In this document: piece after piece, positions 1-64,000 of the stretch | Layout of the letters: every line of letters begins with the position of its first letter | How positions within the stretch are numbered: the first letter of the stretch is position 1 | Origin: Crambe crambe | Taxonomy: Eukaryota > Porifera > Demospongiae > Poecilosclerida > Crambeidae | NCBI GenBank assembly: GCA_963924555.1 | Contig: OZ004595.1 | Span: 5,822,599 to 5,886,598, forward strand | Length of the DNA: 64,000 bases | Reading direction: 5' to 3' | Notes under the pieces: generated by a model | What the model was told of the DNA's origin: nothing | The model's database searches: none | Seen by the model: the letters and a program-made list of their open reading frames with translations, nothing else | Program-made: the position numbers and the translations under genes

Positions 1-924
1 AGGGACAGAATACTTTAAAAGGACCACTACTAAGGCATTCTATTGAAAAGACCTTTTATAAGAAGAATCGCTAGGTTTAGGCATCATGAGTATAACTTGG
101 GTAAGCAGGGTCTCTCTAAAAAGTGGAACAGTGGTGTTCCCCATGGCTCTGGTTCATAATTTTACACGTGCATTAAAAATGGTGCTGGTCATATCTAAAA
201 TATTGTTTAGTTTCTGAGGGGGATAGGAGGCTTTGCTAAATATTACCGCTCTTTGAACACTGAGCAAAAAGGACCGTCTACTTAGGCCTAAGTATAATGC
301 AGAGATGCAAAAGACGGTCTGTTTATACAACTTAAAACTGTCCACAATAAGCTTCCTTTGATAGGGCGCTGATGTACACAACTTATTATATAAAACAGCA
401 GGGATTTACCCACAATGATTATTGCTCGGGATTAACTGGAGAATAAAAACATTCCTTGAGGTACTGGGCCCTGGCTAATGAAGTGGCTGGGAACTTAAAC
501 AGCTCTCAACTAGACGTCTTAATTAATTGTGTTACCACCCGAGACAAGAGAATGGGAGAATTTCCTCTTTTTGACCTCAGGGCTTATGTGGGAATGGGAT
601 GAGGATGGATATTGGAGAGAAAAAAAGCCATTAAAGTACAGGACCGCCCTGATTCATTTAATTAGGTTAATTAGGTTAATTAAGACTCTAGCACATTGAA
701 GGCTCCATTCCACAATGTGTTATGTATACTTAATAGAACAGCCTAAGCTAAAATTATAAATTTATTTCATAGTTTCTTCCTGCCTGGTTTTAAAAACAAG
801 GAAACTACTAAAGATAAGCTGTAAAAATAAGTACTAAACATACGATATGTGGTATGGTAAAAAATTAATAAGTCAAGATCCCTCCTGGATCATAAATGAT
901 CCTTATTTTATAAGTGCCTCACAT
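1..924. other. intergenic, nothing recognised
   Basis: AT-rich sequence with frequent stops in all frames. The short open frames have no recognisable domain, splice context or composition typical of the genes further right. A small TTAATTAGG-type direct repeat is visible near 657-683. No RNA gene was recognised by eye. Confidence 0.5.
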
Positions 925-1243
925 GTATTGGACCAGGGGAAGAGGTGTATTGGACCAGGGGAAGAGGTGTATTGGACCAGGGGAAGAGGTGTATTGGACC
1001 AGGGGAAGAGGTGTATTGGACCAGGGGAAGAGGTGTATTGGACCAGGGGAAGAGGTGTATTGGACCAGGGGAAGAGGTGTATTGGACCAGGGGAAGAGGT
1101 GTATTGGACCAGGGGAAGAGGTGTATTGGACCAGGGGAAGAGGTGTATTGGACCAGGGGAAGAGGTGTATTGGACCAGGGGAAGAGGTGTATTGGACCAG
1201 GGGAAGAGGTGTATTGGACCAGGGGAAGAGGTGTATTGGACCA
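925..1243. repeat. 22-bp minisatellite, about 14.5 copies
   Basis: The unit GGACCAGGGGAAGAGGTGTA plus TT is repeated almost without variation. Because 22 is not a multiple of 3 and the unit has no stop, several overlapping frames stay open on both strands; these are artefacts and not genes. The near-identity of the copies suggests recent expansion. Confidence 0.95.
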
Positions 1244-1373
1244 GGGGGAAGGAAGGGTGAATAATTCACACACCCTACGCGAAATAAGATCTATGACTTG
1301 TAACACTCTTGAGAATTGCTGGTTTGAATGATGCCCTCCATTTAAGAGCTAGTCTTACAATTAAGGAAATACA

Positions 1374-1393
1374 GGGGGGGGGGGGGGGGGGGG
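1374..1393. repeat. poly-G run (20 G)
   Basis: An uninterrupted run of 20 G on the plus strand. Such runs can form G-quadruplexes and are prone to length error in sequencing, so the exact length is uncertain. Confidence 0.9.
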
Positions 1394-3459
1394 ATCATCT
1401 CAAGAGCTCTTGTATGGAATTTCATACTATATTCTTTCATAAGCGATAGAGTAATGGGTTTTGTCATTCTATCATTAAGAAAAAAAGATGTGCTCTTTAC
1501 CGCTGAGGCCCCTAAATTGGGTGTCGGGTGGCCTTAATACGACGTGTGGTCACACAACGGTTCCCTTAAAGAGATGGCTCCACCATACATGTATCCCACA
1601 GTGGCTTGGGCATTGTGAGAATCAGGTCCTGAGGGACACCTGGGCAGTATACATAGGTCCACCGTGGAGAGTTCAGTGGTGATCATGGTGAACGCTCGGT
1701 GGAGATGTGGTGGCCGGGCTGGCCTATCACACAAAACACCAATACAAACTAACACTAACCAATGACCCTGAGTTTTCTCCTGGCAGGTACCCACCATTTT
1801 ATACTTTAGTTCCTTCTGGCAAGTATCTTTTCTCCCGGCAAGTACCCGGCATTTGTTCTACTCTAATTATGAATACGATTGCATGGAGGGCAAATGAATC
1901 CTATTACCCGGCAAATTCCCGCCCTTTAAAACTCAGCTCATCTATAGTAAAGTACTGCACAATAATGTGTGAAGGGGCGTTCCCGGCAAATACCCACCTT
2001 TTTTTTTTTTTTAAATCCTAGCTCTTGAATATCATTACAACCAATTTATGAGATGGGGAAGAGAGATTAGATTAATAATTCCCCGGCAAATACCCACCCT
2101 TTTTTTGTATTTGAATAGCAGATTTTTTGATTGCCACATTTCCCGGCAAATATCCGCCTTTTCTATTTATAGCACCCTTGAATATAGTTATAGTAAATTT
2201 GTTCAAAGGGGAGAGGTATGATAAACATTTTTTTTGTCTATAAGTGAAGACTAACCTTGATACCATCCATCAATACTCCACCTAATCAATTTTTCTTGTC
2301 CACCTGTTGCTAATGAATAGAGGGGCTTCTCATTTAAGTCTCATTTGTTACTAATAGCAACGGTAGCAAAGGCAAATGCATCACACACAGTTAAATCTTC
2401 CTCAGGCGGTAACTCAATATATATCAATTATCCTTCTTATATGGGTTCTTGAAGTGACAACCTAATGACTGAATCACGACACTAATTTTTTTTGCAACCT
2501 AATATCACCACATTGATTAGTATTTTGCTATTATTAGGGGCTTCCTCGACCTCATCCGTTGCCGGTAGCAATAGAAATACTGTGATTCCAGGGGATTCCT
2601 CTAGCCTCATCTTGGGTTGTTCCAGAGAACTAATCATCAGTCACCCGATACATCCTTTTGGCTTCTATTTAGCAGTCTAGTTAATAATTAGAGGGGCTTC
2701 TCATTGGTTTAATACTTCTCATTGATTCATTAATAATAATTTTAACACGTCAAATAACCTTTAGAATCAAAATCAATCATTTACTGATTATTAGGGACTT
2801 CCTCATGATGTATATGAGTAGACTTTGAGTAAGGGTCACGGGTGATGAGTACTACTCCCAGAGCCAGTCACCATTGAGGGAGGAAACAATATACCTACTC
2901 TGTGTAAATTTGCCAACACTGTAACCCCTGAGGCTAATATAGTCATGCAGTCCACTCAGGAATTTTCGTTGGTAGGAAGCACACTACAGATTTCGTAAAC
3001 AACTTAACCCCTAAGGCTAATTAGGAGAGCAGCATATGGCATATGATCAGTCAGCTCAAATATAGTTTGTCTAGAGGCTATATAGACAGACTAACAGTTC
3101 ACACAGTCTTGCCCGAGGCTAATTATGAGCTCAGCACCTGATCGTAGTACTCATCACTTGATTCAATATCATGTACAAAGACACTCTATTATGGAATGGG
3201 TCGTCTATAATATGAAGTGTTCTGACTCAGAGTCCACATGCACCCACATTGGTTAAAGAAAGGTTGTGAACACCACCATCGGCACTCTATCATGTAATGT
3301 GGCCCCAGGTTCTGCCCATATTGGTCAGTAGTGACCATGCATATTAGCCACCAGACTTTTAGCCACCGATCTTAACTCATTACTTAAGGTCCAGTTTTCA
3401 GCCACCATCACTACACTAGTCAGTCAATACCATCCCACTCCAGTCCAGCCACTATTCCA
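1394..3459. other. intergenic, diverged short repeats
   Basis: No gene was seen. Between about 1780 and 2160 a motif of the form CCCGGCAAATACCCACC recurs at irregular spacing (near 1833, 1911, 1983, 2083 and 2142), often followed by a T-run, so this is a degraded dispersed or tandem repeat. Positions 2280-2760 contain several copies of a GAGGGGCTTCTCATT-like motif. Confidence 0.5.
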
Positions 3460-3690
3460 CTCCAATTTGGTAGGCCACCATTCCACTTCAACTTGGTAAA
3501 CCGCCATTCCACTTCAACTTGGTAGGCCACCATTCCACTTCAACTTGGTAGGGCACCATTCCACTCCAACTTGGTAGGGCACCATTCCACTCCAACTTGG
3601 TAAACCACCATTCCACTTCAACTTGGCAGGCCACCATTCCACTTCAACTTGGTAGGGCACCATTCCACTCCAACTTGGTAGGCTACTAGA
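3460..3690. repeat. about 26-bp tandem repeat
   Basis: Roughly eight copies of a unit resembling CCACCATTCCACTTCAACTT followed by GGTAGG. Copies differ by a few substitutions (CTTCAAC versus CTCCAAC, TAGGCC versus TAAACC), so the array is older than the 22-bp array at the left edge. The flanks carry looser AGCCACC-rich sequence. Confidence 0.85.
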
Positions 3691-4262
3691 TAGTCCAGTT
3701 CAGCCACCACTACAACTAGATATCCAGTCCGGCCACCATACACTCACTATCTTTGATTGCCCAGCCACAGAGCTAGTAGAAATGAGATATCCATTTGGTT
3801 GATAATATGTACAGCCATAAAGTTCTTCTTACCAAACACCACTGCCTAGGCTGATTTCAAATGATTGCCTCAATTGTGTTAGTGCCTCTCCGAAAATGAC
3901 TGAGAGTATGTGCAAAATCAATCTTACAAGATCCTATTCTATGCCAGAAAGGTGCATCAATAAGAAGAGGCAGCACATTGGTCTCTTTCAAAATAATTTT
4001 TTTTTATCACTTGCACATTATTGCAACATGTGATAACAAGTACTTTGCAATGCATGATATTCACAAAGTCACTTTCTAACGATGTTGAAAAAAAAAAATG
4101 TCACCATAATTATCATAGGTGTCTACCAGCAAGATCACTGGAATACAGCTGATGATTGGTACTGGAATAGAAGTCTTAAATAGCACTGGCAGTGAAATAG
4201 AGAACGACTTCAAAAAATAATCATGAATAAGTGAACACCTTTCCTTAGGAGGAAATTTTGGA

Positions 4263-4346
4263 GATATCCCTATTCCTTTCAACGCAACAAGAAAGAAAAT
4301 ATAAGACTTCTTTGAACATCTTAGCGTTGAAAGGAATAGGGATATC
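4263..4346. repeat. hairpin 1 of a nested inverted-repeat pair
   Basis: Perfect 23-base arms at 4263-4285 and 4324-4346 enclose a 38-base loop. The loop sequence recurs as the loop of the much larger hairpin immediately to the right (4348-4667), although the two stems are unrelated in sequence. No coding potential is supported. Confidence 0.9.
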
Positions 4347-4347
4347 T

Positions 4348-4667
4348 GTGTTCCTAATGACTTCATTGCGCAGTTCAGAACAGGCAGCACTATGTTGTAG
4401 GTCATATGGATAATTGCCCCAGGGCAGCACCATGTACGATGATTGCTGTAAGGGTGTTGTCATGAGCGTGTTATCCTAGTAAGAAAAAATGCAACAAGAA
4501 AGAAAATATAAGACTTCTTTGAACATCTTTTCTTACTAGGATAACACGCTCATGACAACACCCTTACAGCAATCATCATACATGGTGCTGCCCTGGGGCA
4601 ATTATCCATATGACCTACAACATAGTGCTTCCTGTTCTGAACTGCGCAATGAAGTCATTAGGAACAC
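4348..4667. repeat. hairpin 2: long inverted repeat, about 140-bp arms
   Basis: The left arm (4348-4487) is matched almost perfectly by the reverse complement of 4528-4667. The loop contains GCAACAAGAAAGAAAATATA and the bases after it, a 39-base segment also present at 4284-4322. The arm-to-arm identity implies recent formation or gene conversion. Open frames crossing it are by-products of the palindrome. Confidence 0.9.
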
Positions 4668-7139
4668 CTTTAGGGAATACAGTTCATTTTTTGTGTTTTT
4701 TTTTTTTGGCACAATATTGCAGTTATGATAGTGGCCCAGACTAGAATAATAGTAACAGTTTGTAATTCTTTCGTAATAATAACACAGGAATAGCCCCAGG
4801 CTCTGAAAACGTGTTGTTGTTTTTTCCTGGTATGTACATGGAAAGACAGGACACAAGTCTTAGGGAAAGGAATGTTGTTCTTTACATGTCGTGGATGAAT
4901 ATTCCCTCCATGTAACAGTATTTTATAGCCTGAGGTGACTGGCGCTCAGTTACAGGATGTTGTCCTAGTTAGTTCATACTTGGCATAACAGGCTTTTCCA
5001 GTTAGTTCATATTGGCATAACAAGTTTTCCACACTGGCATAACAGGTTGTTCCAGTTAGTTCCAGTGGAACATGTTTCAGTTGGACATACTGGTACTCTT
5101 CCTATGGGGTGATACAGTGTTATGAATATAACACAGGCATATGATATGCATTATAAAGACACTTCCTGGATGGCCTACATACTGGAGACAATAGAGAATT
5201 GGCATGCTGAGTTTATGATAACATCATTTCCATTGAAAACCACAACTAAACGAGTGTTGCTACAAACAGAACTTCCAGGAATTGATGAATATATACATTA
5301 ATACGCAAGGGAGGCCCCTAAATTAAGAATTGAAAGTATACTCAATCCACAGCCTAGAATGGGCATGGCCAAATATAGAAGGGTGGGAAAGGGGTGGAGT
5401 TTCAACATGGATGATGCATGAGACTATGATATCACAGATGCAATGATGATCACACATCAGAGTCCCCACTGACCGGATATTTGAAGCATATAAGGGTGTA
5501 TTCCGGCAAACCAGTCACTGTGGTATTCTGCATGCTGTTCAACAGACCCACACCCATAGTAACCATCCACTCCAGACTATCACTCCCGGAACAGAACAGA
5601 ACATAATTGCGCATTAGCAATGATTCTGTTCCACTTATATAAGCATTATTAAGTGGGGGCCACAGTCAAGGATATAACCAAGCTATGTTGCATATCAGAG
5701 TTAGAAACAACCGCTGGTCACAGGTCATCCTCCAACCAGTGGCCCACCAAAATTTCAGTGCTTAAAGTATACTGGAGAGTATACTCCAGTATACTTAAGT
5801 ATACTGGAGAGCAGACCATATGTAATTTCATGATGGAACCATGGTTATGTAGGCTAAATAGAAACCAATAAAAAAACTGTTAGCACTGAGTGGAATCATT
5901 GATAACCCTGTAATGATAACATAACCATATCACTGGCATGACTGTGGAAATGAAGACAGCCTGATATTTTCAAAATGATGGAGCCAGTTAAATTCATCAA
6001 TAAAAAGCTGTTAGTACTGAGCACTGAGTGGAATCCTGTAATAATGACGTATCACTGGAACTTTCTTCTATCTCATATTTTTGTAATCAGTTGACTGTTA
6101 TTGATAGCATACAGCCCCCCCAAAAGCACATGGTGAATTGCTTAAACGTTATCAACCAGTGGACAGAAAGTCACGCCCTCAATTGCTTCAACATTTAGAC
6201 AGAAAGCCACATGCTTAATTTATTAACAAGCAGCACATGTTACTTCAATATTTATACACTCAATAAGCCACACACTCAATTGCTTCATATCAACATTTGA
6301 CAGAAAACCACTATACTTTATTGCTTCAGTGTTTATTAACCAACAAAAAACAGACCATTCAGTACAGTGTGGTGGGTTACGGTGAACTAACTGCATGGTA
6401 CTTTATAAGCCAGCTGGCCCAGGATATCATTGTGAGGACTGCATAATGTCCATACCATGTCTTTCACTCGTGACTCTGGGTGATTCAAAGGGTTTGTAAT
6501 TAGTAGAGATGAAGGATTGAATAAATTTATAAAGGTGTTACTTTTTGGGGGGATAAAGTGAAGATGAGTCCTCTTTGATAGGGTTGGGTCTTGTAGTCTC
6601 TACTAGGTACACCACACACTGTCAGTTTGCCTCAGTCCTCAGTATAGAGCCCACAATAGTGTCCAGTGAAGACCATAAATGATCTAACCAAATCAATTTC
6701 CACCAGACAACACAACAATTAGGATATATCTGATTCCCAGCTTTCTCTCTCCATCTAGTGATAAGGTCATCTCCACTAAAGATACCACCCACAAAGAAGT
6801 GAAAACAATGAAATGAGCAGTTGAAGGGAACGAGTTGAATTAACAACGCACATGAATAAACGGATAAAACCACTTGCCTAATGACGGCTAACCCCTTGCT
6901 GCACAAGCATGGAAGAACTACGTACATGGAGCGTTGAAGGGCACCCAGATTATCAACCATGTCATAATATGGTTGGAGTCTGTGGTTGGATTTCATGTTG
7001 ACTTGTCGCTTGTTGTGGCGATCGTTGGCGACCATGCAGGACATGGCCTGGAGGCATCATGACCACTTTATGTGTTAGTAGCTGACATGTTTCAGCTTTG
7101 CTGTCTCCTACTAACCAATGACAATCAGCAGCATGGCTA
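4668..7139. other. intergenic, no gene supported
   Basis: Contains a palindromic run of TATACTGGAGAG and TATACTCC motifs near 5765-5815 and repeated CACACTCAATTGCTTCA-like phrases at 6150-6320. A minus-strand open frame of 140 codons at 6622-7044 has no recognisable domain and uneven composition; I do not call it a gene. Confidence 0.4.
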
Positions 7140-7305
7140 CATACATGTGCTTCGGATCCAGGCTACATACATGTGACATGCATGTACCTCCAGGCTACAT
7201 ACATGTATCTCCGGCTACATACATGTGACATACATGTACCTCCAGGCTACATACATGTGATATCATGTACCTCCAGGCTACATACATGTGACATACATGC
7301 ATCTC
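7140..7305. repeat. short tandem repeat (CTACATACATGTGACATACA)
   Basis: About five imperfect copies of a unit of roughly 30 bases built from GGCTACATACATGTGA and CATACATGTACCTCCA. The motif is rich in short self-complementary ACATGT words. Confidence 0.8.
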
Positions 7306-9060
7306 CAGGATGACCTCAGGCTCAGTCTTAATCCTACATTGATCTATACTCCTGTTTCAACATCAACATGCTTATCTTCTAACAAGGTTATGAAATACAA
7401 GAATGGTTCTCTGGAGGTTAGAAACTGTGTGGCTGATTACCAAGCCTCTTCCTGATGGGGATTTGAAGAAACAAACAAAACCATTTCATTAAGCAGTTAT
7501 CCACCACGATAATCTTTTTACTCATCAAAACAGAACAGCTTTAGAAAGAAAAGAAGAAAACTCAATTTTTATGAGACTTGGCCATATTAGTCCAGTATGC
7601 CCCAGAATGTCCAACTAAACTGTTATTACAATTGTCCAATAATAAGTCTCAGGCATGTCAGTCCAGCATGCCCAACAAATTTCCTCATAATTTATTCCAG
7701 CTGGGTAATTCACACAATACTGTAATAGTTAAGCCAATGAAAATCAGTTGATTAAAACCATATAAATCATATAACCATATAAACCATATTATAACCATAT
7801 AATCTGTACGGCAATAAATGCACACGGAAGTGAAAAAGATTGGTGTGTGGTTTGAAAAGAAATTGGATACCACACCACACCAGCCAATGGGATTTCCAAC
7901 GTGAAGACTGGAGTCATAGTCATGTTCTGCTAATTGAACTAATTAGTTAATGAGGGGAATTAGAAACATATGCTAGGTCATCAAACAGAAGCCTCTCCAA
8001 CTGCAGAAGGAAAGTTATGATAATAATTTACCATGAGAATTTCCGTTTGTTAAAGCCATTTTGTGCTATAGAAAGAGAAGAGGTTAAAGTCATGCTTGTA
8101 AAGGTGACTCTGTTAATTAATCGGTGATTTTCTGTCCTAATGTTTCAGTTTGTCTGATTTTCTGAAGATAGACACAACATTTGCATGCTGGCATCCAACA
8201 TTTCTTGTGGTTGGTATCTCTGCTATTGTTTATGCTTGAACTTTATAACTCGCCCCCAAATTGGGGAAGGAGTGTGCACATCATGGTAAGATTATCTCTC
8301 CTCTGGCACAGAGGTCAGACATAGCGAAGCCTTATCAAGTCAGTCTGTAATTCTTAAACCAATGAAATGAAAGAGTGGCATATTTCATGGTTAGTGTATT
8401 GCAATACAGTAATTGAATCAACTGAAAGACTGAAAAAAAGAGGTCATGGATGCTTTGCTTGTTCATCTGTTTATTTTGTTTGGTTTTCTCATTGGTTTGT
8501 GCTTTTTAACCCATAACTTTACGAAGACACTAGCCAATATTTGTACTTTGTGCATCAATAAAATCTTATCACTTGTCACTCCTCCTAAAGTACAGAGAAA
8601 AGAATAGTGATAACATATACTGCATAAGAACATCCACAGTCTGAGTCGATAATGCAAATTGCATGTACGTATAAAAGCCCTGCCTGTCATCCATAATGTA
8701 AAATGCATGTATAAAGCCCTGGGGACGTCACAATGCATCTGTAGTCCATAATGCCAACTGCATGTTGACACACAAAATGGAAGATTTCTCACTGAATCAA
8801 TACAAGTTTGTTTAAGTTTTTGCTATGTATTCCCAGCAAGTCCCAGCACCAACACTCATTACAGTGATAAGCGACACAGTAGCATGGGAGGAAAGAAGAC
8901 CTGATGGACCAGTTTGTGGCCAGTAGGGCTGGCAAGAGAGAGGACAAGGGTCCAAGGGCTAACAAGAATAATAAGAAGACTTAGTTTTGATTGCTTACAG
9001 AAACCACACTAGTAGGAAGAAGACTATCGTAGCTCCCGAAGAGTGGGCGGGTGGATGAAT
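7306..9060. other. intergenic, no gene supported
   Basis: AT-rich unique-looking sequence with short open frames only. No splice-coherent coding exons or RNA genes were recognised. Confidence 0.4.
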
Positions 9061-9064
9061 TGTG

Positions 9065-9200
9065 GTGAGGGAGGGAGAGAGAGTCAGTGTTTTATGGAAG
9101 AGCTTTGGGTGAGGGAGGGAGAGAGAGTCAGTGTTTTATGGAAGAGCTTTGGGTGAGGGAGGGAGAGAGAGTCAGTGTTTTATGGAAGAGCTTTGGGTGA
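9065..9200. repeat. 44-bp tandem repeat, 3 copies
   Basis: Three near-identical copies of a unit starting GTGAGGGAGGGAGAGAGAGT and ending GAAGAGCTTTGG. The copies are practically identical, indicating a recent expansion. Confidence 0.9.
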
Positions 9201-10637
9201 GGGGGTGAGTGAATTGATGAAGAGAGACCCGTCTAGAGAGGAAATGGGAGAACCCCTTTAATTATGAAGGGAAAAGTAACAATGAGATGATTCAGATGGA
9301 AAAGAGGTTAATTTTCATTGCAAAGTTTAATAGCAAAGTTATATAATCTGGAGGAGAAAAATACGGGGAAAATTCACACAGTCAGTTGTGAGTCGAAGGC
9401 AGACATGTTATCAGCTAATTTTTACAACCAACAACCTTATAAGTACGTTGACTGTCGAGACACCGACTCCATCATAGTGGATCCCGTCCACCAGCAATGT
9501 CAACGCAAAGATAAAACAATCCCATAATCCCAAGAGCTGAGCATTATAATCTGCTTCAAGGTCAACACTCTCCCACGACTGCATTAAAAGCTTTAAATCA
9601 ACACTCATTGTGTTATTGTAGTGGATTTGCGATTATCCAGCAGATTTCACACAGCTGAGCCTCTATTATCAAGACTGGGAACCCATAACTATATTCACGA
9701 TTCCTTGTCTGCATTACAATGAAAAACACATGACCACCTATGCACAGACCCAATCTAAGCAGAGAAAGTTCAACTGATAGTATACTGAGAAAACTATAGA
9801 GAATACTATTCAGTATACTGAAATAACTATAGTATATGAATGTGGTTTAGCATAGCATAATGCTCCACTCTGCCCCGAGGTCACCGTAATCTTAAATACC
9901 AAGGCCCAATGAGGATAGAGAAAGCATATCACAGACACAAATGTGATACACTATTCAGCATCACAGGATATTACATAGAACATTGTATCAAGACTGGCTG
10001 AGACCCCAGACATCAATAATCTTAACCACAAGACTATTATCACTGCAGACAGAGACAGCTTGCAGGTGATTAGTCATCTCATAATCTTACATCACAAGCA
10101 TCACAACATCTTTCACTAGATGTAGGACTCCATCTCATGAGAAATAAACTTCCTCAACTTAATATCTATAAAATGGGTCCAAGAACTCCGGGGACTTCTG
10201 ATCCTTGTACCCACTAAGTACATCTCATATCCTGCAATGATGGTGAGTCACTGACCACATACTGACTGACCATCTGGGTCACCAGTCACATTGAGCACCT
10301 CCACCATCACCTCATATCCTGTGATGGTGACTGTCTGGATATATATCAGTATATGTGTATTTGTGTGTTTGTTTGTGTGTGAGAGTATATGGACTCCAGC
10401 AACTGTATCACTGTATGTATTCTATGTGCTCCACATGCATGTAACATGTACTGCACATGCATGCAACATGTACTGCATGCTGCATGCATGTGGTATACCC
10501 AGGTAGTATGCTTATATGTATTAAGTTATTGGTGGTTATGAGTATGGACCGCAATAAATCAGTGTGGGTAGATCTCCAGTGATAGATCACTCAAATGTCA
10601 ACTCAAGGGGACAGGTATGATCAGCGCACGGATAGAG
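9201..10637. other. intergenic, no gene supported
   Basis: AT-rich, with a TATACTGAGAAAACTATAG-type imperfect palindrome near 9780-9835 and CATGCATG-rich simple sequence near 10430-10495. No coding exon was identified. Confidence 0.4.
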
Positions 10638-10955
10638 CCCTGATAATCAACCAAACAGGACAGTGTGGGTAGATCCCTGATAATCAACTAAACAGGATAG
10701 GTCCTATCAGTGTGGGGAGAATCAACTAAACAGGACAGGTCCTATCAGTGTGGGGACAATCAACTAAACAGGACAGGTCCTATCAGCGTGGGTAAAATCA
10801 ACTAAACAGTATCAGTGTGGGTAGATCCCTGACAATCAACTAAACAGTATCAGTGTGGGTAGATCCCTGATAATCAACTAAACAGTATCAGTGTGGGTAG
10901 ATCCCTGACAATCAACTAAACAGTATCAGTGTGGGTAGATCCCTGATAATCAATG
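10638..10955. repeat. tandem repeat array, unit about 38 bp
   Basis: Copies of GTGTGGGTAGATCCCTGATA followed by ATCAACTAAACAG. The left copies carry an extra GACAGGTCCTATCA segment and the right ones a shorter form, so two array sub-types lie side by side. Confidence 0.88.
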
Positions 10956-12599
10956 GGGAAGTTAATGAGATTTATAGATGAGAATCTCATACCTAATTGT
11001 CTTTATAATTGAAAAGGAAGTTTAATCATCCAGCAATTGGTTCGATTTATTGTTTGATACTTACAGCAATAATCAAGAAAGAAAGAGAGCACGTAGCAGT
11101 CACCATCAGTGCACCATGGCCAGGATGGATATGCATGCCAAGCAAGCCTGACAGATGTTTAGCATAACGATGGTCCACCTAACATGGCTCAATTTCATAT
11201 GTCACACGGAGATCGAGTGTAATCCTATTCCAAAAAAACGTGTAATCTTATTCCATAAACTAAGAATGTCATGACACGCCATGTCACGCCATGTCCGGCA
11301 TATTTGTTTGTATTACCTCCACCCTAAACAGCCAAGCAATGCCTCTAGAGACAAGCATTCTTCACCATAAAAGGATGATTATTATAATGAAGACATGAGG
11401 TCAGAGGTCAGGGCTTTCCATTAGCTGCATGCCGTGCCACGCCACTAGATAGATGGGATCTGACAAATATTGACTAATGTTGGGCAATTTCAGGGGACAT
11501 TGGACTGGAACGAAATGCTTGTTTTAGCCCAACAATAGCAATGTGCATGGACATATGTAATACTGTATCTGGCTTTATTTCAAAACAAGTCGAGTAGGGA
11601 TATGCAAATTATGCTGGCATAGTTTTGGGCATAATGGGTTGAACCTTAATGCCAGCACAAATGCTGGCATAATAGACTTCCAGGGGTTGGCAGATATGGA
11701 GGTATTGATGTCGACTCTTGAGTTCCTTTGTATAAACTGCTGAATTAGAGTAGCCACCTATGTAATTGGTGGTGGTTAACAAAAAAAACAACAAATAACT
11801 ATTATTTTACAACTGTCTTCTGCTGCTGTTTTCTTTACTAAATGTTCCAGCAAACTAACTTGCTGCTGATAAAATTATGATGGATGACTAAAAGAGGCTG
11901 CAATTATGCTACAATAAACCATCACTTATTAATTTTCTTACCAATTTTTAAAGCATGTTTGTTGAGCATAATAAGGCAGGGGTTCTGGCATTGGAGCATA
12001 GCATAATACGGAAGGAAAAAAAGCATAATTTGCATGTCTCTAAAGTCAAGTATTAAGTTAGCCTGTTTTATGTATGCTATGTTAACCTGCATGCTTAGCC
12101 TAAGGCTGTTCAGACTATGTATTTTTAACTCCTGAGGCTATATTTATTTAGACTAAGGCTTGGGAGTTCAGTTTCAGATCAGAGGACTGCACACACACAC
12201 TTGGGTCTATCAAACCCTGGTATCACCATGGACAGCTGCCAAGGAAAATAAACATTTTTTTGCCCCCTAGACATTACACCTGGATGAGCCCTAAGGCTGC
12301 AATGGTGAAGACTCTGGTATCGCAGTACAATCAATAAAACACCAGCTGCAGAATAACTACTGAAGTAAGGCCCAGCTGAAGAGATAAGGAGCTATGGTTA
12401 TGTATACCTGCTGAAATGTTATGCTAAGGCCTGGTTTACACAATACACACACTCGCCTATCAACACCTGCAAGATAAGGTCAAGCCCTCGGGCTACGTAT
12501 GACCAAAGCTGATTCAAAACACTGGTTCGTGATAGCCAAGTATTAAAAACAGCTGCTAATGTTTATTTATTTTTTCCAAGATGGGTTGGTTGGCACAAC
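10956..12599. other. intergenic, no gene supported
   Basis: AT-rich sequence with no coding exon or RNA gene recognised. Repeated words such as ATGCTGGCATAAT near 11610-11670 suggest decayed repeats. Confidence 0.4.
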
Positions 12600-12892
12600 C
12601 ATTGCTCTGCATCCATCCATCACCAATACCACCATTGTCATCCATCACTTGTCCTCACCATTGCAGGACATCTAATACCACCATTGTCCTCCTCCTCCAT
12701 CCATCACTTGTCCTCACCATTGCAGGACATCCAATACCACCATTGTCCTCTTCCTCCATCCATCATTTGTCCTCATCATTGCAAGACATCCAATACCACC
12801 ATTGTCCTCTTCCTCCATTCACCATTGCAGGACATCTAATACCACCATTGTCCTCTTCCTCCATCCATCACTTGTCCTCACCATTGCAGGGA
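12600..12892. repeat. imperfect tandem repeat, unit about 63 bp
   Basis: Four to five copies of a unit containing ATACCACCATTGTCCTC, CTCCATCCATCACTTGTCC and TCACCATTGCAGGACATC. It keeps a 109-codon frame open on the plus strand, but the frame is repeat-driven and low in complexity, so I treat it as non-coding. Confidence 0.85.
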
Positions 12893-13254
12893 AAAAGTGG
12901 GTCCCATTAATTTTGTCCTATGGTTTTATCTCTTCTGTATCTGGCATCATGGGAAGGATTAAGTTTCTGTGATCATCGTAACCCACTAGATACCTATTTC
13001 ACATTCCTTCATAAACAACCATCAGGAATATTATCCCCCAACAACAACAAAAATAACAAAACAAAAAACAACAACAAAAAACAACTATGCACGCATATTA
13101 TAGTGAGGTCAGCGAAAAAGCTCGTTATTTTTCATATGCCCATAGGCAGATGATCTATTTCGTCACAAGGATAGATGGGTGTGGCTATCCACTGATGAGT
13201 GGGCATGTGTTTCATACATGTCACTGCTGTATAGGTGGATTGAAATGAAAGGGT

Positions 13255-13630
13255 GTGGCTATCTGCTAATAAGGGTGTGGCTATCTGCTAATAAGGGTGT
13301 GGCTATCTGCTAATAAGGGTGTGTATTAATAGTTGGAGAAATCCACATGACCTAGCATTAATATCTGTGGTGACAACAAATATCACAAAAACAGGTGCAC
13401 ACACCCCTTATTATTGGATAGCCACACCCCTAAGTGCAATAGCCGGGGCCACACCTGTCTCTGTGGTGACAATAAAACAAAAGATGCACACGCCCCCTTA
13501 TTACCAGGTAGCCACACCCGTCTCCATCATGCGATAGTGGTGACAACAAAACAGATGCACACGCCCCCTTATTAGCAGGTAGCCACACCCGTCTCTAATG
13601 GTGACAACAAAATAAAGATGCAACATCCCT
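13255..13630. repeat. GTGTGGCTATCTGCTAATAAGG-type repeats, both orientations
   Basis: Three head-to-tail 22-base copies lie at about 13255-13323 on the plus strand. The reverse complement forms (CCCCTTATTAGCAG followed by GTAGCCACACC) recur irregularly to about 13640 and again near 13820-13850. Confidence 0.8.
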
Positions 13631-13719
13631 CTGTTAGCAGATAGCCATCAATTGGTAGAGGCATGCACAAACAGACGCTCACTATATTGGACAACCACAC
13701 TCCTTAACAAAAAGAGCCT

Positions 13720-15291
13720 ATCAAAGGTATGCATGCACTAACAGACTACACCCCTTTAATGAAGAGCCACACCTGTCTATCTCGTGGTGACATGTCCAAA
13801 ACAGGGCAAGAGATGCACACCCCCCTTATTATATTAGCAGATAGCCACACCTGTCTATCTCATGGTGATGACATGGAACAGAGCACACACCCCCTATTAG
13901 TGAATGCCTGCAAAGGTGACTGGATGTCATCAGATAAGGAGCAGATTGGGGCATTCTGGTCAGAGTCTGTGGCAGAGAAATACCAACATCGGGAAGAGAG
14001 CTTGGTGAGTGGTCCATTTATAGATGGCATGCTAATTCAAACATGGTTTTGTGATAGGTTTGTGTTAGGGAGGGACCAGGAGAGATGAGGTGTCTCCTCA
14101 GCACAAAGGACTGGTGTCAGCATTAACCATGCATGCGTTTAATCATCTTGATATAATAACAATAATGGCGTGTATTGTTATTAATAAAACAGTATTTAAC
14201 ACATGATCACTTCATTACATACATACATACATAGTCATAGAGATAAAGATGGTGGATAGATGGCTCCATACCATCCCATATACCTGCCACCCAAACACTG
14301 ACCCATCCCATCATTCTATAAACCACTCTATCATGCTCTCCCAGCAACTGCAATAATATTGCAGGGTTCAACCCATAATCTAGCAAGAGCATGCTTCCAA
14401 AATCTCAGGGTATTAATTAATTAATTAATTAATTAATTAATTAATGACAGGGTTCAACTCACAAGATTAACTATGAGTGTATTATTTACAATGTGGAACA
14501 CTTTATTTTTCTCCACCATTGCAGCTGTGTGTGTGTGCAGGCATTGTTTACAACAATGAATTAATTGTAGAGTAAATACAATTTGGATCGGCATGAGAGA
14601 AAGCTATCAGTTGTGAGGTCTCACTAGAGTGAGTAGTGAAGTCCTATCCTCAGGGCGAGTAGGTTAGCCCTACACTTATTAAAGACCATGTGTACAGCAT
14701 GTCCACATGTGCCACTGAATCACAACTCTATTAATCAAAACAAGCAGGGTCATAATGCTTCAGGACAGTTGTACGGTACCAGGTAAAATAAGCAAGCTTG
14801 AAGCCTTCTTAGAGACAGCAGAAGATTTAGAGTGTTTAGGTGTGATGATAGGTATTAACTTATAGTGAAAGGTTTTGAGGGTCTTCATTTCAACAAGTCA
14901 GACATTATTTTTGTTTGGTACTGTGTGTGTGTGTGTGTGTGTGCATTTTTAGAAGAAAAAAACCACTGGGAAAAGTGTTTCTGATGTGAGCCAGACAGAT
15001 AAGCAGTAGGAGTGCTAATATGTACATGCAATGGATCCAGTGAACCACAGTCATGCATGTACTATTACATGTGAAAAAAAAAAAGATTATAATGTTAGTG
15101 ATCTAATCTGATGACACTTGTCTGGAGTGTCAGACAGCTGAGGGAGTTTGGCACAGTGTAAATCTTCACAACTAAGTTTGCATGTAGCAATTAGGAATAT
15201 CCATACATGGAAGGAAGTGGTGGGATGAAAAAAGAATGCTATCAAACTTTTAACAATGGAAAAAACAAATTGATACATATACGAGAGAGAG

Positions 15292-15380
<89 letters not shown>

Positions 15381-16985
15381 ATAACTACATAATATTTACT
15401 GATCAACTTCAAAGAGAGAGCAAATTAGCTGGAGATTCATGCAGGCTGAGAGAGACACACACACAGAGAGATGAAATGCAATTTTGAGTGCAACAGGAAA
15501 AATAAATTAATGCACCAACGCTTGCAAAGAATTTATTTTCAAGCCTCTCGGGTGAACAATTAATGGAGTTTGTCCATGAAGAAAAAAAGAGTGCTTAAAG
15601 CTCTTCCGTAAAAGAATATCAAAAACAAGTGCAGGTTGGTCAATTTCAAATCATTTAGATGTCATACTCGAGTAGATTATGCCAAGAAATATTAATACAT
15701 AAATAAACACTTGCTTTTATTTTAAAATTTCAAGCATACTTCATGGGAGCAATGTTGATACTTTGGCGCCATGCATGCGGTATTCGATCTTGGGTGTGGC
15801 TATTATTGAAGAGTTTGTTATTCTTCAAGTTGCCGGATACACAGAGACAAAAAGGATCGCTCTCACACAGTCAGTGAGAAAAGCACGAAAGTGCGTCTGC
15901 CACAAGGAGGGGGCCCCTCATCCAACTCAGGGAGGTCCACTCAAATATTGACACATAGTAATGCAAGAACCATGCAAAGCTTTGTCTATCCACAGAAATT
16001 TGATTAACCAAGATATGAACTTTATACCTTTATGGGGGAAGTTATTGACTTGGGAGCACCATCAATGATGATACAGGATGAGGATTATTATTTACATTAC
16101 TAAAGTCTAAATATCTCACTTTATGCCTTGGGGGCTGGGCTGTTTGAGTTAACGCCTTGGGGGCTCCCTCCCAAACTAATACTAATAGATTGTAGTATTG
16201 TATCCAAGTCTAAATACACACTTGGAATTTGATTTAGGCAACAGTTGCTTTGCATTTGTTCTAATGCCACTCCTCCATTCTGCAGTTATTTGTAGCAGAA
16301 AATGATGCCTGTCTGCCTGCTTTGATTGATCAGGCAATTCAACTTGAATACATAATAAAGGAATTGCACAACTTTCAGCCAATAAGTCACACATGATTCT
16401 GGCATGTGGAAGCCAAATTAGCTGAAATCAAAGAGCTATTCCAATTCTATGGCAATATACCAGTCAGTAAATTACTAGTCAGTAAATTAGAATAATTAGT
16501 CAGTAAATTAGAATCACTAATCAGTAAATTAAATGGAAAATGGGCACGGTGAAGACACTATAGAATATCAAACCTGGTCTCACTATTAATTTTGTACTGT
16601 GTAGCTAAGCATTGTAGTGGTAAGATTTTCATGCAGTTCTCACTTCAATTTTTGTAAAATCTACTTCCACTGTACCCATTGGGTAAGGATCATCAAGAAT
16701 ACAATTGCACCTTGATTGAGATGCTTTACATAATATAATCCCACTCATTCTGCTAGGTACTTCTAGTAAACAGTGAGTCCATAGATTCAAGTGGAGGGCA
16801 CACTGAACTCAAGTGGAGGGCACACTGAACTCAAGTGGAGTGCACACTGAACTTAGGAGAATGGATGTGTGTACGCCAACTAAGTAGTCCCATGGGAGCA
16901 TGTATGTATATAACTTTTCCCTTTGCATTTCAACTGTGTGGGGAAAACATAAAAACATTCTTCCCCTTCTAGTTTCAGTGCTGAG
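13720..16985. other. intergenic with microsatellites; one possible isolated exon
   Basis: Microsatellites: CATA near 14217-14230, TTAA/TAAT at 14413-14443, GT at 14923-14942, and a long GA tract at about 15284-15378. Short tandem repeats lie at 16465-16530 (AGTCAGTAAATTAGAAT-like) and 16785-16850 (22-base ACTCAAGTGGAGGGCACACT units). A splice-bounded open segment at 13916-14004 may be an exon, but no partner exons were found. Confidence 0.45.
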
Positions 16986-17210
16986 TTATGCACTCTGCAA
17001 TGGACTCTTATTATCGTACCACTCGGCAATGAGGGCTACTTGAAGCAAATGCTTATTAACATGGAAATTCTGAGGGTATGCCACATGAGGGAATTTGACT
17101 TACTGAATGTAAGAGCAGCTGCTATGGCCAACACTAAGGTGATGTAGTACACCTCTGCTGCCGAAATGGACTGTTAAAAGAAAAGAAAAGATGATAATGT
17201 AGAGTGCAGA

Positions 17211-17273
<63 letters not shown>

Positions 17274-18674
17274 CCTTACACAGACATAGGCCTTGAAAGT
17301 GTAATGAATGAAAATGAGTTCATAGATGCCGTCAGCCACACCAAAGATGTGGAAGAGATATTTGATGCCCTTGGGCACTTCGTCATGGACACAAAAAACA
17401 GTAACAAAACCTGAAGAAGATTAGAGGCCATAAGCAACAGCTAAAAAAATACACATACATGCATTATGGTAAGTGGTGTCCTATGGAAGTGAACTAGTGA
17501 ATGACTACAGGATTTTGACTCTCTATACAACAATTCCATCCCAACTCCAATGATAAAGCCATTGTTATCGTGAGGCTTTTGAGAGAGTAATCAGTTAGTA
17601 AACAGTAGTGGGAACCCGCCATTGGAGCACTGGTCTGCTTTGTGTAAAGACTCGAAACACTTCCTGGATCTCCTGGCAGGCTCACAGCAACTAATTTGAT
17701 TAAATTAGAAGCCTAAAAGGGATAAACTTACGAAAGGTTTGACCTGGAGCTCAATTGTGGGGAGACAGGAATTAGTGCTTACAATGGAGGGCCCTAAAGA
17801 TTACTTTCATATTAACAGCTGGCTCTGATAAGTAGTCTGGTGCAGCCAGCCCCAGGCACTTCCGGAACTCCAGCGTAAGGGTCTGGTAACACACAATACT
17901 TCGACTTGTTCCCGTTTAGCAGAAATCCTGCTAAAACGATGAATATCATTAACTGACGCATTATGACGTTTAATGACACGTGGTAAGCTATAACAACCAT
18001 AATTATTACGGGATCGGGAAGCCATTTTCTTCACACAAGATGTCAATTAAACAAGACGTCATTTTACGACACTAAAACGTAGCTAAAAAATTTAGGCCGG
18101 GAACAAGTCAAAGTATTGTATGTTACCAGACCCTTGCGCTGGAGTTCCGGAAGTGCTTGGGGCTGGCTACGCCAGACTAACTAATGAGTGTGTTTAAAAG
18201 GTTAATGAAGGTTCAGGAACTACTCAAGGTGACAGGGTCTAGTGACCTGTATATGTACCTACCTATCATGAATATGGTGAAGATGATGGAGATGACCATG
18301 AGACTTGTGAAAGGAAAGGGACAATGCATGATGTAATAATCACGGCTACACGAGGAAAATAGGTAAAGGGTCAACACGAAAATAGGTAAGGGGTAAACAT
18401 AAATAAAAGCTATGGTTTTCGGTAAAGGGTTTCACTTTTTGAAAACTCACATATATATAACATAGACTTGTGGTCCTGCAGTTATTATGCTCAGAAAGAT
18501 AAGCAGAGGAGTTCTGTATGAATAGAATAGCCTCATTAAGCGGCATCATGGATCCGGCCTCGTTACTTCCAGTACAGAGAGCTACCCATTCACTTACAAT
18601 ATAAACTTTCGGACATGATACCGACGCATCCTCATCAAGTGATATGCAACGTGGCCCCAGAAATAGTGCCACAT
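16986..18674 (-). CDS. small four-pass membrane protein, family not recognised
   Basis: Six exons join in perfect phase: 18674-18598, 18513-18451, 18345-18263, 17410-17280, 17170-17104 and 17038-16986, giving 157 residues ending in a TAA stop. Every intron has GT-AG ends. The start is the ATG of MWHYFWGH. Four hydrophobic stretches are visible: about residues 26-46 (LTPLLIFLSIITAG), 61-80 (SLMVISIIFTIFMIG), 90-112 (IFGVADGIYELIFIHY) and 125-145 (YYITLVLAIAAALTF). A charged HDEVPKGIKY loop precedes the third, and the tail is short and polar (EWYDNKSPLQSA). No signal peptide or catalytic motif is evident. It is divergent from NECAP with 146 bases between start codons, so the two probably share a promoter. 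I do not recognise the family; the topology suggests an integral membrane protein of the ER/Golgi or plasma membrane. The intron between exons 3 and 4 hosts a hairpin transposon. Confidence 0.72.
17215..17269. repeat. (CT)n microsatellite
   Basis: About 27 CT units inside the intron between exons 4 and 5 of the four-pass membrane protein gene. Read on the gene's own minus strand it is a GA tract. Confidence 0.95.
17835..18177. mobile_element. hairpin MITE with about 80-bp terminal inverted repeats
   Basis: The left end GTCTGGTGCAGCCAGCCC and the right end, read in reverse complement as GTCTGGCGTAGCCAGCCC, extend into about 80 bases of matching inverted repeat. TA lies directly outside both ends (17833-17834 and 18178-18179), as expected for a Tc1/mariner-type target duplication. 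It has no transposase, so it would be non-autonomous. It lies in an intron; a 62-codon minus frame inside it is a shadow. A shorter relative (GGCTACGCGAGACTAATTAA) is seen near 43860. Confidence 0.8.
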
Positions 18675-18820
18675 TTTGAAATATGGTACTAACAGCCGTC
18701 GCTAAAGGTCTCCTTCTAGCACTTCATTCGACTTTCCACCTAAGGCAAAGTGCAAAAATCAAATTTGACCTTTGCACCAGCCTCCACTTGTATGCTGAGT
18801 CAGCAAACTTGCAAATAAAG
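18675..18820. promoter_or_regulatory. shared upstream region of a divergent gene pair
   Basis: Only 146 bases separate the two start codons, so this interval must carry both 5' untranslated regions and at least part of both promoters. No TATA box is obvious. Function is inferred from geometry only. Confidence 0.5.
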
Positions 18821-20214
18821 ATGGCGGCGGACTATGAAAGGATTTTGATGGTGAAACCTCAGGTATTCATATACCAGATCCCTCCCCGAGTGTCCAACAG
18901 AGCTGTAAGGTGAGAGGAAGAATTTAGTGACTATGTAACAGCGGTTGGAAAGCCTGTGCATGATGCAGGGCAGCAGAATGGGACCTCCCAAATCCAAGCT
19001 GGAAGGGCCGTCTCAAGATAGTGACACAAGGCTTGAAGTGCACTGTGAAACTGGAAGATAAGATTAGCGGTGAATTAGCAGGATTCTAATTTAAAGTGGG
19101 CATTATAAAAAATTCGGATGAAAAAGATTCGTTCTTATCACCCCTTCAACCCCCAGGGCAAAGAGATTTGGTAATTACTGTGTAACTCATATCTTTCAGG
19201 TGAACTCTTTGCTATGTGTCCCGTTGATGTCCACCCTGGAGTAGCTGTGGAACCAGTATCTGACTCCAGCAGATATTTCATTCTCAGACTGCTGGATCCC
19301 TCAGGTGATTCTGAAATTCCATACCACATATTAGAACTCTAAGCACAACTATAGTATACCACTGGAATACTGACCTTAGTATACTATTAGTGTACTGACT
19401 GACCCTTCATTACTTGAACACTGACTGACCCTCATTTAGTACACTACTGGAATATGGACTGACCCTTTGCTAGTATAACAGACTACATGTATCTCCATGA
19501 TAGAGTTATTATGGCATGCTGAAAGTGCAGAAAGTATGGATTGTTGTTTATCCTGTAGGACGTCATGCATTCGTAGGACTGGGATTTGAAGACCGAGGAG
19601 ATGCATTTGACTTCAATGTTGCCCTGCAAGACCATTTCAAGTGAGTGTCAGTATATACACTATCTCAAAGTCTCAAGAGTTGTTTGCCTCTTGCCTCAGG
19701 CAGGTGAAGCAAAGTGAGAAGATTGCCAAGGAAGAAGCTGAACCAATGGAACATAAGGACTACAGTTTGAAAGAAGGGGAGAAGATCAAGATACACCTTA
19801 ATGTGAGACTATTAAACTACATACCCAGCCTCTGTGATTAGGTTCATATTTTCACACAGAAAAAGACACCAGAAGGCAGCACAGGACAGGCAGGACATAT
19901 AGGTTAGTTTACTAGAGGAATACTAGAGGATTTACCATAGTATACTAAACAGTGGGTTTCCTTAGTATGTTGGCTGGTATACTGGATTCTTTGCCAAACT
20001 ACCTATAGGCATGACGTCAAAAGGAACCCTCCTCCCACCCCCCACATCTGGAGTAATTCGCCCCCTGAACCCCCCTCCTAATAAGCAGCAGGCAGCAGGA
20101 GCAACAGCAAGCAAGGATGATTGGGGTGACTTTGCTAGTTTCGGGGACAAATCTAACAGTGACAGTGGTGGCAGTGGTGGTGCAGGTGAAGGAGGGAACT
20201 GGGTCCAGTTTTAA
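18821..20214 (+). CDS. NECAP: NECAP endocytosis-associated protein
   Basis: Seven exons (18821-18909, 18969-19069, 19200-19304, 19559-19640, 19700-19802, 19860-19902, 20009-20214) join in frame to 242 residues. NECAP proteins bind the ears of AP-1/AP-2 adaptors and act in clathrin coat assembly. The N-terminal PH-like (PHear) fold is visible: the opening [12 protein letters not shown], the core [28 protein letters not shown], and [20 protein letters not shown]. The C-terminal third is low in complexity and carries DDWGDFASF, then the terminal WVQF motif known to bind the AP-2 alpha-ear. Human NECAP1 has 275 residues; the shortfall is in the linker. The start is the ATG of [13 protein letters not shown], which matches the family's N-terminus. 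Upstream in-frame ATGs exist but would add unrelated residues. It is divergent from the membrane protein gene. Confidence 0.96.
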
Positions 20215-20394
20215 GACAGGGATGACATTTCAGTGCATGCAATTTAATTTTTATAACGTAAGTCAGTGATTAATTTTCTTTTATATCATGCAAAATTTTG
20301 TTTCTTCGACCATCTTGCAATGCTATTGATCATGTTATGTTATCACTGTTTAATGTCTTCATGTACTCGTGTAGCCAGCTATTATGAGCCACTG

Positions 20395-20575
20395 CCATAC
20401 AGTGAATAATTGACACACTTGGGACCCAGCCTTTTGTCCTTCATAGGTTGTTGTCTAAGAGTGTAAAGGACTGTCCTTTGTGAAGAGGTTATCCTCTTTT
20501 GGAGGTTATAATAATTATAGAGAGGTACTTTTAGATTGTCCTTTGTTGAGAAGTTGTCCTCTTTCAGAGTGGGCA
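20395..20575. mobile_element. copy of the GGACAACCTCT MITE family (minus orientation)
   Basis: In reverse complement it reads AGAGGACAACTTCTCAACAA, then CTTTTGGAGG-type segments, then the GGGTCCCAAGTGTGTC end. It shares this core with copies at 27733, 29888, 38671, 43578 and 51647. The left edge starts at TACAGTGAATAATTG. It lies downstream of both neighbouring gene ends. Confidence 0.7.
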
Positions 20576-20761
20576 TTTCTTTTCAAACCTGCATGATCAA
20601 TTGAGATTATGGGTTTAAAGGAAAATCTGTTTGTGAGAAGAGACAGTCCTTTATCAGGCTAAATGAAGGGAGAGAGAGACCAGTGATGTAATCATACCAT
20701 CATGATTCATGACACACACAATAATATGATTTTAGTGCAATTAAGTCTTGGTCTAGTCGGT

Positions 20762-22785
20762 TCAAGTGCTCATTGCACCGATAAGGTAGTAGATCATCAC
20801 CATCACTATAAAAATGAGTGCAAATATGATCAGAAGCGTGTACGCATTCACTGAGTGCTTATGATCCAGCCCCAGCTCGTGCAGGTGCATCTCGGCCACA
20901 TGCAGGCCTGGATTCTTTTCCAAACTCTTCTTGAAGTACAGTGCTGCTTCTTCATACTTCTCCAAGGCTTTGTACACTTCTCCCAGCGTGAAGTATTGCA
21001 GCCAAGCGTGGCTATCGGATGATTTCATGTGAAGAGATCGTTTGGCCAGAAACACTGCATCGTCATAGAACTTGAGATTGAAGAGAACTCTTGCTAGGTT
21101 CAAGAGCAAGTCTGGATGATCCGAGGAAATGAAAAGAGCTTTGCGGAAACACTCTATGGCCAGTTGTGTGTTGCCTTTAATGCGCCAAAAGTTTCCAATC
21201 TGGTTCAGAACTGTCAGTGATTTGGGATTCTAGCAAGGAAACAAGAAGTATACCATTACAACAATATACCAGCTGCATACAGATACTCTGTCTCAATGCT
21301 CTGTATTCTTTCATCTCAATGTTCTGTATTCTTTCATTAATTCTTGTCTCAATGGCCTACAACTTGGGATTCTATGGGGAGACTCTCCACTTGTTAGTAA
21401 ATTCTTAAAATACCAAGCAGACTCTATGAGCTGGTTTTTGAAATTTGAAATTTGGATAAGAACTGAGAGAAAGTTATAGGTAGGGGGAGACTAATACTAC
21501 CATAAAGCATGAAATGTCATAGGGCAATTTAAAAAAAGTGATTTCTTAAAAAATGAAGTGTGAACCAAGATGATAAAAATCCACGATTTCATGGAACTTC
21601 TCACTTACCTCTTGGTAAGCCTTCTTTAAGCCCATCTCTACATCAAACAAGTCCACAGTGTTGTCCATCTCAGACTTCTTGAAGATCATAGCCACTTCCG
21701 GCTCAGGGAAAGGTTTGTGGTCTTTCCTCCGTGCTATTCCCTTTAGGAAATCGTACACTGTGTACTCCACTGGGTCTCCACAGGTCAGGGGGGCAGGGTG
21801 TGCATTTGCCATCTCACTGGCGCTCCTGCAGTGGATACAAAACATGCAGGCTATTCTGATTGGTCCTTAGATATCCATCAACTATGATTCATAAGTTAGA
21901 TCCTCAACAGTTATACTCTGTAATACATACCCTGGTGCTTGGGGGCCACAGAGATCATTCCAAGCTAGCTACCATGGTATATATTAATGGACACACTTGG
22001 GACCTAGGCTTTTGTCCTTTGTAGAGAAGTTGCCCTGGTTACTTTATCTATATAGATACAAAGATACTTTCTTTTGGAGTGTCCCACTGTGTATGAGTGA
22101 AGTTTCATGACTGATAGTTCAATCATACATAATACTAATTTTGGGCATTAAAATACATTAATGTACCTGTGAGTGCCAAAAGCATTGGATGGAGTTTGTT
22201 TAATTAACAGATTCAACTATGAACTCACATTGGTCCCGAACCATCAGGGTTGCGAGGCTGTCTTGGTTCACCTCTCTCTCTATCTTGTTCCTGGTGACAC
22301 AACCCATTGCCACTCCCCTCCGATTCTCCTAGCTCCACCCCTTCCCTTTCTCCCCCTCGTCCTCGTCCTCCCTCTCCACCACCATCAGCACTACCAGAGG
22401 AGTAACAAGAACCAGAACTAGTCATGTGCCTCCTAGACACCCCACGTCCACCTGCTCCTCGATTTAGCGACCCTAGAGACAGTCCACCAGAATTTCTAGC
22501 CGAATAACGAACAAGAAGCTCGAGTTCAGGATCAGGAGTTGAAAGATGCTTCAATGGATGAAGGTCAGAGCTGGTTTCACTCTGACTTTTCTCTTCCGAG
22601 TCTAGATTGGATGGGTCGGGGATTATATCGTTATCAGTGAGTTTCCAATGGGTGACTCCAGCTGTTTGTGAAATGGCCAAAAGAAGAAGGAACTGCATGA
22701 ACCATAACACCACACTCGTAGAGTTGAAGTGGAGAACCGGTGCAGAAGGACCTGATGAGCACTCTGGACTCCGTATTCGCGGCAT
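20762..22785 (-). CDS. TTC17-like tetratricopeptide-repeat membrane protein
   Basis: Three exons (22785-22229, 21825-21609, 21229-20762) join in phase to 413 residues. The N-terminus has a hydrophobic stretch ending MQFLLLLAISQTAG followed by VTHWKLTDND, which resembles the start of mature TTC17 (THW-V-TEDG). Then comes a long S/G/E/R-rich low-complexity segment (residues about 75-190), followed by TPR units (SLTVLNQIGNFWRIKGNTQL, DLLLNLARVLFNLKFYDDA, AWLQYFTLGEVYKALEKYEE) most like the C-terminal TPRs of TTC17. A single transmembrane segment (LLIIFALIFIVMVMIYYLIG) closes the protein. Vertebrate TTC17 has over 1,100 residues and is linked to actin and ciliogenesis; here the large middle part is absent and a membrane anchor is present. 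Translation could begin at residue 30 (MQFLLLL), a good signal peptide, or at an upstream in-frame ATG at 22851. Confidence 0.75.
21985..22095. mobile_element. partial MITE copy (GGACAACCTCT family, minus orientation)
   Basis: Contains GGACACACTTGGGACCTAGG and TTTTGTCCTTTGTAGAGAAG, which are reverse complements of the family consensus end. It is truncated and lies in the intron between exons 1 and 2 of the TTC17-like gene. Confidence 0.6.
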
Positions 22786-22893
22786 GGCGAGCCAATGGAG
22801 TCTTATGTCAACACTCACAAATCCTTCTTCGAAAATATGCTGATTAAGCAATATTCGTCGACCTTTTACCTATTAAAATCAACATTTGCAAGA
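22786..22893. promoter_or_regulatory. very short divergent promoter interval
   Basis: The TTC17-like and WDR70 start codons are about 108 bases apart, or 42 if the upstream in-frame ATG at 22851 is used. Both 5' untranslated regions and core promoters must be packed here or overlap the coding exons. No classical box was recognised. Confidence 0.5.
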
Positions 22894-23535
22894 ATGAGTG
22901 AAGAGAGCAGTCTGCAAGAGATAATGGGATTTTCAGGCTTTGGTAAGACTACACTGAAAGTACAAGTCCTAATGTCACACCTTATTCTTCATAAAAGGCC
23001 GAAAATCGGCCAAAAAGTTTGATGTGGAGAAGATGTTTGAAGAAACCAAGAGAACCGCAAAGGCATATTCACAGGATATCACAGGTACAGTGTTACTTTA
23101 TCCCAGTAAGAGTCCTCTAGGTGAAGACATGGTATCTTGCAGAAAAGCAGATGCGAGAGAGATTGGAATCTGGAGGAGAGGGTGAGATTGAGGGTATGAT
23201 TGCAGCAACTGAACATCGTCGTGGAGATGATGGCGACGATGATGATGACGACAATGCAGTTGGTCCACCCCTCCCACCTGGATATAAGGTGGGGCTAGAT
23301 CATACCCATTTAGATAAGGATAGATCATCCATTTATAAATCATCCATTTGTATAAGGTGGGGATCAGGACAGGTAACCTCAAGATATCTAATGTGGCCGA
23401 TTCTTATTTGGATTGTTGTAATCATTAGGAAACACATACTGAAGAGATGGGAAATAGTGACGATGAGAATGAAGGTGATCAGGATTCAGAGGACGATGTA
23501 AGATTATTGACTATTATATTGATATGTCTACAGTA

Positions 23536-23597
<62 letters not shown>

Positions 23598-25896
23598 AGG
23601 AGTTTGAGAGACAGTTCCCCATATCTCATGAGATAGTATTAGAGCATGGAACGAAGCCAGTCTCGGCCCTGTGTTTGGATCCAGCTGGGGCAAGGGTTGT
23701 CACAGGGGGGTACGACTATGAGGTTCGGTTATGGGACTTCGGTGGCATGGATTCAACTCTGCAATCCTTCAGAACCATTCGACCTTGCGAGAGGTATTGT
23801 TCATGGAAGAAGAGGCATTTCTCTAATCTGTGGTTACTTTTATCTCCTTTTTCGTTCTGTGTAGCCATCAGATCTGTTCCCTGCAGTATAGCAACACAGG
23901 AGACTCAATACTAGTGGCCTCAGGAAATGCTCAAGTACATAATGCCATAATCTCTATCTATGTATGGTATACATCTCCTTCATCCATCCCCTCCCATCTA
24001 CCCTCTCCTCTCCTTCATCTTTCACCTTCTCCTCCTCCACCTTCCACTCCTTACAGGCTAAAGTATTGGATCGAGATGGTCATGGAAAAATGGAGTGTCC
24101 AAAAGGCTGGCAGTACAACACTGACATGGCCCATACCGACGTATGTGATCACATGATCTACTTGATGCTATCACATGATTTTATGAATACTCTATTTACA
24201 TGACTGTTCAGCTAGAAGTGATCACATGATGTACTCAATGTAATCACATGACCTTGTGTTAATTGCCTGCAGGGGCACGTTTCCATGCTGAACTGTGCGT
24301 GTTGGCACCCAAAAATAAAGGACCAGTTTCTGACTTGTTCAAATGACTGGTAAGTGGGAGGAGCTAATAATCATAACCATGGTAACAAGATTGAACAGAA
24401 ATGCTTCTTTTAGTTCTCTGAGATTATGGGATGTTAATAACACCAAGAAACAGCTGCATGTCATCAAGGGGAGAAACAAGCAAGGTACTAATACTGTATT
24501 GCACAGTCATGTGACTATCATGTGATCCCTGACTTGATCAGGTAGAAGATCAGCAGTTACCACATGTACCTTTACTAAGGATGGGAAGATGATTGCTGGA
24601 GCCATGGCAGATGGAAGCATACAGCTGTGGAAGAACACTGGAAACTTTGTGAGGAGAAGTGTTGTCCTTTATGGAGGGGAGGGAGGGAGGGAGGGAGGAC
24701 ATAATTATGATTTGAGTCAATTTCCACAGACACGTTCAAATATCCAGCAGTATGCTGCACACACTCCTGGCACAGAAACATCTTGTCTCTGTTTCTCCCA
24801 CAACAACCAAACACTCATTTCCAGAGGAGGTGAGCAGACATTTTTTTAAATACTAATACTCATCTCTTTGGAATCAAGGATCCTGTTATAGTTCTGTGTG
24901 CATTATAGGTGATGACACACTGAAGCTGTGGGACATTAGAGCCTTCAAGTTGCCTGTGGCTGTTGTCACTGACCTAAGGAACTTCTTTTCAGGGTGAGTG
25001 GAGTTGACAGACTCAGTCACTGTGAGGTAGCAACTCTTGATGTTGTTATTGTTGTTGTTGTTGTTATTGTTGTTGTTGCAGAACTGACTGTGTGTTTAGT
25101 CCTGATGAAAAGACCATCATGACAGGGACATCTGTCCGCAAGGGTCAAGTGTGTATGGTAGTGTAGAATGGATGGTGTGCTCTAAATAGTAAACTCTATT
25201 TTTTCCACCCACCCACGTACGTACCCCAGGGAAGTGGAAAGTTGGTATTCTTTGATCGGAACGATAACCTGAAACAAGTACACCAAATAGATGCATCAGA
25301 TGAAGTAAGTGACTTCTGAAATTTGAAGTGTGTATAACCAAATTTTTTCTTCTTTTCTAGAGCATCTCTCGCTGTGCCTGGCACCCCAAACTTAACCAGA
25401 TCGTTGTGGGGTGTGCAGACGGCAAGGCTAAAGTCTACTTCAGTCCCAAATATAGTATAAGGTGTGTATACTGGAGCTAGGGCGTGAACTTCTCAGCCAT
25501 CGAATCTGAATCAGCTTCTGTATGTTCATTTGTTTGTTTGTTTGTTTGTTTGTTTGTTTTGTTGCAGGGGAGCAAAGCTCAGTATTGTGAAGAAGAAGCG
25601 GAAGAAAGAAATAGCAGAAATGTCACTGAACTACCCCATCATCACTCGTAAGCAATCCATGGGGTCCCATCATGGTGCCCCTAGTATAATTGGTATTCTT
25701 CCCAGTATACCCTCGGTATTCTTCCCAGTATACCTTCCTCAGTATTCTTCCCAGTATACCATACCTTTAGTATTCTTCCCAGTATACCCTTGGTATTCTT
25801 TTCGATATTCTTCCCAGTATACCTTCCTCAGTTGTATACCCTAGTATTCTTCCCAGTATACCTCATAGTCTTTTCAGTACTCTTTCCAGTATTCAT

Positions 25897-25928
<32 letters not shown>

Positions 25929-26565
25929 ATAATGTACAGCTCATGCTCTTCCTATGTTCCGAGAGAACCAATCAAGGAGCCTGAAGAGAAAGAGGGAGAA
26001 GGAACGAGCAGATCCTGTCCGTTCCCACAAACCAGAACCCCCACTGCCCGGCAAGGGTGCAGGGGGCAGGGTGGGGACAGGGAGTTCTCTGGGGGCGTAC
26101 GTCAGGAAGATTGCAGCCCTCGAGAAGGTGGACAAAGACATAGATCCCAGAGAGGCCCTCCTGAAGTATGCCAATGAAAAGCCATACTGGGTGGCACCAG
26201 CTTATACTGGGTGAGTTGCTATAGTTCATATTACTCTCAATCTATTACACGTCAGTCTCCAAGGTTTCTTATCTCCAAAAAATTGGATAGTGCATGCAGC
26301 AGCTCTGAGATCTTGTATGCACTTGATAGATTCCTGCACGTGAATATATATAGAATTGAAAGTTCCTAATTACACAATTCATGCCATTCCAGTTATTACA
26401 TCATCTCTGTACAATAAGGTATTTCACAATGAGTGAGGTCCAGTCCTACTCCCAAGATATTTTAATCGAGACATGCACTATAGAGAAAAACTTGTTAAAT
26501 CTTGCAGAACACAACCTAAACCTGTTTTCCAAGAATCCCAGGACAGCAGCGATGAAGAGACATGA
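22894..26565 (+). CDS. WDR70: WD repeat-containing protein 70
   Basis: About 18 exons give roughly 605 residues, close to human WDR70 (654). Family hallmarks: the N-terminal MGFSGFG, the acidic tract before GPPLPPGYK, LEHGTKPVSALCLDPAGARV, TGGYDYEVRLWDFGGM, QYSNTGDSILV, WHPKIKDQFLTCSND, RGGDDTLKLWDIR, TDCVFSPDEKTIMTGTS, GSGKLVFFDR, AWHPKLNQIVVG, AHALPMFRENQ-like, and the C-terminal PYWVAPAYTGTQPK. WDR70 is a nuclear beta-propeller protein linked in yeast and human cells to CRL4, H2B ubiquitination and DNA repair. Exons from 23121 on (23121-23288, 23429-23497, 23600-23793, 23865-23934, 24057-24140, 24273-24349, 24414-24484, 24542-24648, 24730-24829, 24909-24993, 25082-25148, 25230-25304, 25361-25461, 25568-25647, 25940-26210, 26508-26565) are in perfect phase. 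The exon 2 to 3 junction needs an unusual donor (see findings). Confidence 0.95.
23538..23592. repeat. (TC)n tract acting as splice polypyrimidine tract
   Basis: A TC microsatellite in a WDR70 intron ends at the ATCATAG acceptor of the exon beginning at 23600. Its position makes it the polypyrimidine tract of that acceptor. Confidence 0.9.
25680..25890. repeat. irregular TATTCTTCCCAGTATACC repeat
   Basis: About nine imperfect copies of an 18-25 base unit lie within a WDR70 intron. Each contains CCCAG and a pyrimidine-rich stretch, so many cryptic acceptors are present upstream of the true one at 25939. Confidence 0.85.
25898..25928. repeat. poly-C run (31 C) next to a splice acceptor
   Basis: An uninterrupted run of 31 C ends 11 bases before the first base of the WDR70 exon starting at 25940 and forms its polypyrimidine tract. 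The other strand is a G-quadruplex-prone G-run. The true length is uncertain because homopolymers misread. Confidence 0.9.
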
Positions 26566-26659
26566 AAATAAGAGAACAATTGACATCATATACACTTCAT
26601 ATCACATGTATATCTTTTGTAATGTGACAAAAATAATTGTTCTACTAATCAAGAAATGG

Positions 26660-26740
26660 CATCAGGGAAAAAAAAAATAAACGATTTTTAAAAAGTTAGC
26701 GTTGGGAAAAAAAAAACGATTTTTAAAAAGTTAGCGTTAC
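26660..26740. repeat. 38-bp tandem duplication
   Basis: The segment AAACGATTTTTAAAAAGTTA followed by GCGTT occurs twice, each copy after a run of A. It lies in the roughly 530-base interval between the convergent ends of WDR70 and the D123-like gene. Nothing else was recognised in that interval. Confidence 0.8.
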
Positions 26741-27099
26741 GTAGTGAATAGATTTGTACATCTTTTTGGAAATTACATTATATGCTAATAACAGTCTGAA
26801 GTCAGTTTTACAGAATAACGCATTTGGGTCCACTAGAAGATGCTCTTTGTTGAGTCTTCCTCTGTTGGACCACCGAGTTCAGCATGTCTTGCCAGTGAGG
26901 CTAGTACAGACAAAAAAACAACAACACCTCAACATCACATATGTATCTCAATATCAAGACAGGTATGAATCTTAGAGATAACAATTCTCAAGACAATGAA
27001 TCTCGATATTGCATCATCTTATATCATCTTGTTAAATGCACGTTTTAATCTCCAAGATTAAGAATCACTATCTCTAAGATGATGCATGTCTGCTGTTTC

Positions 27100-30000
27100 T
27101 TATGTTTTGAGGAAGCATTTGGAATGATGCACTTCACCAGTAGTAAAGATTCCCCCTACCCTAAGCCTAGAGGCATGATAATTCTAGTAGAAGCCCAAAA
27201 GTTATTATTTCTAACCTGGTAGCTAGAGAAGCCATCAGGAGCAGTCTTGGGTGTGTCCACCACACGGAAATCGAAGGGGCCCTTGGTAAGAACACGAGCG
27301 TCCTTGTTCCAGGTGAACAGGCATGCTCCAACGGCAGTGTAGAAAGGGTTAAGTCGAATCACATATACCTATAGGAACAGAAGTGATACAGTGTGCATGA
27401 AGAATACGCCTTCTTTAAGGGAAACCCTTTACCCAACCTAATGAGAATTGACCCCCTACCAACCACGTACTATACTATACCAAGTACCAGCTAGCTTTCT
27501 TTGGTTGGAACCCTTTACCTTATCAGGCAAAATTCTCACCTTATCGGGTGCAACAAAGAAGTCGATGATGTAGTTTTCAAGTTCCTGGAGGGCATCCTTG
27601 ACCTTCTCATGGAAGAAGTCTTGGACCTTCCCACGGATGACGGAGTCTTTGTAGTGGACCACGTTGGGAAAGTAGGTGGTATCGTTGTATTGAGAAAGTC
27701 CATGCAACTCATTCTATAAAGGACAAGAAAATATGGTAAAAGGACACTCTGAAAGAGGACAAACCTCTCAACAAAAGGACAATCTAAAAGTATCTTTGTG
27801 TATATACACCCTATACAAAATAGAGGACAACCTCTCTACAGAGCTGGGTCCCATGGGTAGAAGTTTCCTTTGCTTTTTTAAAAATCACAAAAATTTTACC
27901 CTGAAAATACTGAGCATTGCACGTGGATTGTACTGTGCTGTGCTCTGTGTTACTTTTTGCATCTGTTTATCTAACAAATACCCTACAAGACGAATTTTCC
28001 TCAGAAAATGAACAGTTACTAGACTTACATTGTAGACAAAGCCCCTGAAGATCATGCCAGTGTGTTCGGGGATCTGGGTCTGCCAGCGTACGACGCTCAT
28101 TGATACCTGTACCCCTTCAACTCCGCTGAATGCCTTCAATTTATTTAACTCCTGCAAAGGTCAATGAATATGATGATCCTTTACCACATTCAGTGTTTAT
28201 AGCAAGTGAATCTGTTGATCCTTTACCATTCAACAGCGTATACACGCACACACTTACATTTCTGATCTGGATACTTGCTCTCAGTTGATCGAGAGCAGCT
28301 TTTCCGTCCTTCACTTGATACAGACCTCCCATGATTCGACCAAAAGCTCGCAGAACCCGATTATCCAGTGGTTCGTTCTTAGCAGCTTTGTGTCGATGCT
28401 CTTCCTTCTGCAAGTGCAAGCATACAGTAAAATAGCTAGTGGGGAAAACCCTGGCAGATTAAAATACAGTGGGAAAAACCCTGGCAAATGAAAACCTGCC
28501 AGTAAAACACAGTTGACAGATTCAAACACAGTGGGGAAAACCCTGGCAGATTCAAACACAGTGGGGAAAACCCTGGCAGATTAATAGCCAATTCCCACCT
28601 TTTTATGAGCTGATTTATGCTCTGATTTCTTTTCATCTTTGTCACCTTCAGCTTCTTTCTTATCATCCTCAGCAGCAGGCTGGATCTCAGCATCTGTGAA
28701 TTGGAGAACAAAGAATGATAATACATTCAGCAAGGAAATCAATCATCTACGTACCTTTCTTATCTTCCTCAGTACCCTCAGCTTCTTTCTTTTCACCCTC
28801 TTCCTTAGGAGCCTCAACAGCACCATCCTCTTTTGGTGCCTCTTCCTTGGGCTCCTCCTCTTTAGCTTCTTCCTTGGGCTCCTCCTCTTTTGCTTCTTCC
28901 TTGGGCTCCTCCTCTTTGGCTTCTTCCTTTGGTTCCTCCTCCTTTGCCTCTGCCTTTGGCTCTTCCGTTTCCTTGGGCTTTCCTGGACATAGTTATAGGC
29001 TATTAATTTTGCTTCATAAGAAGTTTTTTCCCTTTCTACTCACCATCATCTTCCACCTCTATTTCTACAGTGACCTCTTTGACCTCTCCGTCTGTGGCCC
29101 CATCCTCCTTGGGGGCACCATCTTCAGCTGGTTTAGGCTCCTCCCCCTCTGGCTTGGGGGTATCTTCCTCCTTCTTGGCCTCCTCTGAAGGAGATATTAT
29201 TATTATTAAAGTAACCTCAATTTCCCATAAGGACTGCCTCCAATCAAGGAAGAAGGAAGTGCAAAGTTTATCATCAGAGTCTTAATAGACCACAGAGCTG
29301 GTCACATGACTCAATTGATATCCACAATGAAATTAGAGGGGTTTCCCTCATAACAACATCAAAAAAGAGGGACACAAAAATAACAAGCTGCCACCATCAA
29401 GCATCTTATCAAGGCTCGAGTTATGGGGACAAAGTTAAGTCATATCACAATACTGAAACACTTTGATGCAAAAACACAAGGCTCAAGTTATGATATGTCA
29501 CAATACTGAAATACTTTGATGCAAAAACACACCAAGCAACTCAAGTTATGGGAAGTAAGTCGGGTATGTCACAATATTGAAACATTTCAATGCGAAAACA
29601 CACCACCAACCTTCTTGTTTGGCCTTTCTCCTTCCACCACCTCCGGTGCTGCTGGTCCGTGCACGTCTCAGAGATGCCCGGATCTTGCTCATGCCCCTTT
29701 TGAAGGCCCCAGGGTGATGCTCATGGTCTTTCCACACAGTATAGGCACACACTGACTGCTTCTCCACCTCCAGTGCATTGATCACACCATCTCTAACAGT
29801 CTGGACAAAATTCTCCTCGTTCTTCTCAAGGTATGTATCCTTGGCACTCCTGCACATCCATAAAGAAGAAGTGAGGACAAAGTACTACAGTGGAACCTCC
29901 AATAAAGGGACACTCCAAAAGAGGACAAACCTCTCAACAAAGGACAATCTAAAAAGTACCTTTGTATATACACTCTATACAAAATAACCTCCAGAAGAGG

Positions 30001-33000
30001 ATAACCTCTCTACAAAGGACAAAAGACCGAGTCCCAAGTGTGTGCATTACGCAAAGCTTCCACAATATAATTATACTGTGAAATTTGCATGGGGTAAATT
30101 TTTTGTGGAAGATTGAAGTATAAACCCTTATTATTCAAAACAACAAAAATATTTCCACCACTAATAATTTTTTCCCCAATAATGAGAGGGAAAAAGGGTG
30201 AGGTAGTCTGGCATCTCTGACATGTTGCTGTACAGACATCATAAATTAGATGCGAACATGTATGGAATAATAAAGTGTGATATTTGGCTGGATGGGGTCC
30301 TGGAGGAATGCCAATTTAGATTAAAAAAAGCACACCTTGTACACACAGCTGGTATACACCTAGAGTTCACAGGTCATTCAGATGCATATTGTGGTCTGTT
30401 CATACCCCCACAGTTTTGATTTCAAATGCATGCATAGTCATAAACATGTACAACATGCACATAATTATACAACATGCACATGTACAACATGCACATAATT
30501 ATACAACATGTACATGAGATGCACACACAGTACAGATTCACTAATATAATCACATATGCAATACATGTTTATTCTAAAAACATATTAATTTATGAGAAAT
30601 TACATAATTAGAGGCAGGCCGGCTTGCACAGCATATACATAGCATGCACTACTGTTGACCTGCTGCACTATGCATGGAACATTAAGAGGGTCAACTTCGC
30701 AAAAATGATTGTGCAGCGAGCCATGCCAGGCTCTATTATAGGCTACATTGCAAACCTAGTGTGGTGGTAGCAATATGCACTATGATTGCATGACCACACA
30801 CATACGTAGGGCTGTATTCCACAATACAGCTAAGTCAACCTATCCCTGCCATTTCCCCTCCTCCTGACCTGCCATTGATCCTGACCAGTGCCCCATCTTC
30901 CTCATAAAGCTCAATGGCAGAGTTGACCCTGTCCTGAAGACCATTCAGCACCTGCTGCTGCTCTTCACTGACCTCCCCCTCCACGCTCAGTGCCTCAATC
31001 TGTAACAAGAGAGATTGTGTGCGTGTGCGAGTGAGAGAGATGAAATGCATACATGATCAATGCTGTAGCAAAACATTACTTCCCCAAAATTTATAATACT
31101 GATGGACCTTACAAATGAGTATCTTTGACTCTGAATATTGTTAGAATTACTCGCAGTACCGTTACTAAAAATGTCACGCAACACGCAACTCAATTCGTCT
31201 AGCCATTCTGTAAGTTCTTCATCAATTTTCAGCTCCAACACGTATTTAGTATTCCTGTCCGTCATTCCAAACACAAGCATCATTTCCTAAGCTATTCATT
31301 AGTTTAATGGCTACTCATTCAAACAGTTAAATACTTGAATGGTGGGGATTGGTTTTCACTTGGCTCTACAATACTACAAATGCACACATTACAATTTTCA
31401 TACGAGGAGGAATTGATCCTGATATCTGCATATCTATACAGCAAAAAATTCTAGATTGATAATATTCCAGACCACCCCCCACATTAGATTCCCGACCACC
31501 AGACTGTTTCCCTGGGGGTCCTTTGTATTCTGGGTGAGAGAGTCCAGGCCCCAGTTCAATCACTTGCCTCGTCCTTGGAGAGCGTGATGAACTCAGTCTG
31601 TGGAGCCAAGTCCTTGAGGGTCTCGTACAAGGCCTGGAGGCTGTGCTTCTGTTTGAAGTAGAAGTTCCTACAAGAGAGAAATAATGAAAGTTGTTATTAA
31701 TTTGATATGATATCACACAGGGGACTTGTAATACTTTCCAAACTATACATATCATAGCTGGAGCTGATAAAAATTTCCCAGATGAAACTGGGCTATTTTG
31801 GATGCAGGGATGGGACCCACAGTTCTAATGAACCTCTAGTAAACTTTGAACCTTGACCTGTAACTACACACAAGTGCTATGACTACATTGGGAAGAAATA
31901 ATATATGGATTTTATTACCACTTTGCACAAAATTCCAATGTTTGAGTCAAATATCATGTACTGCCTGCCAATGAATAAATACATTCCACTGCTCTATCAC
32001 ACAATACACACCCACAGGCTATGATCTATAAATAGAATACAGTATTGTATTAATAGAAACACACCGGTATTGATACCAAGGTGACTTCAGAAAGCAGTTG
32101 AAGAAGCATATCTAGGCATTCAGGAAGGTTTAAACTTTCAAGCAAAAGTGCATTTGCTAACTTTAGCATGAATTCATCACTCCTTAAGTTGGGCAAACAA
32201 ACTTCCCAAACCAGCCAGTGCAAAAACCACAAAATTAAGCAGTCCTAGAAGGTGCATGCCTTTGATCTAATGTAGAGTAGCTTTTTACATGCTAAGCATT
32301 TGATGTGGTCTCTAAGACTCTAACTAGAGCAAAGGCAAAGGTATGTGAAATGATATATGATTTCCCACCTCCTCTAAACATTGCAATGTTGAGCTAGAAA
32401 AGAGATTGGCCAGGAGGAACAGAAAATGACTGCTAAGTCGATTTTTAAACAATGTAGTTTAGCTGGCAATGCCGGTCATTTCCATGAAATGGGTGACCAG
32501 TGACAGCTGGCAATGCTGGTTATTTTTCAACCAGTGACCAGATTTAGCTGGCAATGTCAGCCATTTCCATAAAATGATGGTGCCTGGCAATGCCGATTCT
32601 TGACAGGACAAAAATCATATTCGCCAATTCAATGCAATGAAATATAATTGGACAGCAAATTCCAAATGTGGGAAGCAGTTTGGCACAAAGTTCACGTTCT
32701 CCCTATAGATAATTATCCCACCTTGGTTGGTTGACACCCACGCCTTTTGGGACGCACTTGGGGGGACGGAATTAATGAAGTGAAATGAAAGCAAGGCTGG
32801 AGAGAGATAAACATTACCACATCACAATCTGTTGCCAAGTGAAAGTTGTATAGCGAATTGGTTTCCAAGGATATCAGCCAGTTATCTTGGAGATACATAT
32901 CATGGTATGGTGCTAATACAAAATGCTCCCATCACACGTGGATATAAGCAGGACCAGAGGGGAAATGTATCCAGATCAGATTCAGGGATCCAGATCAGAG

Positions 33001-36000
33001 AGGTGTTGTCATTTCATGAAGTGACTATGAATATCACCATATGATGGAATTACACAGTACACACACATAGAATTTCCCCCCACCCCCTTCAGGGCATTTG
33101 AATCGAGTAATATTATGTTCCCCTGTATGCCCACTTGCACCAGTAGAAACAACTGCTGGTGGTGAATAGGGGAAAGAATTACATCTTCCCTCTCCGTACC
33201 CTCCTTCATTGAACCATCATTGACTAACAGGTGGTCAGTTGCCTTATATTTTGCCACTGTGCCTTCAGTTCTTCCCCCTATGCCTTATTATTCATTACTG
33301 GTGGCTGGCTTCTACACCAGAAGCCATCTCAGAACACTCGTAATCATTAGGCCCCTCTCCTTCATGGTGATCATGGTCTTGCCCTATGATTTTGGGGATA
33401 ACTTTGTACTGTATTCATCTATTTACATCTGCTTACAAGTAATGCCCCAAGGACCATGAATAAGTTAGTTAGGTGAATAATATCTCTCATCACGTTCACC
33501 AGGAAGGCTGTCTCCTTTGCAAAGAAATTAATTACAAGAGAAAACTTTGCTTATTATTCAAAGGTTCAAAGATTACTTTGAAGGTTCAACAATTACAAAG
33601 GATTGTTTTCTTTATTAATGAAGGCACACACCCCATAACAATCCATCGAGGTCTGTAACATGATCTTCCCTGGCTTAATGAGGCATCTGTTGTCTGTAGT
33701 CCATGCTCTGATGGAGGACTATCTGATCTGATTACTTACTCCCCTTAGAATAGATTACCAGGGCACATAACTATCATTAGGACAGAAGATGATTATAACT
33801 ATATCATTAAGACAGAAGATGATTACCAGGGCACATAACTATCATTAAGACAGAATAGATGATTAGCAGGTCACATGACTCATTAGGACAATAGTTGCCT
33901 CATTGGAACAGATTAGATGATTAACAGGTATGATAATATCTTACTCGAGGAAAGTGTGCTAAAGATGCTGGAAAGCCTCACTTGAGGAAAAGATGCTGGA
34001 AAGCCTATGGTTATCTTACTCGTGATGAAGGCCTATGGTTATCTTAAAGATACTGAAAGGCCTGTGTGCTGAAGATACAGCTGTTATTGATTTAGGAGCT
34101 GATGGGTACAGAGGTCAAATTCCTTTGATAAACTTATCCCTGTGATATTGTTTTCATATTCTAATGAATTTACCTTGGGGGTGTGAATTTACTTCAGGAC
34201 TCCAAGAACTGTGCTAATGTTTTTTTGTTTTTTTTTTCACAACTGTCTGTATACTGTCCTAATGATCTTCAGGCATCTTTAGCACACTTTCCTCAAGTAA
34301 GATAACCATGGTACCTTTCCTAGCCATTATTATAGGTCTTTGCCATGGCAGCATGAAAGAAGCTGCCACATGATATAGTTCACTGCCTGGGGGTGTTACG
34401 ATTGGTACAATCATGACATTCACAGCTCATTGCTCAAATGGAGCAAGGTGTTCCTACTCAGGGTCCTTACAATCAATTGTCATTTAGAGTGCTGATTACT
34501 TCACCCTAACACCTGTACTCTAAAGTGTCAAAGGCCCTAAATTTGCTAATTTAAAAATAATTCATGTAATAAAAAAATGTTCATGTTAAATTAATTTTGT
34601 AATAAGCTTTAATGCTAAATTTTTGTTGTAAATCAAGTGTACATGAATATATAATTACAAAGTCCCAGAGAGAGTTATTTTCTCCTCCCTTTGATATGGA
34701 GAAGCCCAGATTGGACTTGCTATTTGCTGTCTCAGCTTGTCAAACATGGGAAGTAAATTGGAAGAGGTCACATTACTACATAATTTTACTCCCAACTACA
34801 TCTCATCTAAGTCTCGATACTTTTAATAATGGTAACAAATTTAGTCTAAAGTATGTGCTTATTTGCATTAAACTATGCACAATGAAGACACCATAAGAGC
34901 AGAACTAATTAATTCTTATTATCTGATTCCAAATATCCACACACCCCTTGGGGAGAGAAGATTAAAGACATCATGGCACCACAAAAAAAATGTTTATCTT
35001 GACCAAAAATAAATAGGGTGGAACAGGCTCTACAGGCTCCCTCCCTGAAAGATTCTAACTCAAGAGGAGAGAATGTAAAGCATTGCTTCTCTCATGGCCT
35101 GGGGGTGTGATGCTAGCTGGCAGGCAGGCAAATGACCACCGGGAGAAAGTGTCCTTCCCGTGGAGGACAGTGAGAATGTGCTCTTCCAATGTGGAAGGGA
35201 GGTGGATGCAAGCAGTCAACATTTCTACCATACAAGGGAATATGCCCCTCCCATGGCTCAGGGTGGTGCCATTGCTGGCAAGGATGGAAGACCCTCTGTA
35301 TTGAGAACAACACTGACTACCACAGGAATTTAATTAACACCACAGGACATCATTCCAAGCCTTTTGGGTGATTCTCCTAGCAATGGGGAGGGAGATCCAA
35401 CTCAACTGACACAATTCAACTGCCCATGAATCTTCCCACCATGAATTACAGAACGATAATCAATGAAAATTACATAGCACACTCAAGTTTATTGTTCAGC
35501 AGCGAAAGCATAGATTGGAACAAATTATACAGCGGGACTGGAACAAAATCAACATAGCACGCTCAAGTTTATTGTTCAGCAGCAAAAGCATAGATTGGAA
35601 CAAATTATACAGCGGGACTGGAACAAAATCAATGAAAATTAACATAGCACACTCAAGTTTATTGTTCAGCAGCAAAAAGTATAGATTGGAACAAATCAGG
35701 ACGCTAGACTCATTCACTTTGCCTAGCAGCTTTGCCCAGCAGAAAACTGGAACTTAAGAGTTTTATTGTCTGGCAGTTAATTGAACACTAATTTGACACC
35801 AATTAAAATTGACACTTTGCATTGACCAACATAAGGCTTCAAATTGTAAAACAGAAATCATGCAAGAATAGTTGCTAAGATCATATTCTAGAATGCATGA
35901 ATGGTTGCTAAGATGAGGTTGCTAAGTTGGTGAGCTTTACTATACTATGAAGTTTTAAAAAAAAATTTTTTTTTTAATACTCACTTGAAATTCTCCACTT

Positions 36001-36625
36001 CGCTGTCAGGTAGACCCTTTGAAAGCACCTCATCAGTGGAAAGCCAGTAACGGTTGCCTTCAGGGGTTATCACCACAGGCTAAAGATGCAATAAAATTAC
36101 ACATGCCATAGTAATCATCAAGTTAATTTTACTTCAAACATAGATGTTACTTAGCTTACTGTACAGTTCAGAATTGGTAATTTAGCTACACTGTATATAC
36201 AATTATTAAGTTTACTTAACAGCATTGTTAACAAAACAAAAAAAAACAACAGCTAGCTAGCTAAATTGATAGCAACCTACCTCCTCTTCCACCACTGGTG
36301 CTTCCTCTTCCTCCTCGGTCTTTTCTTCTTTCTTCACATCTTCTTCAGCTTTGCTTTCCTCGGGCTTCTCACCTTCCTCTTCTCCACTTTTGGCCGCCTC
36401 GGCTTCCTCAGCAGGCTTGTCCTCGGACGTAGCTGTTGGTTCTTCTTCCCCTCCTTCTGCTTCAGGCTTGGAGTCCGCTTCGGGCTGTGTAGCCTCAGGT
36501 TGGGGCGATTCTGTGGTTGGTGCTTCGGCTGGCTGCTCCTGGGAAGTCTCCGCAGGAGCTGGCTGGTCTTCCTGTTTTTCCTGAGCCTCAGGAGTATCTA
36601 TGGTCACTGCTTCGAGAAGCGACAT
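27100..36625 (-). CDS. acidic protein with CDC123/D123-like C-terminal region
   Basis: Thirteen exons join exactly in phase to 685 residues: 36625-36281, 36079-35985, 31667-31568, 30999-30869, 29849-29611, 29184-29044, 28982-28755, 28693-28599, 28407-28258, 28151-28029, 27713-27540, 27368-27216 and 27183-27100. Residues about 1-115 are E/P/A-rich. A second region (about 117-303) contains YWLSTDEVL, ALVRINGRSAKDTYLEK and a short basic R/K stretch. A K/E/P-rich block of nearly perfect 9-10 residue repeats (EEEPKEEAK) covers about 306-458. The C-terminal about 225 residues read like the second half of CDC123/D123: MIFRGFVYNNELHGLSQYND, IRGKVQDFFHEKV, then VYVIRLNPFYTAVGACLFTW. CDC123 is an ATP-grasp protein that assembles translation factor eIF2. 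If the match is right, the acidic block interrupts the D123 fold. Function is inferred from similarity only. The third intron has a GC-AG donor. Intron 2 is about 4.3 kb. Confidence 0.78.
27733..27870. mobile_element. partial GGACAACCTCT-family MITE
   Basis: Reads GGACACTCTGAAAGAGGACA, then ACCTCTCAACAAAAGGACAA, then CACCCTATACAAAATAGAGG, matching the plus-orientation consensus of the family. It lies in an intron of the D123-like gene. The 3' end is lost after GCTGGGTCCCATGG. Confidence 0.7.
28436..28580. repeat. AGTGGGGAAAACCCTGGCAGATT tandem repeat
   Basis: Five imperfect copies of an about 25-31 base unit (CAGTGGGGAAAACCCTGGCA followed by GATTCAAA) lie in the intron after the exon ending at 28599. 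The array abuts that exon's donor. Confidence 0.85.
29888..30065. mobile_element. GGACAACCTCT-family MITE, near full length
   Basis: Starts CAGTGGAACCTCCAATAAAG right after a TA and ends GCAAAGCTTCCACAA before TA. The mirrored CAGTGGAA/TTCCAC ends and TA flanks fit a Tc1/mariner-type non-autonomous element. It sits in an intron of the D123-like gene. Confidence 0.78.
31669..35984. other. long intron (about 4.3 kb) of the D123-like gene
   Basis: No nested gene was recognised. It contains GCTGGCAATGCCGG-type short repeats at 32460-32600, ACAGAAGATGATTA-type repeats at 33765-33880, a 32-base inverted repeat whose arms are at about 33946-33977 and 34272-34303 (AGGAAAGTGTGCTAAAGATG and its complement), and the triplicate repeat at 35473-35690. 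Confidence 0.6.
35473..35690. repeat. tandem triplication, unit about 81-89 bp
   Basis: Three copies of a block beginning CATAGCACACTCAAGTTTAT and containing TTGTTCAGCAGCGAAAGCAT and CAGCGGGACTGGAACAAAAT. The third copy is truncated after AGATTGGAACAAATCA. Frames open on both strands across it, but they lie in an intron and are repeat-derived. Confidence 0.85.
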
Positions 36626-36976
36626 GTTTATAAGATGCAACAAGAAGAACTTCTCTCTTCAACTCTTTTAGCTACCGACTACCGACTACGTTTTACGTCT
36701 ACGTCTGCAGTCGACTTGGCGGCGGAAATTTTTTTTTTTTTTTGCGGCCGGTCAGGGGGTGTGGCCGATTGGCCGCCGCGCCGCGCGCCATCGCCCGCGC
36801 CTCTAGCCCTGGAGTGAAATCACGAGATTTGCACGTGAGAGTGGAAGTCTAGAAAAAACGCTCTCGAGTCCATGAAGTGGATTTAAAACTCTGGTTGTGA
36901 TCTACAGGCAAAATCCTGTAGTGTGTCGTCCTACCCGACTTTGGTGTTTGTGACTCTCAACTCCAAGAACTAAATT
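36626..36976. promoter_or_regulatory. CpG-rich divergent promoter of D123-like gene and MLF
   Basis: The 351 bases between the two start codons contain the only marked GC/CpG-rich patch noticed in the window (36744-36812, GGCCGCCGCGCCGCGCGCCA), next to a T-run. Gene geometry makes this a bidirectional promoter. A GACTACCGACTACG direct repeat is visible near 36671-36690. Confidence 0.65.
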
Positions 36977-39147
36977 ATGTCTTTTGGACGTTTCCCGGGT
37001 TTTGATGACCCCTTTTTTGCCAGGTTTGGAGCTACACGTACACCTGTTAAATATAGATCTAGCTGACTAGTTCTCTATAGCCGAGTTAAAGTTGCTCACA
37101 TTTTGCAGGGATGCAAGACCTTCATTTTCTATGGGTTTTCCGATGCTTGGTTTCCCAAGTGAGCGTCGACTGCCTCATACTGAAAGAGTAAGTTTTAAAT
37201 GTTTATCAAGCTGTGTATGTAATAATGTGTAATGATGTGTTGTTTGTGTGAATGTAGAGACCTGGCAACATGTTGATGCCACATGATCCTTTCTCGATCT
37301 TCAACCATATGGTAAGGTTTGTGGATCACTATTATGTTCACCTCCCACCCATGTTATCCTAAAGTACAGTAAAATAAGGCAGGTGATATTGTGTATTTTG
37401 TGGATCCTAGTCATAAAATTACTCAACTGTTGATGGGAATTCTGATGAAGGAGATCCACCAGAGTGTTAGTGGAACCTATAGTCATTTTATGCAGATCTC
37501 TTGTACATGAGACTATTTGACTACATTTTGCCAGCCCCATAAATTTCACACCTTAAATTGCTTCAGACCTGCTAAAAAACAAACACCTAGCTACTTGGTC
37601 CTGAACTGCATAGCCACTTCTCTTTGAAGACCACTTAGTTGTCCCAGTAGGAGTTGTACCATGGACTCCTTGTAAAGAGACCACCTTTTTGGTGGCCCAG
37701 AGGTCCTTGTGATCATGTGACTGAGACTATTATGATCATGTGATTTGACTGATGATCATGTGACAGTTGTGATTGCTATGATTTGATGCTTGCAGGAGAG
37801 GATGATGACCGAGATGCCCCGTATGAGTCATGAGAGTGGAGATGGACAGTACTTCTCCAGTTCATCAGTGATGCACTTCTCCAGTACTAGCAATGGAGAT
37901 GGCCAACCCAAGGTCTATCATGCCACATCATCAGTCACTCAGGGGCCTGGAGGGGTAAGTGGGGGGTTTATAGTGGCTGTGGGCCTGGTGAGGTAAGTAT
38001 TGATCAGGAGCCTGGCAAGTAAGAGGTGATTTATAGTGTCAAGTAAAGACGTGGAGGGGTTGCATGTTTGAAGGATCGACAACTTACCAAATGCATGAAT
38101 AGTTTTTGTCCATGAGAGGTTATCCCTAAAATTAAGGGCTTAATTGTGTAGTTTTGACCTTTTTCTGCAGTTAAAAGAGACAAGAAAGTCAGAGTGTGAT
38201 TCAGAAAGTGGCATGAAGAAGATGGCAATTGGACACCATATCGGTAGGTACTCTAGTTTCAATAATAGAATGGGTGTATGTAATTCAATTTCCTCAGGTG
38301 ATCGTTCACACACAATTGAAAGGAGGAAGAACATGAAGACTAAAGAACAAGAGCAACATCAAGAATTCATCAACTTGGATGACAGTGAGTGATTTTACAA
38401 GGATTTCATTGGTCATCACTACCAGTTTTGATCATCTTTTCCTATAAAGGAAGAAGTTGGATATTGAATAAACCCTGTTATAAATACTAAGTATTGGTCA
38501 GTCATTGGTTGGGAAATGCACCAATTATTATCTCTAGTTTACCTATCACCACAGTACTATGTTAACATGGCCGTTTATATCTGTAGCTGAGGCAGACACT
38601 TTCGATCGAGAATGGAAAGAAAAGACGAGATCAGTCAGGTACGCATGTGAATGCTTGACAACTAGTGTTACAATGGAACCTTTGATAAAGGACACTCTGA
38701 AAGAGGACAAACCTCTCAACAAAGGACAATCTAAACTACCTTTGTATATACACCCTATACAAAATAACCTCCAAAAGAGGACAACCTCTCTACAAAGGAC
38801 AAAAAGCTGGGTCCTAAGTGTGTGTGTCCATTATTCAGAAGTTCTACTGTATCGGATAGATTGCTTAATTAAATTCTTCCTTATTTCTAACCAGATATTT
38901 GAAGTCAGGAGATCATCATCATGATTTTTCTAACAGGCGAGGTATTGGCTATTCTTCAGAGGTACACCCAAGTGGAAGTCAGAAACGACCAAGAAATTTT
39001 GAACTGAATGAGCCAAGGGAGGAGGAGGGTAGACAACGAGTGTATCGGTCCCGTTCTCCTGAAAAGCATTCCAATTCAAGTCATCCCGTCAAATCTGGGG
39101 CCAGAAGACGAGAGTATTCAAAAAAGGACAAGCATGTACATTTCTGA
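36977..39147 (+). CDS. MLF: myeloid leukemia factor (MLF) family protein
   Basis: Eight exons (36977-37023, 37109-37187, 37258-37311, 37796-37954, 38171-38243, 38298-38384, 38587-38638, 38895-39147) join in phase to 267 residues, the family's usual size (MLF1 268, MLF2 248). Hallmarks: the N-terminal DDPFFAR, the serine-rich YFSSSSVMHFSS, then VYHATSSVTQGPGG, the 14-3-3-type core KSECDSESGMKKMAIGHHI, RSHTIERR, HQEFINLDDTEADTFDREW, and a basic C-terminal tail rich in R/S (VYRSRSPEKH). MLF proteins shuttle between nucleus and cytoplasm, associate with 14-3-3 proteins and HSP70/BAG complexes, and affect transcription and protein quality control. The start ATG is the first one downstream of the CpG-rich promoter and gives the family N-terminus. 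A MITE lies in the last intron. Confidence 0.95.
38671..38849. mobile_element. GGACAACCTCT-family MITE, full length
   Basis: Begins CAATGGAACCTTTGATAAAG after TA and ends CAGAAGTTCTACTG before TA, with the internal AGAGGACAACCTCTCTACAA block. It lies in the last intron of the MLF gene. The flanking TA pair and the CAGTGG-like ends match the other copies. Confidence 0.8.
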
Positions 39148-39411
39148 CTGCTCATCTGAAAAGTAGCTACTCTTTTTTTTCTTTTTTTTTGGTTGCTTTT
39201 TTTTTATCTTGCTGAACCTCAGTGCAAACAACATAAATCTCATTATGAATAATTGCTTTTGAAATTGCTACCCTGAATTATGCAATGTTACTAAAATTAG
39301 CACTCCCATTTGCTTGTTACTAAAATTAGAAATTTGATGATGTAATGAGATCATATCCTGGTTATAAAATCAGAGGCTATAGCATTGCTGTGCCATTTCA
39401 ACTCGATAACC

Positions 39412-40110
39412 ATGGCCACTAAGGAAAGCTTCCATGTCCCCACTCATAGGGGCAAATATCACCCACCCAAATTTCATTACCAGGTCTCTGCCACTGAGAA
39501 ATTAGATTACTTCCTAGTCTTGGACTTTGAAGGTGTGATCAATAAAGATAAAGAATCGCCAAATGTCATGGAGATCATTGAATTTCCCGTTCTTAAAGTC
39601 AATGTTCGGACATTAGAAATTGAGGCTATATTCCATTCTTATGTCCAGCCAGTCGTACACAAAGCACTCAACCCTATCTGTACCGAGATTACTGGGATTA
39701 CAAACGATATGGTATGTGGCCAACCCACTTTACCAGAAGTTCTGGACAAGCTTAACGGTTGGATGAAAGAAGAGGGTTTACTGGAAAAGGGAGTAAAATT
39801 CTGTTTCGTGACATGTGGCGACTGGGATTTGAAAAGTGGACTTCCGATAAACTGTAACTACTTGAAGATCTCATACCCAGATTACCTCCGACGCTGGATC
39901 AACATAAAGAGCTATTTTCAGGCTATTGTTGGTAAGAAGGGACACAGTATGAAAACAATGTTGAATGATCTTCAACTTTCTTTGGATGGGCGGCATCACA
40001 GTGGCATTGATGATAGCAAGAACATAGCCAAGATTGTGCAAGAGTTGGCCAGACGAAACGAACAGTTAAGAAAAGGTTTGGTGGAACCAAGAGTGTTGCA
40101 AAGATTGTAA
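39412..40110 (+). CDS. ERI3-like DEDDh 3'-5' exoribonuclease, intact intronless copy
   Basis: A single uninterrupted frame of 232 residues. The start MATKESFHV is chosen because the paralogues in this cluster also begin MAT; an ATG 27 bases upstream is in frame but unsupported. It is closest to ERI1 exoribonuclease 3 (ERI3): YFLVLDFEG, ATTENTION-free core EIIEFPVLKVNVRTLEIEA, YVQPVVHKALNP, TEITGITNDMV, FVTCGDWDLKSGLP and HHSGIDDSKNIAKI. All DEDDh positions are present: Asp38 and Glu40 (ExoI), Asp139 (ExoII), His196 and Asp201 (ExoIII). ERI-family enzymes trim histone mRNA, rRNA or siRNA 3' ends; the substrate here is unknown. Lack of introns, in a genome whose neighbours average many, suggests a retrocopy origin or intron loss. 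It is the left-most member of a cluster of at least six related sequences. Confidence 0.9.
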   Translation: MATKESFHVPTHRGKYHPPKFHYQVSATEKLDYFLVLDFEGVINKDKESPNVMEIIEFPVLKVNVRTLEIEAIFHSYVQPVVHKALNPICTEITGITNDMVCGQPTLPEVLDKLNGWMKEEGLLEKGVKFCFVTCGDWDLKSGLPINCNYLKISYPDYLRRWINIKSYFQAIVGKKGHSMKTMLNDLQLSLDGRHHSGIDDSKNIAKIVQELARRNEQLRKGLVEPRVLQRL

Positions 40111-40432
40111 AATGTAATCCATCATACTGATATTTATTTTATATTACCCAGCTATTCACTCAATCTGATAATGCATATAACTAGCTTCCTGCCAATTTCC
40201 TTCCGTGGGACACACTCCCACAGACAAGTGATGTTGGAAAGGATAAGGTCAGTTGTTAAAGGTTGCCTTGATCTCTAAGTGGTTTTAGTTGTAAGGTCAT
40301 TCACATCCTACTGTACAGCTGTACGTACTGCATGTTGGTGAGGTCATATGACTGAACACAACTGTACATCTAGTGGCCCAGCCTGTGAGTTGAGTCTGCA
40401 CCTGGGAGAACCTTAAGCGCCTTTGATTGACC

Positions 40433-40558
40433 ATGGCTATGAACACGAGTGAATGTCATGGAGTGCATATTCCAACTTACAAGAATTATAGTCCACCAAG
40501 ATATTCATATAACAAGTTTGCCTGCAGAAAATTTGGATGTAAGAGGAAGGACTACTAA
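40433..40558 (+). pseudogene. N-terminal fragment of ERI3-like exonuclease
   Basis: A 41-codon frame beginning ATGGCTATGAACACG encodes GVHIPTYKNYSPPRYS, clearly the N-terminal leader of the paralogues (compare IPTYKNYTPP in the broken copy at 40991). It stops before the catalytic DFE motif and is truncated. Confidence 0.8.
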
Positions 40559-40605
40559 AGAAAGGTGACAGTGAGAGAGCATTTCCTTCAAGTCTCCTCA
40601 TTTGT

Positions 40606-40740
40606 CCATTTTAACAGTGAAGTGTTCATCCAGCATTTGAGGTAGTCTGCATAGGGAAGTTGTAGATAATCGATACTGCAGTTAGCAGATCCCATCTGCC
40701 ACACGTCACAAAGCATGATTTTACTGACCTGATGTTGATA
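40606..40740 (-). pseudogene. inverted fragment of ERI3-like exonuclease
   Basis: On the minus strand the frame reads VTCGRWDL and DYLQLPYADYLKCW, matching the ExoII region of the neighbouring paralogues (VTCGDWDL, DYLQLSYGDYLKRW). It has no start or ends and is oriented opposite to every other copy, so an inversion followed or accompanied duplication. Confidence 0.8.
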
Positions 40741-40990
40741 ATATGTCTCAGTGGGAGCTTTATAGCTAAGTCCTATTGCATTAAGCGATTAATAGCACAT
40801 TCATGGGGTGCAACAGACCCTGAAGTTTTAATAGTACGATGAACAGCTCTCATCTGACAGCTAAACATGTATGTCCAGCTAGCTACATTAATTTGTAAAC
40901 AGTATAGCTATAGGTCCACAATATAATATAGTACTTCAGGTGGGAGTGATACAGCCAAAATAATTGCAGCTAGCTTGATATAGTTCGACA

Positions 40991-41676
40991 ATGGCTACAA
41001 AAGCAGGTGGAAGTCATGGAATACAAATTCCTACTTATAAGAATTACACTCCACCTCCATGTTACTGCAGGAAGATGCCCACAGAAAAGTTTGACTAACT
41101 TTCTTATCGTGGATTTTGAAGCAAACAAATATGGAAAGAACTGTCATCCTGTTGATGAAATTATCGAGTTTGCTGTCCTTAAAATGAAAGTTCAAACTAT
41201 GGAGGTTGAGGCTACCTTTCATCGCTTTGTCCAGCCTGTCATTACACCTGTGATCCATCCATTCATAACAAAGTTAACTGGGATCACACAAGATAAGGTA
41301 GCCGGTCAACTATTTCTACCAAAAGTCTTAGAGGAGTTTGGAACCTGGATGAAAGAGGAAGGATTACTAAAAGAAGGAGTGAAGTTGTGTTCTGTGACGT
41401 GTGGAGATTGGGATCTACAAGCTGCACTGCCAATAAACTGTGATTATCTTCAGCTTTCCTATGGAGACTACCTCAAACGTTGGATCAATATTAAGGAGTA
41501 TTTCATAGCTGTGACACGCAGAGTAGGTGGAATGGGAATGATGCTCAAACATCTTCGGCTTCAGCAAGAAGGGGAGACATACCAGCGGCTTATACTGCAG
41601 GAACACTGCCAGGCGAGATGAACGACTGAGAAACGGTGAAGTGGAATCCAAGCTTCTAAGATTGTGGACTCCATAG
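40991..41676 (+). pseudogene. ERI3-like exonuclease copy 2, frameshifted
   Basis: The family start ATGGCTACAAAAGCAGG is present. One extra base just before the ExoI motif (around 41093) puts a TAA in the frame. The following 180 codons are open and read NFLIVDFEANKYGK, TKLTGITQDKV, VTCGDWDLQAALP and INCDYLQLSYGDY. A second one-base insertion near 41570, then a deletion of roughly 26 bases, destroy the C-terminus. Relative to copy 3 it needs two frame corrections, so it is a pseudogene unless an alternative start inside is used. An ATG at 41007 opens the downstream frame but would replace the leader with unrelated residues. Confidence 0.85.
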
Positions 41677-41679
41677 ATA

Positions 41680-42117
41680 AATCATTCGCAATTTTTGTAC
41701 AATGAAATCAGTCATATCAAGTAGCCCTTTTGTCACTAGAGTAATCTCCTGCCAAATTTTCCTATATGGAGAGACCATCCCACATTGGATTAACAGCAAG
41801 CTGTAAAATAATTAGTCACATGACTTATAATGTGGGTTTACGTGTAAGTCATTGCCTATAAGTTTAGGTATGAACCATCCGGATTAATTTGCTAGGGATA
41901 TAGTCTATTTCGTCCTGAGATTTTGCTCATTAATTTTGGATTATTATTGTGTTCAGTAGTAACTGCAAGGCAACTGCTTACTTTTTGTGACTGGTATTGA
42001 GTCTACAGGTTATCATTTCTTACTTTATGTGACTGGTATTGAGTCTACAGGTTATCACTTTATTAATTGAACTATAATGACATTGCTTTGTGGGCAATAG
42101 GACACCCTATGATGAGA
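41680..42117. other. intergenic, no gene
   Basis: AT-rich spacer. A direct duplication of the phrase GTGACTGGTATTGAGTCTAC plus AGGTTATCA occurs at about 41979-42056. Nothing else was recognised. Confidence 0.5.
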
Positions 42118-42119
42118 TA

Positions 42120-42271
42120 CAGTGAATTGCAAGTTGGTTGTCCACGTTTGACTGCAATAAAACTTGTATCTATTGAGAAAAAAGCCACACATCTATTCAG
42201 GAACAGCCTCAACTTTACACATTTGTTTTAAATTTTGCATCTCCATTGGACAGCCAACTTGCAATTCACTG
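42120..42271. mobile_element. Tc1/mariner-type MITE, 152 bp
   Basis: Terminal inverted repeats CAGTGAATTGCAAGTTGG (about 25 bases with one mismatch, continuing into TGTCCA) are flanked by TA on both sides (42118-42119 and 42272-42273). There is no transposase. The ends resemble those of the elements at 48741-48906 and 58347-58472. Confidence 0.85.
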
Positions 42272-42366
42272 TAGAGAGAATGATTACATAAATGGTCACA
42301 TGACCATTAATCATATTCATGAGAATGTAAACAAGGTGGGAGTGTCCGATAGCTAGCTAGTCGACA

Positions 42367-43068
42367 ATGGCTACAAATGCAGGTGAGAGACGTTATGATT
42401 GTCATGATAGGAACTACTATAATCCACCCCGTTGTTCCTACATAAAGATGCCTCCAGAAAAGCTTGACTATTTTCTTGTCTTGGATTTCGAAGCTAATAG
42501 ATATGGACAACATCGTCCTCGTGTCAAGGAAATTATAGAGTTTGCTGTCCTTAAAATGAATGTTCAAACTTTGGAAGTTGAAGAGATCTTTCATCACTAT
42601 GTCCAGCCCACCATTACACCTGTGATTGATCCATTTATAACAGAGTTAACTGGGATCACACAAGATAAAGTAGATGATCAGCTCACTTTACCAGAAGTCT
42701 TGAAAGAGTTCAACATCTGGATGCAAGAGGAAGAATTACTCAGAGAAGGAGTAAAGTCTTGCTTTGTGACATGTAGTAACTGGGATTTAAAAAAAGCATT
42801 GCCAATAAACTGTGATTATCTACAGCTTCTCTATCCAGGCTACCTCAAACGCTGGATCAATATTAAAGATTATTTCAAAGCTATGACAGGCAGAAAACGA
42901 AAAGTTGAGAAAATGCTCGCACATTTTCATCTTGACCCAGAGGGGAGACATGCCAGTGGCCTATATTGCAGGAACACTGCCAAGGTTCTCCAGAAGTTGG
43001 CCGATCAAGATGAACAGCTAAGAAAGGGGGAAATAGAACCAAAAGTTTTGAAATTACTAACAGACTGA
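42367..43068 (+). CDS. ERI3-like exonuclease copy 3, open frame but degraded ExoIII motif
   Basis: A single frame of 233 residues starting MATNAGERRYD. It keeps LDYFLVLDFEANRYG (Asp40, Glu42), EIIEFAVLKMNVQTLEVEE, TELTGITQDKV and the ExoII Asp in TCSNWDLKKALP. The region that is HHSGIDDSKN in copy 1 reads HASGLYCRN here: the catalytic His and both Asp are gone and one codon is missing. DEDDh chemistry needs that His and Asp, so nuclease activity is probably lost, while the frame is otherwise unbroken over 700 bases. It may be a dead-enzyme paralogue retained for RNA or protein binding, or a young pseudogene. Intronless like copy 1. Followed by a broken duplicate of NIPSNAP exons. Confidence 0.8.
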   Translation: MATNAGERRYDCHDRNYYNPPRCSYIKMPPEKLDYFLVLDFEANRYGQHRPRVKEIIEFAVLKMNVQTLEVEEIFHHYVQPTITPVIDPFITELTGITQDKVDDQLTLPEVLKEFNIWMQEEELLREGVKSCFVTCSNWDLKKALPINCDYLQLLYPGYLKRWINIKDYFKAMTGRKRKVEKMLAHFHLDPEGRHASGLYCRNTAKVLQKLADQDEQLRKGEIEPKVLKLLTD

Positions 43069-43324
43069 TTGCTTACTGAGCAATTAATATAGCTAATGCA
43101 TGTAATAGAAAAATTAACCTCTGCTCATATTGATTTTATTCCTAGACATCATTACAGTAGAAGAAAAGAAGGAAGTGGGGAAGGGGAGCAAATTTCAGCT
43201 AGTAGTGATAAGTGAGAGAAATTTAACCTCTAAAGTTACTGTACACAAATATCTTGATTTACTCACAGAATGCTCTCATTGTATAAACCATACAGTATAA
43301 GAGTTCTCAGTTTCTCACTGAAGC

Positions 43325-43905
43325 GGTGAAAGGTGAACTGGAATCAGAGCCTTCACTGTAAAGTCATTTATCAACTTCATACTCCCTAAAATAAGAAAGT
43401 TACCGGTAGATGACTCTGACTCCCAAGTAGCTACAGATGCTATGGGAGTCACATGTCTCTCGCCACTCTTGGTGATTATCATTCATCAATTCCACCCAAT
43501 GCTTCTCCCTCGCTTCAAACAAAACCATTAATATCTTAAACTCAATTGCATGCGCATTAATTTACTCTAGTAAGCTACTATGGAACCTTTGATAAAGAAT
43601 ACTCTGAAAGAGGATAAATGACAATGAGATCTCTCTGTGTAAAAAATGACCTCCAAAGAGGACAACGTTGGATAAAAGGCTGAGTCCCAATTAAGTGTGT
43701 GCATTATTCAGAGCTTCCACTGTAGATAGTTCACCTTTGTGGGCAGGGCCAAAAATCAGACCACCAGAATCTGATAGGCTTTGGATAGTCATGGTTGTTC
43801 ATTCTGACCCAGCATCCCTCCCTTTATCAACTAGCCTCCTTGAGTTGGTAAAGGGTCTGGCTACGCGAGACTAATTAATGGACCACAAGCTCACTATACG
43901 TTTGT
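43325..43905 (-). pseudogene. duplicate 3' exons of NIPSNAP gene, broken
   Basis: Three blocks match the exons of the intact NIPSNAP gene at 51260-51926. The last exon (about 43345-43405) still encodes KALIPVHLSPLQ and a TGA stop. The penultimate exon has lost its GTGAGT donor (now GTGACT), and the block at 43735-43895 has part of its coding sequence replaced by a repeat ending GGCTACGCGAGACTAATTAA. Earlier exons are absent. It is half of a segmental duplication together with the exonuclease copies. Confidence 0.8.
43578..43722. mobile_element. GGACAACCTCT-family MITE inside the NIPSNAP duplicate
   Basis: Begins near CTATGGAACCTTTGATAAAG after TA and ends CAGAGCTTCCACTG before TA. A copy occupies the equivalent place in the intact NIPSNAP gene (51647-51764), so the insertion predates the duplication. 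Confidence 0.75.
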
Positions 43906-44049
43906 GAAGTTTTAAAGTGCAAACCCCTCAGCGCTTATTTTCATCACAATTGTAAGAATGCACGCGCGCGCGTGATCAATTTTACGCATGCGCAAACTGA
44001 CTTAAAACAAAAAACAACAATAACAACAACAAAAAAACAGCAAGGGCTT

Positions 44050-44180
44050 GTCCATATAGCATGACCCCCAGAAGCAGCCCAATGTAGACATGTGCGTCCA
44101 TTTGTGTCCTGTATAGCTCAACCAGAGCCCCTGCATGACCAAGCATCACCACCACCTCTGTGTGTCCTCACTCACACGCT
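44050..44180 (-). pseudogene. inversin-like ankyrin fragment, frameshifted
   Basis: The minus strand reads PLFQACE, a stop, then GHTEVV, and in a second frame GRTCLHWAASGGHA. These are consecutive ankyrin elements of inversin (TPLF-ACE-GH, then LLHWAALGGN). The frame change and stop show it is dead. Confidence 0.65.
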
Positions 44181-44730
44181 TGGAAGAGAGGGGGGAAAAG
44201 AGGGGGAAGGGGGAGAAGAGAAAGGAGGGAGGGGAGAGGAGGGAAAGGAGAGTGGAGAGGATAGTAGAGAGGGGAAAGGAGAGAAGAAAGGAGGGAGGGA
44301 GGGAGGGGGAGAGGGGAGAAGGAGGGAAGGAGAAGTGACTCTTCAAGAGAGCGGAGCCAGGAACCTTGAATTATACCATCCTTACTGGTACCTAGCTTGT
44401 CACAGGCATGTGCCTTTATCACTGTGTAGAGCCATCCCTCGCTCCCTCCCACTTCTCCCTTCCTTCCTTCTTCCCTCTCCCCCTCCCTCTTCCTTTCCCC
44501 TCTCTGAACCTTGAATTATACCCTCCTTACTGGTACCTAGCTTGTCACAGGCATGTGCCTTTAGCACTGTGTAGAGCCATCCCTCGCTCCCTCCCACTTC
44601 TCCCTTCCTTCCTTCTTCCCTCTCCCCCTCCCTCTTCCTTTCCCCTCTCTACTATCCTCTCCTCTCTCCTTTCCTGCCTCTCCCCTCCCTCCTTTCTCTT
44701 CTCCTCCTTTCTCTTTCCCCCCAACTACTT
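44180..44730. repeat. GA-rich tract followed by a 145-bp tandem duplication
   Basis: Positions 44180-44330 are nearly pure purine on the plus strand. Positions 44361-44505 and 44506-44650 are two almost identical copies starting GAACCTTGAATTATACC, each ending in a CT-rich tract. Open frames here are compositional artefacts. Confidence 0.85.
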
Positions 44731-44869
44731 AATCTGTATAAATTTAGAGTAGTTGATTTTCAATGGTGATAGCTAGCTAGTACCACCACCATGTGAAAAG
44801 TAATAGTGAACTCTTAAAATTGCCCCCACTAGTCATATGTAGCTACAGTGCAATACCAACAGAGTATCT

Positions 44870-45300
44870 GTTGCTAATAGCCTGCCTCCCCAGTGGTTGA
44901 CAAAAAATTGGTGCATTACAGGGTACTGGCTCACATTAAACAATGTAGTGCAGTACACATGCACCAGTTGAAGATTACGCCACCTTGACTGATATCAAAT
45001 ATTCTGCACCCTCTGTAATCCAAGGAGAAGTATCCCCCCACTCAGATGGGCCAGAGCATTCAAAGAATGAGCCGCACTATAGTACCTGGTATCACATGAC
45101 CGCTAATGTCGTGTGACCATCATTCTGTTATTGTAGCTGTCTCTGTGTGATCTCTCCCACTGTCAATCATCACGAGGTTGAGGCACATGAGACTAGAATT
45201 CCCACATGCATTCCCCCTCCCTGTGACCACATACTTATGAACTAACAATCATTAAGACCTAGTCTGGAAACCAGCCTCTCAAATGCAGAGGGAGGGTCTG
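44870..45300. repeat. duplicated segment, copy A
   Basis: About 420 bases starting near CCTGCCTCCCCAGTGGTTGA and ending AGACCTAGTCTGGAAACCAG are repeated in the same orientation at about 46085-46500. The copies differ by small indels and substitutions. Confidence 0.85.
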
Positions 45301-45324
45301 TCATACCAAACTGGTTCCACCACC

Positions 45325-45475
45325 ACCTCTGTGTGTCCTCACTCGCATGCTCAGAAGAGAGGGGTGTGGCCACTGGAGTCAACAGCATTCAGGTTTGCAG
45401 AGTGTTGGAGGAGGAGTTGAACACATCTGGCATGGCCAGAGAGAGTGGCAGCATGTAGTGCTATAGGTGTGAATA
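45325..45475 (-). pseudogene. inversin-like ankyrin fragment
   Basis: The minus frame reads ALHAATLSGHARCVQLLLQH and NLNAVDSSGHTPLF, then a TGA where inversin has Arg, then ACE. It matches the inversin ankyrin unit TALHAAALSGHV through TPLFRACE. The in-frame stops indicate a pseudogene. Confidence 0.75.
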
Positions 45476-45655
45476 GGAGAGACAGATTGAGGAGGAGAGA
45501 GGGAGGGAGGAGGAGAGAAAAGATATAGGAGGGGAAGGAAGGGGAGAAAAAGGAGAAGGGGAGAAAAGAGGGGGGACAAGAGATGGGGAGAAGAGAAGGG
45601 GATGTCATGAGGTGGAAGGAGGAAAGAACTCACAGGCACTCTTTCATTCCCTTAG

Positions 45656-45830
45656 GCTCAGAATAATCACGTTGACTGTGTGACTGCTCTCCTATCATTC
45701 CCCTCTGTGCGAGATGTTGCTGACAGTGACGGCCGCACTTCCTTGACATGGGCTGCTCAGAGAGGCAACCACACAGTGCTGAAGGCCATGTTGGAGAGAA
45801 GGGGAGATATACATGCAAGCCACTCAGGGT
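45656..45830 (+). pseudogene. inversin-like ankyrin fragment, opposite orientation
   Basis: After a good acceptor (TTCCCTTAG) the plus frame is open and reads HVDCVTALLSFPSVRDVADS, DGRTSLTWAAQRGNHTV and MLERRGDIHAS. In inversin this unit immediately precedes the unit found on the minus strand at 45325-45475. Neighbouring exons in opposite orientation mean the locus was rearranged. No complete gene could be assembled. Confidence 0.7.
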
Positions 45831-46084
45831 CAGCTAGCTCATGGAAGAAATGGTGATGAACTGTCAATGTACACTCCAATCCAGCCACTTGTCAGATTAC
45901 AGGGGTAGTGACTTCGTAAGTACTGAGACTTTCAGAGTGGTCTGAATATAGGGGAGGTTCCATTGCATGGGTCTGCCCCCCACTTCTTTCTTCCCTCTTC
46001 CTTCCCTCTCCTCACTCCTTTCCCTCCCTCCCACCTTCACCTATATGTACAGTGCAATCATTGGCAACACAACAGAATAGCTAT

Positions 46085-46504
46085 TTTAGTGATAATACCC
46101 TGCCTCCCCAGTGGTTGACAAAAAGTTGGTGCATTAAGGGTACTGGCTCACATTAAACAATGTAGTGCAGTACACATGCACCAGTTGAAGATTACGCCAC
46201 CTTGACTGATATCAAATATTCTGCACCCTCTGTAATCCAAGGACTCAGATGGGTCAGAGCATTCAAAGAATGAGCCATACTATAGTATCATATGACCGCT
46301 AATACCATGTGACATGTGAAGCTCGTAAATATCATCATTCTGTTATTGTACCCACTGTCAATCATCACGAGGTTGAGGCACATGAGTGTGCTTACATTCC
46401 TGACCACATTCTCATCTATCTTCTAAATTAATTACTAACAATTAAGACCTAGTCTGGAAACCAACCTCTCAAATGCAGAGGGAGGGTCTTGTGACTTACT
46501 CATA
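46085..46504. repeat. duplicated segment, copy B, also left arm of an inverted repeat
   Basis: Direct copy of 44870-45300. Its right part (about 46245-46504) is also matched by the reverse complement of 46744-47010, giving a large imperfect inverted repeat with a roughly 240-base spacer. Confidence 0.85.
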
Positions 46505-46743
46505 CACATAATAACGGTCATGATCACTTCACTAAGGCTTGTTTAGATTAGTGAAACAATACATTTGAATGGGCCACAAATATCATTGAAATGGCTGTTC
46601 AGATTCGTGAGGGTTTGGACTAACAAGGTTTGAATTAATGAGGGTCCACTGCACTGGCCTTCAAACTATCACTGGTTGCCCAAAAAAGCTTAAGGCCTAT
46701 TCTGCCACTGCTACATGCGCATGTACCTGCATGTGCAGAGCTG

Positions 46744-47010
46744 GTATGAGTAAGTCACAAGACCCTCCCTCTGCATTTGAGAGGTTGGTTTCCAGACTAG
46801 GTCTTAATTGTTAGCTTAGACGAGTATGTGGGTGGAATGCATGTGGGAGTTCTGTTCATGAGCATCACTCATGTGCCTCACCCTTGTGATGATTGACAGT
46901 GGGAGAGATCAGCAGAATGATGATATTCATGAACTTCACGTCACACAGCATTAGTGGTCATGTGATACTATAGTGTGGCTCATTCTTTGAATGCTCTTGA
47001 CCCATGATCC
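46744..47010. repeat. inverted third copy of the duplicated segment
   Basis: The reverse complement contains AAGACCTAGTCTGGAAACCA, CACGAGGTTGAGGCACATGA-like and GAGCCACACTATAGTATCAC phrases found in both direct copies. No coding sequence was found in or between the copies. Confidence 0.8.
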
Positions 47011-47509
47011 TGAGTTCACATGGACTGTTAAAAATGGGGTCTAGCTAGCTAGCTAGTTATATGTACACCTCCTGAATTGTTTCAACCCTATATAGTCCTA
47101 ATGCATTGTGAGCAGAGTAGAGATTGAGCTGCTGTCATGAAGGCATAAGAAATGCCTGCCTACTTAAGAAAACTATGTTTCATGCATGTGGGTGCAATGG
47201 CAGACTAACAAAGACTGTGTTGTTGGTGGAATGCGCAGCATTTGTTCTGTTGAGAGTACATCTCACTTCCCTTTCGTCTGGCGTCTCTCACTCTTACTTC
47301 CCGAGCATGCATAGCAGCTTCTGTGCTTGAGAGTCTTGCCTCCTGCCCCAAGCAGCCACTCATGCTCAATAGTCTCAGTTGGAAGCCCCACCCAATTTAT
47401 ATACATACATACATACAGATTTTCCACCAACACATTAATAGGGGCTCGCTATGCTCACCCAATAACTTCTTAAACTACTTGTCAGTTTTGACTCTTATAG
47501 CAGTCTAGA
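47011..47509. other. intergenic, no gene
   Basis: Spacer downstream of the peroxidase gene. It contains a GCTAGCTAGCTAG run near 47042 and an ATACATACATAC run near 47400. No supported coding sequence. Confidence 0.5.
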
Positions 47510-49100
47510 TCATGTCAATTGAAGAAAAATAGAAACAACGGTTTCCACAGCAACAATGACTAGTGCTGCCTTAACATTCAGGGCAGAGCCCGTGATAGTT
47601 TCAGCAGTTGTTGGGGTGCTCACAATTGGGTCAATGAGTAAAGGTAGTTCCTCTCCAGCCATTACGAGATGGCTATTAGGATAGCCATGCTCAAGAAGAA
47701 TCTGAAATGCTGGACCGAAGTCCTCATGCCATCTGGTGTTGTTCCTGGCATACTCCATTACAATATCAGCTGTGCGTGATGGCTGGCAGTCAGTGAACAG
47801 ATCCCTACAGCCGTCATCAGTTTCCCTACCCATCTCATCTGGTGATATTTGCTTGAACAGAGCCTGCAGTGTGATAATAATAAGATGCATTAGACAGAAT
47901 ATTTGACACTTTTTCCTATAAATGAACACTCCAATGCCCACCAACCCACTCACAGCTAGAGCAATATCAAAAGTATAATACCATGTCTGTGTTGAGCATC
48001 ATCCTTCCATTTCGTGGTGGGGGTCGTCCTGGGATGCGTTCGAAATTGTCCCACTGAAAGCGTGGACTCAGACCTGGAGGAGTATTGGGAGAATTTACTT
48101 GGTTCTGATTCCATCTGTTACCGATACCCATTAGTGAGCGGAAGAAGGCGTTGTCAAATCTGTTCGTAGGTGGGGCCCACGGACCTTGAAACCCACTGTT
48201 TCGTGTTGAGGTCATTCCCATAGTGTGAGCACCCATTATAGCAACAGTCTGCCTTTCGGTCAATCCCATTCCATCCCTGAAGACTTCCATTACATGCTCT
48301 AGGTCCTTGTGAGCATCAGGGAAACCAAAGTCCCAGGTGGAGTTTGGCGAAGTAGCACAGTCCTTGCGGCCATAGAGAATTGTCATGTCTGGCACAGGTA
48401 TAGTGCAATTTGGGTTCATTTGAGGGCATTGCTGCTGATCTGATCCTCTTCTGACAGCTACGACTGCAGCCAGGGCATAGAAATCTGCACGAGACATACC
48501 ACTAGCAGCAAACTCATTGTCATAAAGCGTATTGACTTCCTCAAAGATTCCAGCCAGCCCATTGTTTTCAGAATTATCAAGATCAATGCAACCATTACAG
48601 CCGGTGACGCAATCGTGGAACAGAAGACGAATCAGTTTAGCAGCAGGCTGTACATTAAAAATAATGCAGTATACACACAGAAAAGTAAACTGTTGTTTGC
48701 TGTCAAATAGAATGCCTCAGAAACACGGTATTTCCTAGTACAGCAGATTGCAGTGATCTTGCAACATGAAATCCAGAACAGCAAAACCAAAATTTACATA
48801 GTCTCCTTTCAAATGGCTTTGGAGTTGGGCTACTTGAAAGGAGGCTATGTAAATTTTTGGTTATGGCTGTTCTGGATTTGTATTGCAAGATCACTGCAAT
48901 CTGCTGTATAGTACCCCTCTTGTACCCTCCAACTGTGGCATTCTTACATTGTTGATTCTTCGTGGATTTTCTCGTGTCAAATTTCTCATCATTTGGGTAA
49001 CCATGTCAATGGCTCTATTCTCGTCTGCTTCCTCCACAACAGCAGAGTGACAAAACCCAGCCATAAGCAACACAAAACTAAATAGGTACACTGCTGACAT
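47510..49100 (-). CDS. secreted plant/fungal-type (APX/CCP-like) heme peroxidase
   Basis: Three exons (49100-48948, 48647-47982, 47863-47510) join in phase 0 to 390 residues. Residues 1-19 (MSAVYLFSFVLLMAGFCHS) are a signal peptide. The non-animal heme peroxidase superfamily is clear: distal RLLFHDC with Arg58 and His62, the proximal MGAHTMG with His192, GFQGPWAPPTNRFDNAFF after it, and LNTDMALF near the C-terminal side, all as in class I ascorbate/cytochrome c peroxidases. Extra Cys residues (Cys64, 68, 71, 125, 132, 148) suggest extracellular disulfides. The last 25 residues (ALNVKAALVIVAVETVVSIF) are hydrophobic and could be a GPI signal or membrane anchor. It reduces peroxide using an unknown donor. 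Animal heme peroxidases belong to a different superfamily. Introns and position between animal genes argue against contamination. Intron 1 holds a MITE. Confidence 0.92.
48741..48906. mobile_element. Tc1/mariner-type MITE, 166 bp, about 72-bp arms
   Basis: The ends CAGCAGATTGCAGTGATC mirror each other and the similarity continues for about 72 bases on each side, so nearly the whole element is a hairpin. TA flanks both ends (48739-48740 and 48907-48908). It lies in intron 1 of the peroxidase gene, close to the donor of exon 1. Confidence 0.85.
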
Positions 49101-49690
49101 TGTTGCCAAGCTACAGTGCAGCTTTCAAGCTCTTAGTAAATGCTACTGTCCAAAGGGAATAGCTAGCTAGCTATTAGCGAGCTTCTTTTATCTGAGTGAT
49201 CATGTGTCTACTAATCAGAACTATGGAGCATTTCATGAATATAATTATGGTCATAGGGGCATGTCACATGCCACGAATGGGGCGAGCAAAGCCCCATGCA
49301 TCCACACATCATCTTTATGGAACCCCTGTGCATACAATAATGCACCAGACACTACACTACTTAGCAACATTGACCAATAATTATGGTTACTCTGGCTAGG
49401 CCCAGAAAAACTCAGAAGTGGCTGTTGAAGCCATTTTGAATGGAAAAATTGCTAAGCCTTGCCTATCACACATGCAGTTCTAAACCTAAAACTCACCCAG
49501 CCGGCCAGGTAGCGAAAAAGAGCGCTAGATTTTCTCCAGTCGAGTCCTGCCGGATAGCTGGCCCTTCACTAATCCGGACGATCTTTACCTTATACATACA
49601 TAGAATCCGCAAAATTGTGCTCTCCTGTACATACTGTTACCATCACACCATGCTGATAGAGAATATCAATATTCCCAGTCAATCAGCAGG
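49101..49690. other. upstream region of the peroxidase gene, no other gene
   Basis: Presumed 5' region of the minus-strand peroxidase, with a CTAGCTAGCTA run near 49161. Otherwise unremarkable; no coding exon recognised. Confidence 0.5.
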
Positions 49691-49694
49691 CCAC

Positions 49695-50290
49695 TCAGTG
49701 ATCCCTTGACCAGAATGGAGAATACAGTTGTGACATTCTGAATGAACAGATGCATACTGAGCCCAAGTCAGCAGGGACAACAGTAAGAGGAATCAGGATG
49801 CCATCCACCAAAAGCTGCCAGAACCACTCCAGAAGGCTATGGATTTGGCCAAGCAGAAAGGGGCTCATCTTTCTAACTGTTCTCCCACTGTCTGAGCATG
49901 GCTTTACACAGAGCAGCTTTCCATGATGCTCTTGCACTCAGATATGGCTGGATACCAACTAACATGCTTTCCACTTGCGACTGTGGTAAACACTTCAGTG
50001 TGGAAAACGCACTCTCATGTGCTAGAGGTGGTTTTCCCTCCATAAGACATAATGAAATACGTGACATCACAGCCACACTACTAACTGAAGTCTGCCATGA
50101 TGTTTATGTGGAGCCTGACTTGCAGCCTGTGATAACAGACCAACTCAGTGGGGCCTCAGCCAACCGATAAGATGGTGCCAGACTGGATATATCTGCCAAT
50201 GGAGTCTGGGGTGGCAGATTTGAGAAAACTTACTTCGATGTAAGAGTCCTGAACCCCCTTGCTCCCAAAAATAGAAACCAGGGGCTATCT
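49695..50290 (+). mobile_element. retroelement-derived coding relic
   Basis: One frame reads LPEPLQKAMDLAKQKGAHLS, another (49898-50170) HDALALRYGWIP, CDCGKHFSVENALSCARGGF and SIRHNEIRDITATLLTEVCH, then after a stop DGARLDISANGVWGGRFE and FDVRVLNPLAPKNR. I recall this module (a Cys-rich CGK-FSVEHALSC motif followed by RHNEIRD) from proteins carrying a reverse transcriptase in sponges and cnidarians; that is memory and not a search. Internal stops and frame changes show it is decayed. No terminal repeats were found. Confidence 0.6.
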
Positions 50291-50370
50291 GGCACATATA
50301 GAACCCACGAACACATAACCTTTTGTTTTGTTTCAGAATAATCTCCTGCCAAATTTTCCTAAACTGCAGG

Positions 50371-50555
50371 TAAGTAAAAGTCTATTTGCATTCACCTTGC
50401 CCCTTGATCATTCAGTAACTGCTATAGCTAACTTCTTAACCAAATTTCTAGTCTAATGCATCAACAGAGAGCTGCATGATTATCCACTCTCTGCTTGGGT
50501 GTTTGAAATTCAAAGTTATAGCAGTGGGCAAGGTGAATGCAAATATACTATATAG
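50371..50555. mobile_element. hairpin MITE, AAGTCTATTTGCATTCACC family
   Basis: Left end AAGTCTATTTGCATTCACC, right end GGTGAATGCAAATATACT. A close relative with intact ends lies at 63420-63600. This copy has a slightly decayed right end. Confidence 0.7.
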
Positions 50556-50574
50556 CTATACATAGTGTCAAATT

Positions 50575-51060
50575 CCTACTTACAGAAATTAGAATCCACC
50601 TTAAATCATGCTTCTACAGAAAGATGCCCACAGAAAAAAATTTGACTACGACTGCTTTCTTATCAAGCCAACAGAGATGAAATAAACTGTCCTCGTGCAT
50701 AGGGGTGTAGCCTTGAAAATTTGAGTGATCTGGTTGAAATGCCAGGCCATACCCACTATAGTTTAAATATCACCATTAATAGAAGTTGATGTGTGTCCTT
50801 AGCTGAAATGAAGTCAAGTTTTAAGACTACAATATAGCTAAGTGAGTGATTTAAGCAGGCTCAGCATAGCTGCCAACTGCATGTCCAGGGTTTCCTGGAT
50901 TGTCCAGGGACAGGCAGAAAACAAAAAGTGGAGAAAATGATTCGTCTTCACCCAGAGGGGAGACATATGCTAGTGGCCTATGTTGCAGGAACACTGCCAA
51001 GGTTCTCCAAGAGTTGGCCCATCAAGATGAACAGCTAAGGGAAATAGAACCAAATTACTA
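50575..51060 (+). pseudogene. ERI3-like exonuclease copy 4, internally deleted
   Basis: The leader-like part (50575-50700) retains AAGATGCCCACAGAAAA and a corrupted ExoI region. The sequence then jumps to the C-terminal part at about 50905-51060, which reads ASGLCCRNTAKVLQELAHQD. The central ExoII half is missing. Its ExoIII region carries the same loss of His and Asp as copies 2 and 3. It sits just past the 3' end of the intact NIPSNAP gene, as copy 3 does relative to the broken NIPSNAP. Confidence 0.8.
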
Positions 51061-51259
51061 TATTACTATGCTATATAGCTATAGTACCTCTGCTCATATT
51101 TTATCTCTAGATATCATTAGAAGAAAGGAAGGAAGGAGGAGGAATGGCAGCAAATTTCAGCTATAGTAGTGAGAGCCTCAAAGTTACTGTACACAAATAT
51201 CTTGGGCATTCAAAACCGTACAAACCATATAATCATACAGTATAAGAGTTCTCAGTTTC

Positions 51260-52627
51260 TCACTGAAGCGGTGAGAGGTAAACTGGAATCAGAGCCTTTG
51301 CTGTAAAGTCATTCATCAACTTCATACAGTCTCTCCCTAAAATGAGCCCAAGCCATAATTAATGGCAGAGCATCAAAAGTTAGATGACTCTGACTCCCAA
51401 GTAAGCTAGCTACAAGTGCTATATGGGACTCACATGTCTCTCGCCACTCTTGGTGATTATCATCAGTCAACAATTCCGACCAATGCTTCTCCCTTGCTTC
51501 AAAGTCCACGTGTGGATATATTGACACAACTATATTAACATTAACAAAACCATTAGTGTACCTTATACTCAATTGCATGCATTACTCATAGCAATTAAGC
51601 TACTATTTAAACTCTCATTGCATGCATTACTCATATTTTACTTCTACAATGGAAAGGGGACAAACGACAATCTCTCTATTAAAAAATGACCTCCCACGAC
51701 CTCTCTACAATGGATAAAAGGCTGAGTCCCAATTAAGTGTGTGCATTATTCAGAGCTTCCACTGTAGAGTGTTCACCTCTGTGGGCAGGGCCAAAATCAG
51801 ACCACCAGAATCCGATAGGCTTTGGATAGTCATGGTTCATTCTTGCTGGTAGTCCTTGTTGCATGATATGCCCAAATTGGGACAGTAATCCTGGCTTTAA
51901 GTCATGGACCACAAGCTCATACATACCTATGTTTGTGAAGTTTTAGATGATCATATTATAACGATCAGGCAAGGATAAGCTCTCTTCACTCACCGTATCC
52001 CTTGACCGGATCTAGTCTGGGTTTGAACCATGAGAATGGCTTCAGTAAGACATTGGTCTATGTGCATGAAGTATATAGCAAGAGTCAGTGAAAAAAAAAT
52101 ATCTGTGCATGTGTTACCCATAATAGTATGAAGGTGTGTGGTCTCTTTCCCCTCACACCCCTTGAGACCATTCTTCCCCACTATCTAACTATATAAATGG
52201 CATGGTGTACCTGCGAGGTGAGGAGGGGGAGCAGTTTAGGGAGGCACACTTCTCTCCACTCCTTGCTCTCTCCAAGTTCCTTTCTCACAGCAGTACGATG
52301 AGAAAAATTATCTAAATCGAAACTTCAAAATGTAAAACAAAAGCCTAGCTATTCCAATTTCATACCAAATTCCCATAAATAGATGAGTTCATTGAGACCA
52401 CCCAGTTCAGTATACCAGAATCCATTCATTTTGGAGTACTTTGTCCTGACAGGTAGCACCTCCTTCATCACAGCCATGTACTCACTCATCTTTCCAGGCT
52501 GCACAGCATACGTCCTCAATTCGTATATCTTGGACTCTCCATTTGTACTGTGATGTCTACAGGCCGGAACTGGCTGCTTGAAGTGCCCGAACCCTGCATA
52601 AACCACGCGCACAAACCTCTTCGCCAT
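51260..52627 (-). CDS. NIPSNAP3: NIPSNAP3-like protein
   Basis: Six exons (52627-52366, 52311-52211, 52057-51994, 51926-51777, 51529-51434, 51336-51260) join in phase to 249 residues; human NIPSNAP3A has 247. The two ferredoxin-like NIPSNAP domains are visible: KIYELRTYAVQPGKMSEYMA with GFWYTELGGLNELIYLWEF and DNFSHRTAVRKEL, then MYELVVHDLKPGL with GFWWSDFG. The tail ALIPVYLSPLQ is the family C-terminus. The N-terminus is basic and hydrophobic (MAKRFVRVVYAGFGHFKQ), compatible with mitochondrial targeting. NIPSNAPs are mitochondrial or vesicular proteins implicated in vesicle transport and mitophagy signalling. A MITE sits in the intron after the exon ending at 51777. A broken partial duplicate lies at 43325-43905. 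Confidence 0.94.
51647..51764. mobile_element. GGACAACCTCT-family MITE in NIPSNAP intron
   Basis: Starts CAATGGAAAGGGG after TA and ends CAGAGCTTCCACTG before TA, 12 bases from the donor side of the neighbouring exon. It is internally deleted relative to the copy at 38671. Confidence 0.75.
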
Positions 52628-52939
52628 CAGGAAATCTAGAGCATGCGCACGTCATAAACGCCCACGTGTAGACCACGCCCAAAATATTTACATGCCACGC
52701 CTCTCCCCTTAATGTCTTGTGAAGGCTGCTAACGGTCAGTAGTCAACCGTAAAGAGTGAGCAGATCTCAGTACTGTAGGTAAGCAGATTTCATTTGGCAT
52801 ATATACTAGCAAGCTTAGGGCAAACCATTTTGCTTCTAGCTAAGTTAGTTAGCTAGGTAGCTAGCCCATAAAGTGGAAATTCAATCCACTGAAACAATTA
52901 TCTCTCTGGCTAGAATATATCTGGCTAGGCAATCCAATC
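52628..52939. promoter_or_regulatory. divergent upstream region of NIPSNAP and EFHD genes
   Basis: 312 bases between the two start codons. The part next to NIPSNAP has several CACGCCC/CACGTG-like words (ACGCCCACGTGTAGACCACG). Shared promoter function is inferred from the head-to-head arrangement. Confidence 0.55.
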
Positions 52940-55407
52940 ATGGCAGATTCTGAACTGTCTGCTAAGCTCAATCGTCAGCAACAGCGAAATGATGGAGAAG
53001 TAGCACCAGCCAAAGTCTCCCAGTCCGTCTACGCAGAATTTAAAGAATTCTCCATCCCAGAGATCAAAGAATTCAGAAAGACTTTCCAAAAGTAAGTAAT
53101 AAAGGATATTGTTCAATGATAATATCTATTCATGTGCATGTGAAGCAATGAGCATGTTCAGTACGAGGTGTTCACTTCTGAAGTAAACTGTTCACACTTG
53201 GCACTGTATTACTCTTAATGCAACCAACCAACCATATGCAGCAAAGCATGATTTGCTGTATATAACTGACAAGGTGCAGCTAACACATGTAGCATTACTA
53301 CCCATTACACAGTTCCTCTAACACGATTACACTTATAGCAGAGATGAGTGAGTTTATTAGAGCTACAATCTTATTGTTACTTTTGTTGAGTGTGTGGGAC
53401 TAATCAACTGTTGATGCAGTCTTTTCTTATTTTGAAATTCTATCTAAAGAAAATAAAACAGTGAGACTCAAGTGTTTCACTTTATTTTGGAATGATGCTA
53501 TTAGCTGTCGGGTAAAGCTTTCACTACATATAGATAAACCTAATATGCCTCTGCGTGCCCAGTGAGCATTGGAATGGAGAGTATGTTGCTTTGGCTCACA
53601 GTTTTTTTCAAACTTGGTAACTCTTCCACTTGTTTGGCTAACTACATTGGATAGCAATTTGCTCAATTGTGTTAGTCCATCCTAAGCTTGTGCTTATTTG
53701 GGAATGATATACTGCAGACTTGGGAGGACGTCCTCCAATGAGGTTAGAAGTATTGTTTTCCCCATAAGGAATCTCTCTGTTATGTATATGCCACACTCTG
53801 TACTTACTGTTTAATAGATAGACACCACAACTTTAAGAGGAAGCAAGCATGACCTAATGTAGTTTGAGATGTAGGTCAAGAGGTTTTTTTTTTTGATTTC
53901 AGTATAATGCACAAAATAAGTAAGAGCCCACCATGTACCATGTCACGTAATGTTATTAGCCCTTGTCATAGAAATGTGCACTAATTAAGGAGTTTAATTG
54001 TGTCCATTTGTCTGTGAAATAGGCCTCTAAGACTTGGTAATCTTGTGCAAGTTACATACTTGAGAAAGCTAGACTTGATAGCAGGTAGTAGCCCCTATAA
54101 TTATTAGCCCCTTTATAATCATGTGATAACATGTCGTCATAATTGTGATAGTGATGGCCCTTTATAATCATGTGATAGCCCTTTATAATCATGTGATAGC
54201 CCTTTATAATCATGTGATGGCCTTTTATGATCATGTGATGGCCCTTTATAATCATGTGATAGCCCTTTATAATCATGTCCCTTTGATGAATGGCGTGTTT
54301 TTGTAGATATGATGTGGACAAAAGTAATTTCATAGACTTCATGGAGCTGAAGCTGATGATGGAGAAACTGGGTGAACCACAGACACACTTGGCTCTCAAG
54401 GAGATGATAAAAACTGTTGATGAGGATAATGACGGACAGATCAGCTTTAGAGAAGTGAGGATGTCTAGGAATATTCAATCATTCCTCCATGCATATAGAG
54501 TTCAGATTTAATTGTATAAGCAGAATAGTATGATGCCATGGGACGACCTCTATACTCTTACTGTTAGCTAGCTAGCTAGCTACATGTCCTTCAAGGTCTA
54601 CCATCACTACAGTATTCCCCTTAGTAAGTAGCAGCTAAGTTAGCTGGCCGGCCCATAGTATGCTTCAGTTGACCACTGTATGTACCACTGTGTCAGTTAC
54701 AATACACTGTTTGTGTAAGAAACCCACTTACCTATTATCATGGCACTGTCATAACCAAAAGGGAAACCACTTTACCTTTTCTTGCAGTTTATGCTTATTT
54801 CCTATTATCATGGCTCTGTTTTGTAAGGAACTGTCATAGCCAAAAGGGAAACCACTTTACCTAGCTTATATTGTCTTGCAGTTTATGCTTATTTTTCGAT
54901 ATGCAAGAGAGGGCACTTTGGAAATAGAGGGCTTGAAGAAGATAGCAGCCACCTGTGATGTGGCTACTGAAGGAGTCCACGGAGCAAAGAGCTTCTTTGA
55001 GGCTAAAGCTAATGAAGTAAGTGGTATGTATCTAGCTGAATAGGCTGGATCTTTAAGTGGAATTTGAGGGTGTGATTAGTTTGCCAAGAGTTGGATTTTG
55101 TACTAGAGTCTGAGAATAGAGGGTTTTGGATCTAGGAGGGTATCGTAGATTCCCCCCATGTGTCTGTTGAGTTTGTATTGTCCCATCTTGAATCATGTTG
55201 CACTCTCTCTACACCATTATGAAGAAATGCCCAGAAATATCTATTTTGATTTCACGATATTCACTTCTGTCCTTGTTTTTACAGGTTGGCGCTAGTGCTA
55301 AATTTGAGCAAGAGATCAAGGCGGAACAAGAGAAGAAGAAACAAGAACTTGAAGAAGCAAAGGAGAGACGAGCAGCATTCAAAGAAAAGGCATCACTGTG
55401 GCACTAA
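52940..55407 (+). CDS. EFHD: EF-hand domain protein D (swiprosin) homologue
   Basis: Four exons (52940-53091, 54307-54454, 54882-55016, 55285-55407) join in phase to 185 residues. Two EF-hands are visible: YDVDKSNFIDFMELKLMMEK and DEDNDGQISFREFMLIFRYA, each with Asp/Asn/Ser at the Ca-binding loop positions. Then comes GVHGAKSFFEAKANE and a C-terminal charged coiled coil (EQEIKAEQEKKKQELEEAKE), as in EFHD1/EFHD2. Vertebrate EFHD2 has 240 residues; the missing part is the disordered N-terminus. EFHD2 bundles actin and modulates signalling in a calcium-dependent way. The start MADSELSAKL agrees with the ELSAKL motif of EFHD2. A tandem duplication has copied the exon 3 acceptor upstream (see findings). 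Confidence 0.95.
53092..54130. other. intron 1 of the EFHD gene
   Basis: Unremarkable AT-rich intron. A minus-strand frame at 53427-53666 has no domain support. Confidence 0.5.
54140..54285. repeat. 21-bp tandem repeat (GCCCTTTATAATCATGTGATA)
   Basis: Seven near-identical copies lie in EFHD intron 1 just before exon 2. They create long open frames on the minus strand that have no biological support. Confidence 0.9.
54725..54895. repeat. tandem duplication spanning an intron-exon boundary
   Basis: The block CCAAAAGGGAAACCACTTTA followed by a CTTGCAG acceptor and TTTATGCTTATTT occurs twice about 100 bases apart. The right copy is the functional acceptor of EFHD exon 3 (first exon base at 54882); the left copy is a decoy. 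Confidence 0.85.
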
Positions 55408-55614
55408 CATCAAACAATTAATTTTTTAAAAATTTTTACTTCCCTTATTAGTTATTACAATTATTGCTAGTTTGAAAATAATGAATTTTTCCAAACATGG
55501 AGTAGCTATGTGATCTTATAACTGCATACAATGATTTAACAGACGAGTGAAAGGAAAAAGTTATGAAAGCACCAGATCTAGAGAGACTTAGCTACTGGGG
55601 CAATCTAGCTGTGC

Positions 55615-57336
55615 TCATGTGGTGGGCTGTGAGGAGTCTGTTTGAGAAGACTGTTTCAGCTCTTGACCGATTGTGAGAGACTCAATCTGTTTCTGAGCCT
55701 CCTCCAGTTCCTCTTTCATTATGCAGTACTTGGTTCTCAAATCTCGGTTCTGACTGGCGAATTTCTGGGATAAGAATAATATTATGATAGTTATACCAGC
55801 AGCTGCTATGATAGTAAAGTAAGATTTATAATTATTTTCACATACCACATTCTCTCTGATCAAGTCAAAATTGTATTCCCTCAGTTTTGCCAGCTCGGAA
55901 GTTGCTGCTTGAAGAGATTGAAGCAGAGAAGCTGCAGGGAAACAAGTGATCATTTCCACAATCATTGCTACTGTTAGCTGGCTACTGGCAGGCTAGCTAT
56001 ATACTTCATGATCGGTTAGCTAGATACAATGCATGGCTAATGAGTGAGACTTACTGTACATCGAGTCAATTTCTCCAGGAATACTTTCAGTTGAGCCCAC
56101 TTTGTAGAAAAGTTTATCCTAAGCAAAAGAGAAAGAGCTTCCCAATAATACGATTAGCTATGGCTAGCAGGCCTGTTATATGAGTGTAAGTCATGAGTGT
56201 AAGATCTGACTCATGAGTGTAAGATCTGACTCATGAGTGTAAGATCTGACTCATGAGTGTAAGATCTGACTCATGAGTGTAAGATCTGACTCATGAGTGT
56301 AAGATCTGACTCATGAGTATAAGATCTGACCAGGGTGTATAATGTGACCCTGGTAGCTAATATATAGAAAGTGGGGGTAAAATTACCTCTGTTTGACTTG
56401 ATAGAAGTCTGCTATCCAGTGAAGTCTTCCTGAAAATGTCCCTGCTTTGCTTTGGCAAGTCCCTGCTGCCATTGAATGTTTGGTTTCTGCGCACACCCCT
56501 GGAGTTCTTCTGCAAGAAGGGGAGTGGGGAGTTATGGAGACCGTTGAGACCATTAGCTTGGTTCCGACTGCCATCATAAGACCTGCGTAGCTTTATGGGT
56601 GTGGTTGGTAAGGACTGAGACCCCTTGGGGCTGGTCGTGTTCATGTGTGAGGGGTTTACTGAATGGAGTCGTCTGGAGTGTTCAGACTTCGCCATCCCCC
56701 CTCGAGGGGAAGAACAAGGAGAGTGGAATTGTGTTATCGATGATCCTTCTGGTGTGCACTGTATCGCTACATCTATCATTTGTGGACGACTAAAGGACAT
56801 GGTGATTCCTTCCAGTGAGACAGCGCTTTCTCTGTGCTTTGGATTGCCACCATTCTGGTCTGACGCTTCAACCGTTCCCGGTAAATCATAAGGCACACTG
56901 CCTCCCAATGTGAGACCAGATGCAATCGAAGAATCTTCAGAGCTGTCTACAGTTGCCTTCGCAGAGGAGAAACTTTTCTTAAACGTGTGATGTGACTCTT
57001 CATTATCTCCCAAGTGATACATACAACTGCTGCGAACATTGACTGAAGCCGTCCTCTTGGGCTTTCGTTTTTCCTTATCTTTGTTGGTCTCATGGTTCCT
57101 TCTGAATGTCAGTCTTCTCACAATATTATTTCTTTGGCTACCCTCTTTCTTCCCGTCGATGCGTTCACGGTTGAGACTCAGGAAGGCCTTGGACTCCACA
57201 ATGCTGTAGAGTATCAAAAAAGACCGGTACTTGTGATTTGGAGTCACAGTGTCTGTAGCTAGCTATATAATAGTGTTGTTTTTTGTTTTTGTTTTTGTTG
57301 TTGTTTTGTTGTTGTTGTTGCTGTTGTTGTTGTTGT

Positions 57337-57368
<32 letters not shown>

Positions 57369-60300
57369 TTGCTACTCCCTGGGATTATGGAAGAATTCAG
57401 TTAGCAAGCAATCCCTAAGATGCGACTTTAACTCATATGGAGGGGGGGGGGGGGGGGGGGGAAGCTGAGAGTGACTCCAACCACCCTACAATGAATGGCT
57501 GACCACTGGCTTTACAGGGTATTATCAGTTGCTGAAATAAGAGCCAATTTGGCACATGTTAACAGAATGGAAGCAGGTATTTTCTTACACAGATTAATTG
57601 CATTGGAATGTGGAGTGGTCACATAATATTAAGGGAGTGGTCACATGAAATTAGGGAGTGGTCACAAGGGGGTGGTCACATGGGAATGGTCACATGGTGG
57701 TCACATAACTGTCTGAACTTCAAAGCATTTTAGAAGTTTGTTTGTTTATTAGCATTGTGTACTACATACCTCTCCTCCACAAGATCTGGTGTGCTTCCGG
57801 CAAGCATGTGTCGTGCAGAGGAGGGGGAGGAGGAATCAGGATGTAACTTACGAAATACCTACGCACAAAAGAGAGAAGAGATAGGATGCTGTGAACCTCT
57901 TACCATTTGGGAACAGGAAGAGCTAAGACTCTTGACAATTACCTCGGGTGAGCCATAGAAATAAGACTATTGGGAGCAGGAAGGGAGGACACTCACCTTG
58001 GGTGAGCCATAGAAATATATGAACCTCTTACTGTTTGGGGGTACAGGAAGGGCAAGACTTTGACACTCACCTTGGGTGACCCATAGAATGATTTCCTTTT
58101 GGAATTGGATGAAGATGAATGTGGTGCTACTGGAGAGCTCAAGTAGGGTGTGTCTTTCTTGCCAAATATGTCTGTGAATGTTCTTCTCCTTTTCTTGGAG
58201 CGACCAAAGAAGTGAGCATCAGGACTCATGGATTTCATTGGATCCAGTGATGCTGTCTGTAGAGGGACAATATGATGTACAATTTGAAGTGACTATTTTC
58301 TAAATTCAAGATATGCTAATAGTTGTAATCATTTGAATGCAGTGTACAGAGGATTGCAGGTTGGTTGAGGGAGAAGATTTTGCTTATTGACATAATATAC
58401 CACTAGCTGTTCAGAATAATAGCTGGTGGCAACAAACAAAGTCTTCTCCCTCAACCAACCTGCAATCCTCTGTACATATGATAGATAACTTAAGAGAGAT
58501 GAGTTGACATAAGGTAACCAAAATCCTCCCTCCCCCCTTCTTCTGGTCATCCTCCTCAAGGTTTGTGAGGATGATATTGACTTACTAGCTCTCTAGTGAG
58601 AGAAGTGCCATCCACATCATCAATTGACTGGCCTACTTCTTCAATCAAGTGCAGGTATAACTGATTTCTGGTACGAGTCTGAAAAAAAAAAAAGTACCTG
58701 AATTTGCAGGAAATACAGAGCCTGTGCACAGTGTGCAGTAACTGCATGGAGTATCCCTTGATATACTGAAAAACTGCTTCTAATATACTGGAGTATCCCT
58801 CAAATATACTACAGAAACTGAATGGATTACAAAGAGTATGCCTCAGGATTACCCCCTAATAATATACTGAAACTGCATGGATATACTGGAATATCCTATC
58901 AATACACAGAGAAAACATACAGCCAGTTTCTTGAAGCTTGGTGCCTGGTGGCAGTTGAACTCTGCATTGAGGGCCTTGGTCAAAAGCCAATCTCTGAACT
59001 CGGTACCTTTCTGGAAGATCGCTGGATCTGGTAAGGGTGGATCAAACTGTGGAACATCACGTTTAGCAGTGACAGCCACTTTGTAGACGGTATGGTCTGT
59101 GTTTGGGTGTTCCACCTGGACCACAATGTAGGAGTGGACAAAGTGCGAACGGATCATGTTTGGGCAGAAAGGGGTATTTGCTTCCTGGAAAAAAACAATA
59201 CAAAACAGTAAGGAACTAGCTATGGGGGGAGAAGCTGAATTATGCTTGTTTGTTTATTTGTGCACTATTTTGATGAAGAATCTTTGATGGTGTTAGTTAA
59301 TGATGTAAATCTTTCATGCCAGTAGTAACATTGAAGCAAAAAAGATAACTCTGTCAGCTAGTTTTAATACAGTTTTAAAAAAGCAATAGAAAGCTATTTC
59401 CCTCATACACCACAAACAAAGCAATTAGTGTTTTCACCATAACTACCATCTCAAAGCTCTCATATTATAGAGATCATAAGCTTACCTGGAAGATAATGAC
59501 CACGATATCATTGCCAATATGTCTCTTCTTTTGAACCTGCATGGGTGTACACCAAATTCAAGACCCCTCTATATGAGTTTCCTAATTACAGGGGTCACCT
59601 CATAATGGAAATAACCCTATTATATAGCCTTATGTGGGCCACCTGTCTACACAATCTCCCTAATAAGATCACTCTAGAAGGTGTCTAGAACAAGTGGGCA
59701 TGGCATCATTAATGGGAAAAGCATAAAAAGAGGGACTTCAAATATCCTTGTATGTAACCATGATTTCAACACGACACGTGACATCTGAAGTTCATTCTGT
59801 GTTAAAGACCATTTGTATCTACTCTTACGTATTGTGTGTCTCCAGGGTCGTGAGGCAACAGTGTTGATACGTGGAACATAATCTTCCTGTCTCGAAACTC
59901 TGTGTAGACAGACTGTTCCCCGGTCTGGTTATTGGAAACATCTAATCCGCCTCGATACCTGGATAAAGAACCATGAAAGTAGCAGATAAAGGCCTTGTGT
60001 TCCTGTCCACTAATTATTCAGTTCCTGTAAGGTACTACACTAACCCAAGAGCCAGCCAGCGTAGCTCGATCACTTCAGGGGATTATTAGCATGCACGCTC
60101 TCAGAAAAATACAATTCAGAGCTATGGTAACGACATTTTGCGTTGCCGTCATAAATGAGTTGGCAAACTGGTTTCTAACAAGCTATGGGCTATTGTCACA
60201 CTGTGATAGCAATTAGAAGCCAGCTGGATCCCATGGGGAGTCCTTTTTGTACAGCCATCTACAGAAATGCCTCTGACAGTATAGTCATGGGAGTGAAATG

Positions 60301-63300
60301 CCTCTGGCTATAAAGTGATGCTCACATACTCAACTAGACCTCACGGGGACACTTGGTAAGTTAAACTGGCCTACAGCTATGATGATCATAATAAATGGCT
60401 CTCTAAGTATGAGCATTGTGAGTGGTTATAATTATTGTATACATGCTCAGTGTTTATAAGCTAGCAAGGTTCTAGGGGTTTCCATGTTTAATGTATACAA
60501 TGCTTTTGCTCTATGTTTAGCTGCTATGGCAACTCCCCTCACTGGCTATGTTTGTGCAACAGGTGCCAGGTGTTTTCAGGGGAGATTTCTAGAAAAAAAA
60601 GAGTGTGAATGAAAACATTTCTTTGAAATGATTACATCATCGCATGGCGGATTAGCTAACACTGAAAGCACTGAAATAATCAGTATGGAAATGGAAGTTG
60701 TCAGTATGGAATAACTTTTTAGGCATGCCAGAGATGGTTCACCAGACAAGCTTTATGTAGAGAAAGGCACTAGCCTGAGGGGGAGAGAGAATATTATTAC
60801 TACAGCTCTCCCCCTCCATATTAAGCAACTGAGGAAGAAAAACGGTCTTTACTCGTGATTAGTCAAGTTCACCCTGCTAAATATACTTCACACTTCCTCC
60901 ACAATACACAGACTTCCTTGAGAATGACGCACAAATCTCATCACATAGGTAGCTATTGTATGTGTTGCTATTATGGCATGTCTATGTCTACAGCTTCACG
61001 AAAAATTAACCGATAACAGATTTCTTAGCCAGCAGTTAAAGTAAACACAACAGATTTCACAACTCTCATCTGAAAGCTGATGTGGAGAAAACACGTCAAG
61101 ATCAAATTGAGTGCAGTGTTCGTGTTTACAAAGTCCTTCCTTGTGACAAGCCTAAGAGACTCGAATCACTGAGTACAAAGTATTCACTGTGTTCTTATAA
61201 TATGTTTTCAATGAAGCTTTACTGCAAATTGGGCAGATACTAAGTGTTGTCCTCCAATGCATCATTCCTCAATGAAGCTTTACTGTGATCAACTCATAAC
61301 TAAATAAACACAATAAGAAGTTCCATGCATAATATTGCATGGCTGCATGTACATGTTACATACATGATATTGCATGCATGTACATGTTATATGATATTGC
61401 ATTGACTGTTTCATATTTATTTTATTGTATAGCTAAAGAATTAGCTAATGTCCACATAGAATTCAAATTCACTCATGTATACTTACCCTTCAAAACCCTT
61501 CAGTTCTACTTTGTCTCCCAGCATTTCTAGAAACTCTTTCAGCGAGTCAGGGTGTTCCACATTTCCAAACAGTTCCTCCTCGCAAGTCTGCCCAAACTTC
61601 TGGAAGATCACACCGAACTTGTGAGTCTTGGCCAGTGGATGCTCATCAAACTTCTGAAGCAACTCTGAAATCTGTTTCAGCAAAATTATCATGATCGTGA
61701 TACTATGGTTATTGTATATAGCCACTTTACATTGGGATGAGGGATAGGAATAGCCTTGTCGACTCTCATTTCATCACCATGTGCTGCTGATATGATCTGT
61801 GGTAATTTAAAAAAGCCATCACATAAGCTGTCAGATACGAAAATATAAAAATATAGCTAGTAAGATAGTTTACATTTTGTTTTCATACTGAAGAGATCTT
61901 GATTTTGCAGTGTGTATCATACCTTAATGTAGTCTTCTGCTTCTGCCTTCCTTGTGCTCAGCTGTGGGACAGGAATGACTTTATAAATGGTCTCCTTCTG
62001 TGTTCTCAGAAGCACTCTGGCCATCGGTCCTTGATAGTCATCCTCTAGTTTGAGTGAGAGGATAATGGGGCCGTGCTTGTGGTCCCTTGCGATGAAGTTT
62101 TGGTGGTCCTGCCATTCCAAAAATTAAGAGAGGGTTAAATAAACAGAACTCGATGTATAAAACATGGCATTACATCTCTATTCCCAAGTTTATAATAAGT
62201 AGAATATCACTATTCCCAAGTTTCTAAATGTTGAATTTATCATTCCTCTCAAAAGCTGACCTGTAATTATTTCTTCTCAAAATTAATAATATTCTGTTTT
62301 CCCAATTTCCAAGGAGAGCAGCAGACACCATTAAAATCAAATTTTCCCCAGATCAAAAAGCTAGTTATAAACCTGCATGTAAGTAGCGTGGGAAGTACCC
62401 CCAATACTTACTAGTTTCTTAAAGTGCCTGCCATACACAAAGGAAGTTTTATCAGCCTGAATGGTATAGTGTTCGGTGCTGATCTCCGGCGCTCGCCACA
62501 CCCCATCTTCCCCTCGGGCGGACTCACATTCCCCATTCTGGATCCAAAATTCACTACTTGGGGGCTGGATTAACAGCGGGTAAGGTCCCTCGCTGGATAT
62601 CACCTAAACAAGAAAAAGTATTATGTACATCATATCATACAGCTTGTTATTGAAAACTGACAATAAATTGGTACAGTCATGTATGCTAGAACTGAGACTA
62701 AACTTTGTGAATAAAACTGATTCCTTCAAGATAATATGACATTTCCTTATTCATTCAGTTTTGGTTAAGTGAATTAACTGTTTAGCAAAATTCTGGTTTC
62801 AGTCCTGGAATGGTAAGCTCATTCCAGTGAATTACAAATTATCTATGCATGCACTGCCTAAGGCATTATTGCAATGCTGTGTAGAGCTGTATGGTAATGA
62901 TGTGTTTTTGCTGTATGCTGTTCCAGAGCACATGCTTGATGTTCAGTACACATTTCCCCCCTTTTGTTTTGCATTTGAAGCACTTGAATAGCAAGTACAT
63001 TCATTGGAACAAGCTATTCTGTCCTATGTGGAGGTGCTTTGTGTCTACCATTTTCTTTTAAAGCTCCATTTGTGATGACACTTGTTACTTTTGAGTACTT
63101 ATCAATTATTGGAGCTTTCATAATGATGGCGAATTTAGTTACTTCTCTGTACAAACTATGTTAGAGATATATATAGAGAGAGATTTCTTTCAGGTTTAGA
63201 AATGTCTATTTATAACAACAACAACAAAAACAACGAAAATCTTTATGTCAAAAGATTTTAGCTCTATGTTAACACACACATTAGTGGTAGTTTTTAGGTC

Positions 63301-64000
63301 AAGGATACACAGAGGTCTATTAATAAGGATCACAATGACCTACACTTAAACATTCCCAAGGTACGTACCTATGGACCATGCAGTCTCGAATCTATCACAG
63401 ACACCAATCATCAGAACTAAAGTCTATTTGCATTCACCTTGCCCCTTGATCCTTCACTACAACTGCTATAACTTTCTAGATTCTTAACCAAATTTCAAAT
63501 TTCAGACACCAACAGAGAGAGTGGATAATCAGCTCTCTGTTGATGCATTAAACTAGAAATTAGGTTAAGAATTAAGGGCGAGGTGAATGCAAATAGACTT
63601 TAGGTAATAGTTAAATAGGGCAATGTTTTTGACACTACATAGCGATAAGACATGAAATAATTATATGCAGCTATACTAGCTAGATTCTGCAATTATCTTA
63701 GAATGCCCTAGCTGGTAAGCACTAAGAGGTTTACAATATGAAAAAGGAGTAACATAGTAAAGGAGTGACATGTCACTTACCCTTTTAAGAGCCACTGTGG
63801 CTCTCCTGCCTGGGGACATGATGGACTCCAGTGGAGTCTGAGTGGGAGAGTCGGAATTATCCCTCTCTTCATCTTTAGCAGCTGCCCTGGAGCCGGCTGA
63901 TGATGGCCTTATTTCCGTGTGGTCCGGGCTCCGAGACTCCTCACTGGTAGCAGAGAGACTGCCAGTACTGGAGGACTTTTGAACTCTTCTGTGCAAGTTG
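55615..64000 (-). CDS. RAP1GAP: RAP1GAP-like GTPase-activating protein (5' end outside window)
   Basis: Exons on the minus strand: 64000-63781 (partial), 62603-62412, 62108-61923, 61796-61731, 61671-61487, 59958-59829, 59536-59486, 59184-58921, 58678-58586, 58256-58071, 57858-57770, 57203-56387, 56118-56055, 55931-55846 and 55764-55615, all in phase, giving about 925 residues in view. RapGAP hallmarks: [86 protein letters not shown] (with the catalytic Asn of the NDI helix), [20 protein letters not shown] and [20 protein letters not shown]. These proteins speed GTP hydrolysis by Rap1, controlling adhesion and polarity. The C-terminal 500 residues are Ser-rich and basic, likely phosphoregulated, ending in a coiled coil ([20 protein letters not shown]). 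No GoLoco motif is seen in this part. Confidence 0.93.
56180..56335. repeat. 20-bp tandem repeat (ATGAGTGTAAGATCTGACTC)
   Basis: About seven copies, nearly identical, lie in an intron of the RAP1GAP-like gene. The last copies are slightly changed (ATGAGTATAAGATCTGACC). Confidence 0.92.
57276..57370. repeat. (TTG/TTTTTG)n simple repeat
   Basis: T/G-rich simple sequence in a RAP1GAP intron. Read on the gene strand it is CAA/CAAAAA, and it precedes the acceptor of the exon at 57203. Confidence 0.9.
57442..57461. repeat. poly-G run (20 G)
   Basis: Second long G homopolymer of the window; on the RAP1GAP coding strand it is a C-run inside an intron. Length uncertain. Confidence 0.88.
57600..57710. 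repeat. GTGGTCACAT short repeats
   Basis: Six irregular copies of GTGGTCACAT or GTGGTCACAA in an intron of the RAP1GAP-like gene. Confidence 0.8.
57935..58095. repeat. triplicated exon end and splice donor
   Basis: The phrase CTTGGGTGAGCCATAGAAAT (TTTCTATGGCTCACCCAAG on the gene strand), which includes the last codons FYGSPK of the RAP1GAP exon ending at 58071 and its GTGAGT donor, recurs at about 57990-58018 and, with a CGAG variant, at about 57940-57968. Confidence 0.8.
58347..58472. mobile_element. Tc1/mariner-type MITE, 126 bp
   Basis: The ends CAGAGGATTGCAGGTTGG mirror each other and extend through TTGAGGGAGAAG (about 30 bases). TA lies outside both ends (58345-58346 and 58473-58474). 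It sits in a RAP1GAP intron. The ends resemble those at 42120 and 48741. Confidence 0.85.
59960..61486. other. long intron of the RAP1GAP-like gene
   Basis: About 1.5 kb without recognised exons, repeats of note or nested genes, apart from CATGTACATGTTA-type simple sequence at 61340-61400. Confidence 0.6.
62604..63419. other. intron of the RAP1GAP-like gene
   Basis: No exon recognised. The interval is AT-rich and precedes a hairpin MITE. Confidence 0.55.
63420..63600. mobile_element. hairpin MITE, AAGTCTATTTGCATTCACC family, intact ends
   Basis: AAGTCTATTTGCATTCACC and its reverse complement form the ends, with TA immediately outside both (63418-63419 and 63601-63602). Internal sequence is similar to the copy at 50371-50555, including AACAGAGAG and TTCTTAACCAAATTTC. 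No transposase. Confidence 0.82.

Follow-up and report, generated by a model that had tools for sequence, protein, structure and literature searches.

The window analysed here, a 64,000-nt stretch of the Crambe crambe genome, very probably belongs to chromosome 15 (6.57 Mb, according to the available passages of PMC12166358) and harbors a cluster of five ERI3 copies (c0, c1, c2, c3 and c4), of which one is intact, one is open and three are broken. An earlier note on this DNA had counted at least six related sequences; the relatedness was borne out, while the number was reduced to five, since the N-terminal stub and the inverted fragment meet at about codon 125–130 and therefore represent one copy, c0. 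The forward part of c0 (40433..40565, plus strand) has codons 1–35 joined to codons ~116–129 through a deletion, and its inverted part (40623..40742, minus strand) covers codons ~125–166, with one weaker alignment extending to 40562; the alignment gives a deletion of roughly codons 36–118 plus an inversion, and no ExoIII part of c0 was found. The gene c1 (39412..40110, plus strand), which had been recognized as intact from the letters alone, runs from ATG to stop as an intronless open frame of 232 aa, with DFE, WD and HSGIDD present and the ExoIII motif reading GRHHSGIDDSKN. All residues of a DEDDh exonuclease (D, E, D and HxxxxD) are read from its sequence, and RNase_T (PF00929) is matched at 93.2 bits (curated cut-off 24), which places c1 in the ERI3/ERI1 family. 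Its assignment to the ERI3 type also held, as the best solved match of c1 is human ERI3, which scores 202 bits where ERI1 reaches 139 and ERI2 87, and ERI3 is the top match in the PDB (E 1e-58). Human ERI3 (PDB 7k05, 7lpz, 2xri) is likewise the best sequence match of c3 (155 bits, with ERI1 at 116 and ERI2 at 90) and has its like in c1, where all five DEDDh residues are found. The proteins of c1 and c3 share 56% identity over 220 residues (E 4e-74), and c2 and c3 share 64.7% across their main 167-residue segment; on these alignments, the likeness among the copies is not one of chance matches.

Two protein searches of the genome (143.14 Mb, 119 contigs), in which the best candidates only were scored, listed no further ERI3-like locus, and the weak matches that they gave on C14 and C20 carried no convincing similarity. 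The region around the RNase_T match L005 contained no ERI-like match at E < 0.5, and a search of a genome-contig collection returned no relative. Two distant homologs (~30% identity) were observed in viral contigs and served solely as alignment rows. One ERI1 locus (C15) and one ERI2 locus (C16), both with intact ExoIII, were detected in the Crambe crambe genome; ERI1 (3'hExo) and ERI2 have the same family and fold as the cluster copies, whereas their loci are separate and lie outside the ERI3 cluster, with ERI2 bearing a GRF zinc finger. The ERI3 copies are intronless, whereas the sponge ERI1 and ERI2 are matched one exon at a time.

The open copy, c3 (42367..43068, plus strand; 233 aa), had been described as open for 233 codons yet devoid of the catalytic His and Asp, and this is what was found: its ExoIII region reads GRHASGLYCRN, and DFE and WD are kept. 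Compared with c1, His is changed to Ala, one Asp codon is deleted and the other Asp is changed to Tyr, the altered block (42952..42969, plus strand; codons A196, S197, G198, L199, Y200 and C201) being one codon shorter than in c1. RNase_T is the sole Pfam-A match of c3 at E 0.001, ERI3 is its top match by sequence, and the predicted model, which is of middling confidence (pLDDT 68.7), has the ERI fold, with ERI3 as the best Foldseek match and with ERI3 and ERI1 tied in structural Z (20.6 vs 20.8); these features mark c3 as an ERI3-derived paralog. Of the 100 positions common to c1 and human ERI3, 75 are retained in c3 and 71 in c2, while the two copies have 17 losses in common, c3 has 8 of its own (three of them Gly) and c2 has 12. 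With the catalytic His and the last Asp of ExoIII missing, c3 falls outside the active DEDDh exonucleases. Arabidopsis SDN1, which is of DEDDh type, lost its activity whichever of its five catalytic residues was changed (available passages of PMC6123492), and by this analogy c3 is very probably catalytically inactive.

Among the broken copies, c2 (40991..41680, plus strand) contains a 21-base deletion and two single-base insertions, each shifting the frame by +1, and reading through these shifts encounters no in-frame stop; c2 keeps DFE and WD, and its ExoIII reads GRHTSGLYCRN. The heavily decayed c4 (50569..51068, plus strand) consists of two pieces, 50569–50697 (about codons 12–54) and 50909–51068 (about codons 173–231, with SGLCCRN), ASGLCCRN being readable past a 2-base insertion, so that the earlier description of broken copies with altered ExoIII at 40991 and 50575 proved sound. 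The c4 copy arrived with about 740–780 bases of the c3 3' flank (43069..43805, duplicated at 51061..51843 adjoining c4), the flanks showing 82% identity over 690 aligned bases with 20 gaps (125 of 690 bases differ), and by sequence comparison c4 and its flank are a segmental duplication of the c3 region. The motif is intact in the outgroups, where human ERI3 reads GRPHSGIDDCKN, sponge ERI1 reads GREHSGIDDTKN and sponge ERI2 has GKQHSG and IDDARN, apparently as two separate exons; the ExoIII loss is therefore derived. SGLYCRN or SGLCCRN in place of SGIDDSKN was confirmed as a common alteration, although not as a simple swap, since c2, c3 and c4 share the deletion of one codon along with substitutions, so that seven residues stand where there were eight: Asp is replaced by Tyr (by Cys in c4), Ile by Leu, and the catalytic His is absent; unlike human ERI3, these sponge copies are without the catalytic His and the last Asp. 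The c2–c3 silent-site distance is ~0.49 substitutions per site and the c3–c4 flank distance ~0.21 after correction, indicating that c4 split from c3 later than the c2/c3 split. The dead-enzyme form was thus itself copied, as had been proposed, with at least two further duplications of the altered form (c2/c3, then c3/c4).

A Ka/Ks comparison had been suggested as a check, in which a value near 1, together with absent expression of c3, would speak for an ordinary pseudogene; no such value was obtained, the ratios being 0.15 for c1–c3 and 0.46 for c2–c3. The silent sites of c1–c3 are saturated (t about 2.2), so the omega of 0.15 rests on saturated sites and may owe most of its value to the period preceding the loss and to the c1 lineage. 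For c2–c3, the codon model gave an omega of 0.46 (196 codons; bootstrap 0.31–0.79), with 1 rejected at a likelihood ratio of 11.3; the value was 0.48 with all codons and 0.56 (likelihood ratio 5.2) with codons 29–190 only. Columns gapped in c3 were dropped from the codon alignment, which leaves a few altered codons (at ExoIII in c1; close to the N terminus in both c1 and c2), and the c2–c3 result from codon 29 onward is unaffected. As controls, the estimator returned 0.81–1.11 in six of six frames of the c3–c4 flank and 0.96–1.18 in four of the five wrong frames of c2–c3, the fifth, on the opposite strand, giving 0.58 (likelihood ratio 5.6). In a three-branch model, fixing the c2 and c3 pair at 1 was rejected in favor of one free value common to both (2dlnL 12.1), whereas 1 was compatible for c3 alone (likelihood ratios 1.17 and 0.69 in two runs) and for c2 alone (0.7 and 1.5 in two runs); constraint thus acted somewhere on the c2 and c3 branches, purifying selection being seen for the pair and not for the c3 branch by itself. 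The c2–c3 differences by codon position (42, 34 and 55; p 0.08) are suggestive only, and so are the polarised replacements, with 29 of 48 for c3 against 73% expected (one-sided p 0.039) and 36 of 57 for c2 (p 0.067), from which silent changes are removed because the c1 outgroup is silent-saturated. After the loss, replacements between c2 and c3 accumulated at roughly half the rate of silent changes, which shows that selection maintained the dead form for some time; the selection on the ExoIII-lost lineage may be entirely past.

The open frame of c3 was assessed by simulations that start from c3 itself, with indel rates of 0.05–0.16 per substitution (0.16 being measured in the c3–c4 flank) and a clock under which c3 and c4 evolve at the same rate. 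The chance of a neutral c3 staying open was 2e-5 to 6e-3 at a time of 0.103 (half the c3–c4 flank distance), 1e-4 to 1e-2 at 0.089, and 0.5–8% at 0.05. On these figures c3 was probably under protection for much of its life since the c4 split, although it may recently have lost constraint. The flank that serves as the clock may contain an exon of a minus-strand ORF (51309–51578, c4 side), in which case the clock would be too slow.

The best explanation, to which we give slightly more than even credence, is that an ExoIII-lost ERI3 form was kept by selection for a while and recopied, with c3 as its sole open survivor. The intronless Crambe crambe ERI3 gene would have been duplicated locally, and one duplicate would have lost the ExoIII half of the active site through deletion of one Asp codon, change of the other Asp to Tyr and change of His to Thr or Ala. 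The altered form was then copied at least two more times, first as c2/c3 and then as c3/c4; under this account relaxed selection maintained it, further copies arose (in the case of c4 clearly by duplication of a DNA segment that included the flank), and most of them were lost. Both c2 and c4 have since died, and c3, as the only open-frame survivor, may still be made or may stand at the first stage of decay. The strongest competitor, which we consider a serious candidate though short of even, is that c3 represents an ordinary young pseudogene, selection having ceased by the time of the c3/c4 split or shortly thereafter and luck having spared it a stop or frameshift. The compatibility of the c3 branch alone with an omega of 1, the eight private losses of c3 at conserved positions, the death of the sister copies c2 and c4 and the relaxed omega overall agree with a young pseudogene, whereas the open-frame chance of 2e-5 to 6e-3, which reaches 0.5–8% at half that time so that mainly a recent death fits, and the 29 of 48 c3-specific replacements against the expected 73% (one-sided p 0.039) disagree with it.

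Inactive enzyme paralogs are common. Under the favored explanation of a selected and recopied form, the dead protein presumably folds like ERI3 and cleaves no RNA, and, if acting, might by analogy be a non-catalytic binder of RNA or of a partner, that is, a competitor or scaffold for active ERI3; the role in RNA decay or small RNAs that the earlier note had raised for c3 is conceivable. It is a tentative further step, and on balance a doubtful one, to regard c3 as a functional pseudoenzyme of the ERI3 type. It would then be a young protein, derived from an exonuclease through deletion of part of the active site, that binds RNA or a partner and regulates ERI3 targets, and its rise would parallel, in more recent times, that of Maelstrom. 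In the available passages of PMC4408791, the MAEL domain of metazoan Maelstrom has a DEDD-type nuclease fold whose catalytic residues are lost, is found across animals and contains a structural zinc site, and the Bombyx protein is inactive and binds single-stranded RNA. As far as those passages go, Maelstrom and c3 share a DEDD-type fold with lost catalytic residues, whereas MAEL is animal-wide with a zinc site and c3 is a local ERI3 paralog and a putative RNA binder. EXD1 was set aside as a precedent, the literature passages available giving no confirmation of it, and among the matches listed by a literature search no title dealt with an inactive ERI3 paralog or with ERI3 in sponges. The Maelstrom case, in the passages at hand, indicates that loss of catalysis in DEDD nucleases can leave an RNA-binding protein; it is animal-wide and therefore old. 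In Crambe crambe, an active gene, a dead-but-open copy and dead broken copies stand side by side, so that the early steps, namely motif loss, continued selection, re-duplication and decay, could prove datable and testable within one genus. Judged from its frame, c3 may make a non-cutting protein, and if it is unused it still offers a clear example of selection outlasting catalytic loss.

It is very improbable that c3 cleaves RNA through another active-site arrangement, with the neighboring His195 or the new Tyr200 as a stand-in as in DEDDy enzymes: three of the four acids are kept (DFE and WD), a His lies one residue upstream (in c1 too) and a Tyr occupies the altered site, but HASGLYCRNT carries no Asp at the fifth position past His195 or at the fourth past Tyr200 and hence neither HxxxxD nor YxxxD, and SDN1 tolerates the loss of none of its DEDDh residues (PMC6123492, in the part available). 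A switch of c3 to the DEDDy type does not apply, as the ExoIII form of DEDDy exonucleases is YxxxD and YCRNT carries no Asp at the required place after Tyr. Equally improbable is a single ExoIII loss after the c2/c3 split that spread by gene conversion, the dead form never itself being duplicated. The copies lie close together, and across the altered block (42 bases) c2 and c3 agree at 90% of positions, compared with 80% along their longest stretch free of gaps, yet silent-only differences are no rarer in the block (3 of 15 codons) than upstream (27 of 163; codons 29–191), the higher identity being due to replacements (2 of 15 against 54 of 163 codons). Recent gene conversion is thus not the better explanation, and by these counts the block common to c2 and c3 was more likely inherited than recently converted, in a test that is not strong because the block is short.

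The flanks of c2 and c3, compared over 300 bases, gave no clear match over block shuffles that preserve two-base blocks only, with a 5' score of 272 (reached by 16 of 200 shuffles) and a 3' score of 212 (184 of 200). Simulated co-duplicated flanks scored 300 or less in 0–1.5% of runs at a neutral distance of 0.29 and in 8.5–33.5% at the silent distance of 0.49, so the larger distance is the better fit for the flanks; their match falls below even what the silent-site distance would predict, and the flank comparison lends no firm support. The 3' score is low even for a distance of 0.49, and the 3' flank may not have been co-duplicated. About 60 bases 5' of c2 and c3 look alike by eye.

No introns were observed in the intact ERI3-type exonuclease gene (c1), the broken copy (c2) or the open copy without the catalytic His and last Asp (c3), which together span 39412-43068, whereas this genome's ERI1 and ERI2 genes align as separate exons. 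The intact gene itself may have lost its introns or may have originated as a retrocopy. Small ERI-like DEDDh exonucleases with an intact ExoIII motif are also encoded on two IMG/VR viral contigs (L029, 4989-5552; L030, 4980-5528), each displaying about 30% identity to c1.

The decayed copy (c4) is adjoined by a NIPSNAP domain identified by a Pfam match at 52349-52627 on the minus strand. The neighbouring minus-strand ORF at 51309-51578, located inside the flank common to c4 and c3, gave no Pfam match and may represent a further exon of the NIPSNAP-domain gene; in the duplicate flank on the c3 side (43286-43805), no minus-strand ORF of at least 70 aa was present among the ORFs listed. Immediately upstream of c4, an open stretch at 49898-50170 with the pattern CDCG...RHNEIRD was likewise without a Pfam match, and resembles a retroelement remnant.

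The interval between c3 and c4 harbors a 145-base tandem duplication with 99% identity (44361-44650), as well as a cluster of inverted and direct repeats (44872-47005). A minus-strand ORF at 47967-48497 in this sponge window matches the Pfam haem peroxidase family PF00141, which comprises peroxidases from plants, fungi and bacteria.
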